64,000 nucleotides of DNA. Origin: an uncultured SAR86 cluster bacterium. Lineage in GTDB: Bacteria; Pseudomonadota; Gammaproteobacteria; Magnimaribacterales; AG-339-G14. Shown here in pieces: positions 1-64,000 of the stretch; position 1 is the first letter of the stretch; each line of letters begins with the position of its first letter. The notes beneath the pieces are model-generated. The model had not been told where the DNA came from. It searched no databases and saw only the letters and a program-made list of their open reading frames with translations. A program made the position numbers and the translations under genes. The stretch is taken from positions 24,601 to 88,600 of the forward strand of contig CABZIF010000006.1 of NCBI GenBank assembly GCA_902525735.1. Direction: 5' to 3'.

Positions 1-666
1 GGCTTTTCTAGTCAAAAACCTGGTTGCGCAGGCAAACCATTTCTTGGCATTAATCCTGCGCTCATAGACGAACAAGGAAAGGAAGTCGAAGGCGCTGGAA
101 AAGGTAACTTAGTAATAAAAAGTTCTTGGCCTTCTCAGATAAGAACAGTCTATGGCGATCATAAAAGGTGCGTAGATACTTATTATTCAAATTACAGAGG
201 TTATTACTTCACGGGCGATGGCGCTGAAAGAGATGCCGATGGTTTTTATAGAATTACTGGAAGAGTTGATGATGTCTTGAATGTTTCTGGTCATAGACTC
301 GGTACTGCTGAAATAGAAAGTGCGTTAGTCTTGCACGAATCAGTTGCAGAAGCAGCGGTCGTTGGCTTTGAACACGAAATTAAAGGGCAAGGCATTTACT
401 GTTATGTAAATCTCATGAAAGAAGCAAAACCATCCGATGTAATAACCGGAGAATTAGTAAATCTTATTGTCAAAGAAATTGGACCAATTGCGAAACCTGA
501 TTCCATACAGTTTTGTTATGATTTACCAAAAACTAGATCAGGAAAAATCATGCGAAGAATTTTAAGAAAGATTGCTGAGAATGAATTAAATAATTTAGGA
601 GATACTACAACGCTTGCAGACCCTGGCATTGTAGACATATTGATAAAAGAAAGATTAAATAAATAA
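1..666 (+). CDS. acsA: Acetyl-CoA synthetase, C-terminal part (5' truncated by window)
   Basis: Frame +1 is open from base 1 ([29 protein letters not shown]...) through ...[41 protein letters not shown]...[17 protein letters not shown]; typical AMP-forming Acs C-terminus. The supplied ORF starts at an internal Met. Confidence 0.95.
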
Positions 667-1296
667 ATGTTCAGATTTAAAAGCTTAAAAATGCCTTCAA
701 AAAATGATTGTCTCCCGGGTAGAAGTCAACGAATTTACAACCCAGAAAATCATTTTGTAACTGGTGCGCCTATGTCAGAGTGCATGTCCAAAGAAAAACC
801 TAGGATTCTTTTTGGAATGGGTTGTTTCTGGGGTGCTGAAAAAATGTTTTGGGATTTGGATTGCGTCAAAGTTACAGGCGTTGGCTATGCCTCTGGATAT
901 ACTCAGAATCCTACTTATGAAGAAGTTTGTTCGGGATTAACCGCGCATTCGGAAATTGTTTTTGTGACGTATGAAGATGAATCTAATTTGGAAGATTTAC
1001 TGCAAGTTTTTTGGGAAGGGCATGATCCTACCCAATTCATGCGTCAAGGTGGTGATGTTGGTACTCAATATAGATCTGGTATTTATTTTTTAGAAAAAAC
1101 TCAAGAGGAATTGGCTCTTAAGACAAAAGACATCTACCAAGCCAAGCTTAACGCCAAAGGATTTGGTGAAATTGTTACCGAAATCTTACCTGTCACTGAA
1201 GAATTTTATGCTGAGGATTATCATCAGCAATACCTAGCAAAAAACCCTAATGGTTATTGCGGGCATGGTGGCTGTGGAGTAAATTTTAAAGACTAA
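667..1296 (+). CDS. msrA: Peptide methionine sulfoxide reductase A
   Basis: GMGCFWGAEKMFWDL, TGVGYASGYTQNPTYEEVCSGLTAHSE, FWEGHDPTQFMRQGGDVGTQYRSGIY. Confidence 0.95.
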   Translation: MFRFKSLKMPSKNDCLPGRSQRIYNPENHFVTGAPMSECMSKEKPRILFGMGCFWGAEKMFWDLDCVKVTGVGYASGYTQNPTYEEVCSGLTAHSEIVFVTYEDESNLEDLLQVFWEGHDPTQFMRQGGDVGTQYRSGIYFLEKTQEELALKTKDIYQAKLNAKGFGEIVTEILPVTEEFYAEDYHQQYLAKNPNGYCGHGGCGVNFKD

Positions 1297-1332
1297 GGAA
1301 TCAATTAATTTACTTCTTGAAATTATATTTTT

Positions 1333-2148
1333 TTAGCCTTTCCAGAAATAATTATCTTGGTCTTTGAGAACTCTATCTTCTTCGATAAGTTTATTAAGAT
1401 GCGCCTCTAGTGAATATTTAGCTATTCCATATAGGTTCTTATCAACATCGTCATAGACAGAATAAATTAGCTCATCAATTGTTGCTTTAGATGCTTCAGT
1501 AATTGAATCGATTACTTTTTTTTCTCGATACATTCGATGACCAACAATCCAATCAACTACTGAATGAGGGTTTTCCAAGACATTACCATGTCCAGGCGCA
1601 ATATATTTTAGATCTATTCCTTTTAGTAATTCTAAAGAATCAATATATTGTTTCATGTTTCCATCTGGAGGAGCTATAACTACAGTTGATCCATCCATAA
1701 TATGATCGCCAGTAAAAATTAACTTTTCTTCTTCAAGCAAAAAACAAAGATGATTGGAAGCATGCCCGGGAGTATGAATAACTTTCAAAGTATATTCTGC
1801 TTCATTAATTTCATCGCCGTGTTTCAATTCTTTTTTTGTTTTGAAAGTAGGATCTTGCATTTCCTTGTGAAGGGGATACATTCCCATAATAGGTGCAGCA
1901 GTCCTTTGGTGAAGTAATTTTGCCCCCGGAGAATGGTCGTTGTGAGTATGAGTAACTAAAATTTGTTTTATATCTTCTCCGCAAATCTTTGCGATATTTT
2001 CTACGTGCTCTGTTGATGCAGGGCCTGGATCAATGACTGTAATTTCTTGGTGGCCAACTAAATATGTATTAGTGCCTCCACCAGTAAATACTCCTCCATT
2101 ATCAGCAGTAATTCTTCTTACTAAAGGTGATATTTCAATAATCTTCAT
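1333..2148 (-). CDS. Metallo-beta-lactamase fold hydrolase (LACTB2-like)
   Basis: THTHNDHSPGA, HTPGHASNHLCF, FTGDHIMDGSTVVIAPPDG. Confidence 0.88.
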   Translation of the reverse strand: MKIIEISPLVRRITADNGGVFTGGGTNTYLVGHQEITVIDPGPASTEHVENIAKICGEDIKQILVTHTHNDHSPGAKLLHQRTAAPIMGMYPLHKEMQDPTFKTKKELKHGDEINEAEYTLKVIHTPGHASNHLCFLLEEEKLIFTGDHIMDGSTVVIAPPDGNMKQYIDSLELLKGIDLKYIAPGHGNVLENPHSVVDWIVGHRMYREKKVIDSITEASKATIDELIYSVYDDVDKNLYGIAKYSLEAHLNKLIEEDRVLKDQDNYFWKG

Positions 2149-3004
2149 AACCTTCGTCGCCTGGAAGCAAACCTATCATTTTTCCATCTTTCATAAAAAA
2201 TTTTGGTTCGATTGACGAAACCTCTCTTTGGCACTTAACTTTGTTTTCCAATAAATCATCTGTAGACGAAAATCCTACTATTGCCTCAAGATTTCTTATT
2301 GTCGGCAATATTATTGGAAATTTTCCTTCTTCTCCGCCTTTGATAGCATTTTCTGGAGTTATCCATATGCTTTCTACTCCTTCGCTTCCATCATGTATTG
2401 CTTTTTGATCTGATGGCGCCAAAGCAATAAAAAATCTTGTGCTATATCGTTTCATTTCCATTTTAGGTGTAATCCAATGTGATACATAGGCCAGCCTATC
2501 AACGGCTAATTTTAAATTTAATTGTTTACACAGCTCCAATAAAACTGGCTCACCTCTATTAAGTTTATCTCTATATGAAGCTAATATTTCTATCTCTTCT
2601 TCATCGGAAGCCCCAAATAAATCGCCATTTTCTCTATAAGCAAGTAGCACGCCACATTCTTCAAAGCACTCTCTTATGCATGCTATCCAATAATTTAATC
2701 CACCGCTTTCAACATTGAGAATTTGTGAAGCCATCTCATCAGTTAAACCAGAACAAAAACTATTTATTTCTATTTCTTCATCAACAGGATCAAGTTTTCC
2801 CCCTGGAAAAACCCACGCACCTCCAAAATTTGTTTTTGCATTTCTCTTGATCATAAAAACTTCAATTTCATTTTCAAAAGCCCTTACCAGCAGCACTGTG
2901 GCTGCTGGTTTAGGATCTGAAGGAGGAGCTCCAGGCTCAGCTTTCTGAATGTTTACAGATTCTTGTTTAGACAAGATTTCGGGAAATTCTTGATCTTTTG
3001 CCAT
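2135..3004 (-). CDS. NUDIX hydrolase
   Basis: GGAWVFPGGKLDPVDEE...RECFEECGVLLAYR Nudix box; 14 bp overlap with the downstream MBL gene. Confidence 0.85.
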   Translation of the reverse strand: MAKDQEFPEILSKQESVNIQKAEPGAPPSDPKPAATVLLVRAFENEIEVFMIKRNAKTNFGGAWVFPGGKLDPVDEEIEINSFCSGLTDEMASQILNVESGGLNYWIACIRECFEECGVLLAYRENGDLFGASDEEEIEILASYRDKLNRGEPVLLELCKQLNLKLAVDRLAYVSHWITPKMEMKRYSTRFFIALAPSDQKAIHDGSEGVESIWITPENAIKGGEEGKFPIILPTIRNLEAIVGFSSTDDLLENKVKCQREVSSIEPKFFMKDGKMIGLLPGDEGYEDY

Positions 3005-3010
3005 TTAAAA

Positions 3011-3988
3011 CTAGGCAACGAATTTAGAAAGTCTGGCTTTTATTATTTCTTCTGCATCTGAAACAATTCTTTCAACAAGATCAGAACAAGTTGGAATATC
3101 ATGAATCAAGCCCGCAACCATTCCACAACTCCAAGCGCCTGCATCCATGGTGCCTTCCTGCATAATTTTTGGATATACTCCAGCAACTTCATCCATGATA
3201 TCTGTAATTTGTATATCATCTCCAAGAGCTTTTTCTTTCTCTAAAATTTTATCTACTGCTCCATTCGCTAAGACTCTCTCAGTATTCCTTAAAGGTCTCA
3301 TAATTAACTTGGTATCAAGCTCTGACGCAGCTACTAATGCTTCTTTAACATTTTGATGAACAGGAGCTTCTTTAGTAGCAATAAATCTGGTACCCATATT
3401 TATTCCATCTGCTCCCATTGATAAGGCAGCTGCTAATTGTTGTCCATTACCCATGCCTCCTGATGCAACAAAAGGAATAGATAATTCCTCTGCAGCTCTT
3501 GGAAGGAGGATCATGTTTGGAATATCATCTTCTCCTGGGTGCCCACCACACTCGAAACCATCGACACTTACTGCATCACATCCAATTTTTTCTGCCTTTA
3601 ATGAGTGTCTAACAGAGGTACATTTATGAATCACCTTGATTCCTGCACCCTTCAAGTCCGGCATGTAAGCTTCAGGACTTCTTCCAGCAGTTTCAACTAT
3701 CTTTATGCCACCTTCAACAATAGCTTGGATATAACCAGGATAATCTGGCTCCTGAAATCCTGGTAAAAAAGTTAAATTAACTCCAAAAGGTTTATCAGTC
3801 ATTTCATGACATTTTGCTATTTCCTTTGCTAAGTCTTCGGGACTTTTTTGAGTAAGACCAGTTATTATTCCTAGCCCTCCAGCATTTGCAACAGCGGATG
3901 CCATTTCCGCAAAACCTACATAATGCATTCCCCCTTGAATGATTGGGTGTTTAATTCCGAACATTTCTGTGATTTTCGTTTTAATCAT
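3011..3988 (-). CDS. Nitronate monooxygenase / 2-nitropropane dioxygenase family
   Basis: HPIIQGGMHYVGFAEMASAVANAGGLGIITGLTQ; CDAVSVDGFECGGHPGEDD; VASGGMGNGQQLAAALSMGADGINMGTRFIATKEAPVHQ. Confidence 0.9.
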   Translation of the reverse strand: MIKTKITEMFGIKHPIIQGGMHYVGFAEMASAVANAGGLGIITGLTQKSPEDLAKEIAKCHEMTDKPFGVNLTFLPGFQEPDYPGYIQAIVEGGIKIVETAGRSPEAYMPDLKGAGIKVIHKCTSVRHSLKAEKIGCDAVSVDGFECGGHPGEDDIPNMILLPRAAEELSIPFVASGGMGNGQQLAAALSMGADGINMGTRFIATKEAPVHQNVKEALVAASELDTKLIMRPLRNTERVLANGAVDKILEKEKALGDDIQITDIMDEVAGVYPKIMQEGTMDAGAWSCGMVAGLIHDIPTCSDLVERIVSDAEEIIKARLSKFVA

Positions 3989-4034
3989 CTTTTATCTCTC
4001 CAAAAAAATTAGTTAGTACATTACTATATCTATA

Positions 4035-4913
4035 ATGACGAGGGTTGCAATAAATGATACAAACAACTTCAAAAAAATAATGAAAGCGCAAAAAATAAAT
4101 TCCTTAACACTTAAAAGGAAACTAATTAGATCTTCCGACGCTCATAAGGGGGAATTTGGACATGTGCTAGTTATAGGAGGAAATATTGGATTTGGGGGAG
4201 CTGGCCTATTGGCTTCCAAAGCTTCAGTTAATTGTGGAGCCGGTTTAGTATCTTTAGCAACCAGATCCAGTCATGTATCTGCCTCGTTGAATTTTTGCCC
4301 TGAAGTTATGGTCAAGCCTGTTGACTCGGGTCAAGCGCTTGAAAAATACTTGAATTCGCCATCGGTAATTTGTTTAGGTCCAGGTCTAGGGCAGGACTTT
4401 TGGTCCGAACAAATGATATATAAATCTTTAGAAGCAGCAAAAAAAAATAATGTGCCCATGCTTATTGATGCAGATGGCCTGAATCTTTTGCCTAAGTTTA
4501 TAAAAAAATTACCTCTCCCAAAAAAAATAGTTCTTACCCCGCATGTTGGGGAAGCCTCAATACTTTTAAATACATCCAAAGAAAAAATAAAAAAAAATAG
4601 AGTACTGAGCGCCAAAAGAATTTCAAAAAAATATTCAGCGGTTGTTGTTTTAAAAGGAGAAAACTCAATTATTTGTTGGAAAGATAATTATTTTATCTGT
4701 GAAAAAGGCAACGCTGGAATGGCTACTGGAGGAATGGGAGATGTCTTAAGCGGAATAATAAGTAGTTTTATTGCCCAAAAAATGACGTTATTAGATGCTG
4801 CGTGTTTAGGTGTCGAATTGCATGCTGAAGCTGCAGATGAATACTCCGAAGTTATTGGAATAAATAGTCTAACCCCAACGGATGTTCTGGATATTGTTAA
4901 AGAACTTATTTAA
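4035..4913 (+). CDS. nnrD: ADP-dependent NAD(P)H-hydrate dehydratase (stand-alone NnrD domain; true start may be internal)
   Basis: HKGEFGHVLVIGGNIGFGGAGLLASKASVNCGAGLVSLAT; GLGQ; LIDADGLNLL; VLTPHVGEASILL; GNAGMATGGMGDVLSGIISSFIAQ. Confidence 0.92.
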   Translation: MTRVAINDTNNFKKIMKAQKINSLTLKRKLIRSSDAHKGEFGHVLVIGGNIGFGGAGLLASKASVNCGAGLVSLATRSSHVSASLNFCPEVMVKPVDSGQALEKYLNSPSVICLGPGLGQDFWSEQMIYKSLEAAKKNNVPMLIDADGLNLLPKFIKKLPLPKKIVLTPHVGEASILLNTSKEKIKKNRVLSAKRISKKYSAVVVLKGENSIICWKDNYFICEKGNAGMATGGMGDVLSGIISSFIAQKMTLLDAACLGVELHAEAADEYSEVIGINSLTPTDVLDIVKELI

Positions 4914-4921
4914 TAATTCTA

Positions 4922-5365
4922 ATGAAGAATAAATTAACGTTAAGCTCTTTAGAAGATACAAAAAAATTAGGTCAAGAATTAGCTAAAGAAATATTAAAAA
5001 GAAAGGGTGAGGCTGCATTTATTGTTTTTCTTGATGGCGACCTTGGAACAGGCAAAACAACTCTAGTTAAAGAAATTATTTTTGCCCTAGGAGTGAAAGA
5101 GAAAGTTAAAAGTCCAACATTTACCATCATTGAGCCTTACGAACTTAATAATGAAAATATCTATCACATTGATCTCTATAGAATAATTGATCCCACTGAA
5201 CTTGAAATTATTGGCCTAAGAGAATATTTAAACGAATCAAATGCAATAATATTTATAGAATGGCCAGAGAAAAGCTACGGATATTTGAAAAAATTTGATT
5301 TGAAAATTTCCTTGAAACATTCATCTGAAAAGGAAAGAAAATGCAGAATTGAACTAAATACCTAG
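4922..5365 (+). CDS. tsaE: tRNA threonylcarbamoyladenosine biosynthesis ATPase TsaE
   Basis: LDGDLGTGKTTLVKEIIFALGVKEKVKSPTFTIIEPY...IYHIDLYRI. Confidence 0.93.
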   Translation: MKNKLTLSSLEDTKKLGQELAKEILKRKGEAAFIVFLDGDLGTGKTTLVKEIIFALGVKEKVKSPTFTIIEPYELNNENIYHIDLYRIIDPTELEIIGLREYLNESNAIIFIEWPEKSYGYLKKFDLKISLKHSSEKERKCRIELNT

Positions 5366-5722
5366 AACTTTTTTTAAATCAGGTTTGAAATAAGTATCAG
5401 GCTTCATGATTTTGCCAGCGTCGTTTTTTACAGCTTTTCCGTCAACAAATTTGCTCATGTTTGAGGATCTTACTTCCTCCCAAACTTTATTGAAATCTAT
5501 GCCACAACTAGAACACATGCCCATAATTACCCATACCATATCTGTGAGCCCGTCCGCTACTTCTACCAAATCATTGTTTTCAAAAGCTTGAAGCGTCTCT
5601 TTATATTCTTCCGTTATTAAATTCATATAAAGTTTTTGTTGATCTCCCTGCAACGAAAGTTCTTTATTTATTGGTTGGTCTCCTGCGGTCATAAAATCTT
5701 CGACATCTTTTTGATAGGACAT
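5354..5722 (-). CDS. MazG-like / all-alpha NTP pyrophosphohydrolase (phage-type)
   Basis: LITEEYKETLQAFENNDLVEVADGLTDMVWVIMG (EExxE...ExxD core) and SNMSKFVDGKAVKNDAGKIMKPDTYFKPDL tail typical of phage-associated MazG-like proteins. Confidence 0.75.
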   Translation of the reverse strand: MSYQKDVEDFMTAGDQPINKELSLQGDQQKLYMNLITEEYKETLQAFENNDLVEVADGLTDMVWVIMGMCSSCGIDFNKVWEEVRSSNMSKFVDGKAVKNDAGKIMKPDTYFKPDLKKVLGI

Positions 5723-5788
5723 GAATTCTCCTTAACTTGATTACTTTTTTTTAATACTTCTATATTATTTCAGGTAAACAGTTAAAAG

Positions 5789-6223
5789 ATGGAAATTATT
5801 TTAAAAGATGGTTCTTACTATGAAATTGAGCAAAGCGATTTAATTTCTTGGCAAAGAACATATCATGAGTGCAATGTTTATCATGAAATAAATGCAGCTA
5901 GAGAATGGTGTCAAGCTAATCCATCTAGAAGAAAAACTAAAAGGGGGATAAAAAGATTTCTTAATGCTTGGCTTTCTAAAGCACATAAATTAAAAGGAAG
6001 CCCCTTTATTTTTAGTAATCAGACAAACTCAAACTCTATTAAAGAATCAATGTACGATATTTCTTGGGTAGAGGAAGAAAACAAGCTAGAAATCTCTAAG
6101 TGGTATATAAAAAACAAAGGATTTTATTTTCATGATGGAAAAAAATACACTGAGCCTTTCGGCATAAAAAAAGTAGTTAATATTTCTGAAAAAAGTAAAA
6201 GTCTAAAGAAAAATAAGAAGTAA
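5789..6223 (+). CDS. Uncharacterised protein with a phage replication-protein-like domain
   Basis: LKDGSYYEIEQSDLISWQRTYHECNVYHEINAAREWCQANPSRRKTKRGIKRFLNAWLSKAH resembles the W..ANP.RRKT.RGI.RFI..WL segment at the end of many phage replication proteins. Confidence 0.6.
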   Translation: MEIILKDGSYYEIEQSDLISWQRTYHECNVYHEINAAREWCQANPSRRKTKRGIKRFLNAWLSKAHKLKGSPFIFSNQTNSNSIKESMYDISWVEEENKLEISKWYIKNKGFYFHDGKKYTEPFGIKKVVNISEKSKSLKKNKK

Positions 6224-6282
6224 ATTCTATTTCTTAAAAAAAATTCTTCTGGTATTATGCGCCAGCATATTTTTAAAGAATT

Positions 6283-6687
6283 ATGAAAAAGGAAACTCAT
6301 CCAGAATATAGAGAAGTATTGTTCCATGACACTAGCGTGGACAAGTATTTTTTAATTCCATCAACTTTAAATACTGATCAAACCAAAGAGTGGGAAGATG
6401 GTAAAACTTATCCTTATTACCCTCTTGATATTTCATCTGCTTCTCATCCTTTTTACACGGGAAAACACAAAATTGTCGATACTGGCGGAAGAGTAGATAG
6501 ATTCAAAAAACGTTTTGCTAAAACTGCATCAGCTAAGCAAAATTTAGTCGAAGCTCCAACTGAAGAAGTTGTTAAAGTAGCTCAAGAAGAAGTATCTGAA
6601 GCTTCAACTGAAGAAGTCCAAGAAGATATAACTGTAGCTCCAACTGAAGAAGTTGTTGAAGAAGAAACACCAAAAGAAAAAGAATAA
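6283..6687 (+). CDS. rpmE2: 50S ribosomal protein L31 type B with acidic C-terminal extension
   Basis: [24 protein letters not shown]...[25 protein letters not shown]; no Zn-binding Cys; acidic repeat-rich tail. Confidence 0.9.
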
Positions 6688-6750
6688 TCCTTAGCTAACT
6701 TTCATTAAAGTTATTCATTTGAAGATTGCTCTTTTAAAATCTGAAATTTT

Positions 6751-8538
6751 ATGAATTCGAAAGATATAAGAAATATCGCAATAATTGCTCATGTTGATCA
6801 TGGAAAAACTACATTGGTTGATAAGTTGCTTCAGCAATCAGGAACTCTTGATAGAAAAGATATTGGTTCTGAGAGAATTATGGATTCGAATGATCAGGAA
6901 AAAGAAAGAGGCATTACAATTTTGGCAAAAAATACAGCTATAAAATGGAAAGATCATAAAATAAATATTGTGGATACCCCTGGTCATGCAGATTTTGGAG
7001 GAGAAGTTGAAAGAGTTTTGTCCATGGTCGACTCTGTTCTTTTGCTAGTTGATGCTGTAGATGGGCCAATGCCACAGACTAGATTTGTTACTGAAAAAGC
7101 CTTCGAACAGGGTCTTAATCCAATATTAGTTATTAATAAAATTGACAGACCTGGAGCTCGGCCTGATTGGGTTTTAGATCAGGTTTTCGATCTATTTGAC
7201 CGGCTTGGAGGAAATGACCAACAAATGGATTTCCCTGTTATTTATGCTTCTGCATTAAATGGCGTGGCGGGAAATGAGTTAGAAGATATTAAAGAGGACA
7301 TGGCTCCTTTATTGGACTTAGTGCTTAAAGAAGTCAGCCCTCCAGATGTTGATACTGAAAAGCCTTTTCAAATGCAAATAAGTGCTTTAGATAGTAATAG
7401 CTATGTGGGGGTGATCGGCATTGGAAGAATTACTTGTGGAAAACTCAAACCTAACGATCAAGTAATAGTAATTGATGTAAAAAAAGATCAAAGAAAAGCA
7501 AAAATTTTACAGGTCATGAGTCACGATGGATTAGAAAGAATAGAAGTTGAAGAAGCAGAAGCAGGAGATATTATTTGTATAACCGGAATAGAAAACCTAT
7601 ATATATCAGATACTTTATGTAACCCTGAAAAAATCGAAGCTCTTCCTCCTTTGTCTGTAGACGAACCTACTGTAAGTATGACATTTCAAGTAAATGATTC
7701 GCCTTTTGCAGGGCAAGACGGAAAGTTTGTAACTTCAAGAAATATAAAAGAAAGACTTGAACAAGAACTCTTGAGTAATGTTGCGCTTAGGGTTGAACCT
7801 GGTGAATCATCAGATAAATTTAAGGTTTCTGGTAGAGGCGAATTACATTTGTCAGTTCTAATTGAAAGTATGCGAAGAGATGGTTTTGAATTAGGCGTAT
7901 CAAAACCTCAAGTAATTCAAAAAGAAGTAAATGGGGAAATTCATGAGCCTTTTGAGCAAATTGTTATCGATCTTGAAGAAGAGCATCAAGGCTCAATTAT
8001 GGAAGAAATGGGTTTAAGAAAAGCAGAACTAAAAAATATGCAGCCAGATGGAAAAGGAAGAATCAAACTTGAATTTATAGCGCCCTCGAGGGGAATGATT
8101 GGGTTTAGGTCGCATTTCTTAACTTTAACGAGTGGCTCAGGAATTTTGACAAGTGTTTTTGATCATTATGGTCCAGCTAAAAAAGGTGAAGTTACTAATA
8201 GACAAAGTGGGGTTTTGGTATCGATGACAAATGGAAAAACTTTGTCTTATTCACTATTCAATCTTCAAAATAGAGGAAAATTATTTGTTGGTCATGGACT
8301 TGATATTTATAAAGGGCAAATTGTCGGTCTTCATTCAAGAGATAATGATTTGCCAGTAAACCCAACTAAGGCAAAACAACTTACAAATGTCAGAGCCTCA
8401 GGCACAGATGAAAATCTAATTTTAACTCCTCATATAGAACATTCTTTGGAGCAAGCTTTGGAATTTATAGAAGACGATGAGTTGGTAGAGGTGACTCCAA
8501 GCGCTATAAGACTCAGAAAGAAATCTTTTACTTTTTAA
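6751..8538 (+). CDS. typA: GTP-binding protein TypA/BipA
   Basis: [63 protein letters not shown]; full-length 595 aa. Confidence 0.97.
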
Positions 8539-9884
8539 AGTCTCTCTAGAATAGCATGATGGATTTGATCAAATGATCCATTTGATAAGCATATGATATG
8601 AGTATTAGGTTCATTGAACTCAGGCAAAAAATTTAAGAATTCTCTAGTCCCGGAACAAGTTGAAAATTTTTTACTTTTTTCAGCTATTTTTTTTATTTGA
8701 TTTTGATTTTTTGAGAAAAGAAAAACGTTATCAGCGTCTTCAAGAGATTTGGGTATTGCTTCATCGTGGTATCCAGATGACATTGTGTTAGATCTCATTT
8801 CTAACAAGCAAATGATTTTCTGATCACCAACTTTTTTTCTTAAACCGTCCAAAGTGTATTTGATAGCAGTTGGATGATGAGCAAAATCATCGTAAACGGA
8901 GATAGAGTTTTTCTCCCCAATCATTTCCATTCTTCTAGCCGTTCCTTTAAATGCTGAAAGGGACTCTGAAATTTGTTTGTTCTTAAGTCCTAAAGAGGCG
9001 GCGATAATAAAAGTTGCCAAAGCATTTTTTTTATTATGCTCTCCAATTAAATTCCAATTTATTGACCCCTTAATTTTTTTATCGTGAAAGATGTCAAATG
9101 AAGAACATTCAGGATTTTTAATTCTGGCGTGCCAGCCCTTGCTCTTACCTACTGCATCAAATGACTCTTCTTTGCAATAAACACCCATCTCTAACAATTT
9201 TTTTATGTTTAAGTCATCAACTGGGTAAAATAGCTTTGCATCTTTAGGCAATGTTCTTAGTAAATGATGGAATTGTTTTTTAATGGCGTCTAAATCATCA
9301 AATATATCGGCATGATCGAATTCCAAATTATTAATCAATAAAGTTGACGGGCTATAGTGAATAAACTTAGAGCGCTTATCGAAAAAAGCAGTGTCATACT
9401 CATCGGCTTCGATAACAAAATATTTGTGTTTACCAAGATAAGCTGTTGAATCTAAATCTATTGCTCGACCGGCAATCATATAACCAATATCTAAACCCGC
9501 ATCAATCAGCACCTTAGCCAACATTGAAGATGTGGAAGTTTTGCCGTGCGTTCCACTGACTGCTATGACATGTCTATCTTCTAAAATTGATTCAGTAAGA
9601 AATTGTGGACCTGAGACAAACTTAAGTCTTCTTTTTAAGATTTCTTCCATCATTGGATTTCCTCTGGAAACAACATTTCCAATAACAAAGAGGTCGATGT
9701 CATCGGCTATATTTTTTACACTAAATCCTTGATCTACTTTTATCCCTTGTTCTGCCAGTACGTTGCTCATTGGAGGGTAAGCATTTTCATCGCAGCCAGA
9801 AACTTCGAAACCTTTTTGAACCGCTAATTGTGCAAGGCCTCCCATGAAGGTTCCACAAACTCCTAAGACGTAAATTTTCATCAT
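8535..9884 (-). CDS. mpl: UDP-N-acetylmuramate:L-alanyl-gamma-D-glutamyl-meso-diaminopimelate ligase
   Basis: YVLGVCGTFMGGLAQLA; AVSGTHGKTSTSSMLAKVL; EADEYDTAFFDKRSKFIHY; YDDFAHHPTAIKYTLDGL. Confidence 0.92.
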   Translation of the reverse strand: MMKIYVLGVCGTFMGGLAQLAVQKGFEVSGCDENAYPPMSNVLAEQGIKVDQGFSVKNIADDIDLFVIGNVVSRGNPMMEEILKRRLKFVSGPQFLTESILEDRHVIAVSGTHGKTSTSSMLAKVLIDAGLDIGYMIAGRAIDLDSTAYLGKHKYFVIEADEYDTAFFDKRSKFIHYSPSTLLINNLEFDHADIFDDLDAIKKQFHHLLRTLPKDAKLFYPVDDLNIKKLLEMGVYCKEESFDAVGKSKGWHARIKNPECSSFDIFHDKKIKGSINWNLIGEHNKKNALATFIIAASLGLKNKQISESLSAFKGTARRMEMIGEKNSISVYDDFAHHPTAIKYTLDGLRKKVGDQKIICLLEMRSNTMSSGYHDEAIPKSLEDADNVFLFSKNQNQIKKIAEKSKKFSTCSGTREFLNFLPEFNEPNTHIICLSNGSFDQIHHAILERL

Positions 9885-9931
9885 GCTGATTATATCTTTT
9901 TCCAGAACTACTTTTTTCAGTTATATTTCTC

Positions 9932-11188
9932 ATGATGAATTCAAAAAAGAATGCTTTTTATGCCCAATCAGGTGGGGTTACTGCAGTAATTAATGCTTCA
10001 GCCTGTGGTGTCATCGAGACGGCTGCTAAATCAAAAAAGATCAGTAAAGTACTTTGCGGTGAGAACGGTATTCTTGGGGCATTAAATGAAAATTTAATTG
10101 ATACCTCAAAAGAATCAAAAACTACCATTGCTAAATTAAAAAATACACCTGGTGGTGCATTTGGTTCCTGTCGATTTAAATTGCAAGATCCAGTCAAACA
10201 AAAAAAAGAGTATGAACGTCTCTTTGAAGTTTTTGCCGCTCATGATATTAATTATTTTTTTTATAATGGCGGAGGCGATAGTCAAGACACAACCTATAAG
10301 GTATCTGAAATGGCTAAAAAGCTAAAGTTTCCTCTTCAGTGCATTGGTATTCCAAAAACTGTAGATAATGATCTGCCCTTTACTGATTGTTCGCCTGGTT
10401 TTGGTTCGGTAGCAAAGTATGTTGCAACTTCAACACTTGAAGCCGGATTGGATGTCAAAAGTATGGCCGCAACCTCAACGAAGGTCTTTATCTTAGAAGT
10501 TATGGGTCGTCATGCTGGTTGGATAGCAGCAGCATCTTGTTTAGCGTCATCTAATTCAGAAGACCCGCCTCATATTATCTTGTTACCAGAAGTGCCCTTC
10601 GAAAAAAATAAATTTCTCACTCAAGTAAAACAGACAGTAAGGAAAAATGGCTTTTGTGTAATTGTTGCTTCAGAGGGAACTCAGATGAAAAACGGTAAGT
10701 TTCTAGCAGATTCAGGATTAACCGATGCTTTTGGCCATAAGCAACTTGGCGGAGTGGCTCCAGTATTGTCAGGGATGATTTCAAAACTTGGTTTAAAAAA
10801 TCATTGGGCTGTGGCTGATTATCTTCAACGTTCAGCTAGACACATCGCATCTAAAACAGATTTAGATCAGGCATATGCAGTAGGAGAATTTGCAGTAAAA
10901 CTTGCTACTTCAGGAAAAACTGCAGTTATGCCAATTATAAAGAGAATAAGTGATGAGCCCTATAAATGGAAAATAGATACTGTATCTTTGAAGAAAGTTG
11001 CAAATGTAGAAAAAACAGTTCCAAAAAAGTTTATCTCAAAAAATGGTTTTAAAATTACATCTGCAGGGAGAAAATATTTAAGTCCTTTGATTCAAGGTGA
11101 AGCCCAAACTAATTTCAATCTTGGAATTCCTGATGTAGCTTTTCTAAAGAAAAATCTATTAAAAAAGAAATTAAAAAAGTTTAATTAA
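9932..11188 (+). CDS. pfp: Diphosphate-fructose-6-phosphate 1-phosphotransferase (PPi-dependent phosphofructokinase)
   Basis: FYNGGGDSQDTTYKVSE; GIPKTVDNDLPFTDCSPGFGSVAKY; EVMGRHAGWIAA; Asp and Lys at the PPi-specificity positions. Confidence 0.88.
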   Translation: MMNSKKNAFYAQSGGVTAVINASACGVIETAAKSKKISKVLCGENGILGALNENLIDTSKESKTTIAKLKNTPGGAFGSCRFKLQDPVKQKKEYERLFEVFAAHDINYFFYNGGGDSQDTTYKVSEMAKKLKFPLQCIGIPKTVDNDLPFTDCSPGFGSVAKYVATSTLEAGLDVKSMAATSTKVFILEVMGRHAGWIAAASCLASSNSEDPPHIILLPEVPFEKNKFLTQVKQTVRKNGFCVIVASEGTQMKNGKFLADSGLTDAFGHKQLGGVAPVLSGMISKLGLKNHWAVADYLQRSARHIASKTDLDQAYAVGEFAVKLATSGKTAVMPIIKRISDEPYKWKIDTVSLKKVANVEKTVPKKFISKNGFKITSAGRKYLSPLIQGEAQTNFNLGIPDVAFLKKNLLKKKLKKFN

Positions 11189-11303
11189 ATATACGACTTA
11201 ATTTCGTTAAAATTATTAATTCCTCATTTTTTTTTCAAAGCTTAAGTGCTAATCTTTATAGCCATTCTCAATGATGGGAATGGGGATTTCTTAAGGAGAG
11301 AAA

Positions 11304-12089
11304 ATGAGAAATATTTTAAAAATTTTATTGTCACTAACTTTACTGACGGTTTCTTCAATTTCGTTAGCTCAAGAACAAGCAAACGTAACACCAATGGAAT
11401 TTTACGCTAATTGTGAATTTCAACCTGGAAAAACAAAAGCTGATTTATATGATGTCATTGAGAAATGGAATAAATTTAACGACGACTCAAAAGATAAGTC
11501 TTATACAGCTTTTTTATTGACTCCAATTGCAGCAAGCAACATTGATTTTGAAAATACCCTTATTTGGATGGGTGTTTGGGATAATTTTGAAGGAATGGGA
11601 AATAGTCTTGAGAATTATTATGAAAATGGATCTGAAATTGCTGAAAGTTTTAACTCTGTATGGAAATGTAATAGTCATTCTTTTGCTGCAAGCTTGCTTA
11701 CTTATGAAGAAAATAGAAAGGATAATTACGCTGGTCCAAGAACTTCGGAGATTTTTTCTTTTTCGGATTGTTCAATTAATGATGGTGTAACATATGCGGA
11801 TCTTTTAAAAGCAGATGCTAAATACAGTGCTTTTCTAAAGAAATTAGAAAAAGAAGATCCAGTATTTAGAATTTTCCCTACGGCCGGTTTACCTCAAGAT
11901 TCAGATTTTGATTTCAAAATGATGGATATAAATTCTTCTTGGAGTCAAAGAGGAAAGGAGACACAAACCTTTGTAGATAATGGCGGTCCTCTAAAGCAAT
12001 TAGAAACTTATGGTTCAATGGTAAGTTGCGACAGCCCAAGAGTTTATCAAATGGAAAGGGTAAGATTAGGTAAGCCCTGGGTTAATTAA
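11304..12089 (+). CDS. Secreted hypothetical protein with two internally similar halves
   Basis: Signal peptide MRNILKILLSLTLLTVSSISLAQ; AAGGAG upstream; repeats NCEFQPGKTKADLYDVIEKWNKF / DCSINDGVTYADLLKADAKYSAF. Confidence 0.8.
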   Translation: MRNILKILLSLTLLTVSSISLAQEQANVTPMEFYANCEFQPGKTKADLYDVIEKWNKFNDDSKDKSYTAFLLTPIAASNIDFENTLIWMGVWDNFEGMGNSLENYYENGSEIAESFNSVWKCNSHSFAASLLTYEENRKDNYAGPRTSEIFSFSDCSINDGVTYADLLKADAKYSAFLKKLEKEDPVFRIFPTAGLPQDSDFDFKMMDINSSWSQRGKETQTFVDNGGPLKQLETYGSMVSCDSPRVYQMERVRLGKPWVN

Positions 12090-12097
12090 TTTATTTA

Positions 12098-12125
12098 AAA
12101 AAGGCTTCTTATAGAAGCCTTTTTT
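12098..12125 (+). terminator. Rho-independent (possibly bidirectional) terminator between convergent genes
   Basis: AAAAAGGCTTC-TTATA-GAAGCCTTTTT: perfect stem flanked by A and T tracts. Confidence 0.88.
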
Positions 12126-12537
12126 ATATTTTCTTTACAACTCCGCTAAAACTGAAAACAATTTCACCATCGCAGAATATTTTACCTGCGCCAAAGACTA
12201 AGGATTTAGTTGCTCTTGTTATTGACGTATGAACTTCGGCTAATGAATGTATTTTGGCAGGAGCGATGAATTCTGATCGAAAGCTTATTGTTGCCACATA
12301 TTTATCCCTTGAAGGCATCGAGGCAGAAGCTAACGAATAATCAGCAATACTCATTAGCATGCCTCCATGAGCAACATCAGCTGAATTACAATTTTCTTTT
12401 TTAATCCAAAATGCCATTATCAGATTGCCTTCTTCATCACGCCTATAAAAGCCTTCGCCAATGTTGCGAATATGGTGTTCAGTTTGATGGATAGGTTCAA
12501 ATCCTTCCGGAATGGGATATTTATTTTCTTTGGGCAT
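12124..12537 (-). CDS. PaaI-like hotdog-fold thioesterase
   Basis: NSADVAHGGMLMSIADYSLASAS...HGG catalytic-type hotdog motif. Confidence 0.8.
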   Translation of the reverse strand: MPKENKYPIPEGFEPIHQTEHHIRNIGEGFYRRDEEGNLIMAFWIKKENCNSADVAHGGMLMSIADYSLASASMPSRDKYVATISFRSEFIAPAKIHSLAEVHTSITRATKSLVFGAGKIFCDGEIVFSFSGVVKKI

Positions 12538-12588
12538 GTCGATATTTTAACTCAATGTGTATAATTGCTCGCAAAATTAAAAAAAATT

Positions 12589-13755
12589 ATGGATTTCAAA
12601 CTAACACCAGAACAACTAGAACTACAAAAAGTTGCACGAGAATATGCGCAAAATGAGCTACCAGCTTTAGCAAATGAATTGGAAGAAACAGGCGATCCTG
12701 TCCCTAAAGACGCCTTAATGAAAATTGGTGAGATGGGTTTTCTTGGCGTCAATACACCTACCGAATATGGTGGTCAAGGTCTTACAAATTTAGAAGCAAT
12801 TATTATTTTAGAAGAATTTGGAAAAATCTCTTCTGCAGTTGGCTGGCCAGTTTTTGAAGCAAATGCTGGGCCTGTAAAAGTTCTACAACATTTTGCAACT
12901 GACGCTTTAAAAGAGAGGGTTATCCCCAAAGTTTGCAGCGGTGAAATGGTTGTCGCCGTGAGTATGTCTGAACCAGGAGCGGGTACTGGATTGACCGACT
13001 TGAAAACTAAGGCAGAAATAAAAGGCGACAAAATTGTTATCAATGGAAATAAGCGCTGGTGTTCTGGTGCTGGTCATTCTGATGGCTATGTAGTCTACGC
13101 AAGAATGTCAGATGCTCCGGCAGCTAAAGGCATTGGAGCGGTATTTGTGGATATTGATACTCCTGGTTTGACTTTTGGAAATAATGAAAACCTCATGGGT
13201 TGGCGAGGGATACCCTCTGCAGATATTTATTTTGATAACGTTGAGGTGCCGATTGAAAACCTTCTCGTAGAACCTGAAGATGGCTTTAAAAAGCTCATGG
13301 AGACTTTTGATTTAGAAAGATGTGGAAATGCCACAATGGCTCTCGCTCAAGCTTCTTCTGCCTTGGACTATGTTCAAAATTATGTCCAAGAAAGAGAACA
13401 GTTTGGAAAACCCATTGTTGATTTTCAAGCTGTCCAAATCAAATTAGCTGATATGTTGATGAAGGTTGAAGCTTCTCGTCTGTTAATCCATCGTGCGGTA
13501 TTTAATGCGGCAAACGGACTGCCTGACATTTTAGAATCAAGCTCTGCAAAATGTTTTGCTAATGAAATTTCCAGAGAAGTTACAACAACCGCGATGCAAT
13601 TAATGGGCGGTTATGGTTTTAATAAAGAATATGGCATGGAGCGCAAAGTAAGAGATTCTTTTGGATGGGGAATTGCAGGCGGCACAATTGATGTGCAGAA
13701 AGTCAATATCGCTTCAGCTATGATTGGTCGCAGATTTAATCAAAGAGCAAAGTAA
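12589..13755 (+). CDS. Acyl-CoA dehydrogenase
   Basis: MDFKLTPEQLELQKVAREYAQNELP; AVSMSEPGAGTGLTDLKTKAEI; REQFGKPIVDFQAVQIKLADM; QLMGGYGFNKEYGMERKVRD; start moved inward from 12565. Confidence 0.93.
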   Translation: MDFKLTPEQLELQKVAREYAQNELPALANELEETGDPVPKDALMKIGEMGFLGVNTPTEYGGQGLTNLEAIIILEEFGKISSAVGWPVFEANAGPVKVLQHFATDALKERVIPKVCSGEMVVAVSMSEPGAGTGLTDLKTKAEIKGDKIVINGNKRWCSGAGHSDGYVVYARMSDAPAAKGIGAVFVDIDTPGLTFGNNENLMGWRGIPSADIYFDNVEVPIENLLVEPEDGFKKLMETFDLERCGNATMALAQASSALDYVQNYVQEREQFGKPIVDFQAVQIKLADMLMKVEASRLLIHRAVFNAANGLPDILESSSAKCFANEISREVTTTAMQLMGGYGFNKEYGMERKVRDSFGWGIAGGTIDVQKVNIASAMIGRRFNQRAK

Positions 13756-13757
13756 GC

Positions 13758-14246
13758 TTAAGCAGTTCTTAATTCTTGGATAATTTCATCCATCTTTTCA
13801 ATAAGAATTTTTTTATCTTCTTCTGTTAGGAAATCTCCTATCGGCACTCTTTCACCTTTTGAAGAGATAACTATATGCAGCGGATACCAGGGGTGAGTGG
13901 CCTTTTCAACAAATACATAAGCCCACTCTCTGACAAATTCTGTTGTTGTTTCTGGTCTCAATCTACCTTTTTCGATAATTAATTTTTCAGGAGTGAATGT
14001 AAGAATTTCTTTTCTATTTGCATCTTTGAAAACAAAATATAAAGCAGTAAGAACTAGTAAAATCTCTAAGCCAGCAAAAGGCAAAATAATAGGTGCTCCA
14101 ACATACAAAAATCCCAAAGCTATTATGGTTAAAGGCACAGAAACTAAAAAAACAAATATTAAATTACCACGCCAAGAAATCGAACGATTAGGGGTGATTG
14201 AAACTCTAAAAGAATTATCAGAGTTGAGACGATCTGCTATAACCAT
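13758..14246 (-). CDS. DUF2244-type two-TM integral membrane protein
   Basis: ITPNRSISWRG...two TM helices...EFVREWAYVFVEKATHPWYPLHIVISSKGERVPIGDFLTEEDK. Confidence 0.7.
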   Translation of the reverse strand: MVIADRLNSDNSFRVSITPNRSISWRGNLIFVFLVSVPLTIIALGFLYVGAPIILPFAGLEILLVLTALYFVFKDANRKEILTFTPEKLIIEKGRLRPETTTEFVREWAYVFVEKATHPWYPLHIVISSKGERVPIGDFLTEEDKKILIEKMDEIIQELRTA

Positions 14247-14300
14247 GTTTTAATAATACTTTAAAAGTCATTATGACTATTCTAAAAAAAATTATATTTA

Positions 14301-15494
14301 ATGAAAAAAAATAATTCTATTGATAGAACGGCATTGATGCCAAATTATGCCCCTGCAGAATTTATTCCTGTCAAAGGAAAAAAATCTATTCTTTGGGATG
14401 ATAAAGGCAAAGATTATGTAGATTTTGGAGGAGGCATTGCCGTCACATGCCTCGGGCATTCTCATCCCGCACTAAATAAAGTTCTCAAAGAACAATCGAC
14501 AAAACTTTGGCATGTAAGCAATTACTTATATAACAAGCCGGCTTTAGAGCTTAGCGAAATGTTAGCCAAAAAAACTTTTGCAGATAAAGTTTTTTTCTCA
14601 AATTCAGGAAATGAAGCAAATGAAGCAGCAATAAAACTAGCTCGAAAATATTATTATGATCAAAAAAGACCTGAGAAACATGAAATTATAGTCTTTACTA
14701 AAGCTTTTCATGGTCGATCCATGCTGAACATTACTGCAGGTGATTCTGAAATTCAGAAAACTGGATTTGGGCCGCTTTTGAAAGGTTTCAAAAGAGCTAC
14801 TTTCAACGACCTAAAATCAGTAAAAAAAGTAATAAGCAAAAGAACTGCAGCAATTTTTGTTGAACCAATCTTAGGAGAATCGGGAATAATTAGAGCAGAA
14901 AATCCTTTCTTGGAAGGGCTAAGAAAGTTAGCAGACGCTAATGACTGTCTGCTTATCTTTGACGAAGTACAAAGCGGTATTGGTCGAACTGGATCGCTAA
15001 TGGCATATATGGGATATGGAGTCACGCCAGATATTTCAACTTTAGCAAAAGGCTTAGGGGGAGGAATTCCAATTGGCGCTACTCTCACAACAACTAAAAT
15101 CGCGCAAGCTTTTCAACCTGGAACGCATGGCAGCACTTTTGGAGGCAATCCTTTAGCCTGTGAAGTTGCTAAGAAAGTAGTAGAAATAATTTCGACTAAA
15201 AAAGTCTTAACTGGAGTTGTGGAAAAAACCATTAAATTTAATAAAGAACTGAAAAGAATATCCGAAAAATATAATTTGTTTAGCGACGTTAGATCTGCAG
15301 GTCTTTGGATTTGTTGTGATTTTAAAAAATTAAAATCCGTAGATGTTATAAATGAATGCTACAAAAAAAGATTAATTCTTGTTCAGGCCTCTGGTGATAA
15401 AACAATTAGATTAGCTCCATCCTTAATTATTGAGGACTCAGAAATAGGTGAAGGTTTTAAAAGATTTGAAAGGGCAATAAAAAAATTAGTTTAG
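14301..15494 (+). CDS. argD: Acetylornithine/succinyldiaminopimelate aminotransferase
   Basis: GIAVTCLGHSHP; FSNSGNEANEAAIKLARKY; AFHGRSMLNITAGDS; LIFDEVQSGIGRTG; GSTFGGNPLACEVA. Confidence 0.9.
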   Translation: MKKNNSIDRTALMPNYAPAEFIPVKGKKSILWDDKGKDYVDFGGGIAVTCLGHSHPALNKVLKEQSTKLWHVSNYLYNKPALELSEMLAKKTFADKVFFSNSGNEANEAAIKLARKYYYDQKRPEKHEIIVFTKAFHGRSMLNITAGDSEIQKTGFGPLLKGFKRATFNDLKSVKKVISKRTAAIFVEPILGESGIIRAENPFLEGLRKLADANDCLLIFDEVQSGIGRTGSLMAYMGYGVTPDISTLAKGLGGGIPIGATLTTTKIAQAFQPGTHGSTFGGNPLACEVAKKVVEIISTKKVLTGVVEKTIKFNKELKRISEKYNLFSDVRSAGLWICCDFKKLKSVDVINECYKKRLILVQASGDKTIRLAPSLIIEDSEIGEGFKRFERAIKKLV

Positions 15495-16243
15495 TTTTTT
15501 ATAAATTCCTTATAAGTTTCGTTAAACCTCGCCAATCTTTCAGGGCCCGTTGGGTGAGTATCAAAAAAAGTTGACCGATCATCTCTTTCTGATTTTTGCG
15601 CCATTCTAATAATGATATTTCTTGCTTCCAGCAAATCATATCCAGAATCTTTTAAGATCAACAAAGAAAAATAGTCTGCCTCTTTTTCTTGATCCCTAGA
15701 AAAAACCAAAGATCCAAACCTTGCTCCTAAGTCTGTAGTTTGAGAAATTAAATCGTCGGATCCGTCTATGACACTCCCTAAAACCCTTCCAGCCAAACTA
15801 CCCAGTAAAATATTCCTTTGTGCATTGGCGACATGATTGCCTAAGTGATGAGCTATTTCATGAGCAATTACAAATGCTACTTCTTCTTCAGAAGCAACGC
15901 CATTCATTAAGCCTTTTGTATAAGTAATTGTATTTCTTCCAGATGCAAAAGCATTAAACATATCATCATCTAGGTAATTTACTTTCCAATTGCATCTGAC
16001 ATCAGGAATGTTATTTTCATCACACCATTTATCTGTAACTGGTGAAATCTTTTCAATGATATCTTCGACTAATACTACGGATTCTTTTCTTGTTCTTTCA
16101 ACAGGTTCATCGAGTTCTGTATTTTTTATAATCGCAATGGCTTCGTCAATTTGAGTTTGATCTAGCTCCTCAAAAGTAGTTCCTGGAGCCACGCAACTAA
16201 CAAGAAAAAAAAGGATTAATGAAAGAAATAAACTTCTAATCAT
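15491..16243 (-). CDS. M48 family metalloprotease, lipoprotein
   Basis: Lipobox LFFLVSCVAP; FVIAHEIAHHLGNHVA; DQEKEADYFSLLIL; DTHPTGPERLARF. Confidence 0.9.
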   Translation of the reverse strand: MIRSLFLSLILFFLVSCVAPGTTFEELDQTQIDEAIAIIKNTELDEPVERTRKESVVLVEDIIEKISPVTDKWCDENNIPDVRCNWKVNYLDDDMFNAFASGRNTITYTKGLMNGVASEEEVAFVIAHEIAHHLGNHVANAQRNILLGSLAGRVLGSVIDGSDDLISQTTDLGARFGSLVFSRDQEKEADYFSLLILKDSGYDLLEARNIIIRMAQKSERDDRSTFFDTHPTGPERLARFNETYKEFIKN

Positions 16244-16251
16244 TAGTTGGC

Positions 16252-16938
16252 TTATTTAAATTTTTTCCTCATATTCATTACCGCTTCCATTCCAAAAACC
16301 GGTTTTTTACCCTCAGGCACAGTATTTCCTTTTACGATTAATTCTTCAAAGGTTGCGCCATTTTTAAACATTTCATAAAGCACTTCTATATCCATATTCG
16401 TTCCCACTGGCTCTTCAATAAAATCTGGCGCAATATTAGATTTGAATTCAGCTTCGTTTCGCCAGTGCTCAAAAAATATTTCGACTAAGTGACCATCTGG
16501 GTCTTTGTAGTACATCCCAGTTATCCATCCATGATTAATTGTCCAGTGCGGTTCTATGCCGTTATTTTTTGCATTTTGATAAAACTCAAACCACTTATCT
16601 ATTGGATTTAACAAATATGAAATGTGATCTAGTCCTACTGTATCTGGAAGATTTTTATTCATCCAATTTTTGACTTTGATGATTAATCTTGGGATAAAAC
16701 CAACTCTCTCCAAAACAGGGGAAGTGTTAGCAATTGCTACTCTATGATGTTCTTGATCAAAAGCTAAAAAAGTAATTTGATCGCTTTCGTAAAGTGCCTC
16801 ACACCCAAATAATCTAGTGTAAAAATCTACCATTTTTTCATATTGCATTGTCTTCCAAGCAACGTGATGAAAAGCATCAGGTGGAAAATCTGATTTATAA
16901 TTTTTGTATAAATCTAAGTTTAAAACTGGTTTTGACAT
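16252..16938 (-). CDS. VOC-family (glyoxalase/extradiol dioxygenase-like) protein
   Basis: DAFHHVAWKTMQYEKMVDFYTRLFGCEALYE...GLDHISYLL...YYKDPDGHLVEIFFEHW. Confidence 0.85.
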   Translation of the reverse strand: MSKPVLNLDLYKNYKSDFPPDAFHHVAWKTMQYEKMVDFYTRLFGCEALYESDQITFLAFDQEHHRVAIANTSPVLERVGFIPRLIIKVKNWMNKNLPDTVGLDHISYLLNPIDKWFEFYQNAKNNGIEPHWTINHGWITGMYYKDPDGHLVEIFFEHWRNEAEFKSNIAPDFIEEPVGTNMDIEVLYEMFKNGATFEELIVKGNTVPEGKKPVFGMEAVMNMRKKFK

Positions 16939-16974
16939 TTACGTCTCCTATTATTCAAAAGAGTATATCTCAAC

Positions 16975-19212
16975 TTAATTATTTTCTGGAACAATGACTT
17001 CAGTAGAATCCACCCTTCTGAATCCTTTTGGTAAAAAGTTTCCTTTTCTACCTCTTGTCCCAACAAAATTATTTAAATCATTTGGTTTAATAACATAGTG
17101 TTGTTTTCCACTATTTAACTTTAAGGACCCGCCTTTAGGCAAAACAACAAGATGTAACAATTCATCTTCTGCTGCTGCGTGTTTAGTTTTATCAATTGAA
17201 ATTATTTTATTTCCTTTTCCTTTCGATAAAATAGGTAAATCTGTAGCTTCGATGAGAAGCATTTTTCCTTCACTCGATATAGAAACGATATAAGAGTCTT
17301 CAATGGATTTTATAGTTTTAGGGTCCAGTGGCTTGGCACCTTTAACATTTATAGCTGCCTTTCCAGATTTATTCTTTGTTTGCAAGTCAGAGATTTTGGC
17401 TATGAATCCATAGCCTGCATTAGTTGCTAGGATACAAAGATCTTCGTCAGTTCCAGCCACGACTCCTGAAAAGAAAGCACCTGATTGAGCATTGATGCTT
17501 CCTGAAACAGGATCGCCCTGACCTCTAGCACTTGGCAACTTATGAATTGGTATAGAGTAAGCTTTCCCAAAATTATCTAAAATCACTGCGTTTTGACTAT
17601 TCCTCGCTTTAGTAGAAGAAAGATATCCATCTCCTTCTCTATATTGGAGTGATTCAGCATCAACATCATGACCTTTTGCAGCTCTAATCCAGCCTCTTTG
17701 AGATAAAACTACTGTCATCGGGTCATTGGAAATTAACTCTTTTTCGTCAAACGCTTTTGATTCTTCGGCTTCCGTCAAAGAGCTGTTTCTTTCGTCACCA
17801 AATTCTTCTAAATCCTCTTTAAGTTCTTTTTTAATCAAAGTTTTTAATCTGCTGGTCGAACTTAAGGTCTTTTCAATATCTTTTGCTTCTTGAGAGAGCT
17901 CGTTTTTTTCCGATAAGATTGCCTCTTCCTCAAGCTTAGCCAATTGTCTAAGCCTTATATCTAGAATCGCGTTTGCTTGAATTTCAGAAAGTTTGAATTT
18001 CTTCATAAGTTCTTTTTTTGGCTTGTCATGTGTTCGAATAATTTTTATCACTTTATCCAAATTCAAATAAGCAACTAAAAGTCCCTCTAAAATATGCAAT
18101 CGGTCGTTAACCCAATCCAAACGATTTTGAAGCCTTCTTTTGACAGTGTCGGTTCTAAATTTAAGCCATTCCTTGAGTAATTTTTTTAAATCAAAAACCT
18201 GTGGTTTACCATTCAACCCAATAGCGTTTATGTTAACTCTGATATTTTTTTCTAAATCTGTTGTAGCGAAAAGGTGACTCATTAAAGCAGCTTTATCAAT
18301 CCTATTAGACCTCGGAACCACAATTATTCTTGAAGGATTATCCTCATCGCTTTCATCTCTCAAGTCATCAATCATATTTATTTTCTTGGTTTCAACCTGA
18401 ACAGCAATTTGCTCCAATATTTTTGAAGTCGAAACTTGGTACGGCAAAGCAGTAATCACAATCTCGCCGTCCTCTATTTCATAGGTAGCTCTCAGCTTTA
18501 CTGAACCTCTGCCAGTCGAATACATCTCCAACATCTCTTCAGGAGAAGAGATAATTTCTGCTTTTGTTGGAAAATCAGGACTCGGAATGAAAGACATCAA
18601 ATCAGAGACTGTCATTTTTGGATTATCTATTAGAGAGATAGAAGCTTTTACAACATCGGTCAAATTATGCGGCGGGATATCGGTTGCCATTCCAACAGCT
18701 ATCCCAGAAGCACCATTCAATAATACATTCGGCAATCTTGACGAAAGAAATTTTGGCTCTATTAAAGTGCCATCAAAATTTGGCATCCAATCAACGGTAC
18801 CTTGAGAAATCTCACTTAACAAAGTTTGAGCATATGCCGAAAGTCGACATTCGGTGTAACGCATTGCTGCAAAACTTTTAGGATCATCCAATGAGCCGAA
18901 GTTTCCTTGACCCTCAATTAAAGGGTAACGTGTTGAGAAATTTTGTGCCATCAAGACCATCGCTTCATAGGCAGCTCCGTCTCCGTGTGGATGAAATTTA
19001 CCAATGACATCGCCAACGGTTCTTGCACTTTTCTTAAATTTTGAAGTAGATTTTAGTCCGAGTTCAGACATCGCATATACAATTCTTCTCTGCACGGGTT
19101 TGAGTCCATCGCCCACAAAAGGCAAAGCTCTATCCAAAATAACATACATGGAATACTCCAAGTAAGCTTTCTCTGCGTATCCTCCAATCGGTAAACTTTC
19201 TTCTTTACTCAT
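16975..19212 (-). CDS. parC: DNA topoisomerase IV subunit A
   Basis: [62 protein letters not shown]. Confidence 0.93.
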
Positions 19213-21100
19213 TCAGTGTCGCTAAATTTCCTTTTGTCTCCAACCAGTCTTTTCTGTCAGCTGCTCGTTTTTTAGAAAGCAATTTATCCATCATTGAAGT
19301 AGCTGTGTTTCCTTTTTCGAGTGTTAATTTTAATAACCTTCTTCCATCGACCCGCATAGTTGTTTCTCTTAATTGAGAGGGATTCATCTCACCAAGCCCT
19401 TTGAATCTTTGAATTTCTATTTTTTTCACTTTATTTTGTTTTGTTAATTGTTTAACTATTTGATCCTTTTCGTCTTCATCAAGGGCATAAAATACGTCTT
19501 TGCCTTGATCTATTCTAAATAAAGGAGGTTGAGCAACGAATAGGTGTCCTTTCTCTACCAATGGTCTGAAGTGTTTTAAAAATAAAGCACAAATTAAAGT
19601 TGCAATATGAGCGCCATCGGTATCAGCATCTGCCAAAATACATATTTTCCCGTAGCGCAAACCAGTTAACTCTTTGCACCCAGGATCTAATCCAACCGCC
19701 ATGGCTATATCTTTGACTTCTTGTGATTGAGTAACTGAGTCAGTATTTACTTCCCAAGTATTTAAAATTTTACCCTTTAAGGACATGACTGCTTGAAAGT
19801 TTCTATTCCTTGCTTGCTTTGCTGAGCCACCAGCTGACTCTCCTTCAACTAAAAACAGCTCTGTTTCTTCAAAATTTGATGAAACACAATCAGATAATTT
19901 TCCTGGCAATGTAATCCCTTTAGTTATTTTTTTTCTTTCAACTTTCTGACTTGCCCTTGCACGAGCTTGAGCATTTTCAATACATAAAAAAGCAATTTCT
20001 TCTGCCGCTTGGGTTTCCTGATTCAGCCAAATTGAAAATGAATCTTTTGTGATTGAAGTTGCGATGTTCTGGAAGTCTTTAGAAGATAATTTCTCTTTGG
20101 TTTGTCCAGTAAACTGTGGATCTTTTAATTTTGCAGATAAAATATACGAACAATTTTTCCAAACATCATCGGGTGTGAGTTTTACTCCCTTTGGAAGTAA
20201 TTTTCTGTAATCACAAAACTCTTTTATTGCATCCGTAATGCCTGTTCTCATACCTGAAACATGAGTACCGCCCTGCAATGTTGGAATAAGATTCACATAA
20301 CTTTCGTTTATGCTTTCCCTGTCGCCTCTTTCCCAGATCACTGCCCAGGATAAAGCAGTTTCATTATCATTAAATTCTCCGATGATTGGCTCTCCTGGAA
20401 CATATGTTCCCTCTCCCAATTCAGTAGAAAGGTAATCACCTAACCCGTCAACGAAACACCATTCTTCTTTATCGCCGCTAATTTCATTTTTAAACTTTAT
20501 TTTTAATCCAGGACAAAGGACTGCTTTAGCTCTTAAAGAGTAAGATAAAGACTTTGCAGATATTTTTTCTGTATCAAAAAAACTTTCGTCAGGTTTGAAA
20601 GTTATTTTCGTTCCAGTATTTCTTTGGCCAACTTTATCAATTTCTTTTAGCTCCTTTTTTTTAAGACTATTCGCAAAAGATATCTCAAACTTTTTTCCAT
20701 CTCTTTTAATCTCTGCTTTTAATTTTTTTGATAAGGCATTTACTACAGAGACTCCAACCCCGTGTAAGCCTCCTGAAAATGCATATTCTTTATTAGTAAA
20801 CTTTGCGCCGGCGTGAAGTCTAGAAAAAATTAATTCAACTCCTGGCACCTTTTCTTCTGGGTGGATATCAACTGGCATTCCTCTTCCATCATCTTCTACG
20901 GTAACAGAGAAATCTTTGTGTAAGTTGACTGATATTTCCTTTGCGAAACCTGCTAAAGCCTCATCAACACTGTTGTCAATAACCTCCATGACCAGATGAT
21001 TTGGACTTGCCGTATCTGTATACATTCCTGGTCTTTTTCTAACGGGCTCTAGCCCCGTTAAGACTTCAATAGACTCGGAAGTATAATTTGATGCTGCCAA
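19205..21100 (-). CDS. parE: DNA topoisomerase IV subunit B
   Basis: [87 protein letters not shown]; overlaps parC by 8 bp. Confidence 0.93.
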
Positions 21101-21101
21101 T

Positions 21102-21581
21102 TTAAAGTTTCTCTAAAATATTTTCTGCACTGCTTATATCAAATGCACCGCCTTCTTCGGCTAATAAAGAGGTAACTGTTCCATCTTCAATAATGATTGC
21201 AAACCTTGATGAAACTTTTCCAATCCCCATCACAGAAAGATCTAATTCAAGCTCGCATGCTTGTGCAAAGGCACCATTGCCATCGGCAAGCATGGTTATT
21301 TTTCCACCAACGGATAAACTCTCTCCCCAGGCTTTCATAACAAAAGGATTGGTTACTGATACACAAATAATTTCATCAACGTTCTTGGATAGAATTTCAT
21401 CAGCATTTTTTACAAATCCTGGCATCTGCTTCAAGGAACAAGTAGGAGTGAATGCTCCTGGTACTCCTACAAGCACAACTTTCTTACCCGAAACATATTC
21501 CAATGAATCTATTTCATCAATGCCTTTTTCACCAACTTTAAAAAGTGATGCGCTAGGAAGTTTTTTTCCAATTTCAATCAT
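21102..21581 (-). CDS. Peroxiredoxin (Prx5/AhpE-type)
   Basis: VVLVGVPGAFTPTCSLKQMPGFV; AWGESL; LADGNGAFAQAC. Confidence 0.9.
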   Translation of the reverse strand: MIEIGKKLPSASLFKVGEKGIDEIDSLEYVSGKKVVLVGVPGAFTPTCSLKQMPGFVKNADEILSKNVDEIICVSVTNPFVMKAWGESLSVGGKITMLADGNGAFAQACELELDLSVMGIGKVSSRFAIIIEDGTVTSLLAEEGGAFDISSAENILEKL

Positions 21582-21590
21582 ACTGACCTC

Positions 21591-23375
<1,785 letters not shown>

Positions 23376-23454
23376 CTATTTTATATAGTATTTTTACCTT
23401 TAAAAAATTAATATAGTTATATTATAAATCTTTTAACAGTTTCGGGGATTAAAG

Positions 23455-24810
23455 TTGAATATTTTTAAGTTTTTTTTACCTGTTTTTTTTACATTTTTCT
23501 CTCTAAATATTTTTTCTGAAACTTTGACACTCGCGGAAGTTTACGAAATTGCTCTAAAAGAAGATCCACAGCTAAAAATTGCGCAAGCAACCTATAAAGC
23601 TAATAAAGAGGCTAAGGCAAAAGGAATTGCTGGTCTTTTACCAACCATCACAACGCGAGCGACAACAAATTGGAACGAGTCTGAAGTAATAAAAGGCGGA
23701 AGCGTAACTTTTGATGAAGAGGGGAGCAGCGGAAATAATTCCTACTCTTATTCGGCAGATCTTGTCCAACCAGTTTTTAGATTGGATAGATGGTTTCAAT
23801 TTGGTCAAGGAAGGGCAATGAGCGAGGTTGCAAAAGCACAATTTGGTTACGCTCAGCAAGAAACCATATTAAGAGTAACAGAAACATATTTTAATCTGCT
23901 GAAGGCAAAAAAAGATTTGGAAGTAGCTAAATCAGAAGAAGCGGCCATAAAAAAACAGCGTGATCGTTCCAAAAGACTTTTCGAGGAAGGTGTATCTTCT
24001 GTAACAGAATTTCAAGAAGCCCAAGCCTTTTATGATCTAGCAAAGGTTTCAACCATCGCTGGGGAAGGTCAACTTGAATTTGCTAGAGAGGCGCTGATAG
24101 CAATTATAGGCGAAGCCCCTGAACTGAAAGATTTAAATCAAGACTTTCCCATAAGTTCTCCCAATCCTAAATCACAAGAAGAATGGGTTGGTACGGCTTT
24201 GAGTAATAACTTCCTTTTAAAAGCTGCTCAAATGGCTACGACAGCTGCAAAAAGAAATGCACGCAGCAAACTCTCTAACCATCTTCCTGATGTTGATTTG
24301 GTTGGAAATATTACAAGAAATACAAATAGAACAATCTCCGGCTTTTCTGGAAACGGTTTTAGCTTTGATGAAACAGAGATAGAAAACACTAGATACAGTC
24401 TTCAGTTTTCATGGCCCTTAATGGCTGGAGGACTGGTAAGTTCTGAGAGAAGAGAAGCTTATGCGCTATTGGAAAAAGCAAAGCAAGAGGAAATTTTAGC
24501 TGAAAGATCTACGATTAGAGATGTAAAATCAAGATACTCTTCTGTCCTAACTAACCTTGCAAATGTTAAAGCAAGAAATCAAGCATTAACTTCATCGGAA
24601 TTGGCCTTAAAAGCCACGAGGTTTGGATATGAATCAGATACAAGGAATATTGTCGATTTATTGAATGCAGAAAAAAGTTTTTTTTCAGCACAACGAGATT
24701 TAAATTCAGCCAGATATGATTTTATTTTGTCAGAATTTGCTTTAAAAATAGCCTCAGGCTCACTGTCGCCTAGAGATGTTTATGATTTAAGTAATTTCAT
24801 GACTGAATAA
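23455..24810 (+). CDS. tolC: TolC-family outer membrane efflux protein (TTG start)
   Basis: Signal peptide; LAEVYEIALKEDPQLKIAQATYKA; two OEP repeats; VDLLNAEKSFFSAQRDLNSARYDFI. Confidence 0.88.
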   Translation: MNIFKFFLPVFFTFFSLNIFSETLTLAEVYEIALKEDPQLKIAQATYKANKEAKAKGIAGLLPTITTRATTNWNESEVIKGGSVTFDEEGSSGNNSYSYSADLVQPVFRLDRWFQFGQGRAMSEVAKAQFGYAQQETILRVTETYFNLLKAKKDLEVAKSEEAAIKKQRDRSKRLFEEGVSSVTEFQEAQAFYDLAKVSTIAGEGQLEFAREALIAIIGEAPELKDLNQDFPISSPNPKSQEEWVGTALSNNFLLKAAQMATTAAKRNARSKLSNHLPDVDLVGNITRNTNRTISGFSGNGFSFDETEIENTRYSLQFSWPLMAGGLVSSERREAYALLEKAKQEEILAERSTIRDVKSRYSSVLTNLANVKARNQALTSSELALKATRFGYESDTRNIVDLLNAEKSFFSAQRDLNSARYDFILSEFALKIASGSLSPRDVYDLSNFMTE

Positions 24811-25631
24811 TGCCTGAGCTTCCCGAAGTAGAAACAACTTTGAGAGGAATATCTAATGAAATTCTTCATAAAAAAATTAAATCTTTCGACTGCCGAGACA
24901 GGAGTTTAAGGTGGCTTATTCCTAAGGACATGGGTTCCTTTTTGAAAAATGAAAATTTTGAAAGCGCTTATCGAAGAGGAAAATATATTATTCTAAATTT
25001 GGCTAACAAAAAAGGCTCTGTATTAATTCATCTTGGAATGTCAGGAAAATTAAGAATTTCTCCTAATTTAAAACAACCTATTAAACACGAACATTGGGAC
25101 ATTAATTTTACTGATGGCTGGACTTTAAGATATACAGACATAAGAAAATTTGGAGCTTTACTAAAAACAAGACAAGATCCTGCAAATCATGTGTTGATCA
25201 AAAATTTAGGTCCTGAACCTCTAGGCAATGGATTCAGCGGTGAATATTTATTTAAAAAATCTAGGAAAAGAACTTTACCAATTAAAAATTTCATAATGGA
25301 TTCTAAAATTGTGGTCGGGGTAGGAAATATATATGCGAACGAAGCCTTGTTTATGGCTGGAATAAGACCAACTAGAAAATCTGGAACGATAAGCAGAGCC
25401 AAGTATGATTTGCTCGGTCGCTCAATTATAATGACTTTGAGAGAAGCAATTGAAGCCGGAGGAACAACACTTAAGGATTACACGAATGCTGATGAAGCCC
25501 CTGGTTATTTTAAAAAAGAATTGAAAGTTTACGATCGAGCTGGAGAACCCTGTGTAACATGCGGCAAAGCTCTCAAGGAGATTAGACAATCAAACAGACA
25601 GACCGTTTATTGCACAAATTGTCAGAATTAA
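24810..25631 (+). CDS. mutM: Formamidopyrimidine-DNA glycosylase
   Basis: [56 protein letters not shown] zinc finger. Confidence 0.96.
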
Positions 25632-26107
25632 CCATATTTTCTCTTTAACTCCGATAATGAAATAGGATCGACAAACTCAGAAACATCACCGCCCATCTTA
25701 CATATTTCTTTTACTAAGGAAGAAGAAATATAGCTGTACTGCTCTTTAGGAGTTAAAAACACGCTTTCTAATTCTGGCATCATAGCTCTATTCATATTGG
25801 CTAATTGAAATTCATACTCAAAATCAGCAACAACTCTTAATCCACGAATTAAAATTTTTGCGTCATTATCTTTTGCTAGATCTACTAATAATCCAGAAAA
25901 ACCGACTACTTTAACTTTATCATTGCTTTCAAAAATCTTTTCAGCAATCTGAATTCTTTCATCTAGGGTAAAAAGTGGATTTTTTGCTTCGCTAGCTGCT
26001 ATAGCAATAACTATTTCGTCAAAAAGTTTGCACGCTCTTTCAATGAGATCTACGTGTCCCTTTGTCATTGGATCAAAAGTACCAGGATAAATTGCTCTCT
26101 GAGTCAT
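25628..26107 (-). CDS. coaD: Phosphopantetheine adenylyltransferase
   Basis: [58 protein letters not shown]. Confidence 0.96.
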
Positions 26108-26188
26108 TCAAACATTATATTCTAAAAATACAGCCTAAAGTTTAGAAACATATCTATTATTAATATCTAAAATCGAGGTATTTTTTAA

Positions 26189-26398
26189 ATAGATGCTTGC
26201 CTCTATGATCTCCTAAGCAAAAATAATCGACCAGAAATTGTTCACGCAAGTTCTAAAAAAATAGAAAAATACGCTAAAGAAAGTAATTTGGAAGTTGGCG
26301 AAGAAATTAAATCTTACTCTCCAGCGATGTTGTTAAAATAGGTGAGATCAGGAAATAATCCTCGTTTAGTTTCCAGACCATGGAAATACAATAAATGA
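26189..26398 (+). pseudogene. Possible decayed ORF (in-frame TAG, no start)
   Basis: One frame reads IDACLYDLLSKNNRPEIVHASSKKIEKYAKESNLEVGEEIKSYSPAMLLK*VRSGNNPRLVSRPWKYNK* with coding-like composition interrupted by TAG at 26339-26341. Confidence 0.4.
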
Positions 26399-27280
26399 TT
26401 AAACTTTTACTCTTAATTTATTTATTTGCTTCTTATTTGCTGACGAAACAGTAAATATTATTTTTTCCAATTTAATCGATTCATTTACGACTGGGAACTT
26501 TCCAAATTTATTCATGACATAGCCCGCGATAGTATCGAAATCTGTATCTTCAAAAGTAGTATTAAATTTTTCATTAAATTCTACTATTTCGGTTAAACCG
26601 GAAACACTATATTCACGACTTGAGATTTGTGTAATTTTTTGATCGTCAGCTTGATCGGTCTCATCTTCTATTTCGCCTACAATTTCTTCTAGAACATCTT
26701 CAATTGTCACCAAACCACTTACCTCACCAAATTCATCCACTACCAAGGCCATGTGACTTCTATTTGACTTAAATTCTTCTAAAAGAATATTTATTTTTTT
26801 ACTTTCAGGTATGTGTTTTACGGGTCTGATAATTTTAGTTAATTCAAATTCTTGACTATCAAACTCGTCTTTTATAAGTCCAGGAGCAAATTTTAAAAGA
26901 TCTTTCGCGAGTAAAATACCAACTATGCTATTTTTAGCCTCGTCTAAAACCGGAAATCTTGAATGAGAAGATTCAACGACTTTTTTTAACAAAATATCCA
27001 AAGAGTCATTGTCGTTTATTAAGATCATTTGGGATCTTGGTACCATTACGTCTCTAACAGGAATGGAAGAGAACTCAATTGTTTCCTCAATCATGCCCAA
27101 GATGCCTTTATCAATGACATTGTTTTCTTCTGCGTCTCTTAGCACAGAAGTAAGTTCTTCTTGGTCCAGTGGTTTGTAAGAGAGCTTAATATAAAGCTCC
27201 CTAAAATAATTTTTGATTTTTTTTACTAAGCCCAACTTTATTTCAGATTGAGCCTCTGTACTTGGAGGTTCTTCTCTCAT
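26399..27280 (-). CDS. corC: CorC/HlyC-type CBS-domain protein
   Basis: VRDVMVPRSQMILI; CBS pair; LVVDEFGEVSGLVTIEDVLEEIVGEIEDE; C-terminal CorC_HlyC domain. Confidence 0.92.
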   Translation of the reverse strand: MREEPPSTEAQSEIKLGLVKKIKNYFRELYIKLSYKPLDQEELTSVLRDAEENNVIDKGILGMIEETIEFSSIPVRDVMVPRSQMILINDNDSLDILLKKVVESSHSRFPVLDEAKNSIVGILLAKDLLKFAPGLIKDEFDSQEFELTKIIRPVKHIPESKKINILLEEFKSNRSHMALVVDEFGEVSGLVTIEDVLEEIVGEIEDETDQADDQKITQISSREYSVSGLTEIVEFNEKFNTTFEDTDFDTIAGYVMNKFGKFPVVNESIKLEKIIFTVSSANKKQINKLRVKV

Positions 27281-27283
27281 TAA

Positions 27284-27745
27284 CTAATAAGGTTCTCCCG
27301 CTGATATGGTATCCATTATATTTTTTTCAATATTTTCCATTTTTATTCTTTCATGCTTTGCTTCATGATTAAAGTTCAAAAGATGTAAAAAGCCGTGAAT
27401 TATCATATGTTTTAGTCTATTTTCAAAGTCTTTTGAATATTCTTTGGCCTCTTTTTTGATGATTTCAATACATAAAACTATATCGCCAATCAAAAGGTTC
27501 TTTGTTAATAGTTCATCAACGCCAAATGATAAAACATTGGTCGCTTCATCTTTTCCTCTATATTTTTTATTGAGAAGTTTAATTTCTTTTTTTGAAACAC
27601 AAGAAATACTCAACTCTTTGTCTGTAAATTCTTCTTGTTTAAAGCCTGCCTCTTCAATTGTCTTATTCAAAATAGTTGCAACTTGATTTTTAGTGATTGA
27701 TGACGATAAATTTTCAAAACTATTAAGAAATACTTTCATCACCAA
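27284..27745 (-). CDS. ybeY: Endoribonuclease YbeY
   Basis: LNKKYRGKDEATNVLSF; GDIVLC; HMIIHGFLHLLNFNHE (HGxLHLxxxxH). Confidence 0.93.
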   Translation of the reverse strand: MVMKVFLNSFENLSSSITKNQVATILNKTIEEAGFKQEEFTDKELSISCVSKKEIKLLNKKYRGKDEATNVLSFGVDELLTKNLLIGDIVLCIEIIKKEAKEYSKDFENRLKHMIIHGFLHLLNFNHEAKHERIKMENIEKNIMDTISAGEPY

Positions 27746-28710
27746 GAATTTTTTTCATAAGCTTCGATAATCTTTTGTACTAGGCCATGTCTTACAACAT
27801 CTTCTGGATGAAAGTAAAAAAATGAAATTCCTTTTTCCTTTTCCAAAACCTTAATTGCATCAGATAAACCTGATCTAGAGCCTTTTGGGAGATCGGTTTG
27901 CGTAATATCTCCTGTTACTACTGCTGTTGAACCAAATCCTATTCTGGTAAGAAACATTTTCATTTGAGCGGGTGTACAATTTTGTGCTTCATCAAGGATT
28001 AAGAAAGCATCATTCAGAGTTCGGCCTCTCATATAGGCTAGTGGTGCTACTTCAATTTTTCCGTTTTCTACCAACCGGTTCACTTTTTCCATACCCATCA
28101 TCTCATAGAGTGCATCATATAAAGGTCGTAAATAAGGATCGATTTTTTCAGAGAGATCCCCAGGTAAAAAACCTAAATGTTCTCCTGCTTCAACTGCTGG
28201 TCTAGTTAAAATTATTTTGTTTACTTTGTCCTCCATAAATTGATTTACTGCTGCTGCAACAGCTAAGTAAGTTTTCCCAGTACCTGCAGGACCAATTCCA
28301 AATGCGATATCTTTTTCATAAATGGAAGAAAGAAATTCTACTTGTGACTTGTTTCTGGGAGAAACATAAAGTTTGGGAGTCTGAATAGTTAAATCTTTTT
28401 CTTTTTTTAATTCAAAAATTTGTCCATTGTTATCTTTGGTAGCTCCATTTAATGCCCTTCTAATAGAAAAGTGAACTTCATCAGCGCTCACTGAATCTCT
28501 AGATTTAGCTAACGTAGCTAAATCTTCAATTATCAATCTACTTTTAATGACGTTATTCTTTTCTCCTGAAATAGAAAAGCTATTTCCTCTACTTTTAATT
28601 TTTACTTCAAGAGATTGTTCAATTTGATTTAGATTTGTGTTCACTGGTCCACAAAGCAAAGAAAGATTTTCAGATTCTATGGCAGGAAGTTTAAATTTTA
28701 GTTTTGGCAT
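27739..28710 (-). CDS. ybeZ: PhoH-like ATPase (YbeZ)
   Basis: [77 protein letters not shown]. Confidence 0.95.
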
Positions 28711-30038
28711 AAATTAGATTCAGTTTTTATCTTACCTCTCAAACAATTAGTTAATTGATCGACTATTTCAATATCTACGAATTCTCCTATCAATTTTGCA
28801 CTTGAAGGAAAGTTCACAACTCTATTATTTTCAGTTCTTGCTTGCAATTCGCCAGGATCTTTTTTAGAAATTCCGGTTACTAGACATCTTTCTATTGTGC
28901 CAACCATTTTTCTACCGATATTAAATGCATGATGATTGAGTCGGTTTTGTAAGATTGCTAACCTTTCTTTTTTTTCTTCTGGACTAACGTTATCCTCCAT
29001 CTCAGCGGCAGGCGTATTTGGCCTTGGGCTATAAATAAAACTAAACGATTCGTCGTATTTAATTTCGTCTATAACAGATAGAGTATCTTCGAAATCCTGC
29101 TGAGATTCATTCGGAAAGCCTACAATGAAATCAGAAGATAAACTTATATTAGGTCTATTTTTTTTCAATCTGAAGACTAAATCTAGATACTTTTCAACAG
29201 TATATCTTCGTCTCATTAACTTAAGAATTCGATCCGAGCCGCTTTGAATTGGTAAATGCACGTGACTTACTAGTTCTGGCAAGTGCGCATAAAGTTCTAC
29301 CAAATCGTCACGAAACTCAAATGGGTGGCTTGTGGTATATCTTATTCGGTCAATACCATCGATTTTTGCTGTTCTTTCAATCAAAAAAGCTAAAGATTTT
29401 TTTTCTCCGCAGTCTATTCCTTTGTAGTTGTTTACATTTTGACCTAGCAGATTGATCTCTCTTACACCTTGATCAGCTAGGTTTTTTATTTCTTCAATAA
29501 TATCTTGAACTGGCCTACTTACTTCATGACCCCTGGTATGAGGGACTACACAAAAGGAGCAATATTTATTGCAGCCTTCCGCTATTGAAACAAAAGCAGT
29601 TGGTTCGTCTGTTTTTGAATCGGGAATATGATCAAATTTTTCTATTTTTGGAAACGATATATCTATTTGATTTTTTTCTTCTTGTACTGCGTTTCTGTAC
29701 ATGTTGGGAAGTCTATGCAAGGTTTGTGGCCCAAATACTATATCCACAGCAGGTGCTCTCTTAGTAATTTGTTGACCTTCTTGACTGGCCACACAACCTC
29801 CAATGGCAATTTTCAAATCGGGGTTCTTATTTTTTAATTTTTTCCACCTGCCAACTTGATGGAACACCCTTTCTTGAGCTTTTTCTCTAATCGAACAAGT
29901 GTTTAATACCAAAAGATCTGCTTCTTCTTGATTTGTAGTTTGAATGAATTTTTCTTCCAGAGACAACATATCCAGCATTTTTTCTGAATCGTATTCATTC
30001 ATTTGACAGCCATGTGTCTTTATAAAAACTTTTTTCAT
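28698..30038 (-). CDS. miaB: tRNA-2-methylthio-N6-dimethylallyladenosine synthase
   Basis: [56 protein letters not shown]. Confidence 0.97.
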
Positions 30039-30080
30039 TTTCTAAATTTCGAGAGCGGAATTATAAAGAATATCCAAATA

Positions 30081-30626
30081 TTAGCTAGATTGAGCAAAGA
30101 TTGTATCCCTATAAAATCTCAATTCGTTAATAGATTCATAAACATCAGCTTCAGCTCTGTGAGCAGCAGTTTTTTTTGCATGTTGAATATTTATGTCTGG
30201 TCTCCATCTTTTCGTAAGCTCTTTAATCGAGCTTACATCTATACAGCGATAATGAAAATAGTCTTCAAGCTCTGGCATGTAAAGGTTTAAAAATTTTCTA
30301 TCGTGCCAGACGGTATTTCCACACAGAGGTGATTCATTTTTGCCGACGTGTTGCTTTATGAACTCTAAAGTTCTTTGTTCGGCCTCTTGTTCAGAGATCT
30401 TGCTTGCCAAAACTTCATCAATTAAGCCTGAAGCTGAGTGATGTTCTTGATTCCACTCATCCATTCCATCTATCAGTTCTTTTGATTGAGAAATAACCAT
30501 CCCTGGGCCCTCAATTATTTCGGTGAGATCTTCGTTAGTTATGCAAGTGTAAATCTCAATGATTCTTTCTGCATTCGGATCTAAGCCCGTCATTTCTAAA
30601 TCTAGCCAGATTAATTTTTTTTCCAT
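30081..30626 (-). CDS. orn: Oligoribonuclease
   Basis: LIWLDLEMTGLDPNAERIIEI; CGNTVWHDRKFLNLYMPELEDYFHYRCIDVSSIKEL; HRAEADVYESINEL. Confidence 0.97.
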   Translation of the reverse strand: MEKKLIWLDLEMTGLDPNAERIIEIYTCITNEDLTEIIEGPGMVISQSKELIDGMDEWNQEHHSASGLIDEVLASKISEQEAEQRTLEFIKQHVGKNESPLCGNTVWHDRKFLNLYMPELEDYFHYRCIDVSSIKELTKRWRPDINIQHAKKTAAHRAEADVYESINELRFYRDTIFAQSS

Positions 30627-30663
30627 GTGTTTACTTTACAATACTACTATCTAAAAGAATATT

Positions 30664-31416
30664 ATGAACGACGAAAGTGAAAAAGAAGCCAATTTTGGTT
30701 ATAAAAAGGTTAATCCTAATGAAAAACCTGACTTAGTGAAAGGAGTTTTTGATTCCGTCGCAAGTAAATACGACCTGATGAATGACTTAATGTCTGTCGG
30801 AATCCATAGACTCTGGAAGAAAGCTACTGTTCAAATGAGTAATCTCAAAGCAAATGGCTCAGTATTAGATGTTGCCGGTGGCACAGGTGATTTAGCTATT
30901 TTATTTTCAGAAATTGTTGGAGACCAAGGAGAAGTTTTTCTCACCGACATAAATGAAAAAATGTTAGAAATAGGTCGTGATCGAGTTTTAGATTCGGGCC
31001 TTTTAAATGTCAAGAGTCTAGTTGCTGATGCCGAAGACTTACCTTTCCCCGATAATTCTTTTGATTGTATATCAATTGCTTTTGGGATCAGGAATGTGAC
31101 TAACAAAGATAAAGCTCTTAAAGAGTTTCATAGATGCTTAAAGCCAAAGGGAAGGTTGTTGGTCTTGGAGTTTTCTAAACCTGAATCCAATTTATTATCT
31201 GATTTATACGATCTTTATTCATTTAATGTCTTGCCCCATTTAGGTCAGTGGATTGCAGGAGATGCCGATAGTTACGAATATTTAGCTGAATCTATTCGCA
31301 TGCACCCAAACCAAGAAGAATTTTTAAAACTCATGAATATGGCAGGATTTCAAAACACCGAATATCAGAATATGACCGGTGGCATTGTAGCTCTTCATTA
31401 TGGGGATAAATCCTAG
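30664..31416 (+). CDS. ubiE: Ubiquinone/menaquinone biosynthesis C-methyltransferase
   Basis: VFDSVASKYDLMNDLMSVGIHRLWK; VLDVAGGTGDLA; FGIRNVTNKDKALKEFHRCLKPKGRLLVLEFSKP. Confidence 0.97.
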   Translation: MNDESEKEANFGYKKVNPNEKPDLVKGVFDSVASKYDLMNDLMSVGIHRLWKKATVQMSNLKANGSVLDVAGGTGDLAILFSEIVGDQGEVFLTDINEKMLEIGRDRVLDSGLLNVKSLVADAEDLPFPDNSFDCISIAFGIRNVTNKDKALKEFHRCLKPKGRLLVLEFSKPESNLLSDLYDLYSFNVLPHLGQWIAGDADSYEYLAESIRMHPNQEEFLKLMNMAGFQNTEYQNMTGGIVALHYGDKS

Positions 31417-32961
31417 ATGCCTTTCCTAAAGCTTGCCAGAATAATTTTTATCTTTTTAAGATTTCGTTTGAATGAGATATTTCCCAAAGAGATCTTGCCA
31501 TTTTGGCTAAAAATAGTTTTTTTCTTATCACCTTTCAACTTGATTCCAACCAATAAAAAACTTGGCATCAGATTAGCAGAGGCTTTGGAGATGGCTGGTC
31601 CAATTTTTGTTAAATTCGGACAACTTCTCTCAACTAGGCCTGATTTTCTTGATGAAGATGTGATTCTAGAACTACAAAAATTTCAAAATAATCTGAAACC
31701 ATTTCCCTCTGAAGAAGCTATAAAAATAATAGAAAAGGATTTGGGTCACCCAATCAATGAGTTATTTGCACAATTTAACGAATCTCCTTTAGCAGCTGCT
31801 TCGATTGCACAAGTGCATGAGGCAACTTTAAAGAGTGGCGAAAATGTTGTTGTGAAAGTTGTAAGACCAAATTTGGATAAAAAAATTAAAGATGATGTAT
31901 CCATCTTAAAAATGATTGGAAAAGTCGCTAACACCTTTGATGCTGATGCCAGAAGACTTCAGCTGTTAGAAATGATTCGTGAATACGAATACGTAATCAC
32001 ATCAGAAGTTGATTTAAAAAAAGAAGCAGGAAATACCATTCAAACTGCAAAATTTTTTGAAGATTCGAATCTGCTTTATGTACCAAAAGTCTATCTTGAG
32101 TATTCAAGCAACAAAACTTTGACTTTGGAAAAAATTGAAGGAATTCCTGTCACCGATCTTAAAGTTTTAGAAGATAAAAAAGTGGATCTGAAAAAACTAT
32201 CTGAACGAGGAGTGAGTATATTTTTCAAACAACTCTTTGATGATAATTTTTTTCATGCTGATATGCATCCAGGTAATATTTTTGTAAGTGCTGAAAATCC
32301 AAATGAGCCCACATATGTAGCAGTCGATTATGCTATCTGCGGTAGTTTGTCAGAAAAAGAACAACTGTTAATAGGAAAAATGTTAGCTGATATGTTCAAT
32401 CGAAATTATTCGGGCGTCGCCAAAACAATGATCAGTGCAGGCTGGGTATCAAGCTCGACTAAACCCATAGAATTGGAAGTCACAATCCGTACAGCCATTG
32501 ATCCAATTTTTGAAAAACCATTCAGTGAAATCAATTTTGGAGAAATGCTTCTTTTCTTGTTCGAAGAAACCAGAGCTTATCAGCTTTCCCTACCGGCCTC
32601 GCTCTTATTGCTTCATAAAACATTAATCAATATTGAAGGTTTGGGCCGTCAAATTTATCCCGATTTAGATTTATGGACTACGGCAAAGCCATTCATACAA
32701 AATTGGATTTCAAAGCGGTACAACCCTAAAAATATAATGGAACAGCTAAAAAATAATACTGGTGATTTTGCGGAGAAGGCTTACGAATTGCCAGAAAAAC
32801 TTGAATCAATTTTCAACAATCTTGCGAATCTAGATGAATTTAATGACGAAATTAAGAGTCTAAGAAGGGATATGTCGAAACAAAAACAAAACTCAAGATT
32901 TTTGTTTATTTCATCAACTGCAGCAATTATCGTTATAATTTCTACAATAATTTTTTTATGA
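31417..32961 (+). CDS. ubiB: Ubiquinone biosynthesis atypical kinase
   Basis: GPIFVKFGQLLSTRPDFL; PLAAASIAQVHEATL; NFFHADMHPGNIFV; C-terminal TM. Confidence 0.96.
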   Translation: MPFLKLARIIFIFLRFRLNEIFPKEILPFWLKIVFFLSPFNLIPTNKKLGIRLAEALEMAGPIFVKFGQLLSTRPDFLDEDVILELQKFQNNLKPFPSEEAIKIIEKDLGHPINELFAQFNESPLAAASIAQVHEATLKSGENVVVKVVRPNLDKKIKDDVSILKMIGKVANTFDADARRLQLLEMIREYEYVITSEVDLKKEAGNTIQTAKFFEDSNLLYVPKVYLEYSSNKTLTLEKIEGIPVTDLKVLEDKKVDLKKLSERGVSIFFKQLFDDNFFHADMHPGNIFVSAENPNEPTYVAVDYAICGSLSEKEQLLIGKMLADMFNRNYSGVAKTMISAGWVSSSTKPIELEVTIRTAIDPIFEKPFSEINFGEMLLFLFEETRAYQLSLPASLLLLHKTLINIEGLGRQIYPDLDLWTTAKPFIQNWISKRYNPKNIMEQLKNNTGDFAEKAYELPEKLESIFNNLANLDEFNDEIKSLRRDMSKQKQNSRFLFISSTAAIIVIISTIIFL

Positions 32962-33287
32962 GCGAAAAAAAAGATATTCTTGAAAGACTCAGCAGCCTAC
33001 TAATTGAAAGGAAAAATTATGCTGAAGACAACTCGTACACAAATCAGTTGTATAGTGCAGGAAATGCCAAAATTCTTAAAAAGATCAAAGAAGAAGCATC
33101 TGAATTAATAGAAGCAGGTTCTGAAGAAAAAGTAATAAAGAAAGAAATTGTTCACGAAGCGGCCGATCTCTGGTTTCACACCATGGTATTATTAGCTTTT
33201 AACGAAATTAATCCTTTGGAAATATTAAACGAATTGGAACGCAGAGAAGGAGTTTCAGGCATAGAAGAAAAGTCTAGGAGGTCTTAA
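32958..33287 (+). CDS. hisE: Phosphoribosyl-ATP pyrophosphatase
   Basis: [28 protein letters not shown]...[17 protein letters not shown]. Confidence 0.92.
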
Positions 33288-33517
33288 TGGGATTTGGCGG
33301 AATAAGTATCTGGCAATTATTGATAATTCTAGCGATTATCATTTTAATTTTTGGCACCAAAAGGCTCAGAAATATGGGTGGAGATTTAGGTTCAGCCTTC
33401 AAAGGCTTCAAGAAAGCAGTCAATGACGATTCAGAAAAATCGTCTCCTTCATCTGCAGTTGATGATGCAGCCGAAGTAATGTCAGAAACAGCTAAAAAAG
33501 AAGAGGAAGACTCTTAA
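33287..33517 (+). CDS. tatA: Sec-independent translocase TatA
   Basis: [44 protein letters not shown]. Confidence 0.96.
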
Positions 33518-33529
33518 CTTAAAGTTTCA

Positions 33530-33724
33530 ATGTTTGGTATTGGGTTTTTCGAACTTCTACTAATTTGTGTAATTTCTTTATTAATTTTAGGGCCAACCAG
33601 ACTACCTCAATTCATCACAACGGTTGAAGAGCTTTTTATAAAAAGTCGCAATGGGATAAATCGTCTCAAGCAAGAATTTTACTCCGAGGGTTTCGAGAAG
33701 CGGGAAAAAGAAAAAGATGAGTGA
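33530..33724 (+). CDS. tatB: Sec-independent translocase TatB (short)
   Basis: MFGIGFFELLLICVISLLILGPTRLPQFI; between tatA and tatC. Confidence 0.9.
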   Translation: MFGIGFFELLLICVISLLILGPTRLPQFITTVEELFIKSRNGINRLKQEFYSEGFEKREKEKDE

Positions 33725-34427
33725 GAACAGCTCCATGTTGGAACAATTGGGATTGCTTCGTAATTTACTTCTAAGGGTTCTAGGTGTAACGATTTTGATC
33801 TTTATTTGTTTAGCCTTCTTTCAAGATTCAATTTATTTATCTATTTCTGAACCTTTAATACGTTTTCTTCCAGATAACTCTTCTATGATTGCAACTGAAG
33901 TTACCTCGCCCTTTTTAACGCCATTAAAATTGACTTTTTATATGGCTATCTTCGTTGCAATACCATATCTAATGTTTGAACTTTGGAGATTTGTTACTCC
34001 TGGCCTCTTTAAATCTGAAAAAATTTATACCATTGGTTTAACTGGCTTGAGTACTCTCTTATTTTACCTTGGAACTTTTTTCGCTTTTTATGCGGTCTTT
34101 CCTTTAATTTTTTCTTTTTTCATTAACGCTGCTCCCGAGGGAGTAGCAGTTATGACCGATATTTCTAGTTATCTAAACTTTGTAATCAAACTTTTAGTAG
34201 CTTTTGGTCTGGCTTTTCAAATGCCGATCGTAATATTTACCTTGGTAAAAAGTGAAATCACCTCTACAGCTACTCTTTCAAATGCAAGACCATATGTAGT
34301 TATTGGTTGTTTTGTAGTTGGAATGCTTTTAACTCCGCCAGATATAATTTCGCAAACGCTTTTAGCTATTCCAACATGGATTTTATTTGAACTAGGTTTA
34401 TTTGGAGCGAAGTTAATTAAAAAATAA
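33717..34427 (+). CDS. tatC: Sec-independent translocase TatC
   Basis: LRNLLLRVLGVTILIF; PYLMFELWRFVTPGLFKSEK; FGLAFQMPIVIFTLV; ARPYVVIGCFVVGMLLTPPDIISQ. Confidence 0.96.
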   Translation: MSENSSMLEQLGLLRNLLLRVLGVTILIFICLAFFQDSIYLSISEPLIRFLPDNSSMIATEVTSPFLTPLKLTFYMAIFVAIPYLMFELWRFVTPGLFKSEKIYTIGLTGLSTLLFYLGTFFAFYAVFPLIFSFFINAAPEGVAVMTDISSYLNFVIKLLVAFGLAFQMPIVIFTLVKSEITSTATLSNARPYVVIGCFVVGMLLTPPDIISQTLLAIPTWILFELGLFGAKLIKK

Positions 34428-34429
34428 AT

Positions 34430-35440
34430 TTAATTTTCTAACTCCTTTTGCCATTCACCTTTGCTAGCGAGTCTGTTCATTGAAGCTCGGTGACTGAAAG
34501 CCTTTTGAGCTGCCTCTTTATTATCACTTTGTCCCATCCAAGCTTTTAAAGCAGGTTGTTGCAAAGCTCTTCCATAAGAAAAACTCAACGGACATAACAA
34601 TCCACCGATTTTATTCATCGCATCTAAATGCTCTGTGGCCAAAAGATCTGATTGTCCGCCAGATAGAAAAGCAATTCCTGCCAACTCAGAAGGAACATTT
34701 TCTTTTAATACCTTAAGAGTTAATTCAGCAACTTCTTGCACGCCCGCTTGCACAGGAGCTTCGGTTCCAGAGACAACCATGTTAGGTTTTAAAATCGTAC
34801 CTCTAATATTTACTCCGTTTGCTGCCAACATTGAAAAAAGTGTTTTTAAACAGTTGGCAGTAACGTCAAAACAGTTTTGAGCTGAATGTTCGCCATCCAT
34901 TAGTACTTCAGGTTCAACCATAGGAACCATCTTGTTGTCTTGAACAATTTTTGCATAATCTGCTAATGCCTTCATATTGGCATCAATACATTCTTGAGTA
35001 GGTATGCCCTCACCAATTTTAATCACCGCGCGCCACTTGGTAAATTTTGCGCCTAACGAGAAATATTCAGCACATCTTTCGTCAAGATCCTCAAGACCGC
35101 CTGTTAAAACTTCATCTGAGTCGTTGAAAGGACTAATACCTTTGTCTACCTTGATACCCGGTAAAGCTCCGGTTGAATTTATTAAATCTTTGAGTAGTGT
35201 GCCATCTGCAGCACTTTGTCGAAGCGTCTCGTCAAATAATATAACGCCACCAATATTATCCTGCATACCTTCCGCTCTGAATAATAATTCTCGATAGTCT
35301 CTTCTTGAGTCTTCAGTAGATTCTGTATTTATCGCATCGAATCTTTTACCAATTGTCCCTGTGCTCTCATCTGCAGCTAAAAATCCTTTTCCGTCTGATA
35401 CCAAATAAGCTGCTATTTCTTCTAATGATGACAATGACAT
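34430..35440 (-). CDS. fba: Class I fructose-bisphosphate aldolase
   Basis: GKGFLAADESTGTIGKRF; GVILFDETLRQ; VEPEVLMDGEHS; ILKPNMVVSG; FLSGGQSDLLATEHLDAMN. Confidence 0.94.
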   Translation of the reverse strand: MSLSSLEEIAAYLVSDGKGFLAADESTGTIGKRFDAINTESTEDSRRDYRELLFRAEGMQDNIGGVILFDETLRQSAADGTLLKDLINSTGALPGIKVDKGISPFNDSDEVLTGGLEDLDERCAEYFSLGAKFTKWRAVIKIGEGIPTQECIDANMKALADYAKIVQDNKMVPMVEPEVLMDGEHSAQNCFDVTANCLKTLFSMLAANGVNIRGTILKPNMVVSGTEAPVQAGVQEVAELTLKVLKENVPSELAGIAFLSGGQSDLLATEHLDAMNKIGGLLCPLSFSYGRALQQPALKAWMGQSDNKEAAQKAFSHRASMNRLASKGEWQKELEN

Positions 35441-35442
35441 AT

Positions 35443-36606
35443 CTAATTCCCCAATTTCTTATTTTTTATCACTTCTATACAAGGTAATTTACCTAATTCT
35501 ATATATTCTAGAAAGGCTCCTCCAGCCGTAGATGCGTAATCAACGCAATCCATCATATTTAAATTTGAAAAGGAAGCCAAAGTCTCACCGCCGCCGATGA
35601 TGCTGTAGCCTTGTGATTCAGAAATTTTAATGGCTATTCCTGCTGTGCCTTGAGCAAACCTTTCCTCTTCGAAATATCCCATGGGTCCGTTCCAGATTAT
35701 CGTTTTTGCAGAATTTATGTATTTAGAAAAATCCTCAATTGAAGTTTGGCCAACATCAAAAATTATGTCGTCGTCGTCAACAAGATCAACGTGTTTTTCT
35801 TCTAAATCTGAATCTCTGCCTTTAGTAACGACAACATGTGAAGGCAATAGTATTTTTTTATTTTTTATAATTGTCTTTGCAAGCTCAATGAAATCTTTTT
35901 CGTACAAAGACTTGCCAATATTTTTTCCTAATGCTTTAAAGCAAGTATTAGCTAAAGCACCACCAATAATTAAATGATCAACATGCTTCGTCAAAGACTC
36001 TAACACCTTCATTTTAGTTGATATTTTTGAACCCCCGATTATTCCTAAAAGAGGCTTTTCAGGAGAATCTACTATCTTTTTTAAAGCTTTTAATTCTTCT
36101 TCTACTAAAAAACCTACACAAGCTTCTTTTATGAAACTTGTTACGCCATAAGTTGAGGCTTGTTTACGATGCGCTGTACCAAAAGCATCCATGACAAACA
36201 CATCGGCTGTATCTGCCAAGGCCTTGGAGAGTTTTTCTTCGTTTTGTTTCTCGCCTTTATAAAACCTTATATTTTCCAGCATAGAGATGCTGTCCAAAGA
36301 CTTTAATTCTTTTATTGAGTTCACAAGTTTTACTTCTTTATGTAACAATTCGCCAAGTTTTTTTGCCACAGGCTTCAGTGAAAACTTATCTTGCACAAGA
36401 CCTGTTTCTTCTGGCCTTCCAAGATGAGAAATGATTTTTAAAGATCTTGCTTTTTCTGCAAGAAATTCAATGGTGGGTAAAGCCCTTACGAGTCTCTCGT
36501 CGTCTAAGAGCTCACTTCCTTTCAAAGGAACGTTGAAATCAACTCTCAGTAAGACACTTTTATTGGTTAAGTCTAAAGAGCTGATAGAGTTTTCAATTTG
36601 ACTCAT
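35443..36606 (-). CDS. pgk: Phosphoglycerate kinase
   Basis: [65 protein letters not shown]. Confidence 0.97.
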
Positions 36607-38582
36607 TTTCCTAGGACTTTTTTACAAGTCTCTACAACCTTTTCATTGGTAAAGCCAAAATGCTCAAGCAAGTCTTTTAAAGGCGCAGATTCACCAAAAC
36701 AATCCAGCCCAATTACTTCATCTCCTGTATTTAAATATTTGTACCAAAAATCTTTTGAGCCCGCTTCGATAGCAACTTTTGGCTTAATTCCTAAGACCTG
36801 AAGTTTGTAATCTTCAGATTGTGAATCGAATAATTCTGTACACGGGATAGAAACCACTTTTACTTTGATGCCCTCAGCTTGAAGAAGTTCAGCAGAATTT
36901 ATAGCTAATTCAACTTCTGAGCCGGTAGCAATAATGACAAGATCTTCGTCTTCAGCTTCTAGTAGAACGTAACCACCTTTGGCAATCAATCCGGAATCAT
37001 TTCTATTTTGTGGCGGTAAGTTTTGTCTGGACAGTATTAACGCGGTGGGCAAAACCTTTGATTCTAGGGCATGCTTCCAAGCATAAGCAGTTTCAACCCC
37101 ATCACAGGGTCTCCAAGTGTGTATTCCAGGCGTGGCTCTTAACATTGATATGTGTTCGACTGGTTGATGAGTTGGACCATCTTCACCAACACCTATTGAA
37201 TCATGGGTGTAGACGTAAACTACTGGAAGTTTCATCAAAGCAGACATTCTTACTGCATTTCTTGCATAATCAAGAAAAGTTAAAAAAGTTCCGGCATAAG
37301 GTCTGATACCGCCATGCAATATTAAGCCATTCATTATCGCGGACATGCCGAATTCTCTCACTCCGTAATTAAGATAATTTCCTGTACCATCTGAACTTAG
37401 TTGTTCGGCTCCTTTCCATTGAGTATTGTTAGATGGAGTTAGATCAGCAGAGCCGCCTATCAACTCAGGCATGACCGGCCCTATACTATCTAAACAAATT
37501 CCTGAACACTTTCTACTAGCGTAATCCGACTCGTCTGTTTCAAAACTTTTGATTAAATCTGAAATTGTAGATTCAAATTCAACTGGTAGGTCGCCAGATA
37601 CAAGTCTCTCAAATTCTTTGGCTTCACTTGCATGATTTTTTGCATATTCATTTAATTTTTCTAGCCAGTGATCTTCGATACTTTGACCGATGCTTTTATG
37701 ATCCCAGTCCTTATAAATATCTTCTGGAATGAAAAAAGGCTCATGCTGCCAATTTATGTTTTCTCTTGTGAGAGCGATTTCATCATCGCCAAGTGCAGCT
37801 CCATGTGCGTCCGCTGAGCCTGCCTTGTTTGGTGAGCCTTTGCCTATTTCAGTCTTGCAACAGATCAGAGTTGGTTTATCAGAGTTCTTAGCTTCTTTCA
37901 AAGCTTGATCTATGCTTTCAAAATTATGTCCATCAATTTCTCTGATTACTTTCCATCCATAACTTTCAAATCTGCCAGGTGTATCATCAGTGAACCAGCC
38001 TTCTACTCTACCATCAATGCTTATTTCATTATCGTCATAGAGCATTATGAGTTTGTTGAGTTTTTGAGTGCCCGCAAAAGAACATACTTCATGAGAAATG
38101 CCTTCCATTAGACAACCGTCGCCACAAAAAACGTACGTATAATGATCAATTAAATCTATTTCTTTTTTATTAAATTTTTTGGCTAGAATCTTTTCAGCCA
38201 TAGCCATTCCAACAGCATTTGCAATGCCTTGTCCTAAAGGACCAGTTGTTGTTTCAACGCCTGGCGTCACATCGCATTCTGGATGTCCAGGGGTTTTAGA
38301 CCCCAATTGTCTAAAAGCTTTTAATTCAGCCATTGGTAGATCAAACCCTGTAAGATGCAACAAAGAATAGAGCAGCATCGAGCCGTGGCCATTCGATAGA
38401 ACGAATCGGTCTCTATCAAACCAGTCTGGATTGTTGGGGTTGTATTTTAAGTGTTTTTTCCAAAGAACCTGCGCTATGTCAGCCATACCCATGGGCATTC
38501 CAGGATGTCCGCATTTAGCAGCTTGAACAGCATCCATGGAAAGAGCCCTTATTGCGTTTGCTAAATCTTGTTGGTTGGCCAT
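36603..38582 (-). CDS. tkt: Transketolase
   Basis: [91 protein letters not shown]. Confidence 0.98.
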
Positions 38583-38657
38583 GAATTTTTTTGTCTATTT
38601 TCTACTATTTCTTATTCACTTCATAGTAGAATTCATTCCGTTCAAAAAAATTAAATC

Positions 38658-39818
38658 ATGTCCGAATACAAAACTTTTACTTCCGAATCCGTTTCTGAAG
38701 GACACCCTGATAAAATGTCAGATCAAATTTCTGATGCCATCTTGGATGCATTTTTAAAAGATGATCCTGAGTCAAGAGTCGCTTGTGAAACCCTCGTAAA
38801 AACTGACTTAGTTGTTATTGCCGGTGAAATAACCTCTGATGCAAAGCCCAATTTAGAAGAAGTCGTTAGAAAAGTTATAAATGATATTGGTTATGACAAT
38901 GACGAAGTCGGGTTCAACGGATCAAAAGTAGAGATAGTTAACGCAATTGGTATGCAATCAAATGACATTGCCCAAGGCGTTGATGAAGGAACTGGCACCG
39001 ATGAAAGTCAAGGTGCTGGAGATCAGGGGTTAATGTTTGGTTATGCCAACAACGAAACAAGTGTTTTGATGCCTGCACCTATTACTTACTCACATCTTTT
39101 GGTAAAAAAACAAGCTGAAGTAAGAAAATCTGGATTATTGCCTTGGCTACGTCCAGATGCGAAAAGTCAGTTAAGTTTTGTTTATGATGAATTGGGTAAA
39201 CCAAATTATATTTCCGCAATAGTTTTGTCTTCACAACATAGCCCTGAAATTTCCCAAAAAGATCTAGAAGAAGGAATCAGAGAAGAAGTTATCTATAAAA
39301 CTATCCCTTCTGAATGGATAACTGACAAAACTAAAATTTATATAAATCCAACTGGTAGATTTGTCATCGGTGGACCAGTTGGAGATTGTGGTTTGACGGG
39401 TAGAAAAATTATTGTCGATACCTATGGCGGTATGGCGCGTCATGGAGGCGGAGCATTCTCTGGAAAAGATCCTTCAAAAGTAGATAGATCGGCTGCTTAT
39501 GCAGGACGTTATGTTGCTAAAAATATAGTGGCAGCAAATTTAGCGGAAAAATGTGAAATCCAAGTCTCCTATGCAATTGGAGTTGCCGAACCCACTTCGA
39601 TCAGTATTAATACTTTTGGAACTGGAAACGTATCCAATGAAGAGATTGCAAATATTGTCAGTGACAATTTTGAACTTAAACCAAAAGAATTAATCCAAAT
39701 GTTGGATTTAAAAAAACCTATTTATCAAAATACTGCAGCGTATGGTCACTTTGGTAGGGAAGATGTCGATTTCTCTTGGGAAAAAACAGACAAATCAAGT
39801 ACGATTAATAAAAGTTAA
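38658..39818 (+). CDS. metK: S-adenosylmethionine synthase
   Basis: [71 protein letters not shown]. Confidence 0.98.
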
Positions 39819-39827
39819 AGGAAAATT

Positions 39828-41201
39828 ATGGATTTTAAAGACTACAAAGTAGCGGATATCTCTTTAGCAGAATTTGGAAGAAAAGAAATTGCTTTAGCAG
39901 AATCTGAAATGCCTGCACTGATGAAATTGAGAGAGAAATATGGTTCTTCTCAACCTCTAGCAGGAGCCAAAATTATGGGCTGCATACACATGACAGTCCA
40001 AACCGCTGTTTTGATAGAAACTTTGGTGGCATTGGGCGCTTCTGTTCGTTGGTCTTCATGTAATATCTTTTCAACTCAAGATCATGCTGCTGCTGCAATT
40101 GCAGCTGCTGGTATTCCAGTTTTTGCTTGGAAAGGAATGAACGATGAAGAATTTGATTGGTGTATTGAACAAACTATTTTATCAGATGGCTCGCCCTGGG
40201 ATGCAAACATGATTCTTGATGACGGAGGTGATTTAACTTCTATGGTTCACACAAAATTTCCTGAAATGTTAGCTAATATCCATGGTATCTCCGAAGAGAC
40301 TACAACAGGTGTTCACAGGTTGTGGGAAATGTTAGAAAAAGGAGAATTAAAAGTTCCAGCGATCAACGTAAATGATTCCGTTACTAAATCTAAGAATGAT
40401 AATAAATATGGCTGTCGTCATAGTCTAAATGACGCTATCAAAAGAGGGACCGATATTCTTATGGCTGGAAGAAAGGCTTTAGTGGTCGGCTACGGCGATG
40501 TGGGCAAAGGCTCAGCCATGAGCTTAAGACAGGAAGGTATGATTGTAAGAATTACTGAAATAGACCCTATATGTGCAATGCAAGCTTGCATGGACGGCTT
40601 TGAAGTAGTTTCTCCTTATATTAATGGAGAAAATAAAGGCAATGACGAATGCATTAATAAAACACTTTTAGAAGATACGGATCTGATTGTTACGACAACC
40701 GGAAATATAAATGTTTGTGACAAATTTATTTTAAATAATCTGAAAGCAGGCTCAACCGTTTGTAATATTGGTCATTTCGATAATGAGATTGACACACAAT
40801 ACATGCGAGATAATTGGCAATGGGAAGAGGTTAAGCCTCAAGTTCACAAAGTCTCTAGATCAGATAAAGCTGGAGATTACTTGATCCTTTTAGCTGAAGG
40901 AAGATTGGTTAATCTGGGGAATGCTACGGGTCACCCTTCTAGAATAATGGATGGTTCATTTGCTAATCAGGTGTTGGCTCAGATGTTTCTTTATAAACAA
41001 GCATTTGCAACTATTAACGATGAGGAAACAAAAAAAGAATTATTAAAAATAGAAGTCTTGCCAATGGAACTCGATGAAGAAGTCGCCTCTTATATGGTAG
41101 AGGGATTTGGAGGAGTTGTTACAAAACTAACTAAAGATCAAGCCAAATATATCAATGTAAAAGTTGAGGGCCCTTTTAAACCAGAGAGCTACAAATATTA
41201 A
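39828..41201 (+). CDS. ahcY: Adenosylhomocysteinase
   Basis: [59 protein letters not shown]-terminal KPESYKY. Confidence 0.98.
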
Positions 41202-42586
41202 TGGCAAAAAAAAATACTAGCTGGGGTGGTCGTTTTAAAAAACATACAGCAAAAAAAGCTCAAGAGTTTTCTTCATCCATAGGCATCGACAACAAACTTT
41301 ATAAAGAAGACATTCTTGGTTCGATTGCTTATGCAGAAGCCTTGCAAAATGCCGGAGTTCTCAATAAAAGCGAACTATCAAAAATTAAATCCGGACTGAA
41401 GCACATAAAACAGAAAATTGAATCTGGTAAATTTAATTGGCAAGAGGCTCTTGAAGACGTTCACATGAATATTGAATCTTCTCTAGAGAAGGTAATTGGC
41501 TCTGCTGCAAAAAAACTCCACACAGGCAGATCTCGAAACGATCAAGTGGTGACAGATCTAAAGCTGTATCTTTTGGGAAAATCAAAAGATATACAAATCT
41601 GTCTCACAGATCTTTTAGAAATAATCGTTTTGAAAGCTGAATCAGAGGTAGAAACTTTAATGCCTGGTTTCACTCACATGCAAATAGCTCAGCCCATAAC
41701 TCTCGGTCATCACCTAATGGCTTGGTATGAGATGTTATCTAGAGATCTAGATAGATTTAAAGAATGTGAAAGTCGCTTAAAGATAAGTCCCTTAGGTTCT
41801 GGCGCTTTAGCAGGAAATAAATTTAAGATAAACAGAAAAAAGTTGGCTAAATCTTTAGGTTTCACAGAAGTTACCAATAATTCTATAGATGCCGTTAGTG
41901 ATCGTGATTATGTTATAGAAATGATGTTTAACATTAGTCTAATGGGGGTGCATCTATCTAGAATTGCAGAAGAATTGATTATTTGGTCCTCTTCGCAATT
42001 TGATTATGTGGACCTACCCGAAGAATTATGTACTGGATCTTCAATAATGCCCCAGAAAAAAAATCCTGACATGGCGGAATTAGTAAGAGGCGGATCAAGC
42101 AAAACGATTGGTAATTTGGTTTCTCTTCTGAGTTTGATTAAAAATCAGCCACTTTCTTACAATAGAGACAACCAAGAGGATAAAGGACCTCTTTTTGACT
42201 CCATTGACTACGCTCTGGGGTCACTAGATATCACCGCGGCAATGGTCGCAGGAGCTGAATTTAATAGAGACTCAATGTTGACTGATGTTTATGACGGTCA
42301 TATTTGTGCTACTGATTTAGCTGAGTATTTAGTGATGAAGGGTATACCTTTTAGAGATGCCCATGCCATTTCAGGAAAAGCCGTTCAACTGGCAGAATCA
42401 AAAGATTTTTTATTATCTGAGTTATCATTAAAAGAATTAAAAAAATTAAATGCATTAATTGAGAAAGATGTTTTTAAACACTTGGACCCTTTGAAGTCAA
42501 TTTCCTCAAAAAGCAGTATTGGTGGAACAGCTCCAAGTCAAGTTTCAAAACAAATAATTCAGGCTAAAAGTAAATTGAAAATTTAA
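41201..42586 (+). CDS. argH: Argininosuccinate lyase
   Basis: SWGGRF; HTGRSRNDQVVTDLKLYL; GSSIMPQKKNPDMAELVRG. Confidence 0.97.
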   Translation: MAKKNTSWGGRFKKHTAKKAQEFSSSIGIDNKLYKEDILGSIAYAEALQNAGVLNKSELSKIKSGLKHIKQKIESGKFNWQEALEDVHMNIESSLEKVIGSAAKKLHTGRSRNDQVVTDLKLYLLGKSKDIQICLTDLLEIIVLKAESEVETLMPGFTHMQIAQPITLGHHLMAWYEMLSRDLDRFKECESRLKISPLGSGALAGNKFKINRKKLAKSLGFTEVTNNSIDAVSDRDYVIEMMFNISLMGVHLSRIAEELIIWSSSQFDYVDLPEELCTGSSIMPQKKNPDMAELVRGGSSKTIGNLVSLLSLIKNQPLSYNRDNQEDKGPLFDSIDYALGSLDITAAMVAGAEFNRDSMLTDVYDGHICATDLAEYLVMKGIPFRDAHAISGKAVQLAESKDFLLSELSLKELKKLNALIEKDVFKHLDPLKSISSKSSIGGTAPSQVSKQIIQAKSKLKI

Positions 42587-42613
42587 AAAAGTTTCAAATT
42601 TTAGGAGAACATT

Positions 42614-43708
42614 ATGAAATCTTTATTTAAACCAATAACAATTAATAAACTAGAGGTGCCCAATAGGATTGCGATGGCTCCAATGACTCGCATGATGTCT
42701 CCAGATGGCATCCCTGGAGAAAATGTTAAAGATTATTACCAAAGACGTGCTGCGGGAGAGGTGGGCTTGATAATTACCGAGGGTGTTGAAGTCAGTCACC
42801 CTTCATCAAGTGGTTACCCAAATGTACCTGGATTTCAGGATAAAGCAGATGAAGGTTGGAAAAAAATAATTGAAGTAGTGCAGGCCGAAGGTTCAAAAAT
42901 TTTTCCACAACTTTGGCATGTTGGTGCTATGAGAAAAGAAGGCATGGCTCCAGATCCAAAAGTGCCCGGTTACACCCCATCTGGTTTGGTTAATACCAAC
43001 AAACAAGCTGCTCACGCAATGACAGCTGATGAGGTTGAAATGTTGATTGAGTGCTTCGTCAAAGATATTTTAAAAATCAAAGATCTTGGCTTTGATGGTG
43101 TTGAATTGCATGGCGCGCATGGTTATCTGATTGATAATTTCTTCTGGGAAGGCACCAATCAAAGAGATGATACTTACGGAGGCGAAATCGACAAACGAAC
43201 AAAATTTGCTTGTGAAATTATCAAAAGAACAAGAAAAGAAATAGGAAAAGATTTCCCAATTGCAATTAGATTTTCTCAGTGGAAGCAACAAGACTACGAA
43301 GCAAAATTGGCACACACTCCGGATGAATTAGAAAAATTTCTCATGCCTCTTGTTGATGCCGGCGTCGATGTTTTTCATGCTAGCAATAGAAGATACTGGG
43401 AACCTGAATTTGAAGGTTCGGACCTTAATCTAGCGGGTTGGACCAAAAAGATTTCCGGCCTACCAACGATCACCGTAGGAAGTGTCGGCTTAAAATCAGA
43501 TTTTATTGGTCTATATGCGGGTGAGGATGCAGTAGAAAGTGCGCCGATAGATGAGCTCGTCAGCAGGTTAGATGCCGAAGAATTCGACATGGTCGCCGTC
43601 GGTCGAGCGCTGTTGTCAGACCCTGACTGGGTTAAAAAAATTAGAGAAGAACGCTTTGATGAAATAATTCCTTTTGAAAGTAAATATGCTCAGTCTGTTT
43701 ATTATTAA
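42614..43708 (+). CDS. NADH:flavin oxidoreductase (Old Yellow Enzyme family)
   Basis: NRIAMAPMTRMMSPDGIPGENV; GFDGVELHGAHGYLIDNFFW; VAVGRALLSDPDWVKK. Confidence 0.92.
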   Translation: MKSLFKPITINKLEVPNRIAMAPMTRMMSPDGIPGENVKDYYQRRAAGEVGLIITEGVEVSHPSSSGYPNVPGFQDKADEGWKKIIEVVQAEGSKIFPQLWHVGAMRKEGMAPDPKVPGYTPSGLVNTNKQAAHAMTADEVEMLIECFVKDILKIKDLGFDGVELHGAHGYLIDNFFWEGTNQRDDTYGGEIDKRTKFACEIIKRTRKEIGKDFPIAIRFSQWKQQDYEAKLAHTPDELEKFLMPLVDAGVDVFHASNRRYWEPEFEGSDLNLAGWTKKISGLPTITVGSVGLKSDFIGLYAGEDAVESAPIDELVSRLDAEEFDMVAVGRALLSDPDWVKKIREERFDEIIPFESKYAQSVYY

Positions 43709-43713
43709 CTGAA

Positions 43714-43821
43714 TTGAAAAAAACTTCTAAAAAGTCTAAAAAAGTAAGAACAAAATCCAAGCAAGAAAAGTCTAAATACGACTTTGATCCTATACAATAT
43801 GAGAAACCGCCTCATCATTGA
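43714..43821 (+). CDS. Possible small basic protein, TTG start (35 aa)
   Basis: LKKTSKKSKKVRTKSKQEKSKYDFDPIQYEKPPHH*; no ATG and no clear RBS. Confidence 0.3.
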   Translation: MKKTSKKSKKVRTKSKQEKSKYDFDPIQYEKPPHH

Positions 43822-43839
43822 ATAGAGAGGATTTTAAAA

Positions 43840-43953
43840 ATGAAAAAAATAGCTGTATTTACTTTTCTCGTTCTAATATCTTTCTCCGCTTGCGGTGTGA
43901 AGGGACCTTTGTCATTACCAACAGAAAACTTTATCAACCATGAGACCAGATAA
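43840..43953 (+). CDS. lptM: Small lipoprotein LptM/YifL family (37 aa, missed by the ORF track)
   Basis: MKKIAVFTFLVLISFSACGVKGPLSLPTENFINHETR*; lipobox with CGxKGPLxxP motif; immediately upstream of lysA-dapF, overlapping the lysA start; GAGAGG upstream. Confidence 0.88.
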   Translation: MKKIAVFTFLVLISFSACGVKGPLSLPTENFINHETR

Positions 43954-45160
43954 TTTCACTTTTAAAGAAGGAAGATTATTCCTTGAAGATATTTCAATTG
44001 AGGAAATAACAAGAGAAATTCCTACTCCGTTTTATCTATATTCAAAAGCGAGCTTAGATGCCTCATGCGAAGCTTACATGTCAAATATGGATTCTTCTGA
44101 CTTGGTTTGTTACTCGGTGAAAGCTAACAATAATCTAAATATATTAAGAAGTTTTGTAGATAAGGGATTGGGGTTTGATGTTGTTTCCGGTGGAGAGTTA
44201 CAAAAGGCAATAAAAGCAGGAGCTAATCCAAAAAAAATTGTCTTTTCAGGGGTTGGCAAAACTAGTGCGGAGTTAAAATTAGCTGCCGACTTGGACATTT
44301 ATTCTATAAATGTGGAATCTACTTTTGAATTGAAAAACATAATTGATTTAAATAAAAGTCCTAGGATTTCTTTTCGAATCAATCCAGATATGGAAGGCGA
44401 CACTCATCCCTATATTGAAACAGGGAAGGCAGATTGTAAATTTGGTATGTCAGAAGAAGAAGCATTGCTTTTAGCAAAACAATTTTCAAAGGAACAAATT
44501 AATTTGGTTGGATTGACAGCTCATATTGGCTCACAAATAACTGATACAGAACTCTATTTGGAGCTATTGGCAAAATTGCAAGGCCTTGCAAGTAAAATGG
44601 AGGCTCTGGGTCACCCTATTGATCATTTAGACGTTGGCGGTGGATTGGCAATTGATTACGAAATGCAAACTAATTTTGATCCCTCAGAACTTGTTAAAAA
44701 AATTAAAAATAAAACAGGAAAATACGATCTTCTTTTAGAACCGGGAAGATCAATGATTGCTCAGGCTGGAGTACTCATCACTAAAGTAATAGGTATTAAA
44801 GAAAATGGTCAAAGAAAATTTATAGTTGTTGATGCAGGCATGAACGATCTCATGCGCCCTTCTCTTTATAATGCCAGACACAAAATAGAAAATATTTCTT
44901 CTAGTGAAAATGAAGATGATATCTTTTCCATAGTCGGTCCGGTGTGTGAAACCGCTGATTCTTTTGGGGACGATTTTTCTATCTCAGCTAAAGAAGCCGA
45001 TCATCTAGTTATATATTCCGCCGGTGCGTACGGATCGAGTATGAGTTCGAATTATAATTTGCGCCTAAAGCCGGCAGAAATATTAGTTTCAGGAACTAAT
45101 TTTTCTGAGATTAGAAAAGCAGAGAGTTTTGAGGATACTTTACAATTAGAGGATATTTGA
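43940..45160 (+). CDS. lysA: Diaminopimelate decarboxylase
   Basis: TPFYLYSKASLDASCEAY; VCYSVKANNNLNIL; GFDVVSGGELQKA; HIGSQITD; EPGRSMIAQAGVL; CETADSFGDD. Confidence 0.96.
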   Translation: MRPDNFTFKEGRLFLEDISIEEITREIPTPFYLYSKASLDASCEAYMSNMDSSDLVCYSVKANNNLNILRSFVDKGLGFDVVSGGELQKAIKAGANPKKIVFSGVGKTSAELKLAADLDIYSINVESTFELKNIIDLNKSPRISFRINPDMEGDTHPYIETGKADCKFGMSEEEALLLAKQFSKEQINLVGLTAHIGSQITDTELYLELLAKLQGLASKMEALGHPIDHLDVGGGLAIDYEMQTNFDPSELVKKIKNKTGKYDLLLEPGRSMIAQAGVLITKVIGIKENGQRKFIVVDAGMNDLMRPSLYNARHKIENISSSENEDDIFSIVGPVCETADSFGDDFSISAKEADHLVIYSAGAYGSSMSSNYNLRLKPAEILVSGTNFSEIRKAESFEDTLQLEDI

Positions 45161-45979
45161 ATGTTGGAAGTTCAATATATGGAGTCTCTAGGAAATGACT
45201 TCGTTGTTATCGATGGAGTTACTCAATTCTTCGAACCAAGTTCTAAAGAAATTTCTAAAGTATTGAATTTTGATCATGACTTTTCGATCGATCAAATTAT
45301 GCTCATCTTACCTCCTAGTAATAGTAATTTTGATTTTCAAATTAAAATTTTCAATCAAGATGGAAGTGAGGCGGAAAACTGTGTAAATGGTATTCGCTGT
45401 ATATCTAAATATATTTTTGATCAAAAATTAGTTTTTTCTGATCAAATAAATTTTATGGTTGGAAACGATCTTGTCATTGTTTCCAATACGAAAAAAAATC
45501 AATTGAAAGTTGATATGTTCAATATTAGTTTTAAATCTGAAGATATCGGAATCAAAAATGACGACATTAATTCTTTTAGTTTTAATGATAAAGAAATATT
45601 TTTTGATGCGGTTTCCGTGGGCAATCCTCATGCAGTAATTTTCAATTACGATAAAGAGCTTAATGTGCCGGAAGTTGGAGCAGCGTTACAGCAAAGTGGA
45701 ATTTTTAAACACGGTGTTAATGTTGGCTTTGCCAACAGTATCAATGATTCAGAAATAAACCTGAGAGTTGTCGAAAGAGGTGTTGGTGAAACACAGGCTT
45801 GTGGAAGTGGCGCATGTGCTGCAGCAATAATTGGTCAAAAAACAAGGAATTTAAGTCAAAAAATCAAAGTAAATTTCAACGAAGGATTTTTAGAAACGGA
45901 AACGGATTTATCTTCTGGAAAAGTTTCTCTAACCGGCACTGCGAACTACAGAGCGAAAGCGGTAACATTGAAGATATGA
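45161..45979 (+). CDS. dapF: Diaminopimelate epimerase
   Basis: SLGNDFVVIDGV; EAENCVNGIRC; SVGNPHAVIF; ERGVGETQACGSGACAAAI. Confidence 0.96.
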   Translation: MLEVQYMESLGNDFVVIDGVTQFFEPSSKEISKVLNFDHDFSIDQIMLILPPSNSNFDFQIKIFNQDGSEAENCVNGIRCISKYIFDQKLVFSDQINFMVGNDLVIVSNTKKNQLKVDMFNISFKSEDIGIKNDDINSFSFNDKEIFFDAVSVGNPHAVIFNYDKELNVPEVGAALQQSGIFKHGVNVGFANSINDSEINLRVVERGVGETQACGSGACAAAIIGQKTRNLSQKIKVNFNEGFLETETDLSSGKVSLTGTANYRAKAVTLKI

Positions 45980-46662
45980 GTATCTTTGGTAAAAAAATAT
46001 CTGAAAGTGAAGTTGTTAAATATTTAAGCGAAAACCCAGACTTTTTTTTAAAGAACCCAGGTTCTTTAGAAGACTTAGACATAAAACATGAAAGCGGCGA
46101 GGCAGTGTCTTTAATTGAAAAACAAGTTGAGATAATCAAAAAGAAAAGTTTGCTTACAAATTCTAGGTTAAGTGAATTTCTGACAAATGCTGAATTTAAT
46201 CAAAAATTATTTATCAAAGTTCAAAAATTAATTTTGATAATTCTTAAAGCAAAGAACTTAGACAACCTTAGCGATCAAGTAGAGTTATTCTTTAAAAAAG
46301 AATTTGGTACAGAAAAATGCAAGTTATTTTTCTTTACCCAGGAAGAGCTTTATGACTTATCTGCGGAGAAAATAATCTCTCCAGAAATAGCTACTCCTAT
46401 TTTTTCAAAGGTATTCAAAGAAAATACAATTTATTTGGGAGGATTAAAGTCTGAACTTTCGGCATTGGTTTTTGGAAGCAAAGCAATGGTTGAAGAAGGC
46501 GCAATCTGTAAGTTTTCCTCCGATAAAATTGCAGGTACTTTAGCTTTGGGAAGTACGAAAAAAGGTAAATTCACTCAAGACAGTGAAACTTTATTCTTAG
46601 AATTTGTATTGGCTGTTTTGAGTCATCAGATTGACTTTCTTTTAGGTGAGATTGATGCATAA
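45976..46662 (+). CDS. DUF484 family protein
   Basis: Real start is MSIFGKKISESEVVKYLSENPDFFLKNPGSLEDLDI (ATGA overlap with the dapF stop); dapF-DUF484-xerC synteny. Confidence 0.9.
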   Translation: MSIFGKKISESEVVKYLSENPDFFLKNPGSLEDLDIKHESGEAVSLIEKQVEIIKKKSLLTNSRLSEFLTNAEFNQKLFIKVQKLILIILKAKNLDNLSDQVELFFKKEFGTEKCKLFFFTQEELYDLSAEKIISPEIATPIFSKVFKENTIYLGGLKSELSALVFGSKAMVEEGAICKFSSDKIAGTLALGSTKKGKFTQDSETLFLEFVLAVLSHQIDFLLGEIDA

Positions 46663-47536
46663 AGATATTAGAAACTTTTTAAATTACCTTAAGAATGCCA
46701 AAAACTACTCTGATCATACTATAAAAAGCTATGAAAATGACTTGCTTAAATTTGATAATTTCCTTACTGAAAAAAAATTTTCCTCTTGGTCGGATTTAAA
46801 ACAAGCGGATATCAGAAACTTCATTGGGGCCTATAGACGTCAAGGACTGAGCCCAAGAAGTGTTGCTAGGATATTATCATCATTAAGAAGTTTCTATAAG
46901 TATTTAAGCCTTGAGGGTTTAACAAAAGAAAACCCCATACTTGGTATCTCTGCGCCCAAATTGAATTCGCTTTTACCAAAAGCTTTGGATACAGATATGG
47001 TAAATAAATTGTTGCAATTCGAACCGAAAACTTGGGGCGACTACAGAGACAAAGCTATTGCTGAATTAATGTATTCTTCTGGTTTGAGGCTTTCTGAATT
47101 ATGTCAGTTGGATATGAACGATCTTTCCATTGAAGGTCAAATGTGCAGAGTCTTAGGAAAAGGGCAAAAAGAAAGAGAAGTCCCAATTGGTTCAAAAGCT
47201 ATAGAAGCTATCAAAATTTGGTTCAAACATCGTGATGCACGTGTTGAGAACAAAGAACGAGCAATATTTATTAATAACTTAGGAAAGAGGCTAAGTCAAA
47301 GGTCGGTGCAAAATGGCCTGAAAAAAATGAGTAGTAAGATGGGGTTGCCATATATTCATCCCCATATGCTGAGACATTCTTTTGCCTCTCATATTCTGGA
47401 ATCAAGTGGTGATTTAAGAGCTGTACAAGAACTTCTTGGCCATGCTAATTTATCCACTACCCAAATTTATACAAAATTAGATTTTCAGCATTTGGCTAAG
47501 GTTTATGACAAAAGCCATCCTCATGCCAAAAAATAA
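46655..47536 (+). CDS. xerC: Tyrosine recombinase XerC
   Basis: MHKDIRNFLNYLKNAKNYSDHTIKSYENDL; YSSGLRLSELCQLDM; HMLRHSFASHILESSGDLRAVQELLGHANLSTTQIYTKL. Confidence 0.96.
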   Translation: MHKDIRNFLNYLKNAKNYSDHTIKSYENDLLKFDNFLTEKKFSSWSDLKQADIRNFIGAYRRQGLSPRSVARILSSLRSFYKYLSLEGLTKENPILGISAPKLNSLLPKALDTDMVNKLLQFEPKTWGDYRDKAIAELMYSSGLRLSELCQLDMNDLSIEGQMCRVLGKGQKEREVPIGSKAIEAIKIWFKHRDARVENKERAIFINNLGKRLSQRSVQNGLKKMSSKMGLPYIHPHMLRHSFASHILESSGDLRAVQELLGHANLSTTQIYTKLDFQHLAKVYDKSHPHAKK

Positions 47537-47537
47537 T

Positions 47538-48236
47538 ATGACTATTAAAGCAGTTACTTTTGATCTAGATGACACCTTATGGCCTCTCTATGACGTCATT
47601 ATGAATTCTCACAAACTTTCAAATGATTGGTTGATCGAAAGACATCCCCAAATGGATGGAATCCTTTTTAGTAAAAAAGAAAGAGAAATGTGGCAAACGC
47701 TTATTAAAGCTGAGCCCTCCTTAGCAAATAGATTGTCTGAGTTAAGAAAAAAAGTAATTGAGACATTGTTGCTGGAAAATGGTGTTGAAAGTTCAGCTGC
47801 TTTGAAAGATTCTGAAGAGGCTTTTGAAATTTTTTTAAATGAGCGCCACAAGGTAACTTATTTTGATCATGTTCTAGAAGTTTTAAAAAAACTTAAAGAG
47901 ACTTACCAGCTGGGAGTTTTAACTAACGGTAATGCAAATATCAAAACTTTAGGTATTGATCATCTGTTTGATTTTTATTTGAATGCAGAAATGGTCAATG
48001 ACAGCAAGCCTGGTGCAAAAATGTTTGAAGAAGCTATGTCGATCACAAAACTCAAAGCGAATGAAATTTGTCATGTGGGTGATCATCCCGTAAATGATAT
48101 CGAAGGAGCACTTAATGTTGGGTTCAAAGCAATATGGCTTAATGCCTTGGAGAACTCTTGGCCCGATGGACAGGAATGCCATGTCCCAGAGGTTAAAAAT
48201 TGGAAAGACTTAGAATCTACAATCGCTGCTTTTTAA
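47538..48236 (+). CDS. yigB: HAD-family hydrolase (YigB-like)
   Basis: IKAVTFDLDDTLWPLYDVI; LGVLTNGNANIKTLGIDHLFDFYLNAEMVNDSKPGAKMFEEA; HVGDHPVNDIEGALNVGFKAIW. Confidence 0.85.
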   Translation: MTIKAVTFDLDDTLWPLYDVIMNSHKLSNDWLIERHPQMDGILFSKKEREMWQTLIKAEPSLANRLSELRKKVIETLLLENGVESSAALKDSEEAFEIFLNERHKVTYFDHVLEVLKKLKETYQLGVLTNGNANIKTLGIDHLFDFYLNAEMVNDSKPGAKMFEEAMSITKLKANEICHVGDHPVNDIEGALNVGFKAIWLNALENSWPDGQECHVPEVKNWKDLESTIAAF

Positions 48237-48850
48237 AGCTGTGACAGATACTCGTCTAGACGATCGGTATTAGAAACAAAAATAGATTTTTTCTGACTAG
48301 CTTCAGCTTTCACTGCATCCAAATTGATAGCCTCGCCAACTTGAATGACACCAACCATAGCCATCATAGCGTGAGGCGTGCATTGATAGACATAAACTCC
48401 TTCCTCAGTAAAAGTAATGCTAATGTCTTGACTCAAGGCTCCATTCCAAGAATCTGCCCCTGCCGGAATCATCCCATCAAGAGATGCAGAATTATGAGAC
48501 ATATCTGTTGCTACGAAATTGACCGTATCGCCTTTGGAAATTTTTATCACTGCTGGTTCGAATACCATAATTCCATCCGCTCCCGAATTAAGCATTTTAA
48601 CTTCGTGCTCAGGACCCTCCGATAAGGCAATTTTATTAGAACTTACTTCAACAGGTGCACCAGTCATCGCAGCTAGAGGGTTGACTTTGTAACCAGGGCC
48701 AGCGCTTGAGATTCCGCAGCCATCGCCTTTCAGACATATTGAACCCAAAGGTTTGGTTCTTTCTTCAATTGCGGATTCACGCATATCAGAAGACATTGCA
48801 AGACTTGCAAAAAAAGTTAATAGAATCAATAGTTGTTTAAGTGAGTTCAT
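48233..48850 (-). CDS. Pseudoazurin/plastocyanin-like blue copper protein (exported)
   Basis: Signal peptide MNSLKQLLILLTFFASLAMS; SHNSASLDGMIPAGADSWNGALSQDISITFTEEGVYVYQCTPHAMMAMVGVIQVG (H...C-T-P-H-x-x-M site). Confidence 0.88.
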   Translation of the reverse strand: MNSLKQLLILLTFFASLAMSSDMRESAIEERTKPLGSICLKGDGCGISSAGPGYKVNPLAAMTGAPVEVSSNKIALSEGPEHEVKMLNSGADGIMVFEPAVIKISKGDTVNFVATDMSHNSASLDGMIPAGADSWNGALSQDISITFTEEGVYVYQCTPHAMMAMVGVIQVGEAINLDAVKAEASQKKSIFVSNTDRLDEYLSQL

Positions 48851-48884
48851 GCGAAAAGCATTATAGAGGTAGTCCAAGTTATTA

Positions 48885-50078
48885 TTAAATAATATTTTCT
48901 TCTTTTAGCTCTGCTATTTGCTCGTCAGTCATTCCCAACCAAGTATTAAGAATTTCAGCAGAATGCTCACCTAATTCTGGAGAACTTTTGTATTCTGTTT
49001 TGGCATCTCCTATCTTTAGAGGGTTGCCAGGCATTTTGACTACTTTCCCTGAAGGTTGCATGACTTCAGCAATCATCTCTCTTTTGATCAAATCCGGATC
49101 ATTAAAAACCTCGGACAATTTATTTACCGGCCCGCAAGGTACTCGATGATCATTTAATATCTTTAACCAATGATCGGACGAATTAGTAATGAATATCTTT
49201 TGCAGTACTGAGTCTATTTTGGCTCTATCTTTTGACCTGCCAATAGCAGACTTATACTCCTCATTGTCTAAATCTTTTAAGTCTAAAGCTTTGACTAGGT
49301 TGGGCCAAAAATCCTCGTGAACGACGCTCAAAATTATAAAACCATCGGCAGTCTTGTATGAATTAAATGGGGTATGCACAGGATGTTCGTTTCCAATAGG
49401 CTCTGGATCTTTCCCAGAAATTAAATGCATGGTGGCCATGTAATTCAATAAACTAGCCTGACAATCCAACATAGATATATCAATTTTCTCACCGATTCCA
49501 GTTGCTTCTTTTTTTCTAAGAGCTGTCAATATGCCAATGATGGCAAAGAGCCCAGTCGATAAATCACTTATTGGGACTCCTGACTTTACTGGATTTTCTG
49601 AATTCAAACCGGTTAAAGACATCAAACCACTCACACCTTGGATAACGTTGTCATATGCGGGTCTATTTAACTCAGCATCTTCGCCAAAACCACTAATCGA
49701 GCAAGAAATAATTTTTTCGTTATGAGTCATTAAAGTTTCGTGATCAATTTTAAGTCGTTTCGTAACACCTGAGCTGAAGTTATCAATGACAACATCAGCC
49801 TTTTTAACCAATTGATAAAAAATATTCTTTCCTGGATCAGATTTTAGATCCAAGGTTAAGCTTTTTTTATTTCTTCCAAGTGTTAAATGATAAGCACCTA
49901 CGCCATCTACAGAATAATCCGGATCATTTTTTAAAAGGTTTCTTGTTATCTCTCCTTTTAATGGAGGCTCAATTTTTATAATCTCTGCACCAAGATCAGC
50001 CAAAACCATAGTCCCATAAGGACCAGCTAACATGTGCGTTAAATCGAGAACTTTAATTCCTTTAAGGGGTGACGACAT
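48885..50078 (-). CDS. CaiB/BaiF (family III) CoA-transferase
   Basis: GIKVLDLTHMLAGPYGTMVLADLGAEIIKIEPP; GRNKKSLTLDLKS; VVIDNFSSGVTKRL; DISMLDCQASLL. Confidence 0.94.
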   Translation of the reverse strand: MSSPLKGIKVLDLTHMLAGPYGTMVLADLGAEIIKIEPPLKGEITRNLLKNDPDYSVDGVGAYHLTLGRNKKSLTLDLKSDPGKNIFYQLVKKADVVIDNFSSGVTKRLKIDHETLMTHNEKIISCSISGFGEDAELNRPAYDNVIQGVSGLMSLTGLNSENPVKSGVPISDLSTGLFAIIGILTALRKKEATGIGEKIDISMLDCQASLLNYMATMHLISGKDPEPIGNEHPVHTPFNSYKTADGFIILSVVHEDFWPNLVKALDLKDLDNEEYKSAIGRSKDRAKIDSVLQKIFITNSSDHWLKILNDHRVPCGPVNKLSEVFNDPDLIKREMIAEVMQPSGKVVKMPGNPLKIGDAKTEYKSSPELGEHSAEILNTWLGMTDEQIAELKEENII

Positions 50079-50083
50079 AAAAT

Positions 50084-50911
50084 CTAGTCTTCGTTTTCTT
50101 CTTCTCCAAGAGAAATTTTGAGCCTCATAGCCTCTGCTATTGGCTCATCAACCATTTGGCCATCGATCTTCACTGCGCCTCCGCCTGATTTTTGATACTC
50201 TTCTAAGACTTTTTTACCTTCAGCAATTTCTTCAGAAGTTGGGGCAAAAGATTCATTAATAAAATCAATTTGATCAGGATGGATGGCTGCTTTACCTGTA
50301 AAGCCTAAATTTTTAACCGCTTCTGCTTCTTTTTTTAATCCTTCTTTATCATCGATATAAAAAAACGGCGCGTCAATGGTGAATAAATTATACATTGCTG
50401 CTGCTAGGACTACTTTTTGTCTAGCGTATAACAAAGGCTCCCATGCAAGCTTGCATCCCAAGCTAGCAGAGGAGTCAGCAGCTCCAAAAAATAATCCAAC
50501 AACATCTTTGAAAGCAGCGATTTGCGTTACGGTGTCAATTGCTCTTGGGGTTTCGATTAAGGGCACCAATTTATTTGAAAAATCAATCATTGGAGCTAAG
50601 GTTGCTAAGAAATCAAAACTTTGAGTTTTAGGAAGAATTATTGCTTCTATCTGATCTTGATATGGAGAAATAGCGTCAATATCTTCTCTTCCGATGGCAT
50701 CCATCGCATCATTTACTCTAATAAAAACCGGTTTGGTAAAAACATTTTCTTTAAGAAGATTGATAAGTTCTTCTCGTGCCAATACCTTTTTATCAGCAGG
50801 ACAACCATCTTCTAAGTCAATAATTAAGGCATCGGCATTGCTGTTTAAGCCACGCTCCAATCGGTCAAGAGTGTGCCCCGGAATGAACAGGTTCGACTTG
50901 TATTTACTCAT
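50084..50911 (-). CDS. HpcH/HpaI aldolase / CitE-like CoA-ester lyase
   Basis: SNLFIPGHTLDRLERGLNSNADALIIDLEDGCPADKK; LIETPRAI; FGAADSSASLG; GKAAIHPDQIDFINESF. Confidence 0.92.
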   Translation of the reverse strand: MSKYKSNLFIPGHTLDRLERGLNSNADALIIDLEDGCPADKKVLAREELINLLKENVFTKPVFIRVNDAMDAIGREDIDAISPYQDQIEAIILPKTQSFDFLATLAPMIDFSNKLVPLIETPRAIDTVTQIAAFKDVVGLFFGAADSSASLGCKLAWEPLLYARQKVVLAAAMYNLFTIDAPFFYIDDKEGLKKEAEAVKNLGFTGKAAIHPDQIDFINESFAPTSEEIAEGKKVLEEYQKSGGGAVKIDGQMVDEPIAEAMRLKISLGEEENED

Positions 50912-51544
50912 TTATTGTTTTCTTTCTTTCGCTATTAAAAAATCAACTACATCAAGTAAATCCTTTGTTTCAATCTCGCGATTTCCAGAAACAGCGTATT
51001 TACCATTCACAATGAAAGTTGGGACGCCTTTTATACCGTATTTTTGACCAAAAAGATCGGCTTTTTTAACATTATTTTTCAAACCAAAGGAATTTATTAA
51101 GCCAACATACTGCTCTTCTGAAACTCCGTAGGTCTTAATAAAAGGAATAATCTCCTTATCTGAAGCGAGCATTCTTTGTTGAATATGAATGGCAGAGAAA
51201 ACACCATCAATTATCTCTGGTTTGTTTAGAGCCTCAGCAATAAAGAATAACTTTCCATGAGTTTCAACCATTTTATTCCAGATGACCGGATACCTGAAAA
51301 AATCAACTGAACTAGGTAGTTCTTTTTTCCAATCGGTCAAAGAGCCTTCTAAGGTAAAGCAATGGCCACAGCCAAACCAAAAAAATTCAATGACTTCGAC
51401 TTTAGAATTGTCTCTGGTTAAAACTGGCTGCGATAAAATCTCATAATGTCGACCAGGCTTATACTTGTCAGCTGCTTCCGAGCACTGAGCGCTTAGAAGA
51501 AAAATTAATGAAAAAGCAAAAAGTTTAGTAAAGACCTGAGACAT
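50912..51544 (-). CDS. dsbA: Thiol:disulfide interchange protein DsbA
   Basis: VEVIEFFWFGCGHCFTLE (CGHC); KYGIKGVPTFIVNGKYAVSG. Confidence 0.95.
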   Translation of the reverse strand: MSQVFTKLFAFSLIFLLSAQCSEAADKYKPGRHYEILSQPVLTRDNSKVEVIEFFWFGCGHCFTLEGSLTDWKKELPSSVDFFRYPVIWNKMVETHGKLFFIAEALNKPEIIDGVFSAIHIQQRMLASDKEIIPFIKTYGVSEEQYVGLINSFGLKNNVKKADLFGQKYGIKGVPTFIVNGKYAVSGNREIETKDLLDVVDFLIAKERKQ

Positions 51545-52172
51545 AATTAGCCACTGCTTGAATTTCTTCTAATGTAAGTCTGGCAGCTATTCCTTGCATT
51601 GATTTTCCTTTAGTGTCGTATCCTCTGTTGCCATTTTGATAGGCAATAAGAGAAGTAACTACGTATTCAGCCTTTTGACCACCCAACATTGGATATCCAG
51701 CAGATTCTATGCCTTTTCCTTTGGCACCGTGACAACCCGTACAAGCAGGGACTCCTGAATTTATGTTTCCCGCCCTGTAAATTTTTTCTCCAAGCGCTAG
51801 ATTTTCTTTATCCGCTTGTCCAACCTTCATTTGTTGTGCTGCGTAGTAAGCCGCCATATCTCTTAGATCATCATAATCATAGGCATCCAATAATCCCATC
51901 ATCGAAGCAATCACCCTTTCGCCATCCTTTATATGTTCAAGTTGATCAAACAGATAACTTTCCCGTTGTCCTGCTAGAGTTGGCCACTGGCCAACCACAC
52001 TATTGCCATCGACTCCGTGACAACCGGCACAAACCATAACTTTTCCCTCACCAGCAATAGGATCTCCTCTAAGAGGGGCTTTGGCTACTTTGCTTACATC
52101 AGCTGCTGATGCTGCATGGAATAAGGGCGCTAGAAGTAAAATAAAAGCTGAAAAAATTAATTTTTTTATCAT
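51525..52172 (-). CDS. Diheme cytochrome c4
   Basis: Start set at MIKKLIFSAFILLLAPLFHAASAAD; CAGCHGVDGNSVVGQWPTLAGQ and CTGCHGAKGKGIESAGYPMLGGQ. Confidence 0.93.
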   Translation of the reverse strand: MIKKLIFSAFILLLAPLFHAASAADVSKVAKAPLRGDPIAGEGKVMVCAGCHGVDGNSVVGQWPTLAGQRESYLFDQLEHIKDGERVIASMMGLLDAYDYDDLRDMAAYYAAQQMKVGQADKENLALGEKIYRAGNINSGVPACTGCHGAKGKGIESAGYPMLGGQKAEYVVTSLIAYQNGNRGYDTKGKSMQGIAARLTLEEIQAVANYVSGLY

Positions 52173-52238
52173 TTTTGTTCTATATTGCGGGCTATGCGAG
52201 CGTGAATTATATACCATAGCAATTGAATTTACCCTGTT

Positions 52239-52856
52239 TTGGAGATGAATAGAAAAAGTAGTTATTTGAATATAGAGTTTTTATCGGCATGCACTGAAGC
52301 CAAGCTATATCCTGAAGATTTTGGCAACGAAGTAGCCATTTGCGGCCGCTCAAACTCTGGTAAATCGAGCATTATCAACGCTTTAGCTAACTCCAAAAAA
52401 CTGGCGAAAACCTCCAATACCCCAGGTCGAACTCAATCCATTAATTTTTTCAGCATCAATAGTGACGTTGACTATAAACTCGTTGACCTGCCAGGTTACG
52501 GTTATGCCAAAGCATCAAAAAAAATACAAAAAGAGTGGGGTCGGCAGATTACGAATTACATGAATTCAAGAGAGTCACTGCGCGGCATTATTTTGATCAT
52601 GGATATCAGACACCCCTTCCAAAAAGCTGACCAAGATTTTTTGGCTTGGTGCAAGCAATATCATCTCCCAGTTCAATTACTGCTGAACAAGGCCGATAAA
52701 TTATCTCGCAACCAAGGTTTGAACGTTTTGTCGGCGAGCAAAAAAGAATTGATAGATTTGGAGTTGCTCAATGAACCCCTATTATTTTCTGCCAAGACTC
52801 ATGATGGTGTGGAACAGCTGACAAAGAATATTTTATCTTGGGTGGAATCCGCCTAA
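52239..52856 (+). CDS. engB: Ribosome biogenesis GTP-binding protein EngB/YsxC
   Basis: VAICGRSNSGKSSIINALAN; TPGRTQSINFFSI; DLPGYGYAKASKKIQKEWG; LLNKADKLSRNQ. Confidence 0.96.
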   Translation: MEMNRKSSYLNIEFLSACTEAKLYPEDFGNEVAICGRSNSGKSSIINALANSKKLAKTSNTPGRTQSINFFSINSDVDYKLVDLPGYGYAKASKKIQKEWGRQITNYMNSRESLRGIILIMDIRHPFQKADQDFLAWCKQYHLPVQLLLNKADKLSRNQGLNVLSASKKELIDLELLNEPLLFSAKTHDGVEQLTKNILSWVESA

Positions 52857-52858
52857 GC

Positions 52859-52940
52859 GCCCATTGACAAAAAAGGAGGAGAGAGAGTATCAATGGGCTC
52901 TAAGGAAGAATCCTTAGTTTTCTTAGGAGAAAATCTTTAG
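52859..52940 (+). other. Structured engB-polA spacer: 9-bp inverted repeat, second hairpin, possible 15-aa ORF or sRNA
   Basis: GCCCATTGA (52859-52867)/TCAATGGGC (52890-52898), AGGAGG (52874-52879) in the loop, ATG at 52893, ORF MGSKEESLVFLGENL* to 52940; CTAAGGA-AGAA-TCCTTAG (52900-52917) followed by TTTTC. Confidence 0.5.
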
Positions 52941-52969
52941 ACATAGCTCCTTCGAAAAAAGTTCACTGC

Positions 52970-55711
52970 TTAATGTGCTTCGCCCCAATTTTCAGCAATG
53001 CCGCTCTCAACTTCCAAAGGCACGCTCAGTTTGGCTGCCTTCGACATAATTTCTGAAATTTTTGTTGCCACCGAATCAGCCTCCTTTGTGGCCACTTCTA
53101 AAATAACTTCATCATGCACCTGCAAAATCATTTTTGCTTTTATCTTTTCTTTTTCCAACCATTCTTGAATATTGATCATGGCAATCTTCATAATATCTGC
53201 TGCCGTACCTTGCATCGGGGCATTAATTGCTGCTCTTTCTGCCGCTTGTCTCGTTCTACCACTATGAATGCCTGGTAAATATAGCCTGCGTCCAAATAAG
53301 GTTTCGACAAAGCCTTTTTCTCGAGCGATTTCTTTGGTTTGTTCCATATACAGCTTCACACCTGGATATTTAGCAAAGTAAGAGTCGATATATTCTTGTG
53401 CCATATTCCTAGGGATGCCCAAAGCTTTGCCCAAGCCAAAAGCAGACATGCCGTAGATAAGACCAAAGTTAATGGCTTTGGCGCTGCGTCTGTCTTCTTC
53501 AGAGGCGGCCTCCCCAGGATTTCCAAAGACTTCTGCAGCTGTCGCTGAGTGAATGTCTTCTCCATTTTGAAATGCCGAAATCATTCCTTTGTCTTTAGAA
53601 AGATGAGCCATAATTCTTAATTCAATTTGCGAGTAATCAATTGATAAAAGTTTTTGTCCCTTAGGCGCCACGAAAGCATTACGAATCATTCGTCCCTCTT
53701 CGGTTTTAATGGGAATATTTTGCAAGTTTGGATCTGCTGAAGATAATCTTCCGGTTGTTGTAACAGCTTGTAGATAAGAAGTGTGTATGCGGCCTGTCTT
53801 TGGTGAAATCTGCTCCGGTAAACTATCGGTATAAGTATTTTTAAGTTTTGCTAGTGTTCTATGTTCCAACAAAATTTTGGGAAGTTCATAGTCTCTTGCT
53901 AGGTCTTGCAGTACCGATTCATCAGTAGATGGCTGACCGCCTGGCGTTTTCTTCATCACCGGCATGTTCATTTCCTCAAAAAATATTTCTCGTAGATCTT
54001 TGGTAGATGCCAAATTGAATTCTTTACCAGCTTCACTAAAAGCTTTTTCTTCCAAACCGCTGATGCGTTGTCCTAAATTGTTGGATTGAATTCTCAGAAC
54101 TTCTGGATCGATCAAAGCCCCATTTTGCTCAACCTCTGATAAGACTTTTATCATCGGCAGATCAATTTCAGACAGCACTTTTTCTAACTCGGGTTTTTGT
54201 GAAAGCTTTTCTTTTAATAATTCGTAACAACGAAAAGTAATGTCAGCATCTTCTGCAGCATAATGACTGCCACTCTCTAAATTCACTTGGTTAAATGTGA
54301 TTTGTTTGACACCTTTGCCGGCAACTTCTTCATAAGTAGTCGTCTCATAATTTAAATAAAACTTAGCCATCGCATCTAAATTATGTCGAGTTGCAGTTGA
54401 ATCAAGGACATAGGACATCAGCATGCTGTCGCTGCCAATATTATTTAATTCCAGACCGTGTTGAGCCAGAACATTACGATCAAACTTTATGTGTTGACCA
54501 ACCACTGGTACTTTTTCTAATAGAGGTTTTAATTTTTCGATCACCAGTTTTTTTGAAAGTTGTTTGGGGGCACCTTCATAGTCGTGCTGGATAGGAATAT
54601 AAGCCGCTTCGCCAGCTTTGGCTGAAACAGAAATTCCCACTAGATTAGCCACAGTAAAATCAAGCCCATCGGTTTCGGTATCGAGGGCTAGTATTTTTGC
54701 TTTGGATAATTTTTTTATCAAAGCATCAAGATCTTTCTCCGTTAAAATACAATGATATTTCGAATCGACAGCTTTTGGTGGAACATGCTCTTCTGTTGAT
54801 GGTGCGACGTATTCTTTTTTTGTTGTCTTGGTTTTCTCTTTTGTAGTAGCACTTTTAATTAGAGTTTTAAATTCTAAGTCAGTGAAAAGCTTGTGTAATT
54901 GATCGGTATCTCTTTTGCCAACTTTCAAATCATTGATGCCAAAATCCAATTCCACATCTTTTTTTATGGTTGTGAGTTGCTGAGAAAGTTTCAATTGTTC
55001 AATGCCTTCACGCAGATATTCACCAACCTTGCCTGAAATTTCTTCAGCATTGGCAATGATATTCTCAACGGTTTCGTATTTAGTCAGCCAGTTCACCGCT
55101 GTTTTAGGGCCGACTTTTTGAACGCCTGGAATATTATCTGAAGTATCGCCAACCAGTGCTAAATAGTCGATGATTTGATTTGGTTTGACACCAAACTTCT
55201 TCATAACGCCCGCTTCATCCAAAACTTCGTTGCTCATGGTATTAACCAAACGAATATTTTTAGTAACCAATTGGGCAAGATCTTTATCGCCCGTCGAAAC
55301 CACCGTCTTGATACCTTCTGCTTCTGCTTGGGTAGCCAATGTACCAATCACATCATCCGCCTCGACATTATCAACAACAAAAATCTTTAGGCCCAAAGCT
55401 TCGCAGATGTCATAAATAGGTTGGATTTGTGGACGCAAATCATCTGGCATCGGCGGTCGGTTGGCTTTGTACTGATCGTACATATCGTGTCGGAAGGTGC
55501 TGCCTTTTGCATCAAAGATCATGCCCACTGGGCTATTTGGGTGATCTTCTAAAATTCGCATCACCATAGTGGTGACGCCTCTGACTGCGCCTGTTGGTTG
55601 ACCGGTCGAAGTCGAAAGCGGTGGCAAAGCATGATAAGCACGATATACATAAGATGAACCATCCACCAAAATGATGGAGTCGTTGTCTGAAGTGCTTTCT
55701 GGTTTGACCAT
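52970..55711 (-). CDS. polA: DNA polymerase I
   Basis: ILVDGSSYVYRAYHALPPL; FRHDMYDQYKANRPPMPDDL; LSIDYSQIELRIMAHLSKD; INFGLIYGMSAFGL; LQVHDEVILEV; 913 aa. Confidence 0.98.
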   Translation of the reverse strand: MVKPESTSDNDSIILVDGSSYVYRAYHALPPLSTSTGQPTGAVRGVTTMVMRILEDHPNSPVGMIFDAKGSTFRHDMYDQYKANRPPMPDDLRPQIQPIYDICEALGLKIFVVDNVEADDVIGTLATQAEAEGIKTVVSTGDKDLAQLVTKNIRLVNTMSNEVLDEAGVMKKFGVKPNQIIDYLALVGDTSDNIPGVQKVGPKTAVNWLTKYETVENIIANAEEISGKVGEYLREGIEQLKLSQQLTTIKKDVELDFGINDLKVGKRDTDQLHKLFTDLEFKTLIKSATTKEKTKTTKKEYVAPSTEEHVPPKAVDSKYHCILTEKDLDALIKKLSKAKILALDTETDGLDFTVANLVGISVSAKAGEAAYIPIQHDYEGAPKQLSKKLVIEKLKPLLEKVPVVGQHIKFDRNVLAQHGLELNNIGSDSMLMSYVLDSTATRHNLDAMAKFYLNYETTTYEEVAGKGVKQITFNQVNLESGSHYAAEDADITFRCYELLKEKLSQKPELEKVLSEIDLPMIKVLSEVEQNGALIDPEVLRIQSNNLGQRISGLEEKAFSEAGKEFNLASTKDLREIFFEEMNMPVMKKTPGGQPSTDESVLQDLARDYELPKILLEHRTLAKLKNTYTDSLPEQISPKTGRIHTSYLQAVTTTGRLSSADPNLQNIPIKTEEGRMIRNAFVAPKGQKLLSIDYSQIELRIMAHLSKDKGMISAFQNGEDIHSATAAEVFGNPGEAASEEDRRSAKAINFGLIYGMSAFGLGKALGIPRNMAQEYIDSYFAKYPGVKLYMEQTKEIAREKGFVETLFGRRLYLPGIHSGRTRQAAERAAINAPMQGTAADIMKIAMINIQEWLEKEKIKAKMILQVHDEVILEVATKEADSVATKISEIMSKAAKLSVPLEVESGIAENWGEAH

Positions 55712-55764
55712 GAATACTTTAGTTTAATGGTTAGATATAATTACTGTAAGAGTTTTTTTAAACA

Positions 55765-56238
55765 ATGAGAATCGCCCTAACTTTGATATTGGTTTTTTGT
55801 CTGGCCCTTCTAGGTACTGCCTACTATATGGAATATGCGTTGGGTCTAAAGCCATGTCCGATGTGCATCATACAAAGAATCGCTGTTGCTCTTGCTGGCT
55901 TGGCAGCTCTCATTGGACTGATTCACAATCAATATCCAAAAGTTTATTTTGGACTCACCGCATTTTTCAGTGCAGGCGGTGCAGCCTCTGCCAGTCGACA
56001 TCTATACTTACAATCTTTGCCAGCAGATCAAGTACCGACTTGTGGTCCGGACCTCGCTTATTTAATTGATAAGTCCTATTTTGCTGATGCTTTGAGTATG
56101 TTATTTATCGGCGACGGTAATTGTGCCGAAGTTATGTGGAGTCTTTTGGGCATTTCTATTCCTGGCTGGGTATTAATTTGCTGTGGTTTAATTTTAATAT
56201 CATCTTCCTACCCAATATTGATTTCAAAAAAAATTTAA
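55765..56238 (+). CDS. dsbB: Disulfide bond formation protein DsbB
   Basis: YYMEYALGLKPCPMCIIQRIAVALAGLAALIG; SRHLYLQSLPADQVPTCGPDL; GNCAEVMWSLLGISIPGW. Confidence 0.93.
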   Translation: MRIALTLILVFCLALLGTAYYMEYALGLKPCPMCIIQRIAVALAGLAALIGLIHNQYPKVYFGLTAFFSAGGAASASRHLYLQSLPADQVPTCGPDLAYLIDKSYFADALSMLFIGDGNCAEVMWSLLGISIPGWVLICCGLILISSSYPILISKKI

Positions 56239-56254
56239 AAGAGATTTAAATATT

Positions 56255-56440
56255 TTACTTCTTTTTTTTATTTCTAATACTGGGACCAACAATAACGGTT
56301 GGCGGTTCTTGATAGATTGGGTGATCATCAGGCAAGATTTTTATATTATACTTTTTGGCAAGAGCTTCAAGAGTCTCTTGAGTGATCTCCTTGTCCATAT
56401 CTATTTCTACTTCTTTATCTTTGTCTTCTTTTTTAGTCAT
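56255..56440 (-). CDS. Small charged hypothetical protein
   Basis: 61 aa, MTKKEDKDKEVEIDMDKEITQETLEALAKKYNIKILPDDHPIYQEPPTVIVGPSIRNKKKK; 1 bp from the upstream gene's stop. Confidence 0.6.
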   Translation of the reverse strand: MTKKEDKDKEVEIDMDKEITQETLEALAKKYNIKILPDDHPIYQEPPTVIVGPSIRNKKKK

Positions 56441-56441
56441 T

Positions 56442-56696
56442 TTATCTAGGTATTAAGGTTTGGTTAGCTGAAAAATTATCAGAATTTTTAAACGCCGTTC
56501 TTACCATGTATTTTCTAACCACAGACACAATAGTCAAAACCAAAGTCTGAATTGCAGAAATTAGAAAAGCATTGCTCATGCCCATATTCATCATCAAAGC
56601 CAAAGTTCCGAAAGAAGTAATCCAGGCAATTGGCATCGCAATTGAAGTGTCTATCATAGACTCACGAAGTGTTTTTTTATCTAATTTTTTAATCAT
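56442..56696 (-). CDS. Small membrane protein (two predicted TMs)
   Basis: SMIDTSIAMPIAWITSFGTLALMMNMGMSNAFLISAIQTLVLTIVSVVRKYMVRTAF. Confidence 0.65.
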   Translation of the reverse strand: MIKKLDKKTLRESMIDTSIAMPIAWITSFGTLALMMNMGMSNAFLISAIQTLVLTIVSVVRKYMVRTAFKNSDNFSANQTLIPR

Positions 56697-56733
56697 ATTT
56701 ATTTTTAAAAAGCTGCGTATTATAGTTATATGA

Positions 56734-56752
56734 AGCGACAGATTATGTCGCT
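56734..56752. promoter_or_regulatory. Perfect inverted repeat, candidate operator upstream of the WYL gene
   Basis: AGCGACA-GATTA-TGTCGCT just 3' of a TATTATAGTTATAT -10-like stretch, 35 bp upstream of the ATG at 56788. Confidence 0.6.
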
Positions 56753-56787
56753 ATGAAAAGATAAAATTTAATAATTAAGAGAGAACT

Positions 56788-57789
56788 ATGAGTAATCCTA
56801 CCTTGAGACAAATATCCATGTTGGAGCTAATTCCTCGAGCACCGAGAAAAACTTATGCCAAGAAATTAAAAGCGCAATTGAGCGATCGAGGATATGACGT
56901 AGACGAACGAACCATACAAAGAGATTTGGTTTCTTTGGAACGAGTTTTGCCATTGATATGTGACGCACGAGACAAACCGTATGGCTGGTCTTGGGCTGAA
57001 ACTGGACTTGGAATTCAAGCACCTGCGATGGATCCCATTGAAGCCCTGACTATGTCTTTGGCCCATCAATATTTAGAACCTTTAATGCCTTCGGCCAGCT
57101 TCAATAGAATCAATATTTTCTTTAAAAGAGCAAACGAAACATTAAAAGAGAGTAGTCCAAAGTTAATCAATCGTTGGCGTAATAGGGTGCGAGTCTTGCC
57201 AGAGCTTTTGAGATTTAAAAAACCCAAATTAAACAAAGATGTTGAACAAGCTCTTTATAAAGCTGCATTTGAAGGCCTGCAAATAAAGGCTTTGTACCGT
57301 AAGAGAGGAGAATCTCAATCAAGCTTGAGATTGATTCATCCCATGGGTTTGGTTATGAAAGGCAGTATTAATTACTTAATTTGCATGATGGATGAAGATC
57401 CTGATCAACCTCGTTATCTGCCACTGCATAGATTTGAAAGGGTAGAAATTTTAGATTTGCCTGTGCACGAACCTAAAAACTTTAATTTAGACGAATTCAC
57501 GCATACCAATAATTTGAGTTACGAATATTCAAAAAACCTTTATACCTTCAAAGCGCTTTTTGATTACACAGCGGCTGCACATTTGATTGAAACTCCTTTA
57601 AATAGTTCTCAGAAAACGAAACGGTTAGAAGATGGACGATTGCTAGTTTCTGCGCGCATGACTGACACTCTGCAATTTGAGCAATGGCTCATGAGTTTTG
57701 GGTCGGACGTTGAAGTTCTTGCTCCTGGCAAGTTAAGAAATAAATTTAAAATACTGGCAAAAGAGTTAATAAAAAAATATGATGATTAG
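56788..57789 (+). CDS. WYL-domain transcriptional regulator with N-terminal wHTH
   Basis: RQISMLELIPRAPRKTYAKKLKAQLSDRGYDVDERTIQRDLVSLERVLPL HTH; central domain IKALYRKRGESQSSLRLIHPMGLVMKGSINYLICMMDEDPDQPRYLPLHRFERVEIL; C-terminal WCX-like part. Confidence 0.9.
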   Translation: MSNPTLRQISMLELIPRAPRKTYAKKLKAQLSDRGYDVDERTIQRDLVSLERVLPLICDARDKPYGWSWAETGLGIQAPAMDPIEALTMSLAHQYLEPLMPSASFNRINIFFKRANETLKESSPKLINRWRNRVRVLPELLRFKKPKLNKDVEQALYKAAFEGLQIKALYRKRGESQSSLRLIHPMGLVMKGSINYLICMMDEDPDQPRYLPLHRFERVEILDLPVHEPKNFNLDEFTHTNNLSYEYSKNLYTFKALFDYTAAAHLIETPLNSSQKTKRLEDGRLLVSARMTDTLQFEQWLMSFGSDVEVLAPGKLRNKFKILAKELIKKYDD

Positions 57790-57792
57790 AGG

Positions 57793-58695
57793 ATGACCAT
57801 AGATAATTTTTTAATTCTTTTTGTTGTTTTTTTATTAGCAGTAATAATTGTATTTCTTTTTTTAATTTTTTTTGATTTTAAAAATTCTAATAAAAATTCC
57901 ATCGACAAAGATCATAACTTTAATAATAAAATAGATTTACTTTCGAGCGAAATGTCTGAGATAGAAAGTAAACTAATCTCAGTAACTACCCCAATTAACG
58001 AGCTAAATAGATTTCTAGGTGGTAGCGTCTCCGCTGGTCGTTTGGGCGAGTGGAATCTTGAGTCCATAGTAAAAGATATAATGCCTTCTTCAAGTTATGA
58101 ATTTCAAAAAATAATAAATCCAGAAACAACTGAACAGGTAGATTGTGCAATCTTTAGTGCCGATGGTCTAATTATTCCAATAGACTCAAAACTTTATTCG
58201 GGACAGTTTAAAAACTATCAAGCTACTTCTAAAAAATCTGAGCAAGAAAAAATATTAAAAGGCTTAAGAACTTCGATTTTAAAAGATGCGGATGAAATAT
58301 CTCAAAAATATATCAGACAAAATACTACAACTAATTACGCAATTCTCTATATAGCTTCTGAAAAAATGAATGATTTAGTCGACTCAATCGAAGATCTTCG
58401 TCAAGAATGTCTTTCTGAAAAAAAGGTTCTTATTCAAGGTCCTAATACCATGGCTGCTTTTTTAGACACAATTAAAATAGGCCACCATTATTTAAATTTG
58501 AATGAGACAGCTGAAAAAGTTGCCGAAATTGTTAGAAAAGTTAATAAGCAATTTAAAGCTTTTGATGAAAGCACAATTAATGTCAAGAAGAAGTTGGAGG
58601 CGTCAGTAAAAGAAGTCGATGAATTGCAAACCCGTATAAATGTTCTAGGAAGAGAATTAGATCGAGGAGCAGAAGAAATAAAAGCCAATAAATAA
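57793..58695 (+). CDS. RmuC-family protein (membrane-anchored PD-(D/E)XK-type nuclease-like)
   Basis: N-terminal TM; GGSVSAGRLGEWNLESIVKDIMPSSSYEFQ; EQVDCAIFSADGLIIPIDSKLYSGQF (D...DSK); NYAILYIASEKMNDLV; IQGPNTMAAFLDTIKIGHHYLNLNETAEKVAEIVRKV. Confidence 0.88.
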   Translation: MTIDNFLILFVVFLLAVIIVFLFLIFFDFKNSNKNSIDKDHNFNNKIDLLSSEMSEIESKLISVTTPINELNRFLGGSVSAGRLGEWNLESIVKDIMPSSSYEFQKIINPETTEQVDCAIFSADGLIIPIDSKLYSGQFKNYQATSKKSEQEKILKGLRTSILKDADEISQKYIRQNTTTNYAILYIASEKMNDLVDSIEDLRQECLSEKKVLIQGPNTMAAFLDTIKIGHHYLNLNETAEKVAEIVRKVNKQFKAFDESTINVKKKLEASVKEVDELQTRINVLGRELDRGAEEIKANK

Positions 58696-58754
58696 TAAAA
58701 TTATCAACCTATTTCTCCTGGATTATATACCCGAGAGATGAGAAAATTGATTCA

Positions 58755-60002
58755 TTGAAAGAAAAAAAGAAATTTATAGACTTATTTGCTGGTTGTGGAG
58801 GTTTATCTTTAGGATTAGAAGAAGCTGGGTTTCAGCCAGTATACGTAAACGAATTAAACAGAGATGCGTTAGAAACTTACTTATTAAATAGAGATGAAAT
58901 ATATCCTTATTTAAGAGATAACAAATTTCATTCTCGAGATATAAAAAAATGTATTAATGAAGAGTTTTTTAAAAATTTAAAATTTAACTTAGTTGCAAAG
59001 TTTGGGTCGGAAAAAATTGATCTAGTTTGTGGCGGGCCTCCTTGCCAAGGCTTCTCCAGACTAGGAATAAGAAGATCTTATTCTGTAGACAAAGAACAGC
59101 TTCCTTCAAATCTTTTATATCAAGATATGTCTTTTTTTATTCATAAAATGCAACCAAAAATTTTTTTATTTGAAAATGTAGAAGGCCTATTGACTGCAAA
59201 ATGGAACCAGTCTGGTTTGAAGGGAGAAATTTTTAAAGATGTTTTAAAAACTTTTGAAAACCTAAAGGGTTATGAAGTTAAATATAAATTGATTTACTCC
59301 AAAGACTATGGAGTTCCTCAAAATAGGCCAAGAGTATTCATTATTGGATTCAAGTCAGAAATTATAAAAAACAAAATTGAAGAAACTGATGCTGTTAAAG
59401 CTGGCTTTTTTCCTCAAGAAACAAGAGATTATCCTCACTTAAAAAACGTACTTTCTGACTTAATAGACAATAATTTTAGTTATGGACAAAAAACAGAATT
59501 TTATCCTAATAATGCCAAAACAGAATGGCAAAAAAAAATAAGAACAAAAAAAAATGGTTCTATCTTTTTAAAGAACGATGCTCTTTCAGAGCATGAATAT
59601 AGTAATCATAGCCTTAAGACTCGGGCTAAATTTAATTCATTAATTTTGAATAAAGGAGATATTTCAGAAAATTTTAAAACAAAAAAATTTGCTCAAAGAG
59701 TATTGCCAAAAAAGTGGGGCAGCAAAGGGCCTAATATAACTATTACGTCTATGCCAGATGATTTTATTCATTATGAGCAAGCTAGAGCTCCCTCTGTCAG
59801 AGAATGTGCAAGAATTCAAACTTTTCCAGATTGGTATGAATTCTCTGGGAAACGAACTACTGGAGGAATAAGAAGAGCCGGAAATCCAAAAAAAAATAAC
59901 TTTGAAAGAGAGGTTCCAAAATTCACTCAAATTGGTAATGCCGTTCCAGTAAAACTAGCTTTTGAGATTGGTAAGCACTTCCTAAAAGTTTTAGAGATCT
60001 AA
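58755..60002 (+). CDS. C5-cytosine DNA methyltransferase (DrmMII candidate; TTG start)
   Basis: FIDLFAGCGGLSLGLEEAGFQPVYVNELNRDALETY; DLVCGGPPCQGFSRLG; FLFENVEGLL; YGVPQNRPRVFIIGF; ARAPSVRECARIQTFPDWYEF; TQIGNAVPVKLA. Confidence 0.95.
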   Translation: MKEKKKFIDLFAGCGGLSLGLEEAGFQPVYVNELNRDALETYLLNRDEIYPYLRDNKFHSRDIKKCINEEFFKNLKFNLVAKFGSEKIDLVCGGPPCQGFSRLGIRRSYSVDKEQLPSNLLYQDMSFFIHKMQPKIFLFENVEGLLTAKWNQSGLKGEIFKDVLKTFENLKGYEVKYKLIYSKDYGVPQNRPRVFIIGFKSEIIKNKIEETDAVKAGFFPQETRDYPHLKNVLSDLIDNNFSYGQKTEFYPNNAKTEWQKKIRTKKNGSIFLKNDALSEHEYSNHSLKTRAKFNSLILNKGDISENFKTKKFAQRVLPKKWGSKGPNITITSMPDDFIHYEQARAPSVRECARIQTFPDWYEFSGKRTTGGIRRAGNPKKNNFEREVPKFTQIGNAVPVKLAFEIGKHFLKVLEI

Positions 60003-61940
60003 AAAGTATCCTTGGGCATCTGTTTCTGAACCAATTAAAGAATTTCTATCCAAAAGAATATTTTTGGGAAAAGTGCAACAAGCTAAATCAGGAACCATTA
60101 AACAAGCATGGCATGCTGCGAGGTTCATTCCGCCAAGTCCTTGTCCATCTGATTCAGAACATATAGGATCATTCGAGCAAAATCTCGAGTTTTCAATAGC
60201 ATTTTTCAATATTCCCTCAAACAATTCTGGCTTGATCGTTCTTACTAAGCCTCCAAGAGAGCCTGAAGAATCGGCAGAAGCTGTATAAATTAAAACACCT
60301 GCCATTTCTTTTTCTTTACTAAAATAAATCCTTTCCAATAATTCCGTAATACCGTATCCACATTCCATTGCTAGCTGCGTCATGAGCGCATGAGAAAAGG
60401 AGTGAATTAATACAAATCCTGCATCTAAAGATTCTGAGTCTTTAAGTTTTTCATACAAAAAAGAGTTCTTAGCATTATTTTTCAGGTTTTTTGTTATTTC
60501 GGAAATTTTTGAATTATTATTTAGCCAATTTTTAATTTTTTCATAACCAAAGTTAATGAAGATACCTTCTCCAGTAACTTCGCTGCAAGGTAAAAAATCG
60601 ACATTTTCTCTGGCGGGATTGAATTTTTCTTCTGGAGAAATTTTTCTAATGCTTTCTGCTTGACGTTCAAAGCCTATTAGAGCTGTAGCAGTTTTAACTT
60701 TTTTTATCTGGTGGAGACTTAAAAAGTACTTTTCTAAATCTAAATTTTTATATGAATCTAAAGCTATTGAATCAGACTTAAAATCTTCGTCATCTACACT
60801 GTTTTGTATCAAAGTTTGATATTCTTTGAATAAAAAATCTCGGTCTAATTCTTCTTGCTCTATAACCTCTTGGTCATCTTCTGTAAGTCTATTTATTTCC
60901 TCAATTATTAAATTTTTTGCCTCATCAATTTCTAAATCATATGACCCATGAAGATTCCCCATATCGAGGACTATTTCTATATCGCTAATTTCTCTTTCTC
61001 CATCAATAATCTTTTGAACGATATTGATAGTCGATTCATCATCAAGTATTTCATGTCTTACGCTGTAAGGATCAGGAACATAAATAGCACTTTTATGAAT
61101 TGGCAGGTAAATTTTTGATGCTCCTCTTGGCTGAACATCTAATAGTTCTTCGCATTGTTCATTTGGTGCAGTAGGACCCAGCCAAGGTTTTTCTCCTTTG
61201 CAGGAAAATATTTTATTTCCATTTTGATCAATAATTTTTTCTCTTTCTTCAAGCTGGCTTATGCCAGTGAGTGCTTTTGATTTTCCACAAACTTTACAAG
61301 TAATTCTAAGGCTAGAAAAACCTCCTCCCTGCCCATTATCATCAAGATATAAAGAAGGGTTGCTTGGTCCATGATTTTCATCATTTAACATTGCACAATT
61401 TTCATTGCAATTCGTTGCCATTAATTCTGGCCAAGGAATGTCTTGAATGTGTCCTTTTTGACAATAGGCAATAAAACGAACTGGTTCCGTTTTTGAGCCA
61501 TGACGATTTGTACTACTTGTACTACAAGGATTGCCTTTCTTCCAGTTCGGAAGATGGTTGTTATTACACCTTCTATTTCCCGCAGGACTATGTTTCATTA
61601 ATGCATTACAATTCATACAAACTGACCATTTAGGGAAAGTCGTAACTTCAATTTTTCCAGAAATATCATGCAGCGCTTCCTGCATTTGATCGTAAGCTAC
61701 TGGGGGTTCAATGAGTTTATTTATTCTTACCGCATTCACCCCTTCGTAATTTTTTAAAACCTTATTTAAATATTCAACAAACCTAAAATTATTTACTTTT
61801 AATTTTTGAATAGTTCTTGGGTTTAACTGCCATTCATCTACTGTTAGAGTCATTCCTGGAAATTCAACGTAGTCGTAAGTTGCTCCCACTCCAAAAGTTG
61901 TAACAACCTGAGATCTTCTTAAATCGCTTTTAAATGCCAT
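59991..61940 (-). CDS. DUF1998-domain, multi-Cys protein; DISARM DrmB-like
   Basis: Start set at MAFKSDLRRSQVVTTFGVGATYDYVE; Cys clusters CMNCNALM, CQKGH, CKVCGKS; LIHSFSHALMTQLAMECGYG; LGGMNLAACHACLMVPDLACCTFPKNILLDR. Confidence 0.83.
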   Translation of the reverse strand: MAFKSDLRRSQVVTTFGVGATYDYVEFPGMTLTVDEWQLNPRTIQKLKVNNFRFVEYLNKVLKNYEGVNAVRINKLIEPPVAYDQMQEALHDISGKIEVTTFPKWSVCMNCNALMKHSPAGNRRCNNNHLPNWKKGNPCSTSSTNRHGSKTEPVRFIAYCQKGHIQDIPWPELMATNCNENCAMLNDENHGPSNPSLYLDDNGQGGGFSSLRITCKVCGKSKALTGISQLEEREKIIDQNGNKIFSCKGEKPWLGPTAPNEQCEELLDVQPRGASKIYLPIHKSAIYVPDPYSVRHEILDDESTINIVQKIIDGEREISDIEIVLDMGNLHGSYDLEIDEAKNLIIEEINRLTEDDQEVIEQEELDRDFLFKEYQTLIQNSVDDEDFKSDSIALDSYKNLDLEKYFLSLHQIKKVKTATALIGFERQAESIRKISPEEKFNPARENVDFLPCSEVTGEGIFINFGYEKIKNWLNNNSKISEITKNLKNNAKNSFLYEKLKDSESLDAGFVLIHSFSHALMTQLAMECGYGITELLERIYFSKEKEMAGVLIYTASADSSGSLGGLVRTIKPELFEGILKNAIENSRFCSNDPICSESDGQGLGGMNLAACHACLMVPDLACCTFPKNILLDRNSLIGSETDAQGYFLDL

Positions 61941-64000
61941 CGTTTTTATTAACCTCAACATCTAAATCAGAATTTCTCATACTTGTGGGTGCGGAGAATA
62001 CTGCTCCGTCTCCTATTATCGACGATGGATCAAACAAACGAGTATCTGCTTGTCTTCCGCCCATTTTGCCCCATTCTTCAATTTGTCCAAATCTTTTCCA
62101 TCTTTCCTGAATTTCTTCTAACTCTTTCTTAACAGAATCATATTCCTCTGGATCCGACTTTAAAACAGAATCCAAAATCCATTCTTCTGACTTCAAAAAT
62201 CGATCTTCATCTTCGTTTTGGTTAAAAGTTGGTGCATTTATATTTTTTCCAAAACTCAAAACAAGAGAAGCAAAAACAGCGGCAAGCCCTTTTTTTCTAG
62301 CACCAGATGAGAAAGGTGTGACACTTACGGTTTCAACATATTTATATATTGATTGATGATAGTTTTTAAACATTTCATAAACCGATCTATCTTTTGATTT
62401 TCCATGATTGTATATTGCTAAAACTAGACCCGGATGTCTTCTACCAACTCTCGAAGAGGCCTGAATATATTCAGCCGTTGTTTTTGGTTGTCCATGCATC
62501 AACATTAACCCAAGTCTTGGGATATCTACACCGACAGAAATCATATTAGTTGCCATCAAAATATCAATTCCCTTGGTCGGATCAGTTGGACTTCTAAAAG
62601 TTTGGGTCCATGGAACATTAAGAAGATCCAAAATTGACTCAATCTCATCCTGACTTCTTCTGCCAGTTAATTCTCTTATTTTCTTGATTTTTCTAGAAAA
62701 TCTTACTAATTTTCCGTCTGTTATAGATCCAAATTTTCCTTTATTTATTGTCTTAGCATTCCGTCTAAGGGCAGACTCCATAGCTTGAACTTGATTGCTC
62801 ATATATGCTAACTCTCTTTTGCTATTAAAATACCAAACTAGAGTTCCATATGGATCAAAAGACATTTCTTTCTTCGTCGGTGAAGGATACAAAGTTGCTG
62901 ACACAGGTAATTCTTTAGTAAAAGGTTCAGAAAGAACGATTTCAAACTGCTTGAGTTCCTCTGTTTCAATCTCCTGATCTATTTCCTTAATATCTTCAAT
63001 TGTAAATTCTAAGACTTCTTTTCCATCGTAAAATGTGAAACTACTTCCAGGTTTTAAAGAAGACCCCGGAGATACAAATATGCTCGTATCACCTCGATTT
63101 ACTTCATTTGTTGTAATTGGCAAAAAGTCTTGGGGCGATTGTAATAGAGGTGTTGCTGCAGTTACAGACGATTCAATCATTGAGCCTTTAGCTGAACCAA
63201 AAAAACCCATATACATTCGACCTGGCTCTTCATCAATTTCTCGTTCTTTAGCAAAGAAAGAATCTTCCCAATCTATTACCTGAGGAGGAAATATATTGGA
63301 AGATCTACCTCGATATAGAGATTTCGATTGAGCATCCGAGAAAGTTAAAGTTGCTGAAGCACCAATAATCTTTGGTGTTTTTTTATCAAAGGACATCAAT
63401 TTTATTAATACATTTTCAAAAAGACCGACCATTGTGCCCAAGGGACCAGATATTAAATGTAATTCATCTTGGATAACCAGTTCAGGCGGGTCAAAGTCGT
63501 TATTTTTAATTAAATTTATCGCTTCTTCTTTCCAACTTAATTTGGCAAAGTTATCCACTGTACCTAAAAGTAAAGAAGGCTTTTCTTCAAAAATCGCTTC
63601 TTCCCAGAGATAAACAGGTAGCTTTTGATGAAAGAAACAATTTGCATCTGAACACCTAATTATCGCTTTTCCAGTTGTTCCGGGTTTGGGAATGTACCCA
63701 TAGTCTAATGGATTTGAAATTTTTGATTTACACCATGGGCACTGATGTAAAATAAATTTATAGTTTCCATTTCTATCTTTCCCAGTAGGATCTCTTCCTC
63801 TAATAATATCTAATGCTCTTTTATGAGTATTTGGACTCCCCGCAGCACCAACCCACAAACCAAGAGAAATTTCATCTTCACCAAGCTCTAAATCCAAAAT
63901 TCCTTCTTTCCTAATAAATTCTAATGCGCAAATTAAAGCTGCCGATCTTCTAAATTGATCTGATGTCAAAAGCCTTAAGGTATATCGCATAATGGCAGAA
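61930..64000 (-). CDS. Superfamily 2 helicase, DISARM DrmA-like (N-terminus outside the window)
   Basis: Frame open to the window end; LVIQDELHLISGPLGTMVGLFE; IIGASATL; ILMATNMISVGVDIPRLGLMLMHGQPKTTAEYIQASSRVGRRHPGLVLAIYNHGKSKDRSVYE; overlaps the drmB-like start by 11 bp. Confidence 0.85.
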   Translation of the reverse strand, partial: SAIMRYTLRLLTSDQFRRSAALICALEFIRKEGILDLELGEDEISLGLWVGAAGSPNTHKRALDIIRGRDPTGKDRNGNYKFILHQCPWCKSKISNPLDYGYIPKPGTTGKAIIRCSDANCFFHQKLPVYLWEEAIFEEKPSLLLGTVDNFAKLSWKEEAINLIKNNDFDPPELVIQDELHLISGPLGTMVGLFENVLIKLMSFDKKTPKIIGASATLTFSDAQSKSLYRGRSSNIFPPQVIDWEDSFFAKEREIDEEPGRMYMGFFGSAKGSMIESSVTAATPLLQSPQDFLPITTNEVNRGDTSIFVSPGSSLKPGSSFTFYDGKEVLEFTIEDIKEIDQEIETEELKQFEIVLSEPFTKELPVSATLYPSPTKKEMSFDPYGTLVWYFNSKRELAYMSNQVQAMESALRRNAKTINKGKFGSITDGKLVRFSRKIKKIRELTGRRSQDEIESILDLLNVPWTQTFRSPTDPTKGIDILMATNMISVGVDIPRLGLMLMHGQPKTTAEYIQASSRVGRRHPGLVLAIYNHGKSKDRSVYEMFKNYHQSIYKYVETVSVTPFSSGARKKGLAAVFASLVLSFGKNINAPTFNQNEDEDRFLKSEEWILDSVLKSDPEEYDSVKKELEEIQERWKRFGQIEEWGKMGGRQADTRLFDPSSIIGDGAVFSAPTSMRNSDLDVEVNKNDGI

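What the first reader, a model, noticed from the sequence alone, without database searches (positions are those of the whole stretch)
57793..58695. RmuC-family nuclease-like protein translationally coupled to a WYL regulator within a defence locus
The start codon lies 4 bp after the WYL stop. The protein has an N-terminal TM helix, a PIDSK (D-x-K) motif like PD-(D/E)XK enzymes, and the conserved IQGPNTMAAFLDTIKIGHHYLNLNETAEKV segment, but is only 300 aa, with a very short coiled-coil relative to typical RmuC. Inference: a membrane-tethered nuclease under WYL control could be an effector acting on incoming DNA.
Basis: partly seen in the sequence, partly recalled or inferred. Interest (0 to 1): 0.65.

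Follow-up and report, generated by a model that had tools for sequence, protein, structure and literature searches.

The report
Housekeeping rmuC inside a switchable defence island
The gene is the marine bacterium's only, ordinary copy of the DNA-maintenance gene rmuC, but in this lineage it sits in a swappable antiviral island under a regulator resembling a known DNA-damage sensor, whose predicted binding site recurs at the promoters of the island.

Summary
In detail: a 300-aa RmuC protein (Pfam 6e-41) lies 3 nt after a WYL gene, beside DISARM genes. This is the only rmuC in the SAR86 genome, and about 295 aa is the normal length in related SAR86 lineages. In relatives without the island rmuC is the second gene of a polA/dsbB-rmuC locus, with no WYL or DISARM gene. 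None of 8 other gammaproteobacterial DISARM loci carries RmuC. Synonymous divergence shows that rmuC and WYL were exchanged as a block with the island (dN/dS 0.05), so the protein is under purifying selection.

The coupling to WYL is real and recurs: ATGA overlaps in five other genomes, close spacing in two more. Upstream of every full-length WYL gene in the family is a palindrome, CGACA-N5-TGTCG. It occurs 3 times in this genome, all at the island: at WYL-rmuC, at a boundary operon, and ahead of a glycosylase-like/drmE operon that probably continues into drmA-drmB. Its core, CGAC-N7-GTCG, is the published site of DriD, an ssDNA-activated WYL activator and this WYL's closest solved relative. 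TATAAT boxes sit 9-11 nt away. Best reading: a core nuclease captured by a DriD-like defence regulon.

The parts
57793..58695 (+). rmuC, 300 aa; N-terminal TM-like helix and RmuC nuclease-like domain; the genome's only rmuC
58177..58191 (+). codons for PIDSK, the D-x-K motif (D131, K133 invariant in 22 aligned sequences)
56788..57789 (+). WYL-WCX transcription regulator; closest solved structures are DriD (7tzv, 7u02, 9pfq, 8tp8)
56734..56752 (.). palindrome AGCGACA-GATTA-TGTCGCT (core CGAC-N7-GTCG), predicted operator of the WYL protein
56762..56767 (+). TAAAAT, predicted -10 of the WYL-rmuC promoter, 11 nt after the box
56719..56724 (-). TATAAT, predicted -10 of the divergent DUF7220 promoter, 11 nt from the box
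56442..56696 (-). DUF7220 gene, divergent from WYL, recurrent beside the WYL gene
58755..60002 (+). C5 cytosine DNA methyltransferase (DrmMII-like), 59 nt after rmuC; 3' end overlaps drmB tail to tail
59991..61961 (-). drmB
   Evidence: NF038324, 404 bits
61930..64000 (-). drmA, 5' part missing at contig end
55765..56238 (+). dsbB, core gene upstream; directly overlaps rmuC in many WYL-less relatives
52970..55711 (-). polA, conserved flank of the locus

Best explanation
This is the resident single-copy core rmuC of a SAR86 bacterium. Its locus (polA, dsbB-rmuC) is a hotspot where defence islands are exchanged by recombination as a block that carries its own WYL gene and rmuC allele. In island-bearing lineages a DUF7220-WYL cassette stands between dsbB and rmuC, so rmuC becomes the translationally coupled second gene of the WYL operon. 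The WYL protein most likely works like DriD. It binds a CGAC-N7-GTCG box centred on the -35 region and, when its WYL domain binds ssDNA made during damage or phage attack, it activates the island promoters: WYL-rmuC (perhaps with the methyltransferase), a boundary operon, and the glycosylase-like-drmE-(drmA-drmB) operon. RmuC would then be a co-induced membrane-tethered nuclease that helps process damaged or foreign DNA. Shown: single copy, synteny, divergent linked alleles, conserved coupling, box conservation, island specificity, -10 spacing. Inferred: that the WYL protein binds the box, activation rather than repression, ssDNA sensing, RmuC catalysis, and the join between contigs C14 and C6.
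For: Only rmuC in the genome. 86 of 101 relatives have one, nearly all exactly one; all eight rmuC-less family members that were checked also gave no dsbB match, which suggests the locus is missing from those assemblies. polA-dsbB-rmuC synteny without WYL: dsbB to rmuC gap of -1 in most. WYL-rmuC gap of -4 in five genomes, +3 here, +7 in G001. WYL beside rmuC only at this locus. In pairs with polA at least 90% identical, rmuC averages 91% between WYL-less genomes but 59% (at most 69%) between WYL+ and WYL-less. rmuC and WYL synonymous sites are near or at saturation (G000 v G001) where polA dS is 0.37; rmuC dN/dS 0.05. Box: 11 of 11 WYL+ family loci, 0 of 29 WYL-less loci. In this genome 3 of 4 CGAC-N7-GTCG sites lie at the island, counting C14. 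Box at WYL genes of other SAR86 families too. TATAAT-like (5/6 or better) 9-11 nt away in 25 of 42 half-sites, against 0-6 at control offsets. Closest PDB match DriD, E 3.5e-9, and DriD consensus ATACGAC(X)7GTCGTAT, site overlapping -35 (PMC12340889). C14 carries two boxes, then the UDG-like gene and drmE.
Against: Only the WYL-WCX part aligns with DriD; the HTH does not. The best-studied defence WYL regulator, BrxR, is a repressor that also uses inverted repeats with 5-bp spacers (PMC9122601). The sites at the boundary operon and before the drmE operon have weaker or oddly placed -10s. The C14-C6 join is by gene order and orientation only, with no sequence overlap. Nothing here tests expression or nuclease activity.
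Confidence: 0.72

Rival explanations
1. rmuC here is a co-opted defence effector like ShdA of Shield: a membrane nuclease acting on incoming DNA, with WYL as its dedicated regulator.
For: Shield ShdA is an RmuC-domain nuclease with an N-terminal TM helix, often accompanied by a WYL/BrxR gene, and about 70 ShdA homologues lie in DISARM-like operons (PMC10270631). Two relatives (G007, G031) carry clearly different RmuC cargo proteins beside SNF2/EcoRII-type or PsyrT genes.
Against: ShdA is about 520 aa and reported only in Pseudomonas; this protein is the single core copy, about 60% identical to core rmuC of WYL-less relatives. RmuC in 0 of 8 class DISARM loci.
Confidence: 0.13
2. Ordinary core rmuC that merely happens to lie next to an inserted island; WYL regulates only itself and the defence genes, and coupling to rmuC has no consequence.
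For: rmuC is downstream-coupled to dsbB in WYL-less genomes, so any upstream insertion would place it in a new operon. Three of 11 WYL+ genomes have broken the tight coupling (G004, G038, G007).
Against: Eight of 11 keep the RmuC gene within 15 nt of the WYL stop, and WYL-linked rmuC alleles are distinct from WYL-less ones.
Confidence: 0.3
3. The WYL protein is a BrxR-type repressor of the island rather than a DriD-type activator.
For: BrxR-family regulators sit in defence islands and bind inverted repeats with 5-bp spacers, repressing (PMC9122601); the palindrome can be written as arms with a 5-bp spacer.
Against: No solved BrxR appears among sequence matches up to E=10, whereas DriD does. 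Half-site CGAC/GTCG with 7-bp spacing equals DriD's. The -10 spacing puts the box on the -35 position, as at DriD-activated promoters.
Confidence: 0.3

Closest known systems
Core RmuC (PF02646; E. coli rmuC)
   Same: RmuC domain, N-terminal TM helix, PxDxK motif, single genomic copy, conserved genomic place
   Different: Shorter (300 aa; E. coli RmuC is longer, from general knowledge); here coupled to a WYL gene
Shield ShdA (Pseudomonas)
   Same: RmuC domain with TM helix; WYL gene often nearby; defence neighbourhood; DISARM association reported
   Different: ShdA is about 520 aa, accessory and reported only in Pseudomonas; ours is the sole core copy
DriD of Caulobacter crescentus
   Same: WYL-WCX domain homology; CGAC-N7-GTCG site; box centred on -35 with -10 at fixed distance; DriD targets include nucleases bapE and recJ (PMC12340889)
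   Different: HTH does not align in the profile search; the sites here are at a defence island; activation untested
BrxR (BREX and other defence islands)
   Same: WYL regulator with N-terminal HTH at a defence island; inverted repeats at more than one promoter of the island
   Different: No detectable sequence match to a solved BrxR; BrxR represses
DISARM class 2
   Same: drmA, drmB, C5 methyltransferase, and a drmE-family gene on contig C14
   Different: Split by an assembly gap; drmC not sought; methyltransferase faces drmB; RmuC is not a DISARM component

Membership tests
RmuC (PF02646) | Match above the curated cut-off over the whole domain | tested here: met
   140.8 bits against cut-off 26, profile 18-282 of 291
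RmuC (PF02646) | PD-(D/E)XK-type nuclease fold and motif | tested here: inconclusive
   Invariant P129, D131, K133; model pLDDT about 90 in the core; top fold matches are mostly PD-(D/E)XK nucleases but weak, best E 0.013
Core (housekeeping) rmuC | One copy per genome at a conserved place | tested here: met
Shield ShdA | Accessory defence gene, about 520 aa, in addition to or apart from core rmuC | tested here: not met
   300 aa, only rmuC in the genome
Shield ShdA | Confers phage resistance | not testable with these tools
   needs a plating assay
DISARM component | Recurs with drmA-drmB in other genomes | tested here: not met
   RmuC in 0 of 8 DISARM loci of the class; two of these lie on short contigs
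DISARM class 2 (for the neighbouring genes) | drmA, drmB, drmMII, drmE (and drmC) | tested here: inconclusive
   drmA, drmB, C5 MTase in window; drmE-family on C14, 34.3 bits, below the curated cut-off 80; drmC not sought
DriD-like WYL activators | WYL-WCX homology | tested here: met
   E 3.5e-9 single, 8.4e-13 profile
DriD-like WYL activators | HTH homology | tested here: inconclusive
   alignment covers residues 156-319 (single) or profile positions 158-324 only
DriD-like WYL activators | CGAC-N7-GTCG site over -35 with -10 downstream | tested here: met
DriD-like WYL activators | Activation by ssDNA | not testable with these tools
   needs binding and reporter assays

The most novel reading that the evidence does not exclude
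A DriD-type ssDNA-sensing WYL activator has been recruited as the master switch of exchangeable antiviral islands in SAR86. Phage-made or damage-made ssDNA turns on DISARM (or whatever cargo is present) together with the cell's own membrane nuclease RmuC, linking a non-SOS DNA-damage response to inducible phage defence.
Probability: 0.35. Interest if true: 0.72.

Novelty: new variant of a known kind. Interest (0 to 1): 0.5.

Why it matters
The best-studied defence-island WYL proteins are repressors whose inducing signal is unclear. A DriD-type box, with its -10 spacing, repeated at the promoters of SAR86 defence islands gives a concrete hypothesis: ssDNA is the alarm signal. It also shows how a housekeeping nuclease gene can be drawn into a defence regulon without losing its core role, and it marks dsbB-rmuC as a defence hotspot in one of the most abundant marine bacterial groups. 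It is also a caution: an rmuC beside DISARM is not by itself a new effector.

Tried and rejected
Short length as a sign of a special RmuC: rejected, about 295 aa is normal in related SAR86 lineages. Second full-length rmuC elsewhere: not found. RmuC as a DISARM component: rejected, 0 of 8. Fast adaptive evolution of WYL-linked rmuC: rejected, synonymous sites are saturated and dN/dS is low, which points to allele exchange. WYL-rmuC as one clade moved between genera: not seen; the WYL tree follows genera and WYL-linked rmuC fall in several places. Loss of rmuC in G002, G003 and others: not supported, dsbB is missing too, so the locus is probably unassembled. A genome-contig scan with DrmB found no relative. 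PDB sequence search with RmuC gave only chance coiled-coil matches. No direct sequence overlap between contigs C14 and C6. SAR86 with DISARM or defence island gave no papers in the library.

Full report
OBSERVATION. The ORF at 57793-58695 is real, 300 aa, and a clear RmuC (PF02646, 6.2e-41). The WYL stop ends at 57789, so 3 nt separate the genes. PIDSK and the quoted conserved segment are present. P129, D131 and K133 are invariant in an alignment of 22 sequences. AlphaFold2 gives an N-terminal helix 4-31, a well-predicted alpha/beta core and a long C-terminal helix (mean pLDDT 77.6). The top fold matches in the PDB are mostly PD-(D/E)XK nucleases (Can2, Card1, SfsA, XPF; class from general knowledge), but they are weak (best E 0.013). 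Neighbours: WYL-WCX 56788-57789, DUF7220 56442-56696 (-), C5 methyltransferase 58755-60002, drmB 59991-61961 (-), drmA 61930-64000 (-), cut by the contig end.

WHAT THE GENE IS. The window belongs to a 1.18-Mb, 92% complete genome. Named relatives show that it is SAR86. It is the only rmuC in that genome. 86 of 101 relatives have rmuC, nearly always one copy. Eight rmuC-less family members were checked for dsbB and none gave a match, so the locus is probably missing from those assemblies. All 80 named rmuC loci fetched encode 289-335 aa, so shortness is the rule in these lineages; one other SAR86 family has longer forms. In the family of the window, rmuC lies in a conserved polA(-) dsbB(+) rmuC(+) setting. 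Where no WYL is present, dsbB and rmuC overlap by one base in most genomes, or are 26-44 nt apart in genus g4; two have an extra gene between them.

THE ISLAND. In 11 family members (G000, G001, G004, G007, G015, G021, G027, G031, G033, G034, G038) a WYL gene, often with a divergent DUF7220 gene, lies on the dsbB side of rmuC, and variable genes lie beyond. The cargo differs: DISARM here; a UvrD/GajB-like helicase in G001; methyltransferase, MzaB-like, Z1 (MzaC) and AIPR genes in G038; a WYL-RmuC-PsyrT-DprA run in G031; a methyltransferase-RmuC-SNF2-EcoRII/HNH run in G007; an AAA/RNase H-like helicase in G015. DrmB is found only in G000 among 101 relatives. In G007 and G031 the RmuC is a different, longer protein (357 and 381 aa) and no core rmuC is found. 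So this hotspot holds core rmuC in most genomes and cargo RmuC in two.

BLOCK EXCHANGE. Among pairs with polA at least 90% identical, rmuC averages 91% between WYL-less genomes and 59% (maximum 69%) between WYL+ and WYL-less genomes. G000 and G006 differ by 4% in PolA, 12% in DsbB and 37% in RmuC. WYL-less rmuC from four genera form a supported group; WYL-linked ones fall outside it in several places, against a polA tree that follows genera. Between G000 and G001, rmuC dS is 2.1 and WYL synonymous sites are saturated, where polA dS is 0.37; rmuC dN/dS is 0.05. This points to exchange of an old, constrained segment, not rapid adaptive change.

COUPLING AND OPERATOR. The WYL-rmuC gap is -4 (ATGA) in G015, G021, G027, G033 and G034, +3 in G000, +7 in G001, and +15 to the cargo RmuC of G031. 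It is broken in G004, G038 and G007. Upstream of WYL in all 11 genomes is a palindrome with core CGACA-N5-TGTCG (window 56734-56752, AGCGACAGATTATGTCGCT). It is absent from 29 WYL-less rmuC loci. Over whole genomes the core occurs 23 times in the 11 WYL+ family members, 21 of these at the island (counting C14 of G000), and in only two other family members, once each. It also lies near WYL genes in G047, G074, G061 and G052, in other SAR86 families, where WYL is not beside rmuC. In the window genome CGAC-N7-GTCG occurs four times: once at WYL, twice on the 7.6-kb contig C14, once elsewhere. In the window it occurs once, where shuffles give 0.08 on average; the recurrence across genomes, not this single count, is the evidence.

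FAR SIDE OF THE ISLAND. C14 carries, in order, two paralogous genes, a relative of which lies next to rmuC in island-free genomes (G006, G008, G011 and others); two small genes (-); a box; two genes (+); a second box; a weak uracil-DNA-glycosylase-like gene; and a DrmE-family gene running off the contig end. The same boundary genes lie at the far end of the G001 and G007 islands (82-99% identical). Orientation fits a continuation into drmA-drmB of the window, but there is no sequence overlap, so the join is inferred.

MECHANISM. The only solved proteins matching this WYL at E below 0.01 are five chains, 7tzv being DriD by PMC12340889 and the others DriD from general knowledge and the same aligned sequence. 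DriD is an ssDNA-activated transcription activator with consensus ATACGAC(X)7GTCGTAT, a site overlapping -35, and targets that include nucleases (PMC12340889). The SAR86 box has the same CGAC-N7-GTCG core. A TATAAT-like hexamer (5/6 or better) lies 9-11 nt beyond the box in 25 of 42 half-sites, against 0-6 in control offsets, which puts the box on -35. These half-sites come from related genomes and are not all independent. In the window both directions have one (56762-56767 toward WYL-rmuC, 56719-56724 toward DUF7220). The best-supported model is therefore a DriD-like switch over the island, with rmuC as a captured core nuclease. Limits: only the WYL-WCX part aligns with DriD; activation, ssDNA sensing and nuclease action are inferred; BrxR-type repression remains a rival (PMC9122601).

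COMPARISON. Shield already shows that RmuC domains can be antiphage nucleases, that WYL genes often accompany them, and that RmuC proteins occur in DISARM-like operons in Pseudomonas (PMC10270631). The present gene fails the test for ShdA, because it is the sole core copy, and the test for a DISARM component. What appears new is the core-gene capture and the DriD-type box across SAR86 defence islands. I found no paper on this in the library, but most subscription papers are not held there.

Noticed in passing
L181 (own genome contig C14), 1677-7569: Probable far side of the same island: unknown small genes, two WYL boxes, a UDG-like gene and a DrmE-family gene cut by the contig end.
   Followed up: partly
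L037 9320-10390 and L059 8953-10095: Divergent longer RmuC proteins (357 and 381 aa) inside methyltransferase-SNF2-EcoRII/HNH and PsyrT-DprA neighbourhoods; the L037 protein matches PADLOC RTasRmuC at 2.7e-24. These are better candidates for co-opted RmuC effectors than the window gene.
   Followed up: partly
L100 (G047), 975, 6990, 9558, 9862, 13124, 13511: Six CGAC-N7-GTCG sites within 15 kb around a WYL gene without rmuC: probably a multi-promoter regulon.
   Followed up: no
L098 and L099, upstream of WYL: Related WYL genes of another SAR86 family are preceded by GCGTC-N7-GACGT, the same spacing with a changed half-site; a possible change of operator specificity.
   Followed up: no
window 56442-56696 (-): DUF7220 gene divergent from WYL in several island-bearing genomes, sharing the box; function unknown.
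   Followed up: partly
L062 1-9611: MZA-like system (methyltransferase, MzaB-like, Z1, AIPR) directly after core rmuC in G038.
   Followed up: partly
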